This document shows, one piece after another, positions 1-64,000 of a stretch of 64,000 nt of DNA. How positions within the stretch are numbered: position 1 is the stretch's first letter; each line of letters opens with the position of its first letter. Origin of the DNA: Sipunculus nudus (Eukaryota > Annelida > Sipuncula > Golfingiida > Sipunculidae); NCBI GenBank assembly GCA_026874595.1, contig CM049308.1, positions 18,970,001-19,034,000 of the forward strand, read 5' to 3'. The translations under genes and the position numbers were made by a program. The notes beneath the pieces were generated by a model. The model was not told where the DNA came from. It saw only the letters and a program-made list of their open reading frames with translations, and did not search any database.

Positions 1-735
1 ATTATTCATTTTGTATTTGAAATTTAGTAAAATAAGTCAGTCCTGTCTTACTTAAATATATTTCCTAAGGCCTTTTTGCACTGTGTAATTATTTTTACAT
101 TTGAACTGTTTTCAAGTTTTACTATTATTGGACAGGTTACTTAATACCTGTTGCCAACTTAAGATTCTATTTCTACAACATATTTATTAGACTTAAACGT
201 AGAATAAAAGTAGACATATATGACAGCGTGAATTCAGTAAAAGGAACACTGCTTTAAACATTAATTACATTTCCCGTGATCCCAAAAGTTAAAATACATT
301 ACTCTATTCTGCGATGGATAAAGTGTTTTATATTTATCAGATATAAACTTCATCGCTGCGATTGTTGGTTTATATAAAAGCACTCCCTTCAAATTGAGTA
401 GAAATGGGAGAGATTTAACACAACAAATAGACACGGTGAGGCTATAAATCAACTGCTTTTCAAAATATAGTAAAATAACTTAGAAAATTGACCTAGACAT
501 ACAAATTGTCCCCCGCCATACGTTAAATATAGGAAAGTGTGGCATCGTTAATGGGGCGGGAGAGACGGACGGACAGACGCGGACAATTTTAGAAGTCCTC
601 CCTCCTTTCGACGGGGGACTAAATATATTACGTGCTACACTGAATGTTATATAAGATATAAAACATAGGACATTATGGACACTGGATAAAAAATAGAAGG
701 CAAATGTTTGGTGCAAGTAAAGCTAGATCTAGAGG
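1..735. repeat. 3' flank of array copy 1, duplicated at 7830-8420
   Basis: This AT-rich stretch matches 7830-8420 in the same orientation. Shared landmarks include the ATTATTCATTTTGTATTTGAA opening, the CATTTCCCGTGATC block (near 268 and 8107) and the ACAACAAATAGACACGG block. It is the downstream flank of the minus-strand array gene, so copies 1 and 2 share a 3' flank whereas copies 1 and 3 share a 5' flank. No coding sequence was seen in it. Confidence 0.75.
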
Positions 736-1011
736 ATGTGTGGTTCTGATAAGAACCATTAGTGGTACAAAAGTAGCAGCTTGCTGACTTGCACAGTGCT
801 GTTAAACTGACCACACTCCTTGGTACACCTGTAGCTGCATCTTGAGGCCACGCATCACACACTTGTTTCCATGGTTTTGAGCTCGCTTGTAACGTCCGCG
901 AAGGTCATTGACCCTTCCACACATCACCTCTATCTGGTCACATGACCTGTTGAGCTTGTTTTCCAGTATGTGGAGCTGTGAGCGGGGACACTTTCTGGTG
1001 ATAGACTTCAT
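735..1011 (-). pseudogene. Pseudogene copy 1 of the 104-residue array family
   Basis: The reading frame from the ATG at 1011-1009 gives 69 residues that align without gaps to residues 1-69 of the intact copies at 8480-8794 and 11015-11329. It then stops where those copies have the Tyr codon TAC of WSVYQHC; here the codon is TAA. Past the stop the frame still reads QHCASQQAA. A deletion of roughly 80 nt then removes the conserved C-terminus (LMLLEHKMAAS to the terminal MED) and joins directly to 3'-untranslated sequence. The hairpin downstream is kept, with loop TATC (742-757). Both lesions are visible by comparison with the paralogues, so this copy is very probably dead, although a short product is formally possible. 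Confidence 0.8.
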
Positions 1012-1072
1012 TTCTGTACTACTCTTGTGTGAGCCTGACGAGAAAACTGAAGTTGAGCCGTGATGCTGCAGG

Positions 1073-1080
1073 TTTTATCT
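1073..1080 (-). promoter_or_regulatory. TATA-like box of pseudogene copy 1
   Basis: AGATAAAA on the minus strand lies 62 nt before the ATG. It has the same spacing as GGATAAAA in the two intact copies. The sequence between box and ATG is also conserved across copies, and the match continues upstream with copy 3 only. Confidence 0.5.
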
Positions 1081-1987
1081 CTGCAGTACCCGTTGACAGA
1101 GAAATGAGCAGTTCTCCCAACTCGACACCGTAAAGTGAGCAGTTCTTACTGAGCAGTTGAAGTAACGCTTCACTGGATTTTGCTTCCTGTTGGAATTAGG
1201 TAATTGTAATAGGGAATACAGATTGTCAATTATTGACACGCCTTATTATTAACAATACAGACAAACGTAGTATATATGAAGAAAGATAGTTCAAAATTGA
1301 TCATAAAAAGAATTATACAGGAGAATTAGCGTGGTTCCTGTGAAATCTATTGTTACTCTGTATTTTATAATAACGATATTGTTGATTCTTGACAAAAAGA
1401 TACCAATGATTGATTTGATTTATTTTTCAAAGTAAATTGTCAGGTTCGTGTGTAGCTGTATGGATTTTCAACTTGTTACTGGACTATTAGAACTCACATT
1501 TACACACACACACACATGCGCGTGCACACTTATATACACACACTTGGGCTGGGTATCGCTGTGCCTGTTCAGGTACAATACGTATTACATACACTTTATT
1601 CGATACCCGATACGTATTGACAATACGATCTATTTTTTCTTTGTATGGCATTTTCTGAATAATAGCTCCGAGGACACAATGCTTCTTATTTGTTATAAAC
1701 ACCATATCTATCATGCTCTGCATTTATGCTGGATATTAATTAATATGAAAATAAGTTAAAATTATTATAAAAAAGTTAATAAAAACAACTGATTAAAAAA
1801 TCTTTATTTTGTATATCACGTCATTCCAAGCAGGTATATCTTGTTTAAGCACTTGTCTTGTTGAAACCTTAACTGCAAAATAACTTGTAAAAAGTGGCTA
1901 CGCCTGATAGTTTAAGTTATACTTGTATCCATTTTTGTTAAGAGTCGTTTTTTCTTCGATACCATCAATACACTATGCAAAGCGTAT

Positions 1988-2765
1988 AGTATATAAGTCC
2001 TATAGAGGACCCGGCAAAGCTACGGCCGTGCCCCTTATAGTTCCGGGGTGATCCGGGGTTTAAACCGTAGCGCTGCCGGAATGGTCCGGGAGGGCGAGCC
2101 GGCAGTTTTTGACATCCAAAAACTGCCGGGGCGATTCGTGGTGATCCGGGGCGGAATGTAATCCGTGGTGATCCGGGGCTCATCCGTAGTTCTGACGGGT
2201 CAATGCCGTGGGTGTCCGTGCCACTGCCGTTGAAGTCCGAGGCACTGCCATGACAGTCCTTGGAGGTCCTTAACGTTGAAAATAACCCGAACTACCCCGG
2301 CAGATCGACGAACCAACACGGCAGAGCCGCTGACTTCCACGACAGTGCCCCGTCGGAGCTACGTATCGACCCGAACTAGCGCGGCAAACAAAAACAGCAA
2401 TCCGTTGCGCATCCGTGTTGAGACGTAGCTCTGCCGAGATAAACAGGGGCTCTGCCGGGACGATTCGGGGCTCTGCCGAGACGGTCCGGGGTAATCCGGG
2501 GTGCTGCCGTGATGGTCCGGGGCTATCCGTGGCTGGGCCGGAGTTATTCCAGTGCATCCGGGGTGCTGCCGTGATGGTCCTTGGCGCTGCAGGGACGATC
2601 TGGGGGTCTACAGTAGTGCTGCTGTGTGAAATTGCGATTTCTGCCCATTTCTGCCAAAAAAAAACACCCCGGATCACTACGGACCACCCCGGACAGTATC
2701 CTGGGTGATCGGTGGTTATCCTTGCCTATCCGTATAGTACTGCCTGCTTCAGTGGGACTGTAGCT
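1988..2765. mobile_element. GC-rich non-autonomous insertion with empty site in the paralogous block
   Basis: At 12330-12345 the paralogous block reads AAGCGTATCGGTAACC. Here the same words are split at 1987/2769, adding about 780 bp. A 3-bp TAT is present at both junctions (1985-1987 and 2766-2768), consistent with a target duplication. The ends are weakly inverted (AGTATATAAGTCC at the left, AGCTACAGTCCC reading in from the right). The interior is built of imperfect units around TCCGGGGTGATCCGGGG and CTGCCGTGATGGTCCGGGG, unlike its AT-rich surroundings. No transposase was seen. Reading frames over it are by-products of the GC-rich repeat. Confidence 0.6.
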
Positions 2766-3227
2766 TATCGGTAACCGTACCGACGTTGTGTATCGAAGCG
2801 TATGCATATATTTGTATACTGATACAGACCTAACACACACATACACACACGAAAACATTACAGTGCATTGGTTTAGTACTCAAGACGGTTCCAGGAGGGT
2901 GTATAAACAATGTTTTACTTATTCCTTAAATGAAACTACACGGTTGCTAGAGAAACTCTGGTCATTTAGATAATCTGAAGCTAAAAGGGTTCACTGCGAT
3001 GTATTAATTTAAGAATTTTCCCTTGTGGTGGATTTTTTAAGATTAAGGAAATTATTGATTTCATGTACTTTATTTTTAAATCGATATTTCTTGGCCACTA
3101 AGCACTCAAAGCATTCCATTTTCAACACGCGGAATTGTTAACAGATCTCTAAAAGCCATTTTTTTAAATAGAATTTTATCACAGAAAATTTCGAAACAGA
3201 ATATTATTTACGTATGTTCAAAATAAA

Positions 3228-3300
3228 GCCGGTTGGACAGGCGAGTGGAAAAACGCTCGACAGTCTCCGCTGGCGACCAGAGTTCGAATCCCCAAGTGGC
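3228..3300 (+). mobile_element. tRNA-derived SINE head
   Basis: This is a tRNA-like block with a degenerate A box (GGACAGGCGAGTGG) and a B box (GAGTTCGAATCC) about 45 bp apart. The outer bases GCC/GGC can pair but the acceptor stem is imperfect, so I read it as a SINE head rather than a working tRNA. The duplicated copy is at 12777-12849. Confidence 0.55.
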
Positions 3301-4395
3301 CATGAGGATTGGTTAGGTGCCTCTAACAGGTATGCTCAAATTAACGACTATTATATAGTGAAATATAGCTAATAACAAACATACTTTGAATTCTTGACAA
3401 TATCCACATGATAAAAAAATATGTACATGTCTGGGTTGAATAGCATTTATATGTAAAATAAAAAGGAAATACAAAAAAGGAAAAACATTTCTTAAACAGA
3501 CTTGAGAGATAGTTTCTTAAATAGAAACCATAAAATTTTAACTTAAGTAAAAGATGCTTGTATGAAATGCAGTTTTAATGGCCAGTCAACGTCAGTGAGG
3601 CAAAACGTATCTCCGCCATGTGCAAGTCTATAAACTCTATAGTTTGCCGATGAGGGCGCGGTTAATGTGAAAACGTTTCTCCGGCTTATGCTTGTAAGAT
3701 ACAGGTCTAATACCACCTTTTAACGATAAACGGGTAAATTGCGTTCATTAGTAACTGATCTATAACCGTTACTAATAATTAAAGATAGTGACTTTTTTGT
3801 TTTACTTTTAATACATCTGTTTGTAGACAATAATAAATCCAACCACTTAACAATTTGAAATCCTAGCCAAAAACAGCAGGCCGTATACACTGGACACACC
3901 AGTTTCTTGTTGTATTGTAGCTACAGCGTATGGTTCGATACTCAGACAGTCTTTGCTTATCCTCTCAACCGAGCATTATGGCACATTGGTCATTTTCTTA
4001 TTTGTAAAACTGATTTATAAATTTATAAATACTTCATGGATTAAAAATTACTGAGTGTGTAATTGGTTAAGGGAGTGCAGAGATTTATTAATTTACAAAA
4101 CAAAATACGGAATATTTAAGTCACCCACACACTCATAAAGTTATATCTTTTTCAATCGACTACTAAGACCCTCAAACTGCATCCTGAAGATGTAGAAAAA
4201 TTAAAATGATAACATAATAGCATCAAATTTATTTTACACGAAGTGATAAAGGTACATTCCTTTTAATAGGGAAGAGCCGCTTATTTTATTTTTCATTTTT
4301 TTATGGGGGTCGTTTTTCAGTTAATTAGCACTGAGTCGGCAGTAATGATGCTATTTCTTCAAAGAAATCTCTGCATGTGTTAATAATCAATTTTT

Positions 4396-4990
4396 AGCTC
4401 AGCTGATTAAAAAGTCATCTGAGCTATAGCGATCACTCTTTGTCCTTCGCCCGTCTGTACATTTGTCCGTTTGTCTGTCCGTCCGTTTGGGCACAAATCG
4501 TAACCGTTGGACCGGGAAACTTACAAAAGCTTCAAAATCTGAATTACTAATACATTGATTACCATGATTCTTTCGACGCATATTTATCATTGAGTGTTTC
4601 ATCATTTCATGAAGACTGGTGGTGCCACCTGTATTTTTTTCTAATTTTTACGCATTTCCCCCCTATTTTAAATACCTTCAGATGAAGCAGTTCGTCCGTT
4701 AAGAGGGCACAAATCGGAACCGTTACATCTAGAAACGTCTAACTGTACATATAGGGAGTTCAAAGGCATATCTCCTCGGAAACCTGAAGTAAGGTAATGG
4801 TGACCTATATTTTGTTAAATATTGGCTGAAAACATGATCTTGAGCACCCATTCAGTCAGACGGGGCACTAATTGTATCCGCTAGCCTAGAATCTTCTAGC
4901 GAGACATTCAGGCAGGTCCTGGGTAAATCTGCAGGGAAACCTGAAATTTGGTCATGGTGACCAATATTCTGTGAATTATGAGCAAAGAGC
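4396..4990. repeat. AGCTCAGCTGA-type dispersed repeat with GGAAACCTGAA units
   Basis: It opens with a hairpin (AGCTCAGCTGATT, then AAGTCATCTGAGCT), then runs of GTCCGT. It continues with repeated units ending GGAAACCTGAAxTxxGGTCAxxxTGACC. Relatives lie at 14850-15450, 49455-49640 and 50867-55933. Two units carry inverted GGTCA half-sites with 3-bp spacing (4792-4806 with one mismatch, 4949-4963 perfect with TGGTCA halves). Confidence 0.65.
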
Positions 4991-4999
4991 ATTATTTTA

Positions 5000-5890
5000 G
5001 AACCATGAAAATCAAATGGGCCCAAATTGTATCTGCAAGTCCTAGAATGCTACAGTGCAATATACAGGGAAGTCTTGGGCAATTTTCATGGAAACCTGAA
5101 ATTCATTTTCATTCATTTTTGCATACGGATTGCTCAAATGCACCAATTCAATAATTTCATAATTCGCAACTTGTATGAAGGAAGATCTTTATAGAAGAGC
5201 CTTCCAACACTACACAATCGATGATGCTTTACGAGGGAAGTTGACAGACAAAATACACTATTTATTATTTTTAACAGACTTTCTTTGTACAGGAGTAACT
5301 CAGAGTCACCGGGTACTGTCTCGATGTACTGGAACACCACCGATTATTCCTGGAGAAACACAGACTGGTATCTGGCATCCCCAGTGACCAATGTCTGATC
5401 TGCGTGGTCACTCAACACCCACAAAACAAAATACAGACGCTGAATGCCCTTGCCCAAGGGCTTCACTCTCAGACACTGGCGGTATGTTCACCTCCCCGAC
5501 GACCAGAGATTTGACCGACCACTTGAGAGTGACAGGAATAGTCATATAAAAAATACGAAAAACAAATCTCGATGAGAAAGACAGTTGCCTTATTTTTTTA
5601 ACTCTGAAAGGTATCCTGCAGTATGTATCAAACTATTCACTTGACACGTCAGTCAACTCCTGAGGACATTGTATGTGCCAAATGGATTTCATAACAATCT
5701 ATATAATTGAAAAATTCCCTGCATGATAAATACATGCTGGGTTTTTCATCGCTTTGCAATAATAACTATTTTTATCGTATTTGTGATGACTTAGGACTAG
5801 AACAGTCGTCCGCCCTGCTTAAGATAAATAACACGGTGGTTAGATATACGTAAAATTTAGTAAAAAGATCTTAAATGTTTCTTATTTGTA
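5000..5890. other. Unassigned stretch unique to block I
   Basis: It has no counterpart in the partner block. It holds a 70-codon frame at 5175-5387 with an ATG but no recognisable domain and no related copy. I see no RNA gene or clear transposon ends. Confidence 0.3.
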
Positions 5891-6240
5891 ACTTACCACG
5901 TCTTGTTGCGGGCTACCTTCTTTAAACCTCAGTGGAAAAGCATAAATTCCAGCTTGTGAAGCTGTGAGTGGGGACACTTTCTGATGATAGCCTCCATTTC
6001 TGTACTACTCTTGTGTGACCCTGTCGAGAAAACTGAAGTTGAGACGTGATGCTGCAGGTTTTATCCCTGCTGTATCCATATGACCGATCATCAGTGACGT
6101 GAGTTTCAATATGAGGATTGTCAGTGAGTAGTTCTCTCCTGGGCTGCATCCTCCTATACTGAGTACCACAGAGTGAGCAGTTATTACTGAGCAGTTCTCG
6201 TCATGCTTGACTGACTTTGTATGTTACCCATGAGAGATCA
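5891..6240 (-). pseudogene. Relic 1 of the array gene: promoter, leader and first ~17 codons
   Basis: Minus-strand sequence matches the array genes from the distal promoter through the TATA-like box (6059-6066) and leader into codons for roughly the first 17 residues (to HKLE). It then diverges into AT-rich sequence with a stop a few codons later. The second relic (15516-15726) breaks at the same base, so both descend from one broken ancestor. The upstream part carries a CRE-like TGACGTGA (6095-6102) as in copy 2. A GTAAGT follows the shared tail on the minus strand near 5891-5896, but I see no reason to call an active exon. Confidence 0.7.
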
Positions 6241-6249
6241 TCAGGTACT

Positions 6250-7430
6250 GTGTGATTATGGAACGTCCGCTTGAGCAATTTAATACCTCATTATCTCCGC
6301 CTTGGTGGTTTGTCTGTCACTGAACTAGATTTCCCAAAAACAAAAATAATGAACTAATTTCCAGGAAACTTTTTGGCGCAGGCGAAGGAGGGGTGGAGAG
6401 GTGGCTTTGACTCACAAGGACTCCATTATTTTCATACGGATCCGGATTAAAGGGCGGCTCGAGCAGCAAAGGTTTGCCTGGGTGGATGGAGTGAGTAGTC
6501 CTCCCCTAAATACTGAGAACCACATAGTAAGCAATTATTAGTTAGCATTACTCTCATGCCTAACTTATTATATGTATTCAGCATGAGAGATCGTCAACTG
6601 CAGTATGTTTACGGAGCTGATGAAGAAAGTTAAGATGCATTTTCAAATCATTCCAGTAAGGATTCCAGACAGAGCCAAATCGTGTGCATTGTAGTCTGGC
6701 ACGACCTTCCCATTAAGCCTGCAGAGCGTTCATCCTTGGTGGGGCCCACAGTGACTAATCTCACCGCATCAAACAAATATCCGGCCGCAAAACAAGGTCA
6801 AGAATGAAACAAAATTTATTAAAAATATTTGTAATATGAATATAAATATATGGGTTCTTGATTAAAGTTATTAGAATTTTGTACAGGTAATACAATTTGA
6901 CGTTACAGGTTGTAGTATTAGCATACGGAATGACTTTTACCGTAAACTTTTATTGGTGTAAAAGCCCAATCAACTAGAGCCACAGCGCATAAAACACAGC
7001 GCATAGGACTCAGTGCACCGCCTGGGCTAAAACACCTTTCAATCAGGAGATACCCTGACTGACTTGACCCCACAAATGTAATACATGTTCCCGCTGGCTG
7101 AAACCTTGTTTGGAATCTGTCGCGCATGCGCAAATCCGGACCTCCTGTCACACGATATTGTAAACAGACACACGTGGACTGTATTAACTAAAACGCAAAC
7201 CATTATAAGGTATTAAACAGCCCAAAGGGAGATCCTAAGACCGTGTCCTGGGATGTTTTTTTTTTTACCCCTGGAAACTTTTGTATACAGCAAAAGTGAA
7301 CTGATAGTGAGAAATAATAGGCATGATAATGCTACTGATTGTTTCCCTTTAAGCGCGATACTGAATGTTACATATGATAGTTCATGAAGATAGCAAAATA
7401 TAACCACTGGATAAAAACAGAAAGACAGGT
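6250..7430. other. Repeat-derived intergenic DNA
   Basis: No gene was recognised. 6690-6760 shares a short repeat with 34895-34955 (CCATTAAGCC, then AGAGCG). 7150-7310 resembles 42005-42170, sharing GTAAACAGACACACGTGGACTG. A perfect NRF1-type word, CGCGCATGCGCA, sits near 7120, but no gene start was found beside it. Confidence 0.4.
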
Positions 7431-7439
7431 ACAAGTGTA

Positions 7440-7545
7440 CGGTGAAAGGAAAGCTAGATCTGGAGGATGTGTAGTTCTGACAAGAACAATTGGTGGTACA
7501 AGACCAAGACAATCAGTCCTCCATCCCGGCTGTTTAAATTCCCCA
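7440..7545 (-). pseudogene. Relic 4: 3' end of a lost array gene
   Basis: Minus-strand sequence matches the last codons (including PxRMED and its TGA), the 24-nt spacer and the hairpin region of the intact genes, then breaks into unrelated sequence. The hairpin at 7473-7488 has lost its outermost base pair (both sides are T), unlike the intact copies. The coding body upstream is gone, replaced by the AT-rich tract at 7560-7790. Confidence 0.7.
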
Positions 7546-7559
7546 TGGAGGGAAAGATT

Positions 7560-7682
7560 TTAATTTTCATTATATAGATTAATTATAATAATAATTTTTA
7601 TAAGACTATAACTACTACTACTATTAAAACTAATAATTATAATTATTATGAAAATAATTATAATAACAATTATAATAATGAT

Positions 7683-7725
<43 letters not shown>

Positions 7726-7790
7726 ATAATAATATTATTAATAATAGTAATAATTAAAAAAAACAATCATCATCATCATCATTATTACTA
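7560..7790. repeat. AT-rich low-complexity tract (TAA/ATA units)
   Basis: It is mostly ATA/TAA trinucleotides, uninterrupted at about 7683-7720, with a short CAT run near 7768-7780. Any open frame here is a poly-isoleucine artefact. Confidence 0.9.
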
Positions 7791-7829
7791 TTTTGTTTCC
7801 GTTATGTGACTTAATTGTATCAGTTTTGA

Positions 7830-8420
7830 TTATTCATTTTGTATTTGAAATTCAGTATATTAATTTAGTCCGGTCTTAGTTAAATATTTTTACTTAGGCC
7901 CTTTTCCATTGAGTAATTGTTTTTACATTTGAATTGTTTTCAAATTTAACAAAGATAATACTATTATTACACAGTTATAACTTAGTACCTGTCCCCTACT
8001 AAAGATTCTAATCAAACATCATATTTATTATACTTAAAGGTAGAATAAAATGTAGACATATATGATAGCATGAATTCTGTAAAGCGAACGCTGCTTTGAA
8101 CACTAATTACATTTCCCGTGATCCTCAGAGTTAAAATACGCTGCTAATTCTGCGATGGTGTTTTAAATTATCAGAAATACACTTCATCGCTGTGATTGTT
8201 GGTCTATATAAAAGATCTCCCATCAAACAGAGTAAAAACGAGAGAGGTTTAACACAACAAATAGACACGGCGAGGGCATCAATCAACTGCTTTTCAAAAT
8301 ATAGTACAAAAATTTAGAAATATATTTCGTCCGACACTGAATTTTATATATGTATAACAATATAGGACATTATGGACACTTCATCAATACAGAAAGGTCA
8401 AATGTTTGGTGAAAGAAAAG
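7830..8420. repeat. 3' flank of array copy 2, duplicate of 1-735
   Basis: It is collinear with 1-735, with scattered substitutions and small indels. The only nearby AATAAA on the gene strand is at about 8023-8028, over 400 nt beyond the stop codon of the array gene. Confidence 0.7.
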
Positions 8421-8439
8421 CTAGATCTAGAGGATGTGT

Positions 8440-8455
8440 GGTTCTGACAAGAACC
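8440..8455 (-). promoter_or_regulatory. Histone-type 3' stem-loop downstream of array copy 2
   Basis: On the gene strand the sequence is GGTTCT, loop TGTC, AGAACC: a perfect 6-bp stem with a 4-nt loop, 24 nt after the stop codon. Histone mRNAs end in a 6-bp stem with a 4-nt loop of the form GGYYCT-TNTN-AGRRCC, flanked by CCAAA and ACCCA. Here the flanks are CCAAT and ACACA, and both U-type loop positions are kept. I see no clear purine-rich downstream element, so SLBP/U7-type processing is an inference from the hairpin alone. Confidence 0.55.
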
Positions 8456-8479
8456 ATTGGTGGTACAAGACCAATACAA

Positions 8480-8794
8480 TCAGTCCTCCATCCTGGCTGG
8501 TGAGGACTCACCACCTACATGACTAGCAGCCATCTTGTGCTCCAACAGCATCAGAGCAGCAGCTTGCTGACTGGCACAGTGCTGGTACACTGACCACACT
8601 TCTTGATACACCTGTATCTGCATCTTGAGGCTGCGCATCACACACTTGTTTCCATGGATTTGAGCTCGCTTGTAACGTCTGCGAAGGTCATTGACCCTTC
8701 CACACAGCACCTCTATCTGGTCACATGACCTGCTGAGCTTGTTTTCCAGCTTGTGAAGCTGTGAGCGGGGACACTTTCTGATGACAGACTTCAT
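8480..8794 (-). CDS. Array copy 2: 104-residue basic, helical, cysteine-containing protein of unknown family
   Basis: This is an intact single-exon frame from ATG (8794-8792) to TGA. I do not recognise the family. Residues ~11-45 look like one amphipathic helix with coiled-coil spacing of L/I/V (L13, L16, L20, I27, L30, V34, L37), ending in an RRRYKR basic cluster (38-43). Residues ~50-91 look like a second long helix (MRSLKMQ, then VYQEVWSVYQHC, then AAALMLLEHKMAAS). A polar tail ends in MED. Five cysteines (8, 24, 31, 51, 73) are shared with copy 3. There is no signal peptide or membrane segment, so it is probably intracellular, and a helical hairpin that self-associates is plausible. The start is fixed by homology across three copies and a TATA-like box 62 nt upstream. 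It differs from copy 3 at 8 of 104 residues. Confidence 0.75.
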   Translation of the reverse strand: MKSVIRKCPRSQLHKLENKLSRSCDQIEVLCGRVNDLRRRYKRAQIHGNKCVMRSLKMQIQVYQEVWSVYQHCASQQAAALMLLEHKMAASHVGGESSPARMED

Positions 8795-8855
8795 TTCTGT
8801 ACTACTCTTGTGTGAGACTGACGAGAAAACTGAAGTTGAGACGTGATGCTGCAGG

Positions 8856-8899
8856 TTTTATCCCAGCTGTATCCATATGACAGATCATCAGTGACGTGA
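8856..8899 (-). promoter_or_regulatory. Core promoter of array copy 2: TATA-like box plus CRE-like site
   Basis: GGATAAAA (minus strand, 8856-8863) lies 62 nt before the ATG, predicting a leader of about 30-40 nt. A TGACGTGA word (8892-8899 as read on the plus strand) is one base off the CRE palindrome and lies ~30 nt further upstream. The same pair occurs in relic 1. Copies 1 and 3 share the TATA-like box but have unrelated sequence beyond it. Confidence 0.5.
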
Positions 8900-9099
8900 G
8901 TTTCAATGTGATGAATGTCAGTGAGTAGTTCTCCCCTGGTCTGCATCCTCCATACTGAGTACCACAGATTGAGCTGTTATAAATGAGCAGGTCTCTTCAT
9001 GCTTGACTGACTTTGGATGTTCCCCGTGAGGAATCATCAGCTACTCCATGATTACGGAAGTTATTGCTTGAGTGACTTTAAAGTTCATTACCTGGCTTT

Positions 9100-10920
9100 T
9101 TCATCTTCAGTGTTTGTCCGTTTGTTTGTTTGAATGTTTGTCTCAGAGATCATCACCTACAGTAGATGAGGGATGGCTCTGTTTGAGTGATGTTATGCAT
9201 CATTTATCTCATTATAAATAGGGATGAGAAACATTTACTTAAATCACATATTTGAGGCTCCATTTTATCGTGTGGATAATAAATATATTTTGAACAGAAT
9301 ATTTTACTGTTTCTCCCCAGTGCATAATCTTTCTTAGATAAATGTCAAATTCTGTCTTAGAAATCTAATATCTTTTTTTACCAAATAAACATGAGTGGAC
9401 CATAATTTGGGAGAAATAACCAATTTTATTAAATTTTCGAGTAAGGAAATGACATATTCTTTTTTTATGATTATTATCAAATAACATAAACCATAAGACT
9501 ACTAACAAACAAGAAAGCAGTGAGAGACCGCGTTTATAACTACGCCAACATACTGTATAGTGTCACCAGATCACGATATAGAGGAGGTATGTGTCACGGT
9601 TGTTTAACTCCGCCTAGTCCTGTCCGCTACAATAAGGGCGGCTTCAATAAGGTGACAGCTCTGCATATTAACCCGTTTCATATTTACACTTTAAAATTCA
9701 CTCTCATATCAGCGATTGAAGTTGATTTTTTCTTACCTGTCTCACAACGTTAAAGAATCATTTGAACAAAAAAAATATTATGGCGATCCACACTACCTTA
9801 AAAATGTAATACCCCCCCCCCCCCCCCCCCTGTATAACCCTTTACAAAATTTCGTCCAAATCCGTTTATAACCTTTTGAGTAAAGACACAAACAGACAAA
9901 CCAATCAACCAAGTGACCCACAGAGACAAACTCATAATCACCTCTTGGCGGAAGTAAAAGATTAGTAATGTTTTTTTTTATTGTTGAAAGTTAAAATATA
10001 TTTCTAATAATTATATTTTGAAATCGACAGTACATTTTTCGGTTTTGTCCCAGTTTGTTTAAATTAGATTTATATAGCCCGCTAGACAAAATCAGTGTGT
10101 AAATAATTTAATGTTCAGATTCTCTTAAACACGTACACATTTACGTAATGAGCGGAAAAACTTCATTCCTATCTTTTAGTTTTCTATCTTTTAGTGCAAG
10201 GCGCTCTTAATGGCTCAGATTGTGGCTTTCGGTAGACAGTGAAGAAGGTAACAGGAGGACACAAAGGAAGGATCGACCTTGGACGGACAACTACAACCCA
10301 GTTTAATAGCCATGCCACAAATGTTATTGAAATATATGAACGAGTAATAATAATAAAAGTATAATATATTGCATTTGTCTTCCTGACGAAGAAACAACTG
10401 AACGAGGCTCATAACCCAAATGGTTAATTGGATTTTTCTTATGATTATCTAGATAGTACAAAGGGTTGATTATATGGAAGAGAGAATGTTTATTTTCATA
10501 GAAGGTGTCCGTTAAACACGAATTTCGATACTCTTGGTTTATACTGTATGCGGGTGGATGGGGTAGGCAGGGCCTTAACACAGAGGGGGCGTGGTGCTGG
10601 TGCTCTGTTGGCTCGTTGCTAGGTGTTCTGGAGCTGGCTTTGGGTGGCGTCTTGGATCTCTTTGCGCTTGGCTTAGTATAGCATCTACAGATATCTGAGG
10701 GAGCCAATGCGAACTCCGGCTTGCTCAGCCCTGACTACACTTTTTTCTTCCGTTCGTTCGGTTTAGTCAATACTACCGTTCGGCTTTACCAAAACATACT
10801 ACAGTAATGAAAGCATTAAACTGTTCATTAAACGGGGAAAACAGAGCTATAGAAGTGGCCTTCAAGAAAAAAATGGTAAAATTGACAGGAATGATTATCA
10901 CATACAGGACTGTTTTTTAT
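9100..10920. other. Intergenic DNA with a dispersed repeat (about 9520-9965) and poly-C
   Basis: 9520-9965 resembles a short dispersed element. It has a GACCGCG head and a tail running through ACAGACAAACC to CTTGGCGGAAGTAAAAG. A related tail ends at about 40445 (CTTTGGTGGAGGTAAAAG). A C tract interrupts it at 9811-9830. A 127-codon minus-strand frame at 10324-10707 has no recognisable domain and ends in a poly-leucine artefact, so I do not call it a gene. Confidence 0.4.
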
Positions 10921-10974
10921 GATATTTTGTAAACAAATGTTTGATGTAAGGTAAGCTAGATCTAGAGGATGTGT

Positions 10975-10990
10975 GGTTCTGACGAGAACC
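10975..10990 (-). promoter_or_regulatory. Histone-type 3' stem-loop downstream of array copy 3
   Basis: GGTTCT, loop CGTC, AGAACC on the gene strand, 24 nt after the stop codon. The stem is identical to copy 2. The first loop base is C instead of T, which weakens the match to the histone consensus. Confidence 0.5.
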
Positions 10991-11014
10991 ATTGGTGGTA
11001 CAAGACCAAGACAA

Positions 11015-11329
11015 TCAGTCCTCCATCCTGGCTGGTGAGAACTCACCGCCTACATGACTAGCAGCCATCTTGTGCTCCAACAGCATCAGAGCAGCAGCTT
11101 GCTGACTGGCACAGTGCTGGTACACTGACCACACTCCTTGGTACACTTGAAGCTGCATCTTGAGGCTGCGCATTACACACTTGTTTCCATGGTTTTGGGC
11201 TCGCTTGTAACGTCTGCGAAGGTCATTGACCCTTCCACACAGCACCTCTATCTGGTCACATGACCTGTTGAGCTTGTTTTCCAGCTTGTGGAGCTGTGAT
11301 CGGGGACACTTTCTGGTGATAAACTTCAT
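11015..11329 (-). CDS. Array copy 3: 104-residue basic, helical, cysteine-containing protein of unknown family
   Basis: This is an intact single-exon paralogue of the gene at 8480-8794, the same length, differing at positions 3, 4, 5, 21, 46, 60, 65 and 97. All five cysteines, the RRRYKR cluster and the MED terminus are kept. The frame is open for 20 more codons to an upstream ATG at 11389, but that stretch is leader sequence in the other copies. The homologous start at 11329, 62 nt from the TATA-like box, is therefore preferred. It sits head-to-tail with copy 2 and shares its 5' flank with pseudogene copy 1. Unknown function; probably intracellular. Confidence 0.75.
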   Translation of the reverse strand: MKFITRKCPRSQLHKLENKLNRSCDQIEVLCGRVNDLRRRYKRAQNHGNKCVMRSLKMQLQVYQGVWSVYQHCASQQAAALMLLEHKMAASHVGGEFSPARMED

Positions 11330-11390
11330 TTCTGTACTATTCTTGTGTGAGACTGACGAGAAAACTGAAGTTGAGCTATGATGTTGCAAG

Positions 11391-11398
11391 TTTTATCC
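11391..11398 (-). promoter_or_regulatory. TATA-like box of array copy 3
   Basis: GGATAAAA on the minus strand, 62 nt before the preferred start codon, as in copy 2. The upstream sequence belongs to the copy 1/3 class (GTTGACAGA, then GAGCAGTTC words) and lacks the CRE-like site of copy 2. Confidence 0.5.
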
Positions 11399-12776
11399 CT
11401 GCTGTATCCGTTGACAGACAAATAAGCAGTTCTCCCCTACTCGACACCGTAAAGTGAGTAGTTCTTACTGAGCAGTTGTCGTCACGATTCACTGGATTTC
11501 GCTTCCTGTTGGTATTAGCTAATTATGACAGGGAATACACAGTGTCTATTATTGACACGGTTTATTAACGATACATCCAAAAGTAGCATATATGAAGAAG
11601 ATAGTTCAAAATTGACCACAAAAGAAACCTGGGAAACAAGAACTGTCTCCTCAAAATTGACCACAAAAGAAACCTGGGAAACAAGAACTGTCTCCATACA
11701 TGAGAAATAGCGTGGTTCATGTGAAATCTATATTTACTCTGTATTATATAATAAAGAAACTGTTGATACTTGTCCAAATGATACCAGTGATTGATCTGAT
11801 TTATTTTTTCAAAGTAAAATTTCAGGTTCATTTATAATTATTTATTTAATTTCTTATTGTTATTGGACTGTTAGAACTCACATTTACACATATATGCGCG
11901 CGCACACTTATATACACACACTTGGGCTTGGTATCGGTCTACCTGTTCAGGTACAATACGTATTATGATACACTTAATTCGATACCCGATATACGTTATA
12001 AAAGCTCTGAGGAAACAATTCTTCTTATTTTGTTAAAATACAGCATATCGATTATACTCTGCATTTAGGCTGGATATTAACTAAATGAAAATAAGTTAAA
12101 GCTAATAAAACAGTAAATAAAAGCACATGATTAAAAATCCATTTTGTATACCACGTCATGCCAAGCAGGCATATCTTGTTTAAGTTCTTATCTTGTTGAA
12201 ATCTTAACTGCAAAATAACATAAAAAAAAGTGGCTACGGCTTTTAAAGTATAATTAAGTTATACAATGTACTTGTATCCATAATCCATATTTGTTAAGAG
12301 TCGTTTTTCTTCGATACCATCAATACACTATGCAAAGCGTATCGGTAACCGTATCGACGTTGTGTTTCGAATCGTATCCATATATCGGTATACTGATACA
12401 GACCTAACACACACATACACCCCACACGAAAACATGCAGCGCATAGTTTTAATACAGGACTGTTCCAGGAGGGTGTATAAACAATGTTTTACTTTTTCTT
12501 TAATGTAAACTGAACGGTTGCTATAGAAACTCTTGTCATGACGATAATCTTAAAGTTAAAAAGGTTCTCTGCAATATATAAATACAAGTATTTCCCACAG
12601 TGGTGGATTTTTTAAAGATTTAGGAAATTACTGATTTAATATGTTTTATTTTTAAATCGATATTTCTTGGCCACTAAGCACTCAAAGCATTCCATTTTCA
12701 ACACGTGGAATTGTAATAGAATTTTATTAAGGCAAATTTCGAAACAGAATGTTATTTACGTATGTTCCCAAATAAA

Positions 12777-12849
12777 GCCGGTTGGACAGGCGAGTGGGAA
12801 AACGCTCGACACTCTCCGCTGGCGACCCGAGTTCAAATCCCGGCGTGGC
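12777..12849 (+). mobile_element. tRNA-derived SINE head, duplicate of 3228-3300
   Basis: It has the same A-box-like (GGACAGGCGAGTGG) and B-box-like (GAGTTCAAATCC) words as the partner. The B box has one substitution. It was carried here by the segmental duplication rather than by a second transposition. Confidence 0.5.
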
Positions 12850-13329
12850 TATGAGGATATGTTGTAGGTGCCTTCAACAGGTATGCTCAAATAAACGACT
12901 TTTTGGTGAAATACCTGCAGCCGATTGAAAAACATTATTGAATTCTTGACAATATCCACATGATAAAAAATATGTACATGTCTGGGTTGAATAACATTAA
13001 TTTGTAAAATAAAAAGGAAATACAGAAACAATGCTTACACAGACTGTTGAGATAGTTCTGAAACTTAAATAGAAGCCATAAATTTCTGACTAAAGTAAAA
13101 GATACTTGTATGAAATGCAGTTTTAATGCCCAATTAACGCCAGTGAGGCAAAACGTATCTCAGTTAATTTGCATATGTGCAGGTCTTTGAATCCCTCATT
13201 ATAATTTGCCGATGAGGGCGTGGTTAATGTGATAATGTTTCCCCGCTTATACTTGGAAGATTCAGGTCTAATACCACCTTTTAATGATAAACGGGTAAAT
13301 AGTAACTGATCTTTAACAGTGACTAATAA

Positions 13330-14275
13330 CAAGGAGTTTACAGGGATGGAGTATCAAGTGAGAGTCTGGCCGTGTCGGATGTTGCTGACGGGGGTCATAA
13401 AACTCGCTGCTCTAAGGCACAAAGAGATGCCGCTGATAAGCCCGGTGCTAATTGATACAGCGCGAGAGACCCCCCTTCGGCGTGACTTCGGAATTATTGT
13501 GACAAGGATGAGTAAGTTTCTCCCCAATTTTATCTCCGGTAGTATTTAATATAAATTTTTAAACAATCATAAGTTTGAACACCATATGTTCATATGTGTG
13601 GGAATGAACGCCTGAGCTATAGCTTGGCTGCGGTACATATGGGCGATAATACGAGAACAACGCCGTCAGTGACAGAGCGGACAATGGCTCGCTGTTATCC
13701 ATCAAAATGAAAGTCATCCGAGCATAAGCTAAAAATTTTTTTTTATCGTCGGAATACTATAATACATGGCCAATTATTAATATAAGTCAGAAGTGTGGGA
13801 ACTGATGGAATTTTTTATAATTCCGAAGTTATTCAGGGAAAGTAAGGTTTACACTTACCAGTCGTCCGTCATAAATCACGGCATAAGTTGATGTAGAGTG
13901 TCCGCATCTATCCAAAAATTGGTCAAGTGATTCCTCAACACGAGACCTCTCTAGATATATTTGTTGCGCATAATTCTTGACAAAACAAACCATTTGCGCA
14001 TTCATAATTCCGGTCAATGTTATTCCAGTGATTTACTTCTCAGTTACTGGATATATCGCTCTCCGCTTCAGCGAGCTACAGCGGACCGCAGAAGTAACAT
14101 CTAGCAGGCTCGCTTTATCAAAGGCCGTGCCGCCGCTGCGCCTGACACCGCAGCACAATAGGCGTACAATAGAGTTAATGGGCTTATCATGTCTTAATTG
14201 CAATTAGCGCACGACTGACACTCGCGACCTGGCAGGGCTTCTGACAGTTGTTACTCCAGTCCTGTAAACTCCTTG
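13330..14275. mobile_element. 946-bp non-autonomous DNA transposon with 15-bp perfect TIRs and 7-bp target duplication
   Basis: Left end CAAGGAGTTTACAGG (13330-13344) is the exact inverse of the right end (14261-14275). Similarity continues imperfectly for about 20 more bp (TGGAGTA words on both sides). Both sides are flanked by CTAATAA (13323-13329 and 14276-14282). Block I near 3770 has one uninterrupted CTAATAA, which is the empty site. There is no transposase frame. A 7-bp (or degenerate 8-bp) duplication fits hAT-like or P-like elements, but the superfamily is not settled. Confidence 0.85.
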
Positions 14276-14849
14276 CTAATAATAAAAGATAACGACTTTT
14301 TTTGTTTGTTTTACGTTTAATACACTAGCGCCATCTGTTGATAGACAATAATAAATTCAATCACTGTACATTTCGAAATCCTAGCCCAAAACAGCAGGCC
14401 GTATTTACTGGATACTTCAGTTTCTTGTTGTAATGTAGCTACAGCTTATTGTTCGTTACTCAGACAGTCTTTGCTGATCCTGTCAACCGAGCATTATGGC
14501 ACATTGGTCATTTTCTCATTTGTGAAACTGATTTATAAATTTATAAATACTTCATTGATTAAAAATTACTGATTGTGTAATTGTTAAGGGAGTGTAGAGA
14601 TTTATTAATTTTCAAAACAAAATACGGAATATTTAAGTCACCCAAAGTTATAATTTTCAATCGACTACTAAGACCCTAAAACTGCATCCTAAAGATGTAG
14701 AAACTTCATAATGATAAACATGTTTTACATGAAGTGATAAAGGTGCTTTCCTTTTTATAGGGAAGCGATGCTTATTTTATTTATTCATTTTATGCGGGTC
14801 GTTTTTCAGTAAATGAGCACTAAGTCGGCATGTGTTAATTATCAATTTT

Positions 14850-15450
14850 TGGCACAACTGACTGAAATTCATCTAAGCTATAGCGATCATGCTTTGTCCG
14901 TCGTCTGTCTGTATACGTCTGTCCGTCTGTCTGTCCGTCCGTCTATCAGTTAAAAGGGCACAAATCGTAATCGTTGGATCTCGAAACTTACAAAAGCTTC
15001 AAAATCTGAATAACTAATACATTGATTGCCATGATTCTTTCCATACAATCATATTGATCATTGAGTGTTTCATCATTTCCCGAAGACTGGTGGGGGCCAC
15101 CTGTAGATATTACGCATTTTTTCTCTATTTTTTATACCTTCAGATGAAACAGTTCGTCCGTTAACAAGGCACAGATCGTAACGAATAAACCTAGAAACTT
15201 CTAACTGTACATCCAGGGAGGTCCTAAGCCAACCTCCTTGGAAACCTGAAATTAGGTCATAGTGACCTATATTTCGCAAACCATAGGCTGAAAGCATGAT
15301 TTTGTGCACCCAGTCAGTCAGATAGGGCACTCATTATATCCGCTAAGTCTAGAGTCTTCTTACGTTACACCCATGGAGGTCCATTAAAAATCATCTTTGG
15401 AACTTGAAATTAGGTCACTGTGATCTATATTGTTTGAGCTATTAGGCTTT
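14850..15450. repeat. AGCTCAGCTGA-type dispersed repeat, block II copy
   Basis: It is the partner of 4396-4990. It includes a perfect AGGTCA inverted repeat with 3-bp spacing (15254-15268), which equals the consensus oestrogen-response-element palindrome, and a one-mismatch copy near 15412. Confidence 0.6.
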
Positions 15451-15515
15451 AAGTACCCCAAGAATTATTAAACTTTTTATACAAAAGCTCCAGTATCTGA
15501 ATACCTAATACTTTA

Positions 15516-15726
15516 TTTATAATTTACCACATCTTGTTGCGGACCAGCTTCTATACACCTCAGTAGAAAAGCATAAATTCCAGCTTGTGGAGCTGTGAGC
15601 GGGGACACTTGCTGATGATAGACTTCATTTCTGTTCCACTCTTGTGTGAGACTGACGAGAAAACTGAAGTTGAGGCATGATGCTGCATGCAGATTTTATC
15701 CCTGCTGTATCCATATGACAGTGACG
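15516..15726 (-). pseudogene. Relic 2 of the array gene
   Basis: It has the same structure and the same internal breakpoint (after the HKLE codons) as relic 1. The TATA-like box is at 15694-15701. Its distal promoter is replaced abruptly at ~15727 by LINE coding sequence. Confidence 0.7.
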
Positions 15727-16017
15727 CTTGAGTAATTTTATTTTAGTATCTAGCTTTCTATAGTAATCACACTTAGTTTTCCTTATTTGATTAACGACGG
15801 CGTTTCGAATCCGTCTGAACAGTGCCCAGTGTTCCGCGCTATTTGTCGGTTTCGCTCTAGCATGATATCGGTTACGTTTCCTTATGTGACATCTTAAGTC
15901 ACAGGTGAACCATGGTTTATCAGATGGTCGAATAGTAACATCCTTACATGGAATATTCTTACTTATTGCATTGTTGAATTGTTTTCTCTGATCTATATCC
16001 CACTTCCCTTTTCTTTA
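15727..16017 (-). mobile_element. LINE ORF2 fragment (endonuclease-to-RT linker region)
   Basis: Read on the minus strand from ~16017, about 95 codons are open. They contain the signature spacing of non-LTR retrotransposon ORF2 between endonuclease and reverse transcriptase: DKPWF, then RKRNRYH, AK-TNS-EHW, FRRIRNAV and IRKTK. It has no start codon and is truncated at both ends. It joins relic 2 without a stop, so the junction is a truncation or rearrangement point. Best fit by eye is CR1/L2-like or jockey-like. Confidence 0.7.
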
Positions 16018-16019
16018 GC

Positions 16020-17015
16020 CTTCCAAACATACAAAATGTTTCCTTAGATCGAGGGATATTTATAATATACCAAATTAAATTGAATTATACAAAATGCCGT
16101 TTCCACATTACTTTTTGCGGTTCCCGAATTCTCTCTCTCTCTCTCTCAATTATTTCACAACAATTTATAGTATCCAAAAATACAGAACTGATTAAAACAT
16201 GGCCAACTTTTATAGAGCAATCTCACTGACACTTGCTTGAGATGTTTATGTAAGACTGGATATTCTAAAATGTTTAACATGTTAAAAATGGTAAAAAATG
16301 TAAAAGCAATAAAACAGTAAACAGGGTTTTTTTAATGTTAAAATATTTTAAAAGCCTTTTAAAACAACAGTACCAGCCAATTGTTACTTTAGAATATTTT
16401 ACGTCGCTTTAGGCATGTCTTGATGATGACGTCATTACAACGATAGGCCGTACATGATTTGCACAGCCATGTTAGAGAATTTCATATTACAGCCGATCAG
16501 AACTTAAGTTTTAACAAGTACTTGTATGTACCAATACAACCCTGCAACCCTGTAAAACATATCTATGTAATATTATATTTCTATTAGAACTATATAATAG
16601 TGATCTTTTCGCCTAAAATAATTCTATCTTCTGTTAGTGTTTAAATTTCACATGCGAATGCTTACAAAATATTACTTATTCAATAAAGCCCTATCCACAA
16701 AGACATCCGTGTGTATGTAATTGACCTTGACACAATTCTTTTCAAGCACACTTGAAAAAACTACATTGTCCTCTTCACTACATTTATACCTACGCCATTG
16801 GTGTATTTAGAAGCCCCGGTGCATTGTGGAAGTCAGATTTTGACTCCAACAATCCCTAAACAGCAGAGTCGTACTCACAAGAATCGGAGTCTGCGCCGTG
16901 TGAAATTTTGTATCGGGTCATAGCGATATATTTATCTAGCCTTAACAAATAATAAAAAATACAGGATCTAGATATAACCACTTACCCTGAAATTTCTTGG
17001 TCAATTCAGCTATAC
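16020..17015. other. AT-rich intergenic DNA, no gene seen
   Basis: It contains a short CT run (about 16131-16147) and no frame or RNA structure that I can support. Confidence 0.5.
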
Positions 17016-17019
17016 ACTT

Positions 17020-17560
17020 TCTGTTCCATAGTTTATCACGCTTTTGAAGTCTGCGAAGGGTCACTGACCTTTAAAACAACTGTTGTCTGGTCACATCACC
17101 TGTTCAGTCTTGTAGATTTCAGGACCAGGCAATATTGAACAATTTATGTATTTTACTCGTGTGGGACAACAGTCATTCGAATCCCTGTTTCAGGGGGAAA
17201 TGGGAAGAAACAGAGCGTATTACAATTCTAAAGTGGTACGTGATATCTCCGTACGTAAGGCACATCTATATACTAATATAGTGCACAGTTTCGTCAATTT
17301 CTTGATAAAAACACAACCACAAATAGGGATTCGAGCGACTGTGGTGAGACTGATGAGAAAATTGATGTTGAGCCATGATGCTGCGGGTTTTATGCCTGCT
17401 GTATCCTTGTGACAGATCTTCAGTGACATGATTTTGATGTGAGGAATGTCAGTGAGTAGTTCTCCCCTGATCCTTATTTTCCACACTGAGTAACCACGGA
17501 GAGAGTGAGCAGTTAATAGTGAGAACTTGTCTGCATGCTCAACTGGCCTCTGAGGGTTCT
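17020..17560 (-). pseudogene. Relic 3 of the array gene, split by unrelated sequence
   Basis: 17025-17115 matches the middle of the coding sequence (the GCGAAGG-TCA-TGACC and CTGGTCACAT-ACCTGTT words), with several changes. About 220 bp of unrelated DNA follows. 17338-17560 then matches the leader, the TATA-like box (near 17388) and the distal promoter of the copy 2 class. It is the most diverged copy and marks the right edge of the array. Confidence 0.65.
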
Positions 17561-17564
17561 TCAT

Positions 17565-19600
17565 ATGGGCTCTGTAAGTAAGCGTAGCATAATACTTGAG
17601 GTAGCAATCCTAGCCAAAAAGAATGTATATGAAATCAAGCTTAAAGTTGTTTTAAATTCATGTGAGACCCTAAAAAGAAAAAAAAAATGTTTTCAACTGG
17701 TACATTTTTTTTTTTCATTTTCATTAATTTGAACATTTTTGGAAATTTTTTTAATTTGATAATACAAACTGCTTTAAACATTCTTAATGGGGTCTAATAT
17801 AAATTAAAAACCACTTTTGGATAAAGTTCATCTGAATGGGGTTGGCCAGGGATTCTACTTTAACGGCAAACGATTATCTCAGGCTCTAAATATTATCAAA
17901 AATATATATGTATACTGTTTGGCAAAACGTAATATGTTTCATAGTTATACGTTAAGTCAGATGTTTATGCTGTGTACTTACTAGCCGTATAGCACAGGTC
18001 TCCAGAGGTTTAATAATTTGGGGCCAGAGTACAAGCACTGGGTTAAGTAATAAAACAGACAAGCATTATGTACAGACGCAGTTTTCAGCGGACCCTCATG
18101 ATCAGCACAGAAGAAATCCCTCAAATTACGCAGACGGCTTCTTTCATACAACCTATCTATCTAGCTATCTGTTACTCTGAGTACACACCTTTCGGGAGGT
18201 AAGTAACATACAGTTGAATTTTGAGTTTATCTGAATGTATACTTGTTTACAGATGTTGGCTGCCTTTCTTATTTCACTGATTTCAAGTAAATTAACGAAG
18301 TAAAAACTGATAGACAATTTTAAAGAGGCCCAATACTTATATTCGGTTGTTTCCATAGCGTTTCTTTATATATATCCATGTCATTTTGGTCACCCAAACC
18401 AACTTCAGCCATATTAGAGGAGATCAGTTTAAAAACATATGCGCGTATATCTGTAAATTCAACTGCGTTTGCAACTGTGTAAAACCCATATATCCATTAA
18501 TGCATATGTTTATGTTCGTATCCGTGAATCGAGAGATTCCAGACAAAGTGTCGTCAGCCCAACGTTATTATTATTATTATTTTAATTTTTTTGCGGGGGT
18601 AAGGGGGGGGTCCATCAGATCCAGAAGGTAACTTGTACCACCCTAACCATAAGCAGATTCATCATAAATATAAACACATAGGCCTACGCGCAAAAATACA
18701 CATACATGGAGTTTAAACTGTTAAAACTTGTACATGTATATTCCTTATTCTTTCCCTTCTTGATAGGGACCATAACTTCTTATATTATCGTTCAACCCTT
18801 AATAAAATGGCGTTGCCAGCCTTTAATTTTTATATCAATATCTTTTATTTGCATCAGCTGCTTTCTGTTAATGACATACAAGTCTTTATTATCTTGATGT
18901 TTAATTACCAGTCTATAGGGATATTAACGCCTGTGCATACACAATCCTCGAATCTTCGAGAAGAGGCACAGGATTACTGTTCAATACAACCCGAACACAA
19001 AATCTTCTAAGACACGTAAAAAAAGAATAAACAAATTCCATTTTTCGATTTGCTTACTCGTGCATTTGCTATTTGAACAACTAAGACTTGTTACTAAAGG
19101 GTAATTAATATATCTAGGGAAAATGTTTGGAAAAGCTATTATTAGTGAACACGTGTTCGGGGGTATACATAATTGAACATCCAGATGTACACGTGATCCT
19201 ATATTATGGGACGCAGATTATGGGTACATGTCGTATAACGCTTATTTCACATTTCATTCCGGAGTGTATATAATAAGTGAGTAGTCCTGTTTAACAAAAT
19301 TACCATAATACATTTAATTGTCTTATAATGCTTCTTACTGATGTCTTCTGTTTATTTAAATAACCATATTATGTATAGTGTTATATATTAATGTGTGTGC
19401 GTGTGTATGTGTATGTCTGCATCTATTTTAATACCGTGTGAGGCCTAAAAACGGAAGACGAAATTTTGTTACGCTCTTTTATAAATATTTTCAATGACAT
19501 TAGCGTTTCAATGGTGCATAACATGTACAAATGTATCGATTCGATAAGTATTTCAAAATGGTTTAAAACCATGCTTTTCAGGCTCACTGTTTGACACACT
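17565..19600. other. Intergenic DNA upstream of the GPCR
   Basis: It is AT-rich, with short frames that have no domains. There is a GTGTGT-rich run near 19395-19415. I see no confident promoter element for the receptor. Confidence 0.5.
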
Positions 19601-19604
19601 GAAG

Positions 19605-20621
19605 ATGGCCAATAGCACGGAAACATTCAAACTGACAAATTTCACGTCACCAGGGTCAACGAGAGGGATGGAAGATACAGGTATATACCCGGAAGTTGCG
19701 ACGGTTCTTTTGATCGTGGTGACCGCTATTGCAGTTTTAGGAGCCGTAGAAAACCTTGTGGCATTGACCATCCTTTTACGACATCATTCGGCGGTCATCT
19801 CGGAGCGTGGAGGTTTCACCATATCTCTCGCTGCTTCTGATTTTGTGCTGGTTTCCTGTCACGTGACACAGTACTTAGTCTATAGTCTACAGGCAGACTA
19901 TACTCAGGGTTTGAACTTTGCCCTGTTCTCAAAATTCATGATTATTCTGCAGTGGGGTAGCATCACGACTAGTATGTGGTCTCTGTATGCACTAGTGATG
20001 GATCGTTATTTAAGTATACAGTGCCCAACTGATCACGAACGACGGATACCCAAGTCTAGGATACCCCTGATATGTGTTCTCATATGGCTGCTGTCTTATT
20101 CCTTGAACTCGCTGTATATAATCGTCATGAAACCGATTATATACATATTTGTGACAATAGCTGTGCGAATCCATCCGGCAATAGGTACAAACATTATGTG
20201 CTTACTATTCCACTGTTTCCTCAGAAGGAGACTGTTACGTCATAGGCCTGGACGAAGTGTGACACAAGAAGGGATGACGTCATGGTCGACACGTCTTCTC
20301 GACGTCAAAAAGTCTTTGGTGATGTTTAGTGTCACGTGTTCGCTGCAGCTGTTTGGGGCAATCGCCTGCACGACGGCTCAGGTACTACACATGGCTAAAT
20401 GTGGTATTGCGTGCCCCCTTGCACCGGAAAATGATTTAATGTTTATTGTTCAAGATATTGCGGTTACCGCCATTTTTCTATCAGTCGCTCTAAATCCATG
20501 GATTCACACGTTTCGTCAGAGAGAACTCCTCGGGCCTTGTTGCCTTCATTATCGCTCAGATAACCGATCATACTCATCCATGATGAGAAGTCCTGCCGAC
20601 AGTGATTCATCGGCAGACTAA
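19605..20621 (+). CDS. Class A (rhodopsin-like) GPCR, orphan, intronless, ECL2 nearly absent
   Basis: This is a 338-residue seven-helix receptor, expected in the plasma membrane and coupling to G proteins. Class A hallmarks are TM1 ~31-58 (GAVEN, N50), TM2 ~70-93 (LAASD, D79), the TM3 end with DRY at 133-135, TM4 ~153-174 (W161), TM5 ~178-207 (P191), TM6 ~236-262 and TM7 ~279-300 with NPWIH at 297-301. The N-terminus has two N-glycosylation sequons (N3, N12). C312-C313 after TM7 suit palmitoylation, and the tail is Ser-rich. Odd points: only about three residues separate TM4 from TM5, so extracellular loop 2 is missing. The usual TM3 disulphide cysteine position is Ser109, the CWxP motif of TM6 is not evident, and NPxxY ends in His. 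The ATG has a good context (A at -3, G at +4). The ligand is unknown. Confidence 0.85.
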   Translation: MANSTETFKLTNFTSPGSTRGMEDTGIYPEVATVLLIVVTAIAVLGAVENLVALTILLRHHSAVISERGGFTISLAASDFVLVSCHVTQYLVYSLQADYTQGLNFALFSKFMIILQWGSITTSMWSLYALVMDRYLSIQCPTDHERRIPKSRIPLICVLIWLLSYSLNSLYIIVMKPIIYIFVTIAVRIHPAIGTNIMCLLFHCFLRRRLLRHRPGRSVTQEGMTSWSTRLLDVKKSLVMFSVTCSLQLFGAIACTTAQVLHMAKCGIACPLAPENDLMFIVQDIAVTAIFLSVALNPWIHTFRQRELLGPCCLHYRSDNRSYSSMMRSPADSDSSAD

Positions 20622-21320
20622 AGTTATGAAGGCTTCTTCCCTTCTAAGCTCCCGAGGGAGCGGAAAGTCATGGCATACATTGCTCTGATGATATCGCTGC
20701 CATTTTCTGGCTATTGGTAATTTTTTGCATACGGCATTAAGATCACTGCACTGAGATGAATAACGTGCACAATGCAGCTGAAAGGCAAGGTCTCTTCAAA
20801 AATCGCTCTATGGACAATATATATTGTGAGATGCAAAATAACATGGGATGGAAGTATATCTTCATTGACGAATTGTATGAAATGTTTGGCCAATCACTAC
20901 ATGTTTTTGTAATTAGCGACTGATCAGCTGACGCTAAGCACCCGGTAGGAAGAGATAATCCACTGGGGAAAATTGCGAATTGAAGAGTAAAAGCGTCTTT
21001 CTTGGCCTAGCTCGCTATATTAAGACGCTGATGCTGACGCAACCCCTCCCCCCCCCCCCCCCGTACCCCTACCCTAACCATGGAATATTTATCCCCAGGA
21101 ACATGCCCTAAGGTAGCACAGGAGTATACAAAGTGTTTATATAAAAATATACAGAAATCTAATTGAATAATTGACTGTCTGTATTTGCATGTATCTGAAC
21201 TTCTTCAGTGTCAATCCCGTTGACTCCGGTCAAAAGGTCCTACGTACTATTTAGGTAGTGACCTTGACCGGGATAGCTTTGTACATACATGCATGTGGAT
21301 ATTAATATAGCAATATCAAT
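20622..21320. other. Sequence downstream of the GPCR
   Basis: No AATAAA was seen within several hundred bases. There is a small GCTCCCGAGGGAGC hairpin (~20648-20661) about 30 nt after the stop and a C tract at ~21045-21062. No further gene was found. Confidence 0.4.
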
Positions 21321-22560
21321 TTGTTGTTCACTCTGTGACGTTATGCCATAGCGCAGCGTCTGCCGTCAACCGTGCACCGACCCTTACCAAATATCTCAAT
21401 GGTTTGCAGCTGACATCATGAAACTTTGCAGACTTGTTGATAATTTTATGAATTGCATTTGATTTACTTTCTGCGGACTGAACTGATCTTTTTCTTTTTT
21501 TTTAGATACACCATAAACTATTAATATTTTGGCTTTCATGTCATTATCAACAATTCCTTAGAGAAAGGGGAATGAACTGAGTATGAATTCAGTCAAATCA
21601 TTTACAAAAGGGCGTCTTTACTTAACTTAAAATTATGTTGATCGGGAAATGTCTGTTACCAAATATCTAAGGAAGGTTTGCAGCCTTCAGCACTAAATTT
21701 CACAGGAATATTGATCATGTAACTGCGATCTGATTTTGAGCTACAGGTGGTGCCATCTAGTTTGACCTACTTTCTGCGTTCAAAATAATCTTTTTTTTCG
21801 CTTTTTCAAAGATAAGTCATAAATTTATAGTATAGTTTAGCTTTCATATCATAGTGAACAATTTCTTAGGGAAAGGGAAATAAAATGCTTATATATTCAG
21901 TTAAATCTTTTTCAAGATGGCGTCTTTTCGGAACTTCAAGTTCAGTCGATTGCCAGGTTTAGCTTTCATATCATAGTGAACAATTTCTTAGGGAAAGGGA
22001 AATAAAATGCTTATATATTCAGTTAAATCTTTTTCAAGATGGCGTCTTTTCGGAACTTCAAGTTCAGTCGATTGCCAGGTTTAACCATTTGATGTCTTTG
22101 CATACATGATGTAACGAATACGGCTGCAGTCGCCAGCACTATTTTCACAGGAATATTGATTATGTTACTACTGTGTGATTTTGAGCTGTAGGTGGCGCTA
22201 CCTGTGTTACAATATGTTGTGCCAAGTTATCGTGTCACTTTTTTTTTCATGGAAAAGTTAGAAAAAAATTACTCTCCTGCTTTGAAATCATCATTCGAAT
22301 AAAGACTTCCGAACTTAAGCATTTTAAAATAATGTCTTTGTATATATTATCAATTAATTTGACTGCATAAATTATGTAATGACGTCACCATATCGCAGGA
22401 ATCACTGCATCTATTGATTATGTGACTGGTGAGCAGATGTGAGCCATATGTGGTGGTACCCAAGGTTGACTACCCGCTAAAATGGTATATTTCACTTTCA
22501 CTGTTATTTTTCATGATCACTTATTATCATGCACTTTATGGCACAGAGTGAACATTAGAC
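21320..22560. repeat. Imperfect tandem array, units of a few hundred bp
   Basis: A block with CACAGGAATATTGAT, then GTGATTTTGAGCT-AGGTGGxxxxxCC recurs around 21690-21765 and 22140-22215. A weaker copy lies at 22400-22470. The units carry variants of the GGTGGCGCCACC palindrome. Confidence 0.55.
21835..22078. repeat. Recent 122-bp tandem duplication
   Basis: 21835-21956 and 21957-22078 read as the same 122 bp without a difference that I can find. This is a very recent event inside the older array. Confidence 0.9.
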
Positions 22561-23321
22561 CCCTGGGTTTCTTGTTAAAATATATGTTATTGTTATAATA
22601 TATATGTAAAGGGTGTTCTCGGCAAAAGCCCAGGTCACCCGGCGTGAGCGATAGCAAGGCGGCGATATATATATAAAAGTCGGTTTATTCAGTAATATAT
22701 ATATACATATCCATGGAGTTCTGCAATCCGGAGTCCCTGCCAAGCACAAAACAAACACTGTGATACCTAACATATGATAAATATGATATATGGTGTATAC
22801 AATTCATTTAACGTGCACATTACACATTAATTATACTGAAGTAGTGAACATATTACCCGGTAACGTATACATGAGAAAACACATGAAGATACCATTGCGT
22901 ATTACATGCAATAAATACAAATAGTCATGCGTGTACAACAAATATAAATTACCCAGTAGCGTTACAAATCGAATATGGAATATTAACGCTCTACACGATA
23001 TACTGATACTTAAAACTGAAAGTACCGAATTGGTTAAATGTTAGGGTTTAAGAGTTCATTAAAAACAGTTCTTATACCTGCCAAGCACAAAATTAACACT
23101 GATCAGTTCTCGGTGTCATGAGACTGAGGTTTGGCAGGGTGCGGGTCGGTCGGTGTGTTTGTCAGAATGAAAACAATACAAAACAATAGAAAACCGTTCT
23201 CGACTGGAAATCAGTATGAGACAATGCAGCCAAGGCAATTCATAACTGCAAGGCAGCAAGGCTATTCATAACCTGATATTTTATACGACAATGTTATGAA
23301 AGTGGTATTTTCGGAACCGTT

Positions 23322-23376
<55 letters not shown>

Positions 23377-24515
23377 GTGATTGGCATCATATTCGCGGGG
23401 TTAACATTTTGCGGTATCCAATTTTCAGTGTGCAATATTAAAACCCTAACCAAAAGAAAACTATTATTATATGATAAAATTATATCGAAAAACATGTGCG
23501 CAAAATCTTATTGATAATAACAACGACCCAAGAGAACATTGGACAAGCTGAAACTATTGTTGATCAATGGCAGATAATTTGAAAGATCTGAAATAGTTTA
23601 TAATAGCAATCTTGGAACACACAAGAACTATTATTATTTAATTGAATATTAATCTTTTACCTACTGACATTCCTTCCACGATGGGACCTCTCATTCACGA
23701 AGATTTTATTTTCGCGATTATTCTCCTGTCACCAATATCGCGAAATTGAAACCCTCGCGAACAAAGGGCAACCACAGTATATATGTCAGTTTATAAAGTA
23801 TGTTTTCAAGTTATTTCTGACAAAGTACATTTGCATTCAGATTGTAAACGACCTCTTTCATAACACGCTGACGACAAAAGTTAATGTCGCAAGGCCTAGT
23901 TTATTACTGCATAACGACAACGTGTGTATTACCTGCATGGGCCACCAAGGACATATATAAATATATATCTGTCACGTTTTGGGCTGTCTATATTTACGGC
24001 GATCAATCATCGCAAAAAAAACACCAACTTGTCAACAGCTACACTAAGCCAAACTATCTATTATCGTAAGTAACCGCTTAAATTACATTGCGAGAGAGGA
24101 ATCCATTACGCGCCAAATACCGCCCATAGATCGAAAAGATTTATTGCACTACAAAAAATAGAAAATAACATTAATTTGCAGCCGATATTGCCTATCTGCA
24201 TCAACCGAAGTCACAGTATGTAATCATTCACACAAGGAAACCTAGTTATTCACCAGCAAGATTCAAGACTGACTCAGGAACATTTTACTTTTAAAAGTTG
24301 TATAATTACCGTCATGAATCGAACTGATATGCATAATTAATGGTGTTGTTGACGCGTACCGTACAAACATGGACCTTTGAACTCATGTGTCACCGAACGA
24401 GAATTCAGAAAATATGTTTGAAATTAAACTTCCCTGTAAACCTGAATACTTTTAACCAATATATACTTTATGGTGTGTATTCTAGGGAGGCTTCATATTT
24501 TGCAATGATGTATGA
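22560..24515. other. Intergenic DNA with a CA/TA microsatellite and a CGCGAA-type repeat
   Basis: (CA)n then (TA)n runs at about 23322-23374. 23665-23780 is a dispersed repeat with CGCGAAATTGAAACCCTCGC, inversely related to 43240-43340. No gene was recognised. Confidence 0.5.
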
Positions 24516-25015
24516 CTCGAGTCCGGTCTTGGACTCTATTCCATTTTTTTAGGGGGCTCGGACTTGGACTAAAAGGTCCTGGACTCAGACTTGTACTCGG
24601 ACCTGGAGGTTAATACTCGAGAGATCAGGCCAAGTCCATCTCCAGTCCCGTCGGGACTGTCACATACTATAAAGACCTATGTATATACATGCTCGAACTA
24701 CCATCACAATATTGATCTACAAAAAGAATACATTTACCAAATTTTACTTTCGTCTGCGTCTGAAGCTAAATGTTAGTTAAAATCTTTATGGTAAAAGTAT
24801 GTGTAACTTACATAAAAATACTCATGATAATCTCAGATATTTGAAAATATCCATTAACAAATTCTTAAAAAAAGGAGATTGTATTAGACTCGGACTTGGA
24901 CACGGGTTTCTTAGTGATTCGGGCTCGAAACAGGTTGACATGGACTCGACTTTCTTGAGGTCGGACTCAGATGTTGTGGACTCGACTACATTACTGGTAT
25001 TTTGTGCAAGTGGGT
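24515..25015. repeat. Dispersed GGACTCG/TCGGACTTGGACTC element, copy A
   Basis: It has two GACTCG-rich ends (24515-24672 and 24880-25010) around an AT-rich centre. Both ends, and the GAAGCTAAAT word in the middle, match 42765-43245. The left part also matches 57525-57690. It is a short non-coding element of about 490 bp; ends and target duplication are not resolved. Confidence 0.65.
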
Positions 25016-25499
25016 TTTTAATGTATATTTTATCAAAGAAGATGCAATGCTTAAACTAAACATCGGTTTTAATTTTGTTCTCCTATACGAGAGTTACGGG
25101 ATATGTATATAAACACGTATACGTGTACTTGCGTGTATATATAGGCCTAATGTATTTTATTGGACAAAACTCAAGGCATGTTTACCAACACTGCATATTT
25201 GATTTATATGTTTGAAGATTAAGAATTTAGAAATAAAGGAATTTCTATATGAACCCTTCCCTGTCCTGATTTGGGAGAGCTCGTGACATGTATTAAAGTG
25301 AATATAACGTAACCTGGATTATATAAGCGAATGGGAAAACACATATTAAAACTTTTTTATTTGTTTCATATCAAATGTATTTATAAATGCTCGTTTTAAC
25401 TTGCACATTATGCAATCCTTGCAATTGTATGCATTTCATAGCACTGATCAATCGTGACACTTGCTAATTTATTCAAATGCTGCTGTGATAAAATCTCTC

Positions 25500-25585
25500 C
25501 AGAGAGAGAGAGAGAGAGAGAGAGAGACTGAAAACAGAAAGAGAAAAAGACAGAGTGGAGACAGAAGACATAGGGACAGACAGAA

Positions 25586-25633
<48 letters not shown>

Positions 25634-25740
25634 TATATATATATAGATATAGAGAGAGAGAGAGAAATAGAGATAGAGAGAGAGAGAGAGGGGGGGGGAG
25701 AGAGAGAGAGAGAGCGGGGGAGAGACAGACAGACAAACAG
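25500..25740. repeat. Compound microsatellite (GA)n-(TA)n-(GA)n
   Basis: There are GA runs at 25501-25528 and 25650-25720 around a TA run at about 25588-25645. All reading frames across it are low-complexity artefacts. Confidence 0.95.
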
Positions 25741-26226
25741 ACATAGACCATAATTTTTCACTTTCACACCTACAAACATAGAAACAGCTAGATACATTCA
25801 AAATGATTGAATTTTCCTTTACGCAAACTCATTTGAAAGAGTGTTTGAGAATATGTTTAAACAAAAATGTCCTGAGTAACTGGGCTATATATAGAACGTG
25901 TGGTTTGCACGCACACATGAAAAATAGAATAGGTAACCGGAAACCATTAAACTGACACGCCTAACGCGGTGTGTGATCGCTCAATAATCGCTTTCTATAA
26001 AAGTGTCTCCAGTGATCTTAATACATGTTTACTTTATTCCATTCTCATGGGAAAACCAACATATAGACATGTGAAATTTACATCATGTTATATCTATATA
26101 CAGATTCGCAAGGTAGTCAGTTATATAAGTTCTATCCTTTGTACTCATTGACATATGGCATTATTTTCCAATCAGCAGACCAGTTATAAAAAACAAGCTG
26201 CTATGAAAAAATGAGGCATGGGCCCA

Positions 26227-26460
26227 GTTATTTATAGAAAACCAAACACCTGACAATTTTTTACTTAAATTAATATTATACAAAAATAAATTGATATCTG
26301 TGAAATGTTTTCAGTATACTTTTGAAATGATGCATTGGCCAAACTTATTTAAGAAAACCAAACACCTGGCAATTTATTACTGAAATAAATATTATATAAA
26401 AATAAATTGATATCCGAGAAATGTTTTCAGTACTTTTCACTTTACTTAAATCCCATTGAT
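26227..26460. repeat. Two-copy tandem repeat, period ~117 bp
   Basis: GAAAACCAAACACCTGxCAATT begins copies at 26237 and 26354. Both continue to AAATGTTTTCAGTA with small differences. Confidence 0.75.
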
Positions 26461-27023
26461 TATCATAGGTCACATGCTCAAATGAATGCATGAGAGACGT
26501 CATCGCACACAACCATAAGATTTGCATACAGGTTGTAAGACATACACTTTTTAGTTCTTATCATGATATAATTTTCCAATTTATAATAGACCATTTTTTA
26601 ACTTAATTCGTTCAGTTTTGTGTAAAATTTATTAATAATATCCCGTCATAATGAATAATATTCAAATTTCAAAAGACGCCTCTAAGTGAACCAAACTATA
26701 TAAACTGTTGGCAACAAATTAGAACCGAAACTTACGATTCTTTAATCTCATATATTCTTGAATATTAATATGCTTCTATAATGAGAACATGGAAAGTAAA
26801 ATAATAGTAATGCACCCACTGGCCTTGTGCGTGAACCCATGCCCTGGAATTTTCGGATTCAAGGTCTATCACGTGACAATTAAAAAAAAAAACAACAAAT
26901 GCACCCAGTGACCTTTTTGCGTGAACACCTTGCCTAGAGACACCAGTGTCTTTGTCGCTAAAGTAACTATATAGGTGTCATTTTGGAAGGAAATGAGATA
27001 ATTAAAAAAAGATGAATATACAG

Positions 27024-27382
27024 TACCGGTGTTTATCGTATCTGTTACAATTACTAATTACATAGCAAAGCTATCTATTTGATGTTATCTTTTGGCTAGG
27101 TATTTCCACGTACTTATTGTTTTCTTATCTTTACGGGCATCAGTTTGTAACATTCGTGTGCAGGACGACCCGCCTTCATACAGTTTCCGTTTTGGATTTA
27201 CAATACCTGTGTTTATCTATCTTTTACAATTACTAATTACATAGCAAAGCTATCTAGTTGATGTATCTTTTGGCTAGGTATTTACACGTACTTTCTGTTT
27301 TCTTATCTTTACGGGCATCAGTTTGTAACATTCATATGCTGGTCGACCCGCCTTCATATAGTTTCCATTCTGATTTGCCATT
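27024..27382. repeat. Two-copy tandem repeat, period ~180 bp
   Basis: The two halves share ACAATTACTAATTACATAGC, the GGCATCAGTTTGTAACATTC block and CGACCCGCCTTCATA. Substitutions and short gaps make it older than the 122-bp duplication at 21835. Confidence 0.8.
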
Positions 27383-27389
27383 CAATGTA

Positions 27390-28380
27390 TACCTAGAAGT
27401 AATTACTTGGTATCACATCATCAAACTGAGAAATAAGGGATTTCATTCAGGATGCTTTAAATTTCTTCTCCTTGCGTTAATCCCCCCCCCCCCCCCCCCT
27501 TCTCTTTTTTGTGTGCCCGCGTGTGTACATAAGTCGTCTTGTGTGTATATTCATGTGTCTTCCTGCCTGCGCTGTGTTTATGTAGAGGCTCGTATGGGTA
27601 CGCCTGAGTAAGTGTTTAAAATCTGGCATGGTTAGAGGTTTTTTTACATGTTTCTAGGGCCTATATATCATGATATAAGGTTCACAAATTGCCGTTATAC
27701 AGCAAATTCAAGATGAACTCCTGAAATTTTATTTTCGTCAAACAGAGAAGTGATTGTGTATCTCGTTTTTTAAATAAATAACAGCTGATAAAAGTGGTCA
27801 CAGATGCCACCACATCTCATCATAAAAAGATATAATTTGTTCAGTTCTCAACAGTTAACACGAATAAAACGACTAAAACATGCGAAACTTTTTTATAGTA
27901 ATTAGTATAGGACCCATGTGCTATTATCAGTATGTATATAAGATATATATTATATAATGCATAATATTATCTGCCCGGCATTTTACACAACCCTGCAATC
28001 TTGAAGCTCCAAAGTGAGTTGACCTTGCTCTGACAAGGCTATGGGTCAATTCTTACCTGTAGACTAACGAATGAATGGATGGTGCTAGTTCAAGGTGCCC
28101 TACGCGACTTTCAACCAGATACGGGAGTGTTTACCATAATACTCTACCAAAAAAAAAAGAAATATTTAGGGGACATAAAGATAAATTTCTAAATGTTCCA
28201 CATTTGTTCATGTCACAACACTTTCACCGCAGTTATATATAAATATATATTAATATTAAACGGATATGTTTACAGGTGTACATATATTCTACCGGTTTAT
28301 AGATGAATGGCACATTTGTGTCATGGAGTTACCGGTCTGATTTTAAAACTGATTTAGATGTATTAAAGGCTGCCAGCAGC
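27390..28380. other. AT-rich intergenic DNA with a poly-C tract
   Basis: A C run of ~18 lies at about 27482-27499. No gene or structured RNA was seen. Confidence 0.5.
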
Positions 28381-28384
28381 CAAT

Positions 28385-28885
28385 TCTCAAAGAATTCCTT
28401 GACTTTTCCTTGAATATTCCCTGGCTTTCAGTTGGGTTTTCAAATTCAGATCACAAAGTTTGAATGTGATCTCAAAACCTCATTAAACTGCCCATCCAAC
28501 GCATATCCTCGTTGGAAAAACGTATGAAACACAAAAATCATACATCAGATCATGTTTGTTTTTGTATATTGATGTTCAGAAACAGAATTGGTCCATCATT
28601 AAATGTTGGTGTTATATGTTGTGTATCCATACTCCGCATCATCAGCCTTAAAATTTTATACAAAACTTAAAGGAAACAAGATAAAATCTGCAAAAACAAC
28701 ACAACTTAATCAGAAGTGCAAAACTTTTTCAACATGATAACTAACTGCGATCGCCAGAGCCATTAAAAATTCCCTGACTTTTCCCTGACTTCCCAAAATA
28801 TCAAGGTATCAAGGTAATCCCTGACTTTTTATGAAATTCCCTGACTTTGAACAAAAAAAAAATATCCCTGACCGCGAGCAACCCT
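28385..28885. repeat. Dispersed element rich in CCCTGACTTTTCC words
   Basis: Both ends carry variants of TTCCCTGACTTTTCC (28400-28430 and 28770-28870) around ~340 bp of AT-rich DNA. It looks like a short transposon-derived element. Confidence 0.45.
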
Positions 28886-31670
28886 GGTATTTCATGGTGA
28901 TGTTGTTTTTAGTATGGTTATGATTTATTTTATAATTAAGCTAACAGATCTTAGAAACATCTGTTAAATATTTGAGTCTAGACCGGTCACTCCAAGACCA
29001 GGACCGAGACCATGGGATTAGAGACCGAGACCAGAAGATCCGAAATCTAGACTGCTAACCATATGTTATCATTGTAATTAAAGCTGTGATTCACACATAG
29101 GGGGCCTACCTGCCAACATTTTGACAGTTCCAGCATATGCATAGGCATGAGAGACTGGCTTGAACTCCATTTGAAAATGTCGCGAAAGTGGCGCCTCGTG
29201 TTTCTTATTTGAGAACTTATTAGGCAGTTTCTCCTCATGCAGTCTCGAGATGGCACCACCTTCCGGGGCAAACATTCGGAACACCTCGGTCGAATCCGTT
29301 GGCTTCTAGCCTCAGATGTATCTATGGCCCAATGATACACCATCAATATGATGTAATTCGCCGGAAATCCACCGGGTTGTCATTTCTACTGACTCCTCCT
29401 AGAAAAGGTCACAGTTTCCACAAAGAATACATTGATTTGCCATAATATTGTGCATTATATTGGCTTGATATGTTGCTAAACATGAACTATGGCCAGCTTC
29501 CTGGCATGAACTGTATCCTTGTGTGGTCAAAATCAGTATACCTGGAATTTTTATAAATTCTGATAAAAGCACACTTCTCACAGAATCGGATGTCACAATT
29601 ATCTCTGCATGAAAAAAATCATTATTTTTTCATGATTAAAAATCTAAAATCCTATATTATCAAAAAAAAAGAAACCAACATATTAATGACCCTTCTATTA
29701 GTTTGAGGGTGACACCCTTCAGCCCGCCCCTGTCATATTACATTGGTCACGCAGACCGAGCTCAAACTTGCCAAGGGCTCCAATTGTCGTTCACACCTAT
29801 CCAGGGATCCGAAACCCACTCGGAGACATTGGGTCCATAATGTTTTCCCATCTGTCGGCTGCTACTGATACTAGTGTCACCTTTCTAACAAAATATCAAT
29901 GAACCCTCCAAAATCCCCGTTGGTTCCGAGGTTGGGGAAAAATTGGTCTTGAGAATGATATACATTGCAGTTTCACAAATTGAACGGGCAAGAGAATTAT
30001 ATTATGTGCAGATACTTGTTATATTGAAATAAGTCATTTTCTGCAAGGATATGTGTCTTTTTCGTCGATTATTTTGCGTCTCAAGGGTACATTTATCATT
30101 CCGTCAAATATCTATTAGAGTTGGTATAATAATGAAAGAAATTCCTTGGTTCGACAGCCCATTAGTCCGACAATCCATTGATCCTACAATTCATAGGTCT
30201 GACAGACCTTGGCTGTCTGAGAACAGTCGGACCATAGGCCTTAGAACTTTAAAAGTAATCAGGTGATCCGTCCGTTCGTGCGTCCGTCGCGCCATTTCTT
30301 GTATTATTTCAAGACTTTGAGATACTGCTATGAAATTCTGTGGTCGGACCTTTGGAGTGCCGGATTAACAGGATGCCGGATTATAGGCCCTATATTGGAT
30401 AGTCACAATCATTTGGATCCTCACTTCAATCTGACGGCCGATAGTTAAATTACTTTCACTTCATTTATATTTCATTGTGACCTATTAATATGGAATGTCT
30501 AAGCCGACGGGATATACCGCAACTGAACTTTCTCCATTCGTTGTGATAGACAATACACTGAATGTGCGCAAAAGTAACCACTGAGATGACACTAGCGACA
30601 TCTGTCATGAACGATAAAAACTAACAGTTGGGGTGAGTTGCAGTGAAGAGGAACACCACAAGGAAATGACTGTCGTTAATCCTGCCCGTGGGGGGGGGGG
30701 GGGGGGGGGGAGCAAAGAAGGTAAGTATTCCCAGGCCGTATAGTCCTTACCCTGCATCGGCTTGCTGGCCGTTCGTGGGTACTGGCCGTTTCTACCCTTT
30801 CTCAAAATAAACAACTGTCAGTGTGTGAAACTAGCATGTGCTCCAAGAATGTGCGTGTATGTTTATACATGTTTGTATTTTCGTAAATATTGCCATTCAG
30901 GACGAAACGATAAATGTTCCAAGTAGATCTACATGGAAACGACCTAGTAACACGTTGATCTTCACGGAAACGATAATACAGACATTTACAAATAAATTTA
31001 AAGAAGATACCTGGTGTGCATGTACCACATTTAAGTTTTTCTCACTGACACAAGGCATCGCTCTGCTGCTGACCAGTCGGTAATTTTGTAATTTAGGATG
31101 CGTCTATTTGCATAGCCCTGGCCATGAACGACAACCCAGCTATTATAACATAAGACTATACAATGCGTGATATTTTGGAAAGGTAAAGCTCTAAACAGCA
31201 CGAGTCTCAATTTATTATTTTCCTTCTTCTTCTAGTTCAATAATTGAAAGTTGGTCCACAGCGCTCATATTCAAGCGTTCTGCAGCACCATCATGCGTTA
31301 TTGTTAGAACCTAAGGTCTCGAGCGCAGTTGCCTAGCCAGTGCTGCCATCTACTGTTACCTTAAAGAAGCCAAAGTAGTATCATGCAGAATCTTCGGATG
31401 AACCCATATTCTTATGGCAAAGCAAACAAAAGGCCATTCCTTCCGGATTATAAAAATTTGATCAGGCACATATAATAGAATAAATTATTCTATTGCACGA
31501 AATCAATTTCATTTACAACTTTTCAGCAGCAATTTTACTTTTGGCTTCGAAAATTCAATGACGCGATTTACACACACTCTATCCTAAATTTTCACAACAT
31601 GAGATGCATAATTGAAAAAAATATTGTAGAAATGTGAAGTAACTCTAATCTGAATGACATATAAATCGCT
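28885..31670. other. Intergenic DNA, repeat-derived in part
   Basis: 28975-29050 has GACCGAGACC words reminiscent of the GACTCG family. 30140-30440 repeats AGTCCGACA/TCGGACC words. A long G tract is at about 30690-30710. Frames at 29047-29346 have no recognisable domain. No gene is supported. Confidence 0.4.
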
Positions 31671-31675
31671 TTGCA

Positions 31676-32010
31676 ACCGGCTTCTGTGGCTCAGGGGTAC
31701 AGCACTGGATTAAATGCCGAGAGACTGTGAGCTCGAATCTCAGCCGAGGCGGTGAGATATTTCACGGTCGGCCACCACACAGGCTAAATGGGAAGGCCGT
31801 GCCCAACGGTCGTGTTTCACTCACAAACGAGTGCGTATATCGGCGGTTCCTCAGTTGTATGGCCCAGCAACTGGGACTATTACGCACTCAAAAGGTGCAA
31901 AAGTCACCGGACCTGTTTGACGCCTGGATTTAACACGGGAGGAAGCGTGTGATACTGCCCTGTCACGCAGTCCGAAACCGGAACGGAATTCTGCAGATGT
32001 ACACATTCTT
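31676..32010 (+). mobile_element. tRNA-derived SINE, apparently full length
   Basis: The head has an A box (TGGCTCAGGGG, 31687-31697) and a B box (GAGCTCGAATC, 31729-31739). A ~270-bp body follows, with GGCGGTGAGAT, CACGGTCGGCC and GGCCGTGCCCAACGG. Part of the same body recurs at 40941-41055, proving a dispersed family. Confidence 0.75.
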
Positions 32011-34035
32011 AGTTAGGTAAGTATTAAAAAATTGAAGCGTTCACCGCCACAAAAAAAATTAAATATAAAAAGAAGACGCTTTGTAAAAATAAACGTTTTA
32101 ATATCAACCTTAAAGTTAAGGGGGATTTATCTTTTGTCCCGCTCCTATAAAAAAGGGGGGGGGGGAGGGAGGCACATGTACCTTATCCAACAACCTCCCC
32201 ATGCATCCAGACCCCTCCACCACCAACGAGGAACATGGAATTCCTTTTATCATTATTTCTTAAATACGTTATATACAGATATTTCCATTGTAAGAAAGAT
32301 AAAGAGTTGTGTTGCAGTATGAATAAAAAAATGTATTTAATAATAAAAAAATGTGCATAATTCCCTTACTGAATTGTGACAGAATTCAAATTGTTAGGGT
32401 TCCTTGAATGCATTTCATTCAATACTATACCAGAAAAAATAGCATCCATATCAAATGTGAGACCTTTTAATATTTAGTTTTATCGAATGTCATTGATATG
32501 GAAGATATGATCTAATTTATATAAAGATTTAATATGCAACCTTCTTTTAAATGTGACAGATTCTTTTTCGAGATGCTGACAGTCCAAAGTCCTCATAACA
32601 TCTCTCATAAAAGACTTGCAGCCAAAAAGAATATTTGAGAGCGTTAATATGTTTATATTCTTTTAAATATACGTGAAATTTCAATATTCATATAGCGATA
32701 TATCGTCTTTGTAAGTTGTATAAGTATACTCTAGATATCTTAGTGCTCAATCAAATCTGTTTTAGTATTCTTAACGTTGGTAATAACATAAATATATATT
32801 TGGGCGGGAGTATCGTGTTCTCGTTCGACTCATCTTTAACAATGTATTTCCCTTGGGCGAACACTGAAATGAATTTATATTGTTAATTTATAACGTGTTT
32901 ATTTGCCCTCTCAGTTTCTTAGTATTACGACATGTACTCGGTTGCTAACACAGGAATGAGAAATACTTTTACGACACCGCCCAGTGCATGACTTCCTGTA
33001 GTATACCGACATCTTGACAACATGAATACACTCTAATGACGCATGTAGCTGACCACAACTATATACGTAAGAAAGTGATACACCTTTCTAAGGACTAGGG
33101 CGTGGGAATTATGGTAGGAACATGTATTTTAAACAGTATTTTAAATCTCTCTCTTTCACAGTGTATCTGTATATGAAAATATGAATGATGACATTTTTAA
33201 ATGTCGTTCACAACTTGGCAAATACATCTGACTGAATATATATAAACATTTGACAGCTGTTTTGTCTAACGGGTAAAATAAAATCAAGGGAATTATTCCA
33301 ACTATATATTTGTAAAAGCTTGTCTCTCTGCCTTGGTTCGTATTTACCACGAGCATGCGCAGTGCGTGTTATGATCATCTGCTGTGACACGAATCAAAAG
33401 TGGGGCGCCCGTTGAAAAAATTGCATGGATATTATTCTCTTAAAGTAAAATATTATCACACAATTTGACACAAAGATTATTAAGGATCAAAGGCCTCAGA
33501 TGTAAAACTATATAACAAAAACCAATATAAATATTTTGCAACCTTTTGTTTCTTCTTAATCTTTGAGCTTTGACATGTCCTCTGTCATGGGTCAGTAGCC
33601 TCACTTTGACAATTACATTTTTTTTCTAGAATATTTATGACCAGCAACAACCAATCAGCAGCTTCTAAATGTAGTTGTTTGAGCATGTGACCTGTGACCT
33701 TGGCCTTCATCAGATTGGTTGATATGTTGTAAAGAAATAAGCTGTTTTCTCATATACTGATTTTAATGAATAACTCAAATATGATACAAGGTATGGTTTT
33801 GGTTTCATTCTAGTTAATTAGGCCTATGCCTCATTCCTCCAAAGCAGCTTATTTTCTTGATGTGATCCACGAGTATAAGAAAAGGCTAACAAATTTCAAT
33901 TGGCGCCCCTATGTGGAACAGACTATAGCAATCCGGTTTTGTTATGCAAATCTAAGCCGATAAAAGGCAGAGGCCCCGACAAAAACCTTTTGCTACTTTG
34001 ATAGATAAGATAATATTTTAACTTTTATATAGTTT
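32010..34035. other. AT-rich intergenic DNA, no gene seen
   Basis: It includes a G-run at ~32154-32165 and nothing else I can support. Confidence 0.5.
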
Positions 34036-34037
34036 GA

Positions 34038-34240
34038 CAGTGGCGGATCTGGAGCACCCCCCCCCCCCTTTTTTTTCAAACTTAAATCTAGGAAATAGAA
34101 AAATATATCTTTAATAATGAAAAACACAGCTGTATATAACTCTATATTGGCTTGTATAGTGTGTAGTCTTGCGGCACACCTGTTTACCTGTGACAGGGGT
34201 TTGAGTTACCGCCCTCCGCCCCCCCCCCCCCCTTCTAATT
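34038..34240. mobile_element. hAT-like transposon end (CAGTGGCGGAT) with poly-C tracts
   Basis: CAGTGGCGGATCT at 34038-34050, followed by a long C tract, resembles terminal inverted repeats of hAT elements. The inverse word (ATCCGCCACTG) lies beside a 21-nt C tract at 41281-41313. The matching right end and the 8-bp target duplication were not identified. 34240-35060 downstream holds no gene. Confidence 0.35.
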
Positions 34241-35065
34241 TTCAGTATCCGCTCCTGTTTGAGATGTGGTTGAAAATGATCTTTTTTCGTCAATACAACG
34301 GACTTGAACCCTCATTTTGCTTATATGGGTGTTGCTAGCCCAGAGGGGAAGATCTGTGTTGCATTCATATACAGAACGAGTTGAAAACGCTACAATTTTA
34401 AGAAATAATTTCTTCCCATGCATGGCCTGCTTTTGCGTGTATGCTATAGGTAAATAATAGTTCTATAAATATATGTTCGCATTTTCCTGGGAGAAAGTTC
34501 TTTGGCTCGGTTGCGGAACTTAAATTGCTTCAGTGGGTCTCTTGGCTTGCTATATCATGATTTGTGAAAGGGCGTGCATGTAATCATGAAGGCCGATCAA
34601 ATCCATTGCTACAAATGTAAACAGTACATAAATAAAAATTGTATGCATGCCTTACCAACAAGAACACATATGCACCGGACATAACCAGGTTAAAAGCCAT
34701 TAGGCCTATAAGATTGATCGGATTCTCGATAACGACTTTCATCATCAGACAATTAATCTAAAAGTAGCGACAGATTGTTTATCCCCGTAGCGTAAAAGGG
34801 TCCTATGCCAGCCACCAAACTGGTTCAATTGTCTTGTTAATGATAAATGAAACAGAACGCTTGGGGGCCCGCTGAAGCAAGGTATCTGCGCAAGCCAGGG
34901 TAAAAAGGCCTTCCCCATTAAGCCCTCAGAGCGCTCAACCTAGGTCGGGGCAACCCGTGAAAAATCATATATAAGTGCGCAAATCGTAACATAAGAACCA
35001 GGAAGTTCTAACTGTACATGCTAACTGACCGAGATAGGTAATCTGTTGAAAGCGAAAGTAGCTTG

Positions 35066-35240
35066 TGTTATAAGACCTTAGTGCGGCCTTCGATACTGTT
35101 GCCCTTATACAATCCTGATGACTCGAGTTCAGGAGGAAGTCAGCTTGCAAGGAACTGCGCTTAGCTACATATGGTCCTATCTTACCGACCGCAAACAAGC
35201 AGCCTATATTAAGGGAACAACTCCATGTCCCTATCACTTT
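35066..35240 (+). mobile_element. LINE reverse-transcriptase fragment (palm region)
   Basis: It reads DLSAAFDTV (after a stop where Leu is usual), then after a frameshift SYIWSYLTDRKQAAYIKGT. This is the non-LTR RT motif order DLSAAFDTVDH, then WxxSYLxDRxQ. It ends at the GC-rich inverted-repeat element at 35243, which may have inserted into it. Stops and a frameshift show it is dead. Type is CR1/L2-like by motif wording. Confidence 0.8.
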
Positions 35241-35242
35241 AC

Positions 35243-36302
35243 TAATGCTACGGTCACAATGTGAAACTGCCGCCTGCCGATTTTTAGACATCGGCGGATT
35301 CTTAAAGTTACATACCGCCGGCCGAGTGGTCATAAATAACTGCCAGTAAAAGGCCGCCTGACGGGCTCCGGGCGGCCCAAGGCAGTGTCTAAGTTCGAGG
35401 GGGTGTGTGACGTCATCAGGGTGTTGGCCGGTGGCAGTTAGGCGACAGGCCGGCAGCCGTCAGATTTTACCTGCCACCTCCCGGTGACCTGGCGGACACC
35501 GGCCATTTACACCTGCCACCGGCCAACGATCGGGCGTTCTAATTGCCACCGGCCGGCGCCCGCCCGATAATCTGACGGCGGCAGTCTGGTTCCCGGTTGG
35601 ATATATAAACCTAGATTGCTCTCGTATCACTACAAAGTGAACCATCAACCATTTATTATCAACCATTTTCCATCAACCATTATTATCAACCATTTCCTTC
35701 CAACAAGATGCCCCCTAAAGGCAAGGGAAAGGACAAGGCGCCAGCCCCAAAGCGAGTATGTTGTATGGTGGATGGCCTCGGATTTAAATTCAGGGGTCCG
35801 GGAGTCTGCAATCGGCAGATCGCCGTCCTGCCACCTACCAACACCGACAGCCGCCTCCCAGCTGCCTTTCAATCTCCGCCCTGCCGCCGGCAGATATTTT
35901 GAAATCGTACGGTGGCATGTCGGAAGCATAACGGCAGTAGGCCGGATGCTAGAGAGTGGCAGTTAGATCCTACCGATCGCCGGCCGAAGTTTGAAGGACC
36001 TCGAGCCCCACGACCGAATAAAAATCGCGCTGCTGCCCGCCTGCCGCTTGATAGCCACCGCGCGACTTCGAAATGCGCCCGGCCGGCGACCTGACGACTG
36101 GCATAATTGGAAAAAATCGGCCGGTGGCAGACAAAATTTTAACTTTTTCTAAAAATTTCAGCGGCGTCCTAGCGGCGTCTAAAATGCCGACTGCCGCCTG
36201 CCGATTGTGCCTGCCACCGAGCTGCCACCTGACGAATTTTAGTGAAAACTGGCAGTTACCAAGCCGGCAGGCGGCATTTAGTGATTTGTGACCGTAGCAT
36301 TA
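35243..36302. mobile_element. ~1.06-kb GC-rich TIR element with TA target duplication
   Basis: ATGCTACGGTCACAA (35245-35259) and its exact inverse (36286-36300) bound the element, with TA on each side (35243-35244 and 36301-36302). Next to the ends, CTGCCGCCTGCCG and CGGCAGGCGGCA extend the inverted symmetry. The interior is dominated by CCGGC/GGCAG words. It stands out from the AT-rich host and sits inside or beside a LINE. Tc1/mariner-like or PIF/Harbinger-like insertion is possible; no transposase was seen. Confidence 0.75.
35708..35755 (+). CDS. Possible captured first exon inside the GC-rich element
   Basis: An ATG preceded by ATCAACCATT repeats opens a Lys/Pro-rich frame beginning MPPKGKGKDKAPAPKR. 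It is followed exactly by a splice-donor-like GTATGT (35756-35761). The composition resembles a nuclear basic N-terminus and differs from the surrounding GC words. It could be a captured host exon or a leftover of the transposon's own gene. No downstream exon was found, so this is tentative. Confidence 0.25.
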
Positions 36303-36359
36303 GGAAACCAATGCAACTCTCTACTTCAGGGGTGGTTGTCCGGGTTTTGGATGGAGTAC

Positions 36360-36720
36360 AAGTCAGAACTTACCTCCCAACTGTTAACCATCTCAGTGTC
36401 TTTACTGCCTTTGTGACAGTGACGGTTATTGACGGTAAACCCACCTCGCTGTAGCTGGCATGTAACGGTATACTCAATTACAGTGACGGTGAGCGACAGC
36501 TCTCCAGTGTGCGCATTGTCTTCGTAACGGTGACGGTTCATGACGGTAAACCCTCTTCTCTTTAGCTGCATGTCATAAGACAGCGTCGACTGTCACGGTG
36601 ACGGATTACGACACCCCAGCCAGCATCCATATTCCCTTTGTGATGGTGACAGTTTGCCACGGTGTAAACATATTTTTATAGCTGGCATGGGATGGCATAC
36701 TATGTCACAGTGACTTGAGA
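36360..36720. repeat. Tandem repeat of ~110 bp around GTGACGGTxxxxGACGGTAAAC
   Basis: About three imperfect units contain GTGACGGTTATTGACGGTAA or GTGACGGTTCATGACGGTAA followed by a TAGCTGCATGT-like word. It lies between LINE fragments. Confidence 0.65.
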
Positions 36721-36746
36721 TTTGAGCCAATGTCTAAAGTCACATC

Positions 36747-37380
36747 ACTGCTCCAGTTGGCACAGCATAATGCTACAGGTTAAGTAAACCTATTCCACGT
36801 GCGTTTGTTGTGTGATGGGAAAAAGGATTTCATCCAGATCCCAGACTTTGTCCTGGTTTGATTGGCTGGTACACATGTGACATCATGGACTGAGTTTTAA
36901 CAACAACTAAGATCTAGTAATGGATGTTGTATTTATTCTCTGCTGAAAATTTGGGACTGACAGAAACAGAAATACTATGCTTTCACTGAGATCAAGAATT
37001 TTTAGTCACAGGGATTTCCCAGTATGTGACGTCACTGCCGAGTTGACAGTGCTCATATATGTGCCAATAGTTTTTTAAGAAATCACACAACCTCATGTTT
37101 TTGTTGAAAAAATAGATAGAAAAAATGTTTTTCCTCCAGGAATTGGGCTTATTTTATGTAAAATCTATATTAATATTTTTTTCATAGGCAATTATGTTAT
37201 ATGATAATATAATGAGATTTGGAATACGTTTGCTTGACCTACAGGATAATGCTGCAGGTAATGCTGTTGCATAAATTACACATCAAGCCTGTGTTATACC
37301 GCCTGCATTGGTTGCCAGACAGGCAACAAATCACATTCCAGTTGATGGTAACCATACGTAAGACCTTCCATGGTCACACA
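36747..37380 (+). mobile_element. LINE ORF2 3' fragments
   Basis: Near 36750 a short frame reads LLQLAQHNATG, similar to the LQxxQNAAAR motif. Near 37245 LQDNAAGNAVA repeats that theme. 37270-37380 reads HIKPVLYRLHWLP, then ITFQLMVTIRKTFHG, matching the conserved HITPVLxxLHWLPVxxRIxFK region near the end of CR1/L2-like ORF2. The frame is shifted and broken. It probably belongs to the same decayed LINE as 35066-35240. Confidence 0.75.
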
Positions 37381-37419
37381 ACACTAACCTTCCTGAGACA
37401 CCTTTTTGCACTGTTTCTG

Positions 37420-37740
37420 TAGCCATGATAACATGACACTCAGGCCTTCAAAAATGCAGTGATAGGGGCCTGCAAGTCATGATGCAATTAAGTGATAACA
37501 GAACACCGATTCTAAGGGTCGGATCAAAATATTTGCTGTGTGGTAGTATTTGACATCAGAATATTATATAGTGGTGTCATAATTGCTTAATAATGAAGAA
37601 AAAATGTTGTTACACAAAATCATCTTCATTAATTACTTCCTATCTTCTCTATTTCACTGATTTTACACGAAGCTGTCAAGCCGTCATAACAGACGCAGAG
37701 ACAAACTTTCCGAGTAAAACCTAACTACATGCTGCATGAA
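37420..37740. repeat. Dispersed repeat, partner of 48240-48545
   Basis: It shares GCCATGAxAACATGACA, the ATGATAGGGGCCTG-like word, ATTTGCTGTGTGGTAGTATT and GAGACAAACTTTC with 48240-48545 in the same orientation. It separates two pieces of LINE 3' coding sequence, so it may be an insertion. Confidence 0.75.
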
Positions 37741-37946
37741 TAAACATAAATCAACCGTGAATGTATAATATTTATTATACTGCTACCTTAACATCTACAG
37801 TTAGTTAAAAAGTGACGTTTGTAGCTCATGATGCCGCTAACTGTTACTGTTTACCAACCTCGCAGCGCATTGCCCTTTTTTTTTAGGAAACTTGAGATCC
37901 AAACTTTGTCCAAAACAAATAAGATGACAGACTAATACAAGTACTT

Positions 37947-38055
37947 AGTGCCAAACTATGGAATTAAATTTCACCTGACCGATCCCCGATGTCGCAAGCT
38001 ACATTTATGCAAGATCACCTTAAGACCCTTTTGTTTAAACATGCGTTTTGTTAAT
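37947..38055 (+). mobile_element. LINE ORF2 C-terminal fragment
   Basis: It reads AKLWN, a stop where Ser is usual, then ATFMQDHLKTLLFKHAF. This matches the final LWNSLP...TFKxxLKTxLF motif of CR1/L2-like elements. It closes the broken LINE begun at ~35066. Confidence 0.75.
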
Positions 38056-38059
38056 TTTA

Positions 38060-39036
38060 AAATTGGCCACCATTACATGAACTATGCGACATACGTATTT
38101 ATTTATTTTAGATGTAACTTCTGATTTTTTTTAATATGTTCATGCGCATAGAAATGCATGTACTTAAAGCTGCCCATTCACCTACCCTTTGAAAAAGAAT
38201 TTATGTGATTTCTAAAGATTCCTCTGTGTATATATTAATGATCTAAGGGTAATTTTGGTTGTGAAAATTCTTATAACGCCTCCTTCAAAGATGAATGAAT
38301 TTGTTTATAAACAACGTGTTTGTAAATACAGCAATGTTGACAAACTGAAAAACATGTAACCAAAGGTGGTAGGTTGCATATATGCGGAGGTAGATAGGTC
38401 ACTTGTTATAAAACGCCATTCGCAAAGCGCTGGCTTATTTGACTTGGCACCAGATGCCCTTGTTGATTTTTTTTTTATTTTGGCGGGCCCCCACATATTA
38501 CAAACACGTTTAATATAAACAAAACAGGCAGCTTGTGTGCGATGACAGATCACAGCCATTTAGGTTAAACTTCTTGAGGACACATGCATTGCCCGTTGAG
38601 CACAGGAAGTTAAAATTACATGCTGGCAGGTCATCTGTGGAAATTAAACACAAAAATAGGTCTCTGTGACCTAGATCCTCTGATGATGAAAACACAGGTT
38701 TCAGCACCTCTAAAGATAAGACTCTTAACAGTTATATATACGGAAAGGGCCAGGTTTCTCAGTTAATTCTGTTTTTATGGAGTTTTACTTCTATATATTA
38801 AATAATAACCTTTTTCATGTTTTAGCATTCTTCAAATCGTACAGCTGTTTGACACAAAGTTCCAGTCACATCAAGACATGAATTTTATCAAGAGACTGAA
38901 TAGAGAGGGCGCAAAGAACTAAGCATTTCAGTTGCTCATGAGTCTGACCTACAGCAAGGCATAAACACCAAGCATTAGCCAGAGGGAGTTCTTGTCCTGT
39001 ACCAATCATGTAGTCAAGTCAGCACCATCCGAGTCC
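38060..39036. other. Intergenic DNA, no gene seen
   Basis: AT-rich, with no domain-bearing frame or recognisable RNA. Confidence 0.5.
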
Positions 39037-39560
39037 GAGAACCAGTCCGAGGCCAGACCACTCGAGAACCAGTCCCAGTCCAGACCACTCGAGTACAAGT
39101 CCGAGCCCAGGCCACTCGAGTACAAGTCCGAGTCAAGGCAACTCGAGTACAAGTCCCAGTCCAGGCCACTCGAGTACAAGTCCCAGTCCAGGCCACTCGA
39201 GTACAAGTCCAAGTCCAGGCCACTCGAGTACAAGTCCCAGTCCAGGCCACTCGAGTACAAGTCCGAATCCAGGTCACTCGAGTACAAGTCAGAGTCCAGG
39301 CAACTCGAGTACAAGTCCGAGTCCAGGCCACTCGAGTACAAGTCCCCGTCCAGACCGCTCGAGTACAAGTCCGAGTCCAGGCCACTCGAGTACAAGTCCG
39401 AGTCCAGGCCACTCGAGTACAAGTCCGAGTCCAGACCACTCGAGTACAAGTCCCAGTCCAGGCCACTCGAGTACAAGTCCGAGTCCAGACCACTCGAGTA
39501 CAAGTCCCAGTCCAGACCACTCGAGTACAAGTCCACCTCCTTCGAGTCCGAGTCATTTGG
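39037..39560. repeat. 27-bp minisatellite, 18 full units, grown from the GACTCG-type element
   Basis: The unit is CACTCGAGTACAAGTCC-GAGTCCAGGC with few substitutions. Because 27 is a multiple of 3 and the unit lacks stops, several frames stay open on both strands (for example a nine-residue LEYKSESRP repeat in one frame). None has upstream coding context, and the plus-strand frame has no ATG. The GAGTCC-CTCGAG words are the inverse of those in the dispersed elements at 24515, 42765 and 57525, so I read this as repeat expansion, not a gene. Confidence 0.85.
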
Positions 39561-40940
39561 AACCGGTGCCAAAGTCCGAGTCCGGGTTCAATACAAATAT
39601 CCTTATATTAAAAAAGCAATTTAAATGGAAATTTTAGATTATCATGTACAGTTTTAACTTAGTTCACACAAGCTTTTACTGCAATGGTTAATTACATTCT
39701 TAACTCGCGATGCTGAGCAAAGCATGGTATATGTAGTGTTATTATTTTGTAATATTCTGTTAGTAGTAAGCACATGTCTTCATATATATGACAGAGATTT
39801 TTTTCTATTGGACTCGAGATATTATACCGAGTCTATCTCGAGCCCGAGTCCATCTTACCTCTGATTCCGAGTATACAAGTCCGATTCCAGGAACCTCGAG
39901 TCCAAGTCTGAGTCGAAGCCCTTATAAAAGTGGATTCCAGACTCGAGACCTACAACACTGTCCTGCACCATGTATGACAGTAACTTGTGTAGGGAATGCC
40001 AACTCGTGACATGACAACGTCAAGGGGAGTTCATACTTTACATGCTGCATGCTTACAGGAAAATTTCCTTGAAGCCCAAAATTAAGTCACTGTGACATTA
40101 TTTATGTGCCATGGTCTCCAGTAACATTTCTTCAGCTGAGGGTCATGACCCATGGGCCAGCTTTAGCATAGCTTTAGCTGATTCATTTCTGCGCTGAAAC
40201 TGTTAGGTATCTGTTCAATTTTTTTGTTCGTAGGTCACATACATCCGTCGAGGGAAACCTCGCCCACCGGATCCGCCCTAGTATCCGGACTCGGACCGAT
40301 ATTGAATTCATTCATACATGGGATCTTTCCTGATCAATGTCATACCGTCCACTTTGATTCATTGAAACTGGATGGGTAATTTTGCTTATTCCTATTCACA
40401 GACAAACATACACCTGTGGAAACATCCCTTTGGTGGAGGTAAAAGAATTTAGTTGGCTATATCCCCTTGAATAACTGAAAAATCAGATGTCATATACCAC
40501 AGAGTAGAAAATAATCTCACCGTATGTTAACTAGTCCAGTTCCAGCAGTGTTGGTAATATGAAGACGAACGTAAACGGTATTAAAACTATGGCCGCGTGA
40601 TATAATCGATACCACAGTAAATTGCGATACGGCGAATCGCATATTGCGTATTGCGATATCGTTACCATATATCGATATTTTGCAAAATGTGATTTAAACT
40701 ATATTTATTTTTGTAAATATAAGGTTTTTTTGCGACAAAATTAGACAAAAGAGGGGCGGGGGGGGGGGGTCCAACCTAGGAGGACCAATGACAAAGCCGA
40801 AAGAAGATAGCCAAGTCCGGAATGGGGGGGGGGATCCAGTTCGCTAAAATTAGTCTTGAACCCTTAAATTAGGGGGGAGGGATCCAGGCCGCTAAAATTG
40901 GTCTTGAACCCTTAAAAAAGATTGCGACGGCTAAAAAAGG
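39560..40940. other. Repeat mosaic
   Basis: 39800-39960 holds more CTCGAGTCCGAGTC words. 40060-40155 ends in CAGCTGAGGGTCATGACCCATGGG, the tail of the AGCTCAGCTGA-type repeat. 40243-40445 resembles the 9520-9965 element. 40756-40900 holds G-runs with repeated GATCCAG-CGCTAAAATTxGTCTTG units. Confidence 0.5.
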
Positions 40941-41055
40941 GGGTTCGAATCTCAGCTGAGGCGGTGAGATTTTTCACGGTCGGCCCCCACCCAGGGTGAA
41001 CTCTGCAGGCTTGATAGGAAGGCCGTGCCCAACGGCCGTGCCACTTACAAACCAC
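40941..41055 (+). mobile_element. Partial SINE, same family as 31676-32010
   Basis: It starts at the B box (GGTTCGAATCTCAG) and keeps GGCGGTGAGAT, CACGGTCGGCC and GGCCGTGCCCAACGG. It lacks the A-box half, and the 5' part is replaced by the G-rich repeat. Confidence 0.75.
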
Positions 41056-41280
41056 TTATATATAAATAATTTGCAAGTGAAAAACACGGGGAAGATTGAG
41101 AAGAAACGTAAATATGGAATCGAAAGTCATAAAATTCATATTATGATTTTCCAACTGAAATGGTATTATGTCTAATGGTATATGACCATCATAAATGAAA
41201 ATCAAACAATTGACAGAAGAATACAACGCGTAAAAATGTTTATTCTCTGATAAAAATAATAATTGTGGAGGCCTATAAAG

Positions 41281-41313
41281 CCCCCCCCCCCCCCCCCCCC
41301 CGATCCGCCACTG
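41281..41313. mobile_element. Poly-C tract next to an inverse hAT-like end
   Basis: About 21 C followed by GATCCGCCACTG, the inverse of the CAGTGGCGGAT end at 34038. Whether the two belong to one element is unknown. Confidence 0.35.
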
Positions 41314-41319
41314 ACATTT

Positions 41320-42215
41320 TACATAATGAATGTACAACATAACATATAATGATTATGTAATAATATGTAACCAAAATAACATACTTATTTCCTGTTAATT
41401 GATATAATAAAGATATCCCGATACGCCAGCACATATCACAAAATATTCCATATATATAATAACAATATATTATTGCAGGCAATACCCAGCCCTAATTAAA
41501 CATATCCAAGAGAAAATAAAAACAAGCAAATTCGTGGAATTTATGTCCTCTGCTTCCGTCTCTTGTTGTCCTTCATGGAAGTGTACAAAGGATTAGCCTA
41601 CTTGAAAACCTGAAATAAACAACATTAGGCTGTTTTGTGTGGTTTTGTGTATTTTTTTTTAATGGGACCTATTCGCATACCAGGTATAGTAAATATAAAT
41701 AAAGTGTATATTCCTAAAGATATTATATGGTATATGTCAATATTTCGTCATACAAAAATAAGTTTTTTCTCCTGTACGTAAGTTGAAAAAAAGTTCGCAC
41801 CAGGCGTGATCAGTACGTGGCGCAAAACATAAACATAGTGTACACTAGTTCCACCGGGTGGCTGTTCAGCGCAACTTCACAAATTAAGATTTTTTTGAGT
41901 TTCCAGTCGGTGTTTATTTCGTGTTTCTTTTTAGTTTCTTCTCCTTGTTTTGGTAATTGACGCGCGTGTGTAAGATCAGACCTTTAATCACATGTACACA
42001 GTCTTGTTATGGTAAACAGACACACGTGGACTGTGTTTAACCCACACGCAGAACCAAAACAATGTTTTAAACAGGTAAACTTGAGATAATAAGCATATTT
42101 GCCCGGTAACTTTTGCTGGAAAACTTTTATATCCAGCCAAAATTAGCTAACAACGTCAGATGATACAAATATTATTTCCAATGAATATATATGAACCTTT
42201 ATATATAAGGAAACC

Positions 42216-42299
<84 letters not shown>

Positions 42300-42760
42300 G
42301 TAGGGCTATAGACGTAGGCCTATAACAATATTTTGGTAAAACTCACTCATATATTTATATTCAAGTTTTATTATGCATAATTTTTGTTGTGTATATGTGG
42401 GTGTTTTATATTTGTTAGTCGATTATATTTGTATCCTTGTTTCAAGCTGATATTTTTTGTCGTATATGTTAATTGTTAGGTCTATATATGTATATTGTTT
42501 TTCATAACCATGCAGTAAAAAATAATTAACAAAAATAAACGCTGCATGCATGCATGGCTCCATAAATTGGTCCAAGAGGCTGTAAAACTTTAAATTTACA
42601 TTTGACGTGGAATCAAACCAGATAAAAAATGTTTGTTCCCTATTTTTTATAATAATAATAATTATTATTACTTATAATAATAATGATAATGATAATGTTA
42701 TTAATACATGTATGTTCCGAATGATATATACAAGCTATACATGCGAGCTCCAATGATGGA
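41320..42760. other. AT-rich DNA with a (TC)n(TA)n microsatellite
   Basis: The microsatellite spans about 42213-42295. 42005-42170 is related to 7150-7310. No gene was recognised. Confidence 0.5.
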
Positions 42761-42764
42761 GATC

Positions 42765-43245
42765 TCGAGTCGATTTTTAGTGGCTTTGATTCGGACTTGG
42801 ACTCGACGGTCCTGTGCTCGGTCAGAACTCGAGATATCAGGACGAGTCCATCTCAAGTGCAGTAGAAGGAAGGTTCTGTCACAGTATTATTAAGTCATTT
42901 ATATTAATGTGAAAAATATTAAAAAAGACTATTGGTCTATATACAAAATGTAGGCTGTCAAGCATTAGCTCTGCACCAGAAGCTAAATTTAGGCTTAATT
43001 AACCGTGCAAGTATAAGACATGTGTAAACAAACATAAATATGCTGATAGTAATTTCAAATTTTCATTCATAATTTCTTTTAATTACGGAAATTCTATCGG
43101 ACTCGGGTTCCATATAGGCCCCCTATGACTCGGACTCGAAGCAGGTGGACGTGCATGAACTCGAAACTCAAAGGACTTAGGCCCGAGTAGCCTGCACTCG
43201 GACTTGCACTCGGACTTGAATGGTGTGGACCCGACTACATACTGT
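42765..43245. repeat. Dispersed GGACTCG-type element, copy B
   Basis: It aligns with 24515-25015 at both ends and in the middle: TTCGGACTTGGACTCGACGG and ATCAGGACGAGTCCATCTC at the left, AGAAGCTAAAT in the centre, GGTGTGGACCCGACTACAT at the right. Confidence 0.65.
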
Positions 43246-43340
43246 GGTTGCCTTTTTATTCGCGAGGGTTTTATTTTCGCGATATTCGCGAATGGGATAT
43301 AATCGCGAATATGAAACCCTCGGGAATAAGCTGCCCTTTT
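43245..43340. repeat. CGCGAA-type palindromic repeat
   Basis: TTCGCGAGGGTTTTATTTTCGCG, then TATTCGCGAATG, then CGCGAATATGAAACCCTCG forms an inverted structure. It matches 23665-23780 in inverse orientation. Confidence 0.6.
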
Positions 43341-43894
43341 ATCGAGGATAAACAAGAGGATATCATATGATGCATCTGCAGATTCTGCACAAATGAATTA
43401 GTTATCACACCTCTGAAAACATGGTTTGTAAATTTATCAGCAACATAATCTGCATGTGGATGGTATCGCAACCTTCTCATGCAAACACTTAGGCTAATGA
43501 TAATTGTCAAAACATCGATTATAAGAGAGGTTACAATACAATGACTATAACGATAATGAGCGAGGTATTTTGGGATTTGATTTTATACCGGCCTGGGCGG
43601 ATCCAGGATTGTGGAAAGGGTAGGGTCTCATCCGGGGAGACTCATAAGAAAACCTTCAAAATGATATCCTGGTCCAGAAAGGGAGGGGTCCATGCAGTCT
43701 ATCAGAAATATTGGTTTGAAACACTGAAAACAAGGCCTACAGGCCTGATGCGAACCTGTGCATTGGGAAATACACCAGGTATAATACTTCAATGCTGGAC
43801 CATTACTTTTCATGTATATGAGCAATGCAAGTACTAGACATTTTGAATAAGAAACAATTACACAAACATCACTGCTGAAATTCTGGCATGGGTG

Positions 43895-44265
43895 CACACA
43901 ACACAAAAACGATTGTAGCTGGCACCACCAGTCTTGTATACTTCGAAGCTATCAGAGATATACACATATGCCAATTTTCAGACTGATATATCAAGCCCCT
44001 CCTGAGAAATAAGCAGGGACACACATTGTGCAAAAATTATTGTAGGTGGCACCACCAGTCTTGTATACGACAAAGCTATTCGATATATATAAATATGCCC
44101 AATTTCAGGCTGATATATCAAATTCCTCTGTAGAAAATAAGCAGGCACATACACTGTGCAAAAGTCAATGTACATGGCACCACCTGTCTTGTAAATGAGA
44201 ATACCTTCAAAGATGCATAGACAGGTCAAAGTATCAGCCAAATACATCAAACTTCCCCAGAGTTT
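43895..44265. repeat. Three-unit tandem array, period ~120 bp
   Basis: Each unit has a CACxxTGTGCAAAA-like start, TGGCACCACCxGTCTTGTA and, in two units, CAGxCTGATATATCAA. The centre is a degenerate GGTGGCGCCACC relative. Confidence 0.7.
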
Positions 44266-44289
44266 GATGCACTGGGCTGACAAGGCTTA

Positions 44290-44690
44290 GGTAAGTAGGG
44301 CAGTTGCCCCCGAGTGACCTGTGACAAATTGCTGCCTCAAGCTACTGCACTGAGTGAACTCTTGACCTGCACCTGGTTAGACTGAGTGAACTTTTGACTG
44401 CACCTGGCTGCACTGAGTGAACTTATGACCTGTTGCATAATCTGACACAGTTGGCAGTCTGCCAAAGCTATAAATAGATTCAGGCTGAACTTTGGTGCCA
44501 AATATGATGCAGTGAGCAGTCTGCCAAAGCTATAAATAGAATGCAGCTACTGCACTGAGTGAACTCTTGACCTATACCTGGCTGCACTTCTTCCAATCCT
44601 GGCACTGTGCCAAAACTATTTATAGAGCTGACATCATCTTGGCTAATGGCCAACATCAAGGCACTGGCAATCTGCCAATGGTAAACCAAG
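44290..44690. repeat. Short imperfect repeats (CTGCACTGAGTGAACT; CAATCTGCCAAAGCTATAAATAGA)
   Basis: The TGCACTGAGTGAACT word occurs four times or more, and GCAGTCTGCCAAAGCTATAAATAGA at least twice. Minus-strand frames here are repeat-derived. Confidence 0.6.
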
Positions 44691-45119
44691 TGCTGCCATC
44701 TGAACACAAAAGTGGTCCCTACTTGAAATAACTTTGAAATTTATTTTCCCAATATAAAATGCTTTTCAGCTGACTTTTTATAAAAAAGAAATCAGGAATA
44801 TATGTAAAATTATTACGGATGCATACTGAATGCAAAATTAAAATACAGATTTATCTCATTGATGGCAAATTCTTGAATTAAGTTGAGTAGTGATACCAAT
44901 AATTTATAATCCACGTACAGTTGTCTTTATATAGCCACAGAGAGCTGAATATCCATGATTGTAACATTGCCTGGTATGATGAATAACATAAATCATAAAT
45001 CTAATTTTTTTAAAAGCTTTTTAAAATAACTTTCTTGTCAATTTAAACCAAAGATAACCTGAAATCGAAATGTCTAGTGGCATGATGTAATACATACTGA
45101 TAAACTGGTGCCAGGCTAG

Positions 45120-45990
45120 ATGTAACAGCATCACACAGCCAACATATATGGTAAAATGACTCAATTCAATCTCCATAATTCAGCCAAAAATCATTCATCT
45201 GGAAACATTAATGACAATTATTATAAGAATTATTGTAGGAATTATTCTTGTTAAATATTTAACAAACTGGCTTCAGTGGCATCAGTCGAAAAATCTTTCG
45301 CAGGTTTATATCTCATATAGGACGATAAAGCAAACTGGCTAAGTTCAGCTTCCCGTAACTCAGCCAAAAAGCACTGAACCAAAACCATTTGAACAAACTT
45401 GAATTATCAACATCTGAGGATAATTAATGTGTGAGATTTAAGAATTTGGCCCAGTGGTTTTTGAGAAGATGTTTGTAGCAACTGAGCTAAAATGGGCTGT
45501 TATGGCATATGACTAAATTCAGCTTCCCATAACTTAGCAAAAGTCACTGAAAAGAGACCATTTGAACAAACTTCAGAAAGTACTACCCTAGGATCATTTC
45601 TGTGCGATATTAAACATTTTGGCCATATGGTTTCAGAGAAGAAGTTTCTTGTAGCCCTCAGTGTGATACAGGCACTGATGAGCCTGTACAAAAAAAGGCC
45701 GAAGCAGGTGGCGCCACCAATACCTCAATTTCAGATATGACCTATGTGACCAACATTGGCATCAAATTAAGTGATGATAGCTACAGCCGTTTCTGAGATT
45801 GTAATTTTAATATGCTTTTTTGCACAGTTGACAAAGTTCAACTTCCTGTATCTCGGCCAAAAATCTCCGAACTGGAACCATTCGAACAAACTTGAGAAAG
45901 ATTGTTCCAGGGATCATTTCTGTGAAATATTGGACAATTTGGCTGGACAGTTTCGGAGCAGAAGATTTTTAAAGCTTTTTTAGCTTTTTC
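45120..45990. repeat. Four-unit array, period ~170 bp (CAGCTTCCxxTAACTCAGC)
   Basis: Units near 45340, 45515 and 45830, plus a weaker one near 45160, share AACTTCCxGTAACTCxGCCAAAA, CCATTTGAACAAACTT, GGATxATTxxTGTG and TTTCxGAGAAGAAG. A GGTGGCGCCACC palindrome sits at ~45703. Confidence 0.65.
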
Positions 45991-46099
45991 CCTATAAAAT
46001 CTAAGAAAATGGAGTTAGAAAAAAAATTAACAAAATCCGATATAGTTTATTTGGATGACTGATTATTTGCAAAAAAATTTGGTGATGCTAGATCCTGCC

Positions 46100-46185
46100 G
46101 TTTTTGAGATAGCTATGGTTAACGTACAGACGACGCACGACAGACGACGGACGACGCCGCACCATCGCATAAGCTCACAGGTTCG
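46100..46185. repeat. ACGACG-rich dispersed repeat end
   Basis: CAGACGACGCACGACAGACG, then GCACCATCGCATAAGCTCACAG is a typical end of invertebrate dispersed repeats. It is distinct from the neighbouring array. Confidence 0.5.
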
Positions 46186-46677
46186 CTAAAAAGTTGTTAC
46201 GGCTCATATAAGATTGGGTTCGGACCTACAAGACTCGCCCCCCACCCCCTCGCCCCCTCTGGGTCCACCACTATTATACTATAGATGCAGTTTCACCAAC
46301 AGAAGGTCATGAAGACCCACATGTCTCCAGCGCGGCCAATAAACACACTGATGAACTGTTGTGTGGACGCTACCCTGTCAACTTTGAACTTGCACTCGCC
46401 CGCGCACGCTGAGCTCTGTATTCAAACTGAGGCTATAGAGCGAAGAAAACATTTCTGCTTGCTGCGTCATTTAATTGCCGGGTATTCCAGTCATGAGTAA
46501 CGGCATAATAGCACAAGGTTTTGCTTGACTGCACTGACCAGAGATGAAAAATTTCCTTTCCCGCTACTGTGAGGCTAAATCTCAAAAACCACATCCTTTC
46601 GTCACGTCATTGGTTGCCAATGACATCACAGGCACCTGGTACTATTTTTAGTATCACATACGGGGGTTGCCCTAGTC

Positions 46678-46711
46678 TGCGCATGCGTATTTGATCTTAA
46701 GTCGCCATGTT
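46678..46711 (+). promoter_or_regulatory. TATA-less promoter with NRF1- and YY1-like sites
   Basis: TGCGCATGCGTA (46678-46689) is one base from the NRF1 palindrome. GCCATGTT (46704-46711) fits the YY1 core. The pair is a classical layout of housekeeping gene starts and lies upstream of a good splice donor at 46862. It is the best candidate start for the phosphatase gene whose first coding exon is at 63920. No transcript evidence is visible. Confidence 0.4.
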
Positions 46712-46861
46712 CTTTCAGTTCATGGATTAACAGAACTGAAACATTATCTTTCGGAAGGGTTTTCATCCCTTATATCCTTCTTCTAATGGATTTGCACCCA
46801 TGAAATCCACCATCAGCCCGCTGAAGTGACTGTCATTGAAGGATAGCAGACGACAGATTAG
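46712..46861 (+). other. Candidate 5' untranslated exon of the PPM1-like gene
   Basis: From the YY1-like site to a donor ATTAG|GTAATT at 46862. The stretch has short frames only, as expected for a leader. The link to the exon at 63900 is inferred from the donor, orientation and promoter; the exon start is a guess. Confidence 0.3.
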
Positions 46862-48239
46862 GTAATTAATCATACAGGCGTGGTTAGCTTTTGTTGTCAG
46901 GTGTAGAGGCAGTTGACACGAGTTTGCTATGAACACACCGTGATATTATAGCCTATAGGTTACTATCATGTGCCCATGCACGTTTTGTGTATGTTCAAGG
47001 TATCACATAAAAATATCTGATCTGCTGGTATGAAGTTTTATGTTGATTTAATAATGTACTAGACCCTTAACAGGTTGACATAATAATCTGGCCTGGTTGC
47101 TGGGACAAGTTCAAGCGGATTTCGCGAAAAATGATATTACTATTAGTTATTACTTAGCAATGTACTGTCATTACTCGCATAAGGTTAGGTGGTCTTAAAT
47201 TTTAGAATTGGAATTATCCAAACAGTCTGTCCAGTCTGTAAATTTTGAAAGGAAACTGTCGTGTTATTTTAAAATTAAAAAAGAAAAATTAAAAATTGTC
47301 CTTGGCAGAAACCAGCTTTGGTTACCAAATATCAAAATCACCTCCCACACAGGGAAACTTGGCTGTCATTTGGGGTCATCTGGTTCGGTGTGATGATGAC
47401 AATGAACTTTGATGGGGGGAAAACCATAGTTAAAGCATGACCTAGGCGTAACAGTACTAACACATGCTGTATTTTAAGAATATTTAAATAAGAAATAACC
47501 AAATAATCCCCCCTTGCAAATGTGGTAAACTTATGAAAATTATTAACAAATCCAGACACTTGTGTTTCATTACAGCCATTACAGATGCAGAATTTTAGAA
47601 TATATATTTTGTTCAGAATTGTTGCAGCACTGGTGTGGAATGATTTCATAAACAACATTAATTTAACGTTTAACTTCAGTCTTGAAAACTTTGTGTGCCC
47701 TTCAATTTATTTCAGGTGTATTGGATACCCTCAGTTTATACTTTTAATCACATGACACCATATCTGATTACCTTTTTTCATAAGGAGTCATGACCTGCAG
47801 TGTGTGGGCAGGGTTGAAGATATGGTTACATTTTAAATTGTCCAACTACAAGTAAAATGTTCAACAAACATTGCAAGTTTGTGATGTTTGGTCAGGTGAA
47901 TTTGTAGGGTTTGGTAACCTGTAGGTACTGGTCAATGGTACATGATTTTACCAAGGACTAGATTCTGGACCAGGAGGGTCCTGTTGGACTCTTAAAAGTT
48001 TTTTGCTGTATTATCTGTTGTCAGATCTCTTGTCGGGCAGAGCCTTGTTCCATCATGATTGAATGCTGCTGACCCTGTGCCTGGCTAAAAGGCTGGCTTG
48101 CCGATGTAAACAGATCTAGTGGGAACAACGCTAGACAACTGGTGCCATGGAACATGAAAATTCAAATCAGAGTGACATATTCACAATCTGCGTATTTACC
48201 CTGATGCAATTGTGCACATTTGTAGTGAATGTGTCAATG

Positions 48240-48545
48240 CACATAGCCATGACAACATGACATTCAGGCCCCTAAAATATAATGATAGGGGCCTGTGAGT
48301 CATGATGCAAATCATAATAGAACACCCATTCTAAGGGTTGGATAAAAATATTTGCTGTGTGGTAGTATTTGACAGAGGTTTATATGGTCTTGTTTTATAA
48401 CTAAAGGAAAAAACCTTGTTACACAAAATTTGTGGTGGTTAATACGTTATCCTGAGGGCAAGCACTGAGGCTTGAAGCAGTTTTGACTACTACAGTTTCT
48501 GCTGTCAAGATGGACAGAGAGACAAACTTTCTGAATAAAACAAGC
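48240..48545. repeat. Dispersed repeat, partner of 37420-37740
   Basis: It has the same orientation and landmarks as 37420-37740. Small indels distinguish the two copies. The pair defines a non-coding element of about 300 bp. Confidence 0.75.
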
Positions 48546-49454
48546 CTCATTATAAGGGCAAGAAAATTTTTTTTTTCAGTTACACTACAGACCATTAAAA
48601 AAGACCAGCAAGCCCAAACATTTCATTGAAAAATTTCTGTGCCACAATCTCATATTTGTACATTATATCGTTCCCAAGCATTAAACAACAAAGGAATTAA
48701 GTGTCATTGAATATGAACAAATACTTTCACTAATACCTGATAATGTGATATATTTTAAAATTGTTAAAAAAGATTGTTTTTAGGCTGTACAGTACTAACA
48801 GTGGGCTGTTTGCATGCATCTGATGCGAGGTGGGTCATTTTCTGAAATCAGAAAATTGGCAGATATGAGGAGAATTCCCAGAGAGTTTCATTTGATTGAT
48901 TTGAATGGACAGGCTGTTTAACAAAGCTTTAGCTAAGTTTTAACCTGAACAGTTTAAAGAGATTTGGTAGGGATTATAAATAATTTGTAGCCTTATTCGC
49001 AGGTATCATCATACAAAATGCTGTGTTTTACGGCTCCTATAGAAATAGTTATCGAATCTCAGCCACTCCATTAACTTTCAAAGTTTTAGAACCCCTGTGT
49101 TGTCCCCATCTACTGCGGGTTTCGGAAACAATACCCAATCAGCGCATTAAACCTGACAGTTTCTCCCACCGAAATGCCATATATATATTAGAGAAATTGA
49201 AGGCTTATGTGCCTAATTATACAGTTCATTATTGAAGTTTGCAATTTTCTGATTGAATATTAACATTTATTAAAATAATTATTATTATCATTATTATTTT
49301 TAATATAAATAAACATGTAGAAAAGAAAATGTTGTATCATTATATAGAATAAATATGTTTACCTTTCCCATGATAAAACCTACAATACTCTATATTTTGT
49401 CAGTTAAAGAAATCTTAAAAAAATGTTCTGCCCTACCTACCCTGATTTTTTTTT

Positions 49455-49640
49455 AGCTCAGCTGACTGAAAGTCAGGTATAAGTATGGCACTTTGTCTGT
49501 CAGCTGTCTATTAGCAGGGCACAAATTGTAACCACTGATCCTAGATACCTGTAACTAATATTCAGGGAGATCAATAAAAAATCTCCATGGAAACCTGAAA
49601 TAAGGTCACTGTGACCTATATCCATCAAGCTATGGGGTTT
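49455..49640. repeat. AGCTCAGCTGA-type repeat carrying a perfect AGGTCA inverted repeat
   Basis: It starts AGCTCAGCTGACTGAAAGTC and ends with GGAAACCTGAAATAAGGTCA. AGGTCACTGTGACCT (49603-49617) is a perfect inverted repeat with 3-bp spacing. Confidence 0.65.
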
Positions 49641-50443
49641 GAATGTACCCCACAGAATAATAAAAAATTTGAGACAAACCTCCAGTATCTTGATTATTGT
49701 ATCGCCAGACAAAGGCTGGAGTTACTATGGTTTAGGCACGGTTGCGCTGTCTCTGCTGCGGCCGCGGCTGCAGAGATTTTGTTTGGACGTGATAACTCAA
49801 AAAATATTTTATGGTTCTTTACCAAACTTGATATGTGCATAGATCTGGGCGAGAGGACAAAGCCTATTTAAAATGGGGTCATGATCTTTACTTGGTGAGT
49901 GACCTTGACCTTGAATAGGTCCATTTTGGGGGAACATTGCACAAATTCTTAAATACCAGTATAAATCTCAAGAAATCTTGCATGGATTGATAAAAAAATC
50001 AACTAAACAACTCAGTTCTATTGTTAAGGCAAGCATGGACCAGCTGTTATACAAGTGGTGCTAATTACATAAGAGTACTGGACAGAGCAGGTCACAGCCA
50101 AATTAGATACCTGGCACAATCTGACTTTTGATAACTAAACCATTCATTAACATATTGAGGCATGTTTGATGTTATGACGTACATCTTATCTCACATCCAT
50201 CAATCCAAATGCATATTCTAAAATGCACCTAGATTTGTTTTCAACAATTAGTTAGCATTTTAATAACAAATATTGCAAAAACACACATTCAAGAAAATAT
50301 AATATTTAACCAGATACAATGCAGAGCCAAAATGTTAATGATCAGCTTATTGTGTTTTCACTTTCCAAAAAGTAGTGTCGCCTACAATACACCAAACTCA
50401 TATCAGTACTACAGTCACTTGGATAAACTCCTACTCCAAGCAC

Positions 50444-50858
50444 GTATATGTCAGAGACGAGATTGAAATCCAGTCGGATTTTAAATTCGCCTTGACGAGA
50501 TTGTGATTGTGATCTTGCCTAGGCGAGATTGTGATTGTGATCTCGCCTAGACGGATTTTAATCTCGCCTAGGCGAGTTTAAAATCCGTCTGGTATCATCC
50601 AGGCGAGTTTAAAATCTGCCTGATAACACAGTGATATCACTTAGGCGAGTTTAAAATCTGCCTAGGCCAGATCAAAATAGTGATCTGATCTAATTTCCTA
50701 ATATATTATGTATTGTAATTGACATATGAAAGATGTTTTCAGTCAGATATTAAATATTTTAACACTGAATGGTTATGTATAGTTCACAAGTAAAATATTT
50801 ATTAATATTTACAGAATATTATATTATCAATGTAATAATCAACATTAATTTTGGAAAT
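50444..50858 (+). repeat. Left inverted end of the foldback element
   Basis: It contains several copies of CTCGCCTAGGCGAG-like palindromes alternating with TTTAAAATCTGCC or GATTGTGATTGTGATC, then AT-rich sequence ending ATCAACATTAATTTT. Confidence 0.8.
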
Positions 50859-50866
50859 GTTTTTTT

Positions 50867-53800
50867 AGCTCAGCTGACTATAAGTCATCCGAGCTATAGT
50901 CGTGGTACATTGTCCGTCGTCCGTCCCGGACCGTCCGTATGTCCGTCCGTAAGACTGGCACGTTTCGACACCGTTGGACCTTTGAATCTGAAATTCAGCA
51001 TACTGCTAGATGTCCCCAAAATCTCCTACCATGCCGAAAATTGGGTCAATAGGACTTCGTTCCTTCGAGATATTAAGGAAAAACCTCAATTTTTTATTAG
51101 CTCAGCTGACTATAAGTCATCTGAGCTATAGTCGTGGTCCATTGTCCGTCGTCCGTCCGTCCTTCCGTCCGTCCGTCCGTAGATGTGGCACGTTTTGAAA
51201 CCGTAAGACTTAGGAATCCAAAATTCAGCATAATGTTAGATGTCCCCAAGATCTCCTACCAAGCCGAAAACTGGGTCTTTGCGACTTTGTTCCTTTGAGA
51301 AATTAAGGAAAAACCTCAAATTTTTATTAAAAACCTATTTTCACTCTTCAGGACTGCCTAATATCAAAACCACTCATCTGTTTTTCCTCATATTTACCAT
51401 AAATATTCTTCTATATAGTTCCTATGTACATGCCAGAAATTAAGTCTGTTAAGTATAAATTCTTTAAGTTATGGGCCTGAACATAATGGACTTTGTAAAA
51501 AATCAGGAAAAATATTTACTCACTTAACATGAAAAATTTTGAAACTAGAGTCTATTTTCCCAAGTATATAACTATGTTTAATTAAGATTTAATTGTTTAC
51601 CCAAAATGAGATCTGAATTTTGTAAATTTTTTAAGTTATTAGCATAAAAATAAAATCAGTACCTTAAATTTAGCCCAACTTTGACCATGGCACGTTTTTC
51701 TCCTGTTTGTACCATTGATTTAATTTTCACAGCATGTAAACATAAATATTTAATTTGTTTAAATCTGAAATTTGAAAATAAAAGCTTGAAACTAAAGCTA
51801 GTTATTGATTTTTTTCTTGAGGCTCTACTGTAGTCATTTGCTTTGATAACAGATTACAGATGCAGGGTCCAACTCCAGGTCACTGAAGTCCGGCTATGCC
51901 AAGGTTTCTGATTTGTTACAGTCACTGGGGGAGACCCCCTGCTGTGACAAGTGTACAGTTATTCTAATATCACCACCCCGATCCCCCCCCCCCCCCCCCC
52001 CCCCCGGAAAACCCAACCCACTAAGTGTAATGCAGTAATTGTTATTGTTTTCACTGTATTTCCTTAATTGTAACACTGTTTCCACTCCAATATACAAAAA
52101 CTTTCCTTAAAAAAGTAATTCAAGTGTAATCCAGAAGATGCCATGTTGTGTTAATGTAGTTTTTTTAAAGAAATTAATTTTCTTTTAAATGATTTTAACA
52201 GATATAATTGAACCCATCAGTATGCTTAAATTTATAAAATATGAAGCACATTATGGATAAATAAAGACACAATTCAAAATTGTGAAATCTAAATCAAGTA
52301 TTATTTTTAGATATTTATTGTTTTGCAGATTTAAAAGATATATTTTTGTGGTAAAAAATAAATAAACATTTGTATGCATGGTGTGGTGTTATATGACAAG
52401 ACTGAGATTTATGATGATGCAATTGAGAATTATGAATCAACTTTTATATTCAGATGTATCTGTTTTATTGGAAATGTATAGAAATATAAACTTAAATTAA
52501 AAAAAAAATTGATGTGATGAAAAAATTAGGATTTAATACAAACATTTGTTCATTATTTTCCTGCCACAGCAGAATTTGAGATCAGGCTTTGTTTGCCCTG
52601 TTTTATGTTGTTAATTAGTTATATTTCATCTGTATACATTTCATAAAAAAAATACATATAATTAATAATATATATTATACAAAAAAATATTCATTTAAAC
52701 AAATTTGTAAACTACTGAAATGTCAACAGTTAATCAAAAAGCCAACTGATGATCATGGTAATAGTACAGATCATTTGTTCACAAACTGCACACATGCTTC
52801 AGTTTCAACATTAGGAAACACATGGTCAGGTCACAAAATATTATTTGCAACAACTTCTTGCTCATCAATACAAACCAATCATATAAACCAACCATGGCCT
52901 TTATTACCTCTTCCTCTTACACTTGATCTCCATTTGATATTATTTTAGATTTTTACCTTCAAGGTCAACTTCAGCTGAGCACAGTGACCCATAGGTCCCT
53001 TGTTAGAAATCTATTTTCACACTTCAGGACTGCCTAATATCAAAACCACTCATCTGGTTTTCTTCATATTTACCATAAATATTCCTCTATATAGTTCCTA
53101 TGTACATGCCAGATATTAAGTCAGTATTATATAATTTAAAGGGGCCAAACATAATGGACTTTGTAAAAAAATCAGGAAGATATTTGGTCACTTAAAACCA
53201 AAAGTGTTAAAGGTAGGGACTTTTTTCCAGTAATACAACTTTAATTAATCAAAATTTAATTGTATACCAAAAATTAGATCAAAATCTGTTAAATTTTTTT
53301 AAATATTGGCAAAAATATAAAATTGGTACCTTAAATTTTGCCCAACTTTGGCCATGGCACGTTTTTTCCCTGTAAGTACCGTGGATTTAATTTTCACAGC
53401 ATGTATACACAAGGATTTAATCTGTTAAAATCTGAAATTTGAAATTAAAAGCTGCAAAATTAGGCTAGTTATTGAATTTTTTGGGAGGCTCTTGTTGTAT
53501 TCCCTTACATTGTCAAGCAGTCCACTTTGATGACTGTAGGTCATTCAGTGCACATCTCTATGCTCCCCAAGCTGTTGGCATAATTTTATATGTCCCCAAA
53601 ATCTCCTACCATACCGAAAATTGGGTCATTAGGACTTCGTTCCTTCAAGATATTAAGGAAAAAAACTCTGTTTTCAATAAAAAAAGCCATTGTTACACTT
53701 CAAGGCTGCCTAATATCAAAACCACTGATCTGTTTTTGATCGTATTTAGTATTCACATTCTTTTATACATTTTCTATGAACATACCAAAAATTAGGGCAG

Positions 53801-55933
53801 TATTGGGTATTATTTTGAAGTTATGGGCCAAAACATGATGCAATTTTTTAAAAAATCAGGAAATATATTTACTCACCTAACATGAGAATTGCTGAACCTA
53901 GAGATTTTTTTTTCAGGAAAATAACTTTATATAATCAAGATTCAATTGTTTACCCAAAATTAGATCTGAATTTTGCAAATTTTTCAAGTTATAATCATAA
54001 ATAAAAAATCAATACCTTAAATTTTGTCCAACTTTGGCACTGTTGATTTAATTTTCACAGCATATATACATAATGATTTTATCTTTTAAAATCTGAAATT
54101 TCAAAGAAATTGATTGGAAAGAATAGCTTTTATTCATGTTTTCATACACCATGTCAAGTGTTGTTTACATCTAGCCCTCCTAGTAGTACAGCCTTCACTT
54201 GCATTATGTAACCCACCCCAGGCAGCTTGCCTTGGGTCAGCTTGGCCACTACCAGCAGGCTTCCCCTCTGCCCTGCACTCCCCCCACCCCCCACCCCCAA
54301 GATGGTGCATAAACTAGATGAATGTTATTATTTTCTGTATTTGATTCATTCTTATTCTAGGCTGTGGTACATTTTAGATTTTGTATTGTACCACCAGGAT
54401 TACAATGATTAAAGTGTACATTTAATTGTGTCCACAAAGTGGTGTATTGCTATGAAAGTGTGGATGTTCATGAGATAAGTAATTCCTTACTTCAGAAGAG
54501 TAAAAACTTCACCAGGTGTGAAATTGACTATTAATTCCAGTAATAAATTAAAACTGGGATAGTAATTAGCACAATGATATTGTTTGTCTGTCATTCAACC
54601 AACAGTGTGTATACTTTATTTGGAAAGATGTTTTATTTTATCAAATATACTGAATCTTTTATTTTATTTTGGTGAATAAAATTAAGCATGTACTGAAAAC
54701 TCAAATGTGCAAAACTTTTTAATAGAAATTCAAGGAATATTCTTGTAGATGCCATGTTGTGGCATTATTTTCTTTTAAATTCAGTTTAAACATTTATGAT
54801 TTAAAAATAATAAAATATATGTGTATGCATAATATGACCCAATATGAGCTACACTCTGGATATATGATGATTGCAACTTTTGCAACAATTCTAATATTTT
54901 AACTTATATTTTCAGGTTTTTTTTATTAAAAATTTATAAAACCTGTAAATAAAAAAATGATTCAGATAAAAACTTCTTAAAGGAAAAAGTGGATATGCTT
55001 AAAAAAATAGGATTATATATAAACTTAAATGCATTATTCCCTTGAAAGTGAAATAAAGGTATTAGTCCATTCTGTCCACAAGCCTGTCTATCTGTAAATT
55101 TTCATATGCATCATAGTATCTCAAAACTTTTACTGTTTTACTCCATGACAGTCTTGTCAGAGTATTAGTTTGCAATCATATATTTAGAACCTTACTATAA
55201 CCAAGTAGGAGGGCCCCTTTCCTCTTAGCTTTTCATATTCTTATATAAATGAAAAACATTACAATAGAATATTTCTACATCCACCTTCGTGCTGCCCTCA
55301 CTTTTCCCTTCTCCGAACCCCATCCCAAAGTCAGCCTCAGTAAGCAAGAACAAGATGAATCAGATATATTCATACTTTAATATTTTGTATAACTATTCGT
55401 CCATAGGTACCTATGTACATGCCAGAAATTATGTCAATATTGTGTTATATGAAGACATAGTGGGCATCACAATAATGTACCTTGTCATAACTAAGGGGAT
55501 ATTGTGTCATACAGTCACAAATTCATAAATCACTTCATCAGCATAGTTAATCATAACATCATATCTGTCAAATTGAAAGCTTGCAGACTACCATACACTT
55601 TAGATCCTTCAACAAATAGCCTTATCATCATTCTATTACTGCTTATTACTGCTGTCATTGCATTCATATTTGCTCAAATATATCACAATTTTCAACCCCT
55701 CCTAAATAAATAAAAAATAAACCACTATATTTGACTCTATTAATCCATCAGTCAGGTTATTTCATTTATCATTTACTCACATATTACATTACATTCCTTT
55801 ATATTATAATTATAATAGCCCAACATGTCCATGATATTCATAAGCTTTATCGACTCGATATAGTATCACAGTGGAGAAACATTTATAGTCCAATCACGAT
55901 CAGCTGAGCGCCGTGACCCATGGGTCCCTTGTT
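50867..55933. repeat. Interior repeat array of the foldback element
   Basis: AGCTCAGCTGACTATAAGTCAT heads are at 50867 and 51099. GTGACCCATxGGTCCCTTGTT tails are at ~52985 and ~55913. A ~500-bp block with AGGACTGCCTAATATCAAAACC, then GTACATGCCAGAxATTAAGTC, then CCATGGCACGTTTTT, then AATTTTCACAGCAT occurs near 51345, 53025 and (diverged) 53700. C tract at about 51985-52005. All frames here are repeat-derived. Confidence 0.65.
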
Positions 55934-56827
55934 TATTATATATTTTTATAAATATGGTTATGTATAGTTCACAAGTAATACATTTATTAATTTTTACAAA
56001 ATATTTTATTATTAATGTAATAATTAAAAAATTTTTAAAATTTTATATTTTTATTTTTTTTTATATATTAAGTAATAAGAAACTTAACTTACATGGTTAT
56101 TGTTATGGCACATGATAATTTTGTTGTCAATATTAATTAATTTGAAGTGAAACTGGTATTAGTTTTATTAGTAATGTAGTATTTTAAAAAGACAAAAGGA
56201 GACTGAATATAATGTTTAATTACATTAATTAATATATATGATGTTTAATTACCAAAAAAAAGGAATAGTGTTTCAAAGTCTATCATAAATACTGAAACCC
56301 TACATATTTTGTACCATAAGCGTACATGTTTTGACTGTTGACTGTTGAATACCTGGGTGAAAAGAAACATTTGAACTAGATCAACCAACTAATTTGTTCT
56401 GTTTGTCCTGTAAGGATTTTCAAATAGGATGATTGTTTATGTTAATGTGTAATATACTCTTTAAATAATGAAGTAATATCTATCTAGACTTATCTATCTA
56501 TCTATATATCTATCTATGATTGATTCAGTATGCAAGTGGATGACTTTTTTCCCCCCGAGATTTGCTCTTCATAATATCTCATAAATGTGCTTCAATATAC
56601 CTTTTGTTACTCTCTAATTGCCATTTATTAAATACAATTACAAATTTTTTTTGGTATAAATTATTAGTGATTTTTACAACTCCAAGGTTGTTAAGAAAAC
56701 TGGGAAGAAAATAAAGATTAATTAATTTTTAGCAAATAATTGGTATTATATGGATGCTGTAGACATGAAACACATCAAAGGTGCAAGTAATAATCAAATA
56801 CCTATTTAATAATTCCATTTCAAAATT

Positions 56828-57297
56828 AATTTTAATTATTACATTAATATTATAATATTCTGTAAATATTAATAAATATATAACCTGTGAACTATATATA
56901 ACCATTCAGTGTTAAAATATTGAAAATATGACTGAAAAAATTCTTTCATATGTCAATTACAATGCATAATATATTAAGAAATTAAATCAGATCACTATTT
57001 TAATCTTGCCTAGGCAGATTTTAAGCTCGCCTAATTGATATCTGGCAGATTTTAAACCCGTCTGGATGATACCAGACAGATTTTAAACTCGCCTAGGCGA
57101 GATTAAAATCCTGGCCTGCTCCATGATGTATTTAAACTCGCCTAGGCGAGATTGCGATTGTGATCTGGTCTAGGCGAGTTTTAAATCTGTCTAGGCAAGA
57201 TCACAATCGCAGTCTCGCCTAGGCGAAATCACAATCGCAATCTCGTCTAGGCCAATTTAAAATCCGCCTGGATTTCAATCTCGTCTCTGACATATAC
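56828..57297 (-). repeat. Right inverted end of the foldback element
   Basis: Inverse of 50444-50858, somewhat longer because it has extra CTCGCCTAGGCGAG units (57080-57240). Confidence 0.8.
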
Positions 57298-57524
57298 ATG
57301 TATTACCTAGTTAATTTATATAGATATTCTTTTAAACTATTCTTTTAATATTTGTCTGTTATTTTACAGTACCAATTATGCAGACCTTCATTCAGCATCT
57401 AAAATTATGTTAATTTGAGCAAAAATGAGCAACTTGGATTTGATGGTCCTCTCTTCCAACTGTGAAGTAAACCTGTCTTGTTTTCCTTTTAATACTCTGT
57501 CCAGTGATATTTGATTTGTTTTGG

Positions 57525-57690
57525 GACTTGAGTCCGGACTCCAATCCACTTTTTAAAAGACTTTGACTTTGACTCAAGGGCCTTGGATTCGGACATACAT
57601 GTACTCAGACTCAGAGATAAGTATTTGAGAAATCAGGCCAAGTATCTCGAGTCTAGTAGAAAAGGAAAACACTGTCACATACTTCTGTCA
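57525..57690. repeat. Dispersed GGACTCG-type element, partial copy C
   Basis: GACTTGAGTCCGGACTCCAA, then TTGGATTCGGAC, then AATCAGGCCAAGTATCTCGA, then ACTGTCACATAC aligns with the left half of copy A at 24515. Confidence 0.65.
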
Positions 57691-58079
57691 TAAACAACTA
57701 AGTTCTTCAAGAAGCATACTGGGTTCCCTGCTATGCTGATTAACAGATTATATAGATGACTGGTTGTTTTCATTCATAATCGATTAATTTGGTTGCATAT
57801 CTGCTAAATCTATCACAAAGGATTTTATATATGCACATGCAAAGAGGGCATCCAGAATAAATATTCTAATCCTGTCAAAGATATAAAAAAGACGGACCAC
57901 ACTGTGACACAGACAAACAAAATAAAGCAGAATCTTGTACAGCGAACAGGTGTCAGCACCCCAGCCAATACCTTTACCTGTCAGCATGACATACAAGTCT
58001 CCTTAAAACTAGACAATATTTTATAGGTATAAATCTATGCAACATATTTCATGGTAATACAAAGGGTACATAAATAATC

Positions 58080-58272
58080 ATCGGTTGTTTCTATCTTTCA
58101 ATCATGAAACATGATTTTACCACAAGTTTCTACCACTAATGACAATGGTTGTTTCTTTCTTTCAAACTTGGAACATGATTTAACCACAAGTTTCTACCAC
58201 TAATGACAGTGGTTGTTTCTTTCTTTCAAACATGGAACATGATTTTACCACAAGTTTCTATTACTAATGATA
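58080..58272. repeat. Three-unit tandem repeat, period ~64 bp
   Basis: GGTTGTTTCTxTCTTTCAA, then GAACATGATTTxACCACAAG, then TTTCTACCACTAATGAxA repeats three times with few changes. Confidence 0.85.
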
Positions 58273-58739
58273 GTCAAAACTTTTAGTACAGGTGTTCATC
58301 TGATTGTCCAACCATAAAAAAAATGATTAGCCATGAATTTAATAAATTTAAATTCGAAGTTATGCAAAGATTCACAAATTCATGTGAATACAAAAAAGAC
58401 GCCATTTTCCTATCATTCGCATTGATATGTCTTGCATGCAGTTTGAACTGATAATCAGTCATTGCATTCCAGTCTTTCATTTAATTGTAAAATTATTGAC
58501 CTAGGCAGTGGGCTGTCAGTCATATGCATTGTGTTTATTGATGGGACAGAACATTTACTAATATATCACTGCTAACCCTGACATCCCCCAAAAGCATGGA
58601 TGTCCAGGTTATTCTCAATGGTAAACTAAACCAGCTGAACTCTTGCATACACTCCAAAAGATGAAAAAGCTATGAGTAAACAATCAAAAATATATTAAAA
58701 TACACTTTCAATACTTTCTCTGGAGAGGCATTCCACATA

Positions 58740-59885
58740 TATATTTGTATCCGCCAAAACAGAGTTTTGCGGATACTATGTTTTCAGCTGCACGCCGCCG
58801 CTGCCGCTGCGGTGTAGGTGTCTGGAGTAAACCTCCTTAACCGCTGGGCTGAATTTTACGAAACCCGGGATTATGTTCGGGTCACATGTGAACTGCTGCG
58901 CCCCGATTTTGTTTTGACCTCTGACCTTTCCTCTGCGCTCTGCGTCCGTTTGTGCGTCTGTTTCCACACATAAACCCACATGTCTTGGGAACCGTTTGAT
59001 GGATCAAGAAAATTTTTTTGCACAAATGTAGCCCTTGGAGAGCTTTATAACATACACAAAAAATGGTGGCGCCACCTGCAACCATGTTTGCACAGTGTCC
59101 ATCTGTTCATCTGCCTTGGGTTAAAATCACTCTTATCTCTGCAGTGATTTGACTAATTCACCTGAAATTTGGCATGCTTAAACATCCTGGATAGCTTTTC
59201 TGATTTTATGACAGGTGGCGCCACCTACATTCACGTTTACGCTGCAGACATCCAAGCTCATATCTCGGGAACCGTTTGACCGATTGGGCCAAAATTTTGC
59301 ATGTGTATAGATCTCACATAGCTCTTTATCATACGCAAAACTGGTGGCGCCACATGCAGCCATTTTTGCACAGCTCCCGTCTGTTTGTCTGCCATGGGAT
59401 AAAATCACTCATATCTCGGCAGTGGTTTGACATATCTGCCTAAAATTTCGCAGGTTTATACATCCCCGACAGCTCTCTTGATTTTATGACAGGTGGCGCC
59501 ACCTGCATTCTAGTTTATGCAGCAGACATTCAAGCTCATATCTTGGGAACCGTTTGACTGATTGGGCCAAAATTTTGCATGTGTATAGTTCTCACATAGC
59601 TCTTTATCTTACGCAAAACTGGTGGCGCCACCTTCAACCATTTTTGCACAGCGTCCATCTGTTTGTCTGCCATGGGCTAAAATCACTCATAAACATAGTG
59701 GTTTGACTTATCTGCCTCAAATTTTGCATATGTATACAACTTTCTGGATTTTGTGGAAGGTGGCGCAACCTACATACACCATTTGGCTGCAGACATCCAT
59801 GCTAATATGCAACACTTCACTCTTTTTCCCCTTGCCACTCAATCCATGCCTCACTTCACCCGTTCCACTCTGATTTAGGCGGATA
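58740..59885. repeat. ~280-bp tandem array with GGTGGCGCCACC palindromes
   Basis: GCGGATAC words stand at both edges (58769 and 59879). Units repeat TCTCGGGAACCGTTTGACCG, ATTTTGCATGTGTATAG, ACTGGTGGCGCCAC and CATCTGTTTGTCTGCC. Perfect palindromes are at 59065-59076, 59213-59226 and 59490-59505 (16 bp). Spacing of equivalent palindromes is about 280 bp. Confidence 0.8.
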
Positions 59886-60009
59886 CACGTAGTCACTTGT
59901 CGACTACCTGTATTCTAGTTTATATATACATATATATGTCACTAAAGTCCACTTAATCAAACGCTTTCACTAAGTCCTATTCATTCCTCTGTATTGTCAG
60001 CACAAGGCA

Positions 60010-60595
60010 ATTCACTCCTCTGTGTTCATTGTGCTTAAGTTTACTTGTATTAATGAGGCTCCCGATCACATGACCGCTGGGACACATGACATTGAAATGT
60101 CACTTCCAGTTCAGTCTGTCCTCACTGTGTATACATACACAGGGTTTCGCCAGTGATAATTTGCACAGTACCTCACTGAAGTAGGTGCTTGCATCTCACG
60201 GCAAAGTCCAGAAAGCACTGACAGATAGGCTCACAACCTCCTCTGTAAGATTACTGAAGAAATGTCTCTGACAGCTGATGTCACCTGAAAAAATCCACCT
60301 GAATAAGTTCACTCCTCTGTGTTCATAGCGCTAAAAGTTCACTTGTATATACTCGGCTCCCAATCACATGACCCACTCTTGCATGTGACATTGGAATGTC
60401 ACTTCTAGTTCAGCCCACCCTTATACACAGGGTTTCACCAGCCATAATCAGCACTGTACCTCACTGAAGTATGCGCTTGCCTCTCAAGGCAAAGTCCAGA
60501 AAGCACTGACAGATAGGCTAACAACCTCCTCTGTAAGATTACTTAAGAAATGTCTCTCACAGCTGATGTCACCTGAATTAATCTAGCACAAAGTA
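60010..60595. repeat. Two-unit tandem repeat, period ~290 bp
   Basis: Both units run from CTCCTCTGTGTTCAT through TCACATGACC, ATTGxAATGTCACTTC and AAAGTCCAGAAAGCACTGAC to CAGCTGATGTCACCTGAA. The second has a short gap near TATACACAGGG. Confidence 0.85.
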
Positions 60596-60599
60596 CCTG

Positions 60600-63000
60600 A
60601 ATATGCCAACACACAAGTGTAACATTATTCAGTGTCGGTATAGTTTCGTGTGAAATGCACTGGCCTGTTACTGGATGCACTTGCAGTAGACACTCATTGC
60701 CGGATTACCAGTCTGTCAGGAATTTTTGATATCCACTCTGAAGTCTGTTACAGAGGTATCTACGTGGCTGTTTTAGACATTGAGGCTCTATCAGGATCAG
60801 ACCCTCCTCTTGACTGACGACATACTCTCAGACTAGACCCTCTGGCACGCTGATCTAGGAGATTGTCACAAGATCTTCTTTTCCATGGCTTATATACGCC
60901 TGCAGACGTCACAAGTCCTGACCCTCTTCTGACCAGTCATCTCGCAGAACTATACGGTTTGTCATAAACTGTATGAATACTAAAATGGACATGCCTCCAG
61001 AGAGCAAACCCTGAGAAAAGCAAAAAAAGCAGGTGTGCTGCTTTTGATGTCTACAACAGACCACATTGCTATAGAAACTGTTTAGAAATTAATGTCAAAT
61101 GAGGCACCTGTGTTCTCTAAACTTAGTTCTCACACTAACATCTAAACATATACTCCATATTAATGTACAATAAGTTATAAAAACAATCATCTGGTTATAC
61201 TCCTTTAGTCGAGACTTAAATATGCGATAAAATAACTAAGTCACAATCCTCTGGTGACAACATGGCAGTTTAAGACAAAGGTTAAATCTTTGTTCTGCAC
61301 AAAGAGGAGATGGCAAATAAGGCTGTTTTTTTTTGTTTTTTTTTTTAATAAAAATTCAAGGTCTGGGGCCAATGCATCTGTGAACCACGCTCCTTAAACA
61401 AGTATAAAGTGCAGATAGCTTGAAAGTGCATGTGGGTTGAAATGCAGTCATTTCATGATAACTTCTTATTGGGAAACTCTATTACTCAGATTAAAAGAGA
61501 ATTCCTGATAGTGATACACTGTCATATTTGGACTGCTGTATATTCTTCCTGACAACTTAGTTGACCTTTGTAGTTCTGCATACTTTGTCAATTGATAAAA
61601 TAGGTTTACACAGATTTTTCTTCAAGATGTTATTTTGTTTATCTCCAAAATTAGTTCAGCACCCTCTGGTGCCAGTTTTTAATAAATACCTAAGAGCTTG
61701 CCATGATGCATCTCTTGATGCACCAGGGGCGTAATAGTGCATCCAGTAATCAGTGCATTTAATTGCAACCTCTTGATTTAATTTTAAACAATTAACCTCT
61801 GAATCAATTTCTTTCCATGATATTTTTTACATGTATGTCTGGAGACCCCTCTGTGATCTGTTAAACTTGCACTCCACCAGGTTGACACTATCTATTGTAA
61901 ATGTGCCCTTGAATAAACATTCTTCTGTGGTCACTATTTAAAAAAATAGCAATAATAAACAGGGGGAGGGAGACATTTAAATTATTTTACTTGCTAGAAT
62001 TGACTAATGTCCATATTGGAAATAAATTTGTTATTATTTAAAAAAGTGAAATTTATTTGCTTAAGTGTTGATTGAATATCAAATTGAAGGTAAAGAATTT
62101 AAGATGTAATTGATTAAAGGGCTTTCGCAATTTACAGGCCTAAGTTGCAGCATTGCTATAAATAAAATCTGTGTTCATACAATCAGTAAGTAAACTAATG
62201 TTTCATACAGCTCACAAAAGGTCAGTTAATGAGCTGAGCTTATCGAAAATAATTGTGAGGTTGTTAAACAAGCACAAACTTCACTTTTTACTGATTCATG
62301 ACTCACACTACCCACTGGTACATGAGACAACAGGCATCAAACAAAGGTTAAAGAATTAAAAATTGATCAGTGCCAGTCAGTCATGCAAACGCCCCCTCAG
62401 TCTGACTCTTGAGTCTGAAATTGTACGGGTCTGTCCACTGTTCCTTACAGCAGATGTTAAGATCCATTTCTGCAGCAGATGCATCTAACCTCCAGAAAAT
62501 TTGGATTAGAAAGGATATTTTGTTCCTCGCTTAATATTTGCGTAGTTAAATATTCGTGATTTTCACTTCACTGTTTTGTGTAGGTTTCTTTTTTTGCAAT
62601 TTACCATACAGTATCCTACATTTTAATTAATGCACATGCATTCATTATGATATGATAAGATTCCTTATATGTAGACAAAATCTTAACAGTTGTATAAGGA
62701 GCCAAGGGAATATTGTCCAGGTGTACATTCTTCCACCAATAGTTGGAGTTATAATAAAAGAATTCATATTATTTAAATTATAAATCCTTGAAATACAGGT
62801 AACATCATATGTATGCTAATAATTACACTACCAGTTCTGTATACATGATATATCCATTAAGGTTTAAGAATAAATTACTGTTCACCTGAGCAGATGTGGC
62901 ATCTTCTTCAGAAACGTTATATTTAATTTTCATGATAATTTACCCATCATGAATATTGCAAATTTGAAACCTCAAGAACAAAAAAGCTTAAAAACAAGGG
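60600..63000. other. Intronic DNA, no exon or repeat family identified
   Basis: AT-rich with no domain-bearing frame. 62925-62985 weakly resembles the CGCGAA-type repeat. Confidence 0.45.
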
Positions 63001-63005
63001 GGAGG

Positions 63006-63205
63006 GTTAGGATATAACCTAGTGGTTAAGGCATTGAACATCAGAGCAGAAGGTCATCGGACATCAGTTCGAGCTTGCTGGTACCTCAGTAGTCACACTG
63101 GTGAAATTACATTAAACTATCAGCCCCAGTGTCTTGACTTCTGGATTATTCCTAACCCAGGAACCGTGTGCCTATCAAACCTGAAATCCTGAGGACATAA
63201 AAAAT
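63006..63205 (+). mobile_element. tRNA-derived SINE, third family
   Basis: A-box-like TAACCTAGTGGTTAAGGC (63015-63032) and B-box-like CAGTTCGAGC (63065-63074) lie ~50 bp apart. A body with CAGCCCCAGTGTCTTGACTT and CCCAGGAACCGTGTG follows. No second copy is in the window. Confidence 0.6.
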
Positions 63206-63919
63206 ATCACTATTATCTTATCATCACCTTCATCCTTTTAGGGGACAATGCCACCAACAGGCCATGGAGGTAACCTTTTAAAAAAGAAAACAAATATTCA
63301 GATATGCAATATTTTGCATTCATGTAAAGTACTAAATTCTAAATATGGACTGGAGTATTAAGGTAAGATTTCCCTGGTTTTAGTACTTTTTGTAGCCTCA
63401 GACTATGGTAATTCACACAATTTGCATGACTGAGATGTTCAATCAGTATGTTTATGATATTTTAAACATGACAACAGCATGGAATAATCCTTTGTTTCTG
63501 TTATGTGTTTGTGTCCAGTTTGTTTTATAAATATCACTGTCATTATTATTTCAGGACACAATGACACACATGCAGGATTTTTCTATGTTATTTCAGCTTA
63601 TCAGTTCCATGAACATTAACTTCGAAGCTGCAGTGAACCGAGTACCTATTGCCAAGCTGTTTAAATGAATATGCAGATAATAGAGTAAAATGGAGTGAGC
63701 TTTAATATCCGGTGTTGAAGAAATAAATAGTGATTTTGTGTTATTATGTTACTGCTTAAAACAGAACTACGTATCAAAGTAATCTAAATTAAGGTGTCTG
63801 AGCCGTGTTATTTTCACAAACTTATCTCTCAACAGAGTTAAAAATTGAGAAGAACAAAAATATTCTTATTCTGATGACATGCTTGTTTTGTCTTTGCAGC
63901 CTGGAACAAGCTAGGCAGG

Positions 63920-64000
63920 ATGGGTGCATTTCTAGACAAACCAAAGACGGACAAACACAATGAGGCAGGTACTGGAAACGGTCTACGCTATGGCCTGTGC
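63920..64000 (+). CDS. PPM1: PPM1A/PPM1B-like protein phosphatase (PP2C), first coding exon, runs off the window
   Basis: The exon begins at 63900 after the acceptor TTTGCAG, and the ATG is at 63920. The 27 codons to the window end read [14 protein letters not shown], then [11 protein letters not shown]. This matches the highly conserved N-terminus of metazoan PPM1A/PPM1B, Mn/Mg-dependent Ser/Thr phosphatases that dephosphorylate stress kinases and other targets in cytosol and nucleus. Gly2 is in the N-myristoylation context known for this family. The catalytic aspartates lie beyond the window. A and B types cannot be separated from 27 residues. The acceptor just upstream of the ATG means at least one 5' untranslated exon exists; a candidate lies near 46.7 kb. 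Confidence 0.9.

Follow-up and report, generated by a model that had tools for sequence, protein, structure and literature searches.

To our knowledge, the poly(A)-free ending formed at a 3' stem-loop is usually described as peculiar to histone mRNAs. In vertebrates and sea urchins a GAAAGA-like histone downstream element (HDE) is found, and the histone hairpin of Caenorhabditis elegans has a C at the first loop position. According to the accessible part of one study, H2A.X mRNAs have both stem-loop ends and poly(A) ends, and human cells contain poly(A)-minus non-histone mRNAs such as znf460 and sesn3, there with no link to the histone hairpin (PMC3188798). In the literature covered, which lay mostly outside the subscription journals, no earlier description was found of a histone-type hairpin in a non-histone gene; the accessible parts of PMC12551290, PMC1924863, PMC3188798 and PMC5881035 mention no such gene, and a wider search on histone ends, the early embryo and U7 in molluscs and annelids gave no relevant title.

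The genes described here resemble the 3' end of replication-dependent histone mRNAs (RF00032) in a 6-bp stem and a 4-nt loop with U at loop position 3 and usually at position 1, in A/C-rich flanks (CCAA... and ACACA/ACCACA) and in a hairpin placed tens of nucleotides after the stop codon. With the histone genes of the same genome they also share a downstream element at equal distance and an arrangement as tandem, apparently intronless genes. However, the family does not encode histones; the downstream element, in the family as in the genome's own histone genes, is AGATCT-like, unlike a GAAAGA-like HDE; and several subfamilies carry upstream repeats of TGAGTA/TGAGCAG type, unlike the three own histone promoters compared. 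The C-first loop of C. elegans recurs in one copy (hairpin at 10975) and at two other loci (L023 and L024), whereas U is the first base in most family loops seen; in a further difference from C. elegans, a downstream element is present.

The gene at 8440..8794 and its neighbours

The window, as the whole analysed stretch of 64,000 nucleotides is called here (C3:18970001-19034000), contains a portion of a tandem array whose genes are small, apparently intronless and code for a protein with a predicted two-helix hairpin. An intact single-frame ORF of 104 aa lies on the minus strand at 8480..8794, and the ORF list, tblastn, purifying selection and the AlphaFold2 model identify it as a family member. 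The initial annotation had placed a stem-loop, GGTTCT-TGTC-AGAACC, 24 nt 3' of its stop codon, and direct reading confirms this hairpin (minus strand, 8455..8440), which has CCACCAAT on its 5' side and ACACA on its 3' side. It is also correct that no AATAAA is near, the closest AATAAA/ATTAAA downstream being 410 nt off. The further remark that an obvious purine-rich downstream element is missing does not stand, as an element 11-13 nt past the hairpin is present that is AGATCT-like rather than GAAAGA-like; by eye, no classical GAAAGA-type element was seen. In this gene the putative HDE is CTAGATCTAG (8421..8430, minus strand), its AGATC beginning 11 nt past the stem-loop, a spacing as in the own histone genes and in divergent family members. 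A TATA-like box, GATAAAA (8856..8862, minus strand), found by copy alignment about 62 nt upstream of the ATG, may serve as a promoter element; the same heptamer occurs in five of the six copies with an aligned upstream region, the sixth having CATAAAA, and by eye a TATA-like box is seen in most other upstream regions compared.

The remaining copies in the window, all on the minus strand, are in different states of preservation. A second intact ORF of 104 aa, 92% identical in protein comparison (11015..11329), is followed by the stem-loop GGTTCT-CGTC-AGAACC (10975..10990), in which the C at the first loop position, already pointed out for this third copy, is real, and by the AGATCT of a putative downstream element (10958..10963, read from the sequence). 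A pseudogene copy with an internal TAA and without its C-terminal part (760..1011; copy alignment and tblastn) has the stem-loop GGTTCT-TATC-AGAACC (742..757) and the AGATCT of a putative downstream element (725..730, likewise from sequence reading). Copy alignment further reveals a broken copy reduced to the upstream region and the first codons (5947..6213), the decayed stem-loop of a broken copy that has lost its end pair (7473..7488), a 5' piece of another copy, lacking a stem-loop (15578..15700, end approximate), and an upstream-region fragment of a further degraded copy (17340..17545, ends approximate). The broken copies at 5940-5965 and 15560-15590 end after 17 codons at the same junction, CTGGAA followed directly by TTTATGCTTTTC. 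The break therefore probably came first, and one of the two copies then arose from the other by duplication.

When up to one mismatch is tolerated, GGTTCTNNNNAGAACC occurs three times in the window (742, 8440 and 10975) against 0.10 expected from shuffles. Each of the three hairpins lies 3' of one paralogous copy, so that they do not count as independent. The window contains 25 ORFs that encode 80 aa or more, and of these the two family ORFs alone are followed by such a hairpin at 100 nt or less.

The genome's own histone genes as a reference

A search with H4 as query led to the core histone genes of the genome (47 matches), and the sequence of a single repeat unit, about 5.35 kb long, was examined (L061). 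In its H4, H3, H2B and H2A genes alike, a hairpin of 16 nt begins 32-45 nt from the first base of the stop codon; these four 3' ends recur in a unit of a second type of histone array (L064). Beyond the hairpin, at a distance of 7-9 nt, come CATTCATATCTAG (H4), CATTCAGTTCTCAG (H3), CATCAAGATCTGAG (H2B) and CATTCAGTTCTAAG (H2A); the AGATC of the family is identical in H2B and has near variants in the other three. These ends point to an AGATCT-like downstream element in this species, and its position and conservation suggest that it may bind U7. The genome also encodes an SLBP RNA-binding domain (PF15247) at C1:29647354-29648345, detected as two exon matches of 60.7 and 30.5 bits at a cut-off of 27. 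A search with the Rfam model RF00066 did not find a U7 snRNA; it gave six chance-level matches only, and this model also produces matches in 12 of 14 prokaryote control genomes.

At the gathering score of the Rfam Histone3 model (RF00032), 34 bits, no match is reported in the window, and none of the four core hairpins of the own histone unit is reported either (H4 33.3, H3 26.2, H2A 22.2 and H2B 21.5 bits). A position below the gathering score is therefore not counterevidence for the window hairpins. In E-value mode the model matches only 742, 8440 and 10975 in the window, with 25.2, 23.3 and 19.4 bits (E for all families 0.0094, 0.047 and 1.4), each short of the gathering score. A second covariance model, R1, has the four own histone mRNA ends (H2A, H2B, H3 and H4) as its sole source, and its E-values are rough. 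It gives the same three copies 16.7, 15.0 and 12.6 bits, the last (10975) with an E of 0.61 and not significant alone; the highest-scoring window match that is presumed to be due to chance has 15.2 bits. The window copies are unconvincing by R1 alone and are carried by their homology to the rest of the family, in which Histone3 scores reach 35.5 bits in L051, above both the gathering score and the own H4, 31.7 bits in L047 and 25.0 bits in L011; L043, L046, L049 and L050 are not matched by Histone3 at E <=10.

Hairpin and downstream element across the gene family

The genome searched comprises 1.43 Gb in 153 contigs. With the window protein as query, tblastn yields at least 89 matches at E <=1, 73 of the 89 in three clusters (C3 18.77-18.98 Mb, C3 31.69-31.74 Mb and C4 58.02-58.06 Mb), while a query from a divergent member (L050) yields at least 131 at E <=0.01, of which 120 are outside these clusters. 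An array at C3 79.20-79.26 Mb holds 27 matches in 2.03-kb units, and one at C2 72.58-72.69 Mb holds 60 in near-regular tandem units of 1.66 kb, an arrangement like that of histone genes but placed apart from the H4 matches; the one unit of it that was read (L065) has the hairpin GGCTCT-TGTC-AGAGCC. Single family genes occur elsewhere besides these arrays. Where the initial annotation had envisaged a rare use of the signal by one gene, the union of both queries amounts to at least about 190 matching places on nine contigs (C2, C3, C4, C5, C9, C10, C11, C13 and C14), a count (about 193) that includes some genes split into two matches and some pseudogenes and that rests on match numbers which are lower bounds. 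A non-histone family of this extent with both signals would break the histone-only rule.

An alignment of 26 of the proteins spans about 90 residues and has C24, R40, R43 and A44 (window numbering) invariant; the median pairwise identity of 29% (325 pairs) indicates that the subfamilies are old. In all of 14 comparisons dN/dS is below 0.4 (for example 0.033/0.136 for the window pair and 0.123/0.879 = 0.14 for the L051 core; the comparison of the L043 core is saturated, with a dS of 3.7), which argues that the family genes are protein-coding and under purifying selection. The members read have a single open frame, which suggests that the genes are intronless. One scan of viral contigs, with 11 pattern stretches, confirmed no viral relatives of the family.

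A histone-type hairpin with 6 bp and 4 nt follows within 130 nt of the stop codon in 60 of 67 family genes examined, a set in which array copies that hardly differ are numerous, which includes both window genes, and from which two places with early stops (L039 and the second place of L040) were excluded. The independent evidence for the hairpin rests on the divergent members rather than on the array copies. Measured from the first base of the stop codon, the start of the hairpin lies at 25-77 nt in the family and at 32-45 nt in the own histone genes. It reads GGCCCT-TTTA-AGGGCC in L051, GGCTCT-TCTA-AGAGCC in L047 and TGCTCT-TTTC-AGAGCA in L049, L050 and L056, the loop TTTC of the latter being that of human histone mRNAs. 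Twenty further loci of 654-777 bases were chosen from the matches of the L050 query before their 3' flanks had been seen, and as a set they are partly redundant (L069 and L083 are similar to L068, L082 to L081, L079 to L077 and L078 to L076, and L084 comes from the L050 array). The hairpin is found in 19 of the 20, mostly as GGCTCT-TNTC-AGAGCC, and R1 likewise detects hairpin and downstream element in 19 of the 20, at 26.1-44.3 bits. Seven of the 67 genes fall outside the count of 60. No hairpin was seen after the gene in L067 and L048, and at the gene end of L048 R1 finds nothing. In L026 the hairpin is retained and the stop codon lost, and in L043, L044, L045 and L046 the hairpins are altered while the downstream element is retained, as CAGATCTAG in all four.

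Among the other members, R1 scores are 34.4 bits in L051, 27.9-32.2 in L050/L056 and 30.1 in L047; in the C4 cluster five places have 22.6-24.3 bits and two more 16.9 and 13.8. Only 13.8-19.2 bits are obtained for one copy each of L042 and L041 and for L043 and L044 (19.2 each), L049 (18.2), L046 (17.7) and L045 (14.2). The early-stop places still have 24.3 (L039) and 23.1 bits (second place of L040), and negative controls, loci with unrelated exact copies of the 16-mer GGTTCTTGTCAGAACC (L001 and L052-L055), stay at or below 10.8 bits. In L070 two perfect histone-type hairpins stand in tandem behind a single family gene (positions 465-510), their starts 30 nt apart, with 35.5 bits for the downstream and 20.2 for the upstream one.

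Of 22 aligned family rows, 19 show the AGATC motif at 11-13 nt beyond the hairpin, once the spacing is corrected in three rows with four extra leading bases (raw 15); L049, L050 and L066 have variants of the element. Pairing in the stem is complete in 12 family hairpins (72 of 72 cells), with double changes at three pairs, and likewise in 22 family hairpins aligned with the four histone hairpins (156 of 156 cells), with double changes at four of the six pairs. As the 26 rows were picked for having a hairpin, the complete pairing is in part a product of that choice, which does not hold for the double changes. Slid controls for this alignment reach at most 55% pairing, and the covariation score of the 26 sequences is 0.369 against 0.160 when shuffled, with none of 500 shuffles as high. 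The family hairpin is a histone-type one, with a 6-bp stem, a 4-nt loop closed by U-A, and compensatory changes.

Probable processing of the mRNAs, alternative explanations and the encoded protein

The central claim of the initial annotation, that a non-histone gene carries histone-type 3' processing signals, is supported by the compensatory changes, by R1, by the downstream element and by the SLBP gene. The genome sequence shows the two signals, the distance between them, their retention with compensatory changes and an SLBP domain, and at this level it strongly supports processing of SLBP/U7 type for what would be non-histone mRNAs. SLBP would bind the family stem-loop and a U7-type snRNP would pair with the AGATCT-like element, upon which cleavage would take place a few nucleotides beyond the stem-loop and the transcript would remain without a poly(A) tail; the many tandem copies may supply bulk protein quickly in rapidly dividing cells, as they do for histones. 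U7 pairing, cleavage, lack of a poly(A) tail and expression in S phase, the germline or the early embryo are what such signals would predict. A histone-type stem-loop and downstream element that direct poly(A)-free, SLBP/U7-type processing for tandem genes of a two-helix protein are very probably the best overall explanation. It is also quite likely, if a little less so, that an old non-histone family with several subfamilies has come under the SLBP/U7 pathway and forms a second class of replication-dependent (or early-embryo/germline) mRNAs, so that poly(A)-free histone-type ends would not be restricted to histones in animals. If true, the family would offer a natural system for studying what purpose SLBP control serves when the product is not a histone, and its mode of processing would account for how such genes could be missed in RNA data and transcriptomes selected for poly(A).

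The hairpin could instead act in the cytoplasm only, in translation, stability or mRNA localisation via SLBP or another protein, the mRNAs being cleaved and polyadenylated further downstream. This would fit the 4 of 19 family copies checked (L035, L040, L047 and L049) in which an AATAAA/ATTAAA follows 48-76 nt past the hairpin and which, in having a stem-loop and a possible poly(A) signal downstream, are like H2A.X-type mRNAs, known in both forms according to the accessible part of that study (PMC3188798), although H2A.X, unlike the family product, is a histone. However, the other 15 copies have no such signal within 100 nt, and for the window copies it is 410 nt away, 480 nt away or absent within 500 nt; the own H3 gene, for its part, has one at 40 nt. 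Moreover, the downstream element, which is removed in processed histone mRNA, is kept at near-fixed spacing in the family, which fits U7-type processing and would be unexpected for a purely cytoplasmic hairpin. A cytoplasmic role alone is thus considered unlikely.

Rather less likely again is that the hairpins are functionless relics in recent copies of a founder that captured a histone 3' end by recombination. The window copies, with 92% protein identity and non-independent hairpins, could be read in this way, and so could the pseudogene copy that retains its hairpin; but a relic should have decayed, as has the one at 7473, and yet old subfamilies with a median identity of 29% keep the hairpin with double changes at four of six pairs. 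R1 on the 20 loci and the covariation have already largely refuted this reading, while capture as such is a possible origin of the hairpin.

If the family were a strongly diverged histone or sperm nuclear basic protein, a histone-type mRNA end would be unsurprising, and the window members are indeed small, basic (pI 9.7-9.8), multicopy and apparently intronless. Nevertheless, AlphaFold2 predicts for the two window proteins, at a mean pLDDT of 84.5 and a pTM of 0.60, a long hairpin of two helices (9-47 and 50-93), compared with the helix-strand-helix of the histone fold. The Foldseek matches listed against the PDB are ESCRT-III, PspA/Vipp1 and other helical hairpins, none of those listed at E <0.001, and no histone is among the Pfam matches listed, which contain no convincing family, or among the PDB profile matches, the best being a fragment of B-cell receptor-associated protein 31 (E 0.012). 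The description of the protein as non-histone is thereby borne out, and a diverged histone or sperm nuclear protein is very improbable. The label "basic" holds for the window members but is not a family trait, as L046 and L047 have a pI below 6; DNA packaging is therefore not a safe guess for the function. Taken together, the Pfam, PDB sequence and PDB fold searches give weak coiled-coil or helical matches only. The helical-hairpin shape is like that of the ESCRT-III Snf7/CHMP3 core, PspA/Vipp1 and the KIF21A antiparallel coil (TM-score by query length 0.42-0.78 among the matches listed), which, with no match to a sequence family, probably reflects a shared simple shape only. A stretch resembling the C-terminal domain of CDK2AP1 was compared by BLASTP with an approximate query fragment and rejected (14.2 bits, E 0.24). 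A likely role would be that of a small dimerising or scaffold protein needed in bulk in dividing cells.

That the hairpin is an inverted repeat arisen by chance, or belongs to a mobile element, is hardly credible: the exact GGTTCTTGTCAGAACC does occur at six unrelated places in the genome, by eye some of them in repeats, but 39 of its 45 exact matches lie inside the three gene clusters, the loci with the six others (L001 and L052-L055) remain at or below 10.8 bits with R1, and a chance hairpin is ruled out by this cluster location, the R1 controls, the 19 of 20 loci, the covariation and the two of 25 window ORFs.

Upstream of the window genes and of L041 and L047-L051, motifs of TGAGTA/TGAGCAG type exceed the shuffled expectation; in the window the repeats lie at 8890-9010 and 11400-11500 on the minus strand, upstream of family ATGs, and in L049 TGAGTA or TACTCA occurs eight times per 600 bases against 0.4 expected. 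The upstream regions of L043 and L046 show no excess of these motifs. They are possibly a shared transcription-factor site. As three own histone promoters have one TGAGTA each in H2A and H2B and none in H3, timing of the family genes may be set by a factor other than that for histones. Elsewhere in the window, by eye, a 338-aa ORF (19605-20621, plus strand) has the look of a rhodopsin-type GPCR, and a 180-aa ORF (39014-39556, minus strand) with tandem repeats of CTRV(A/V)WT type is probably a translated minisatellite.
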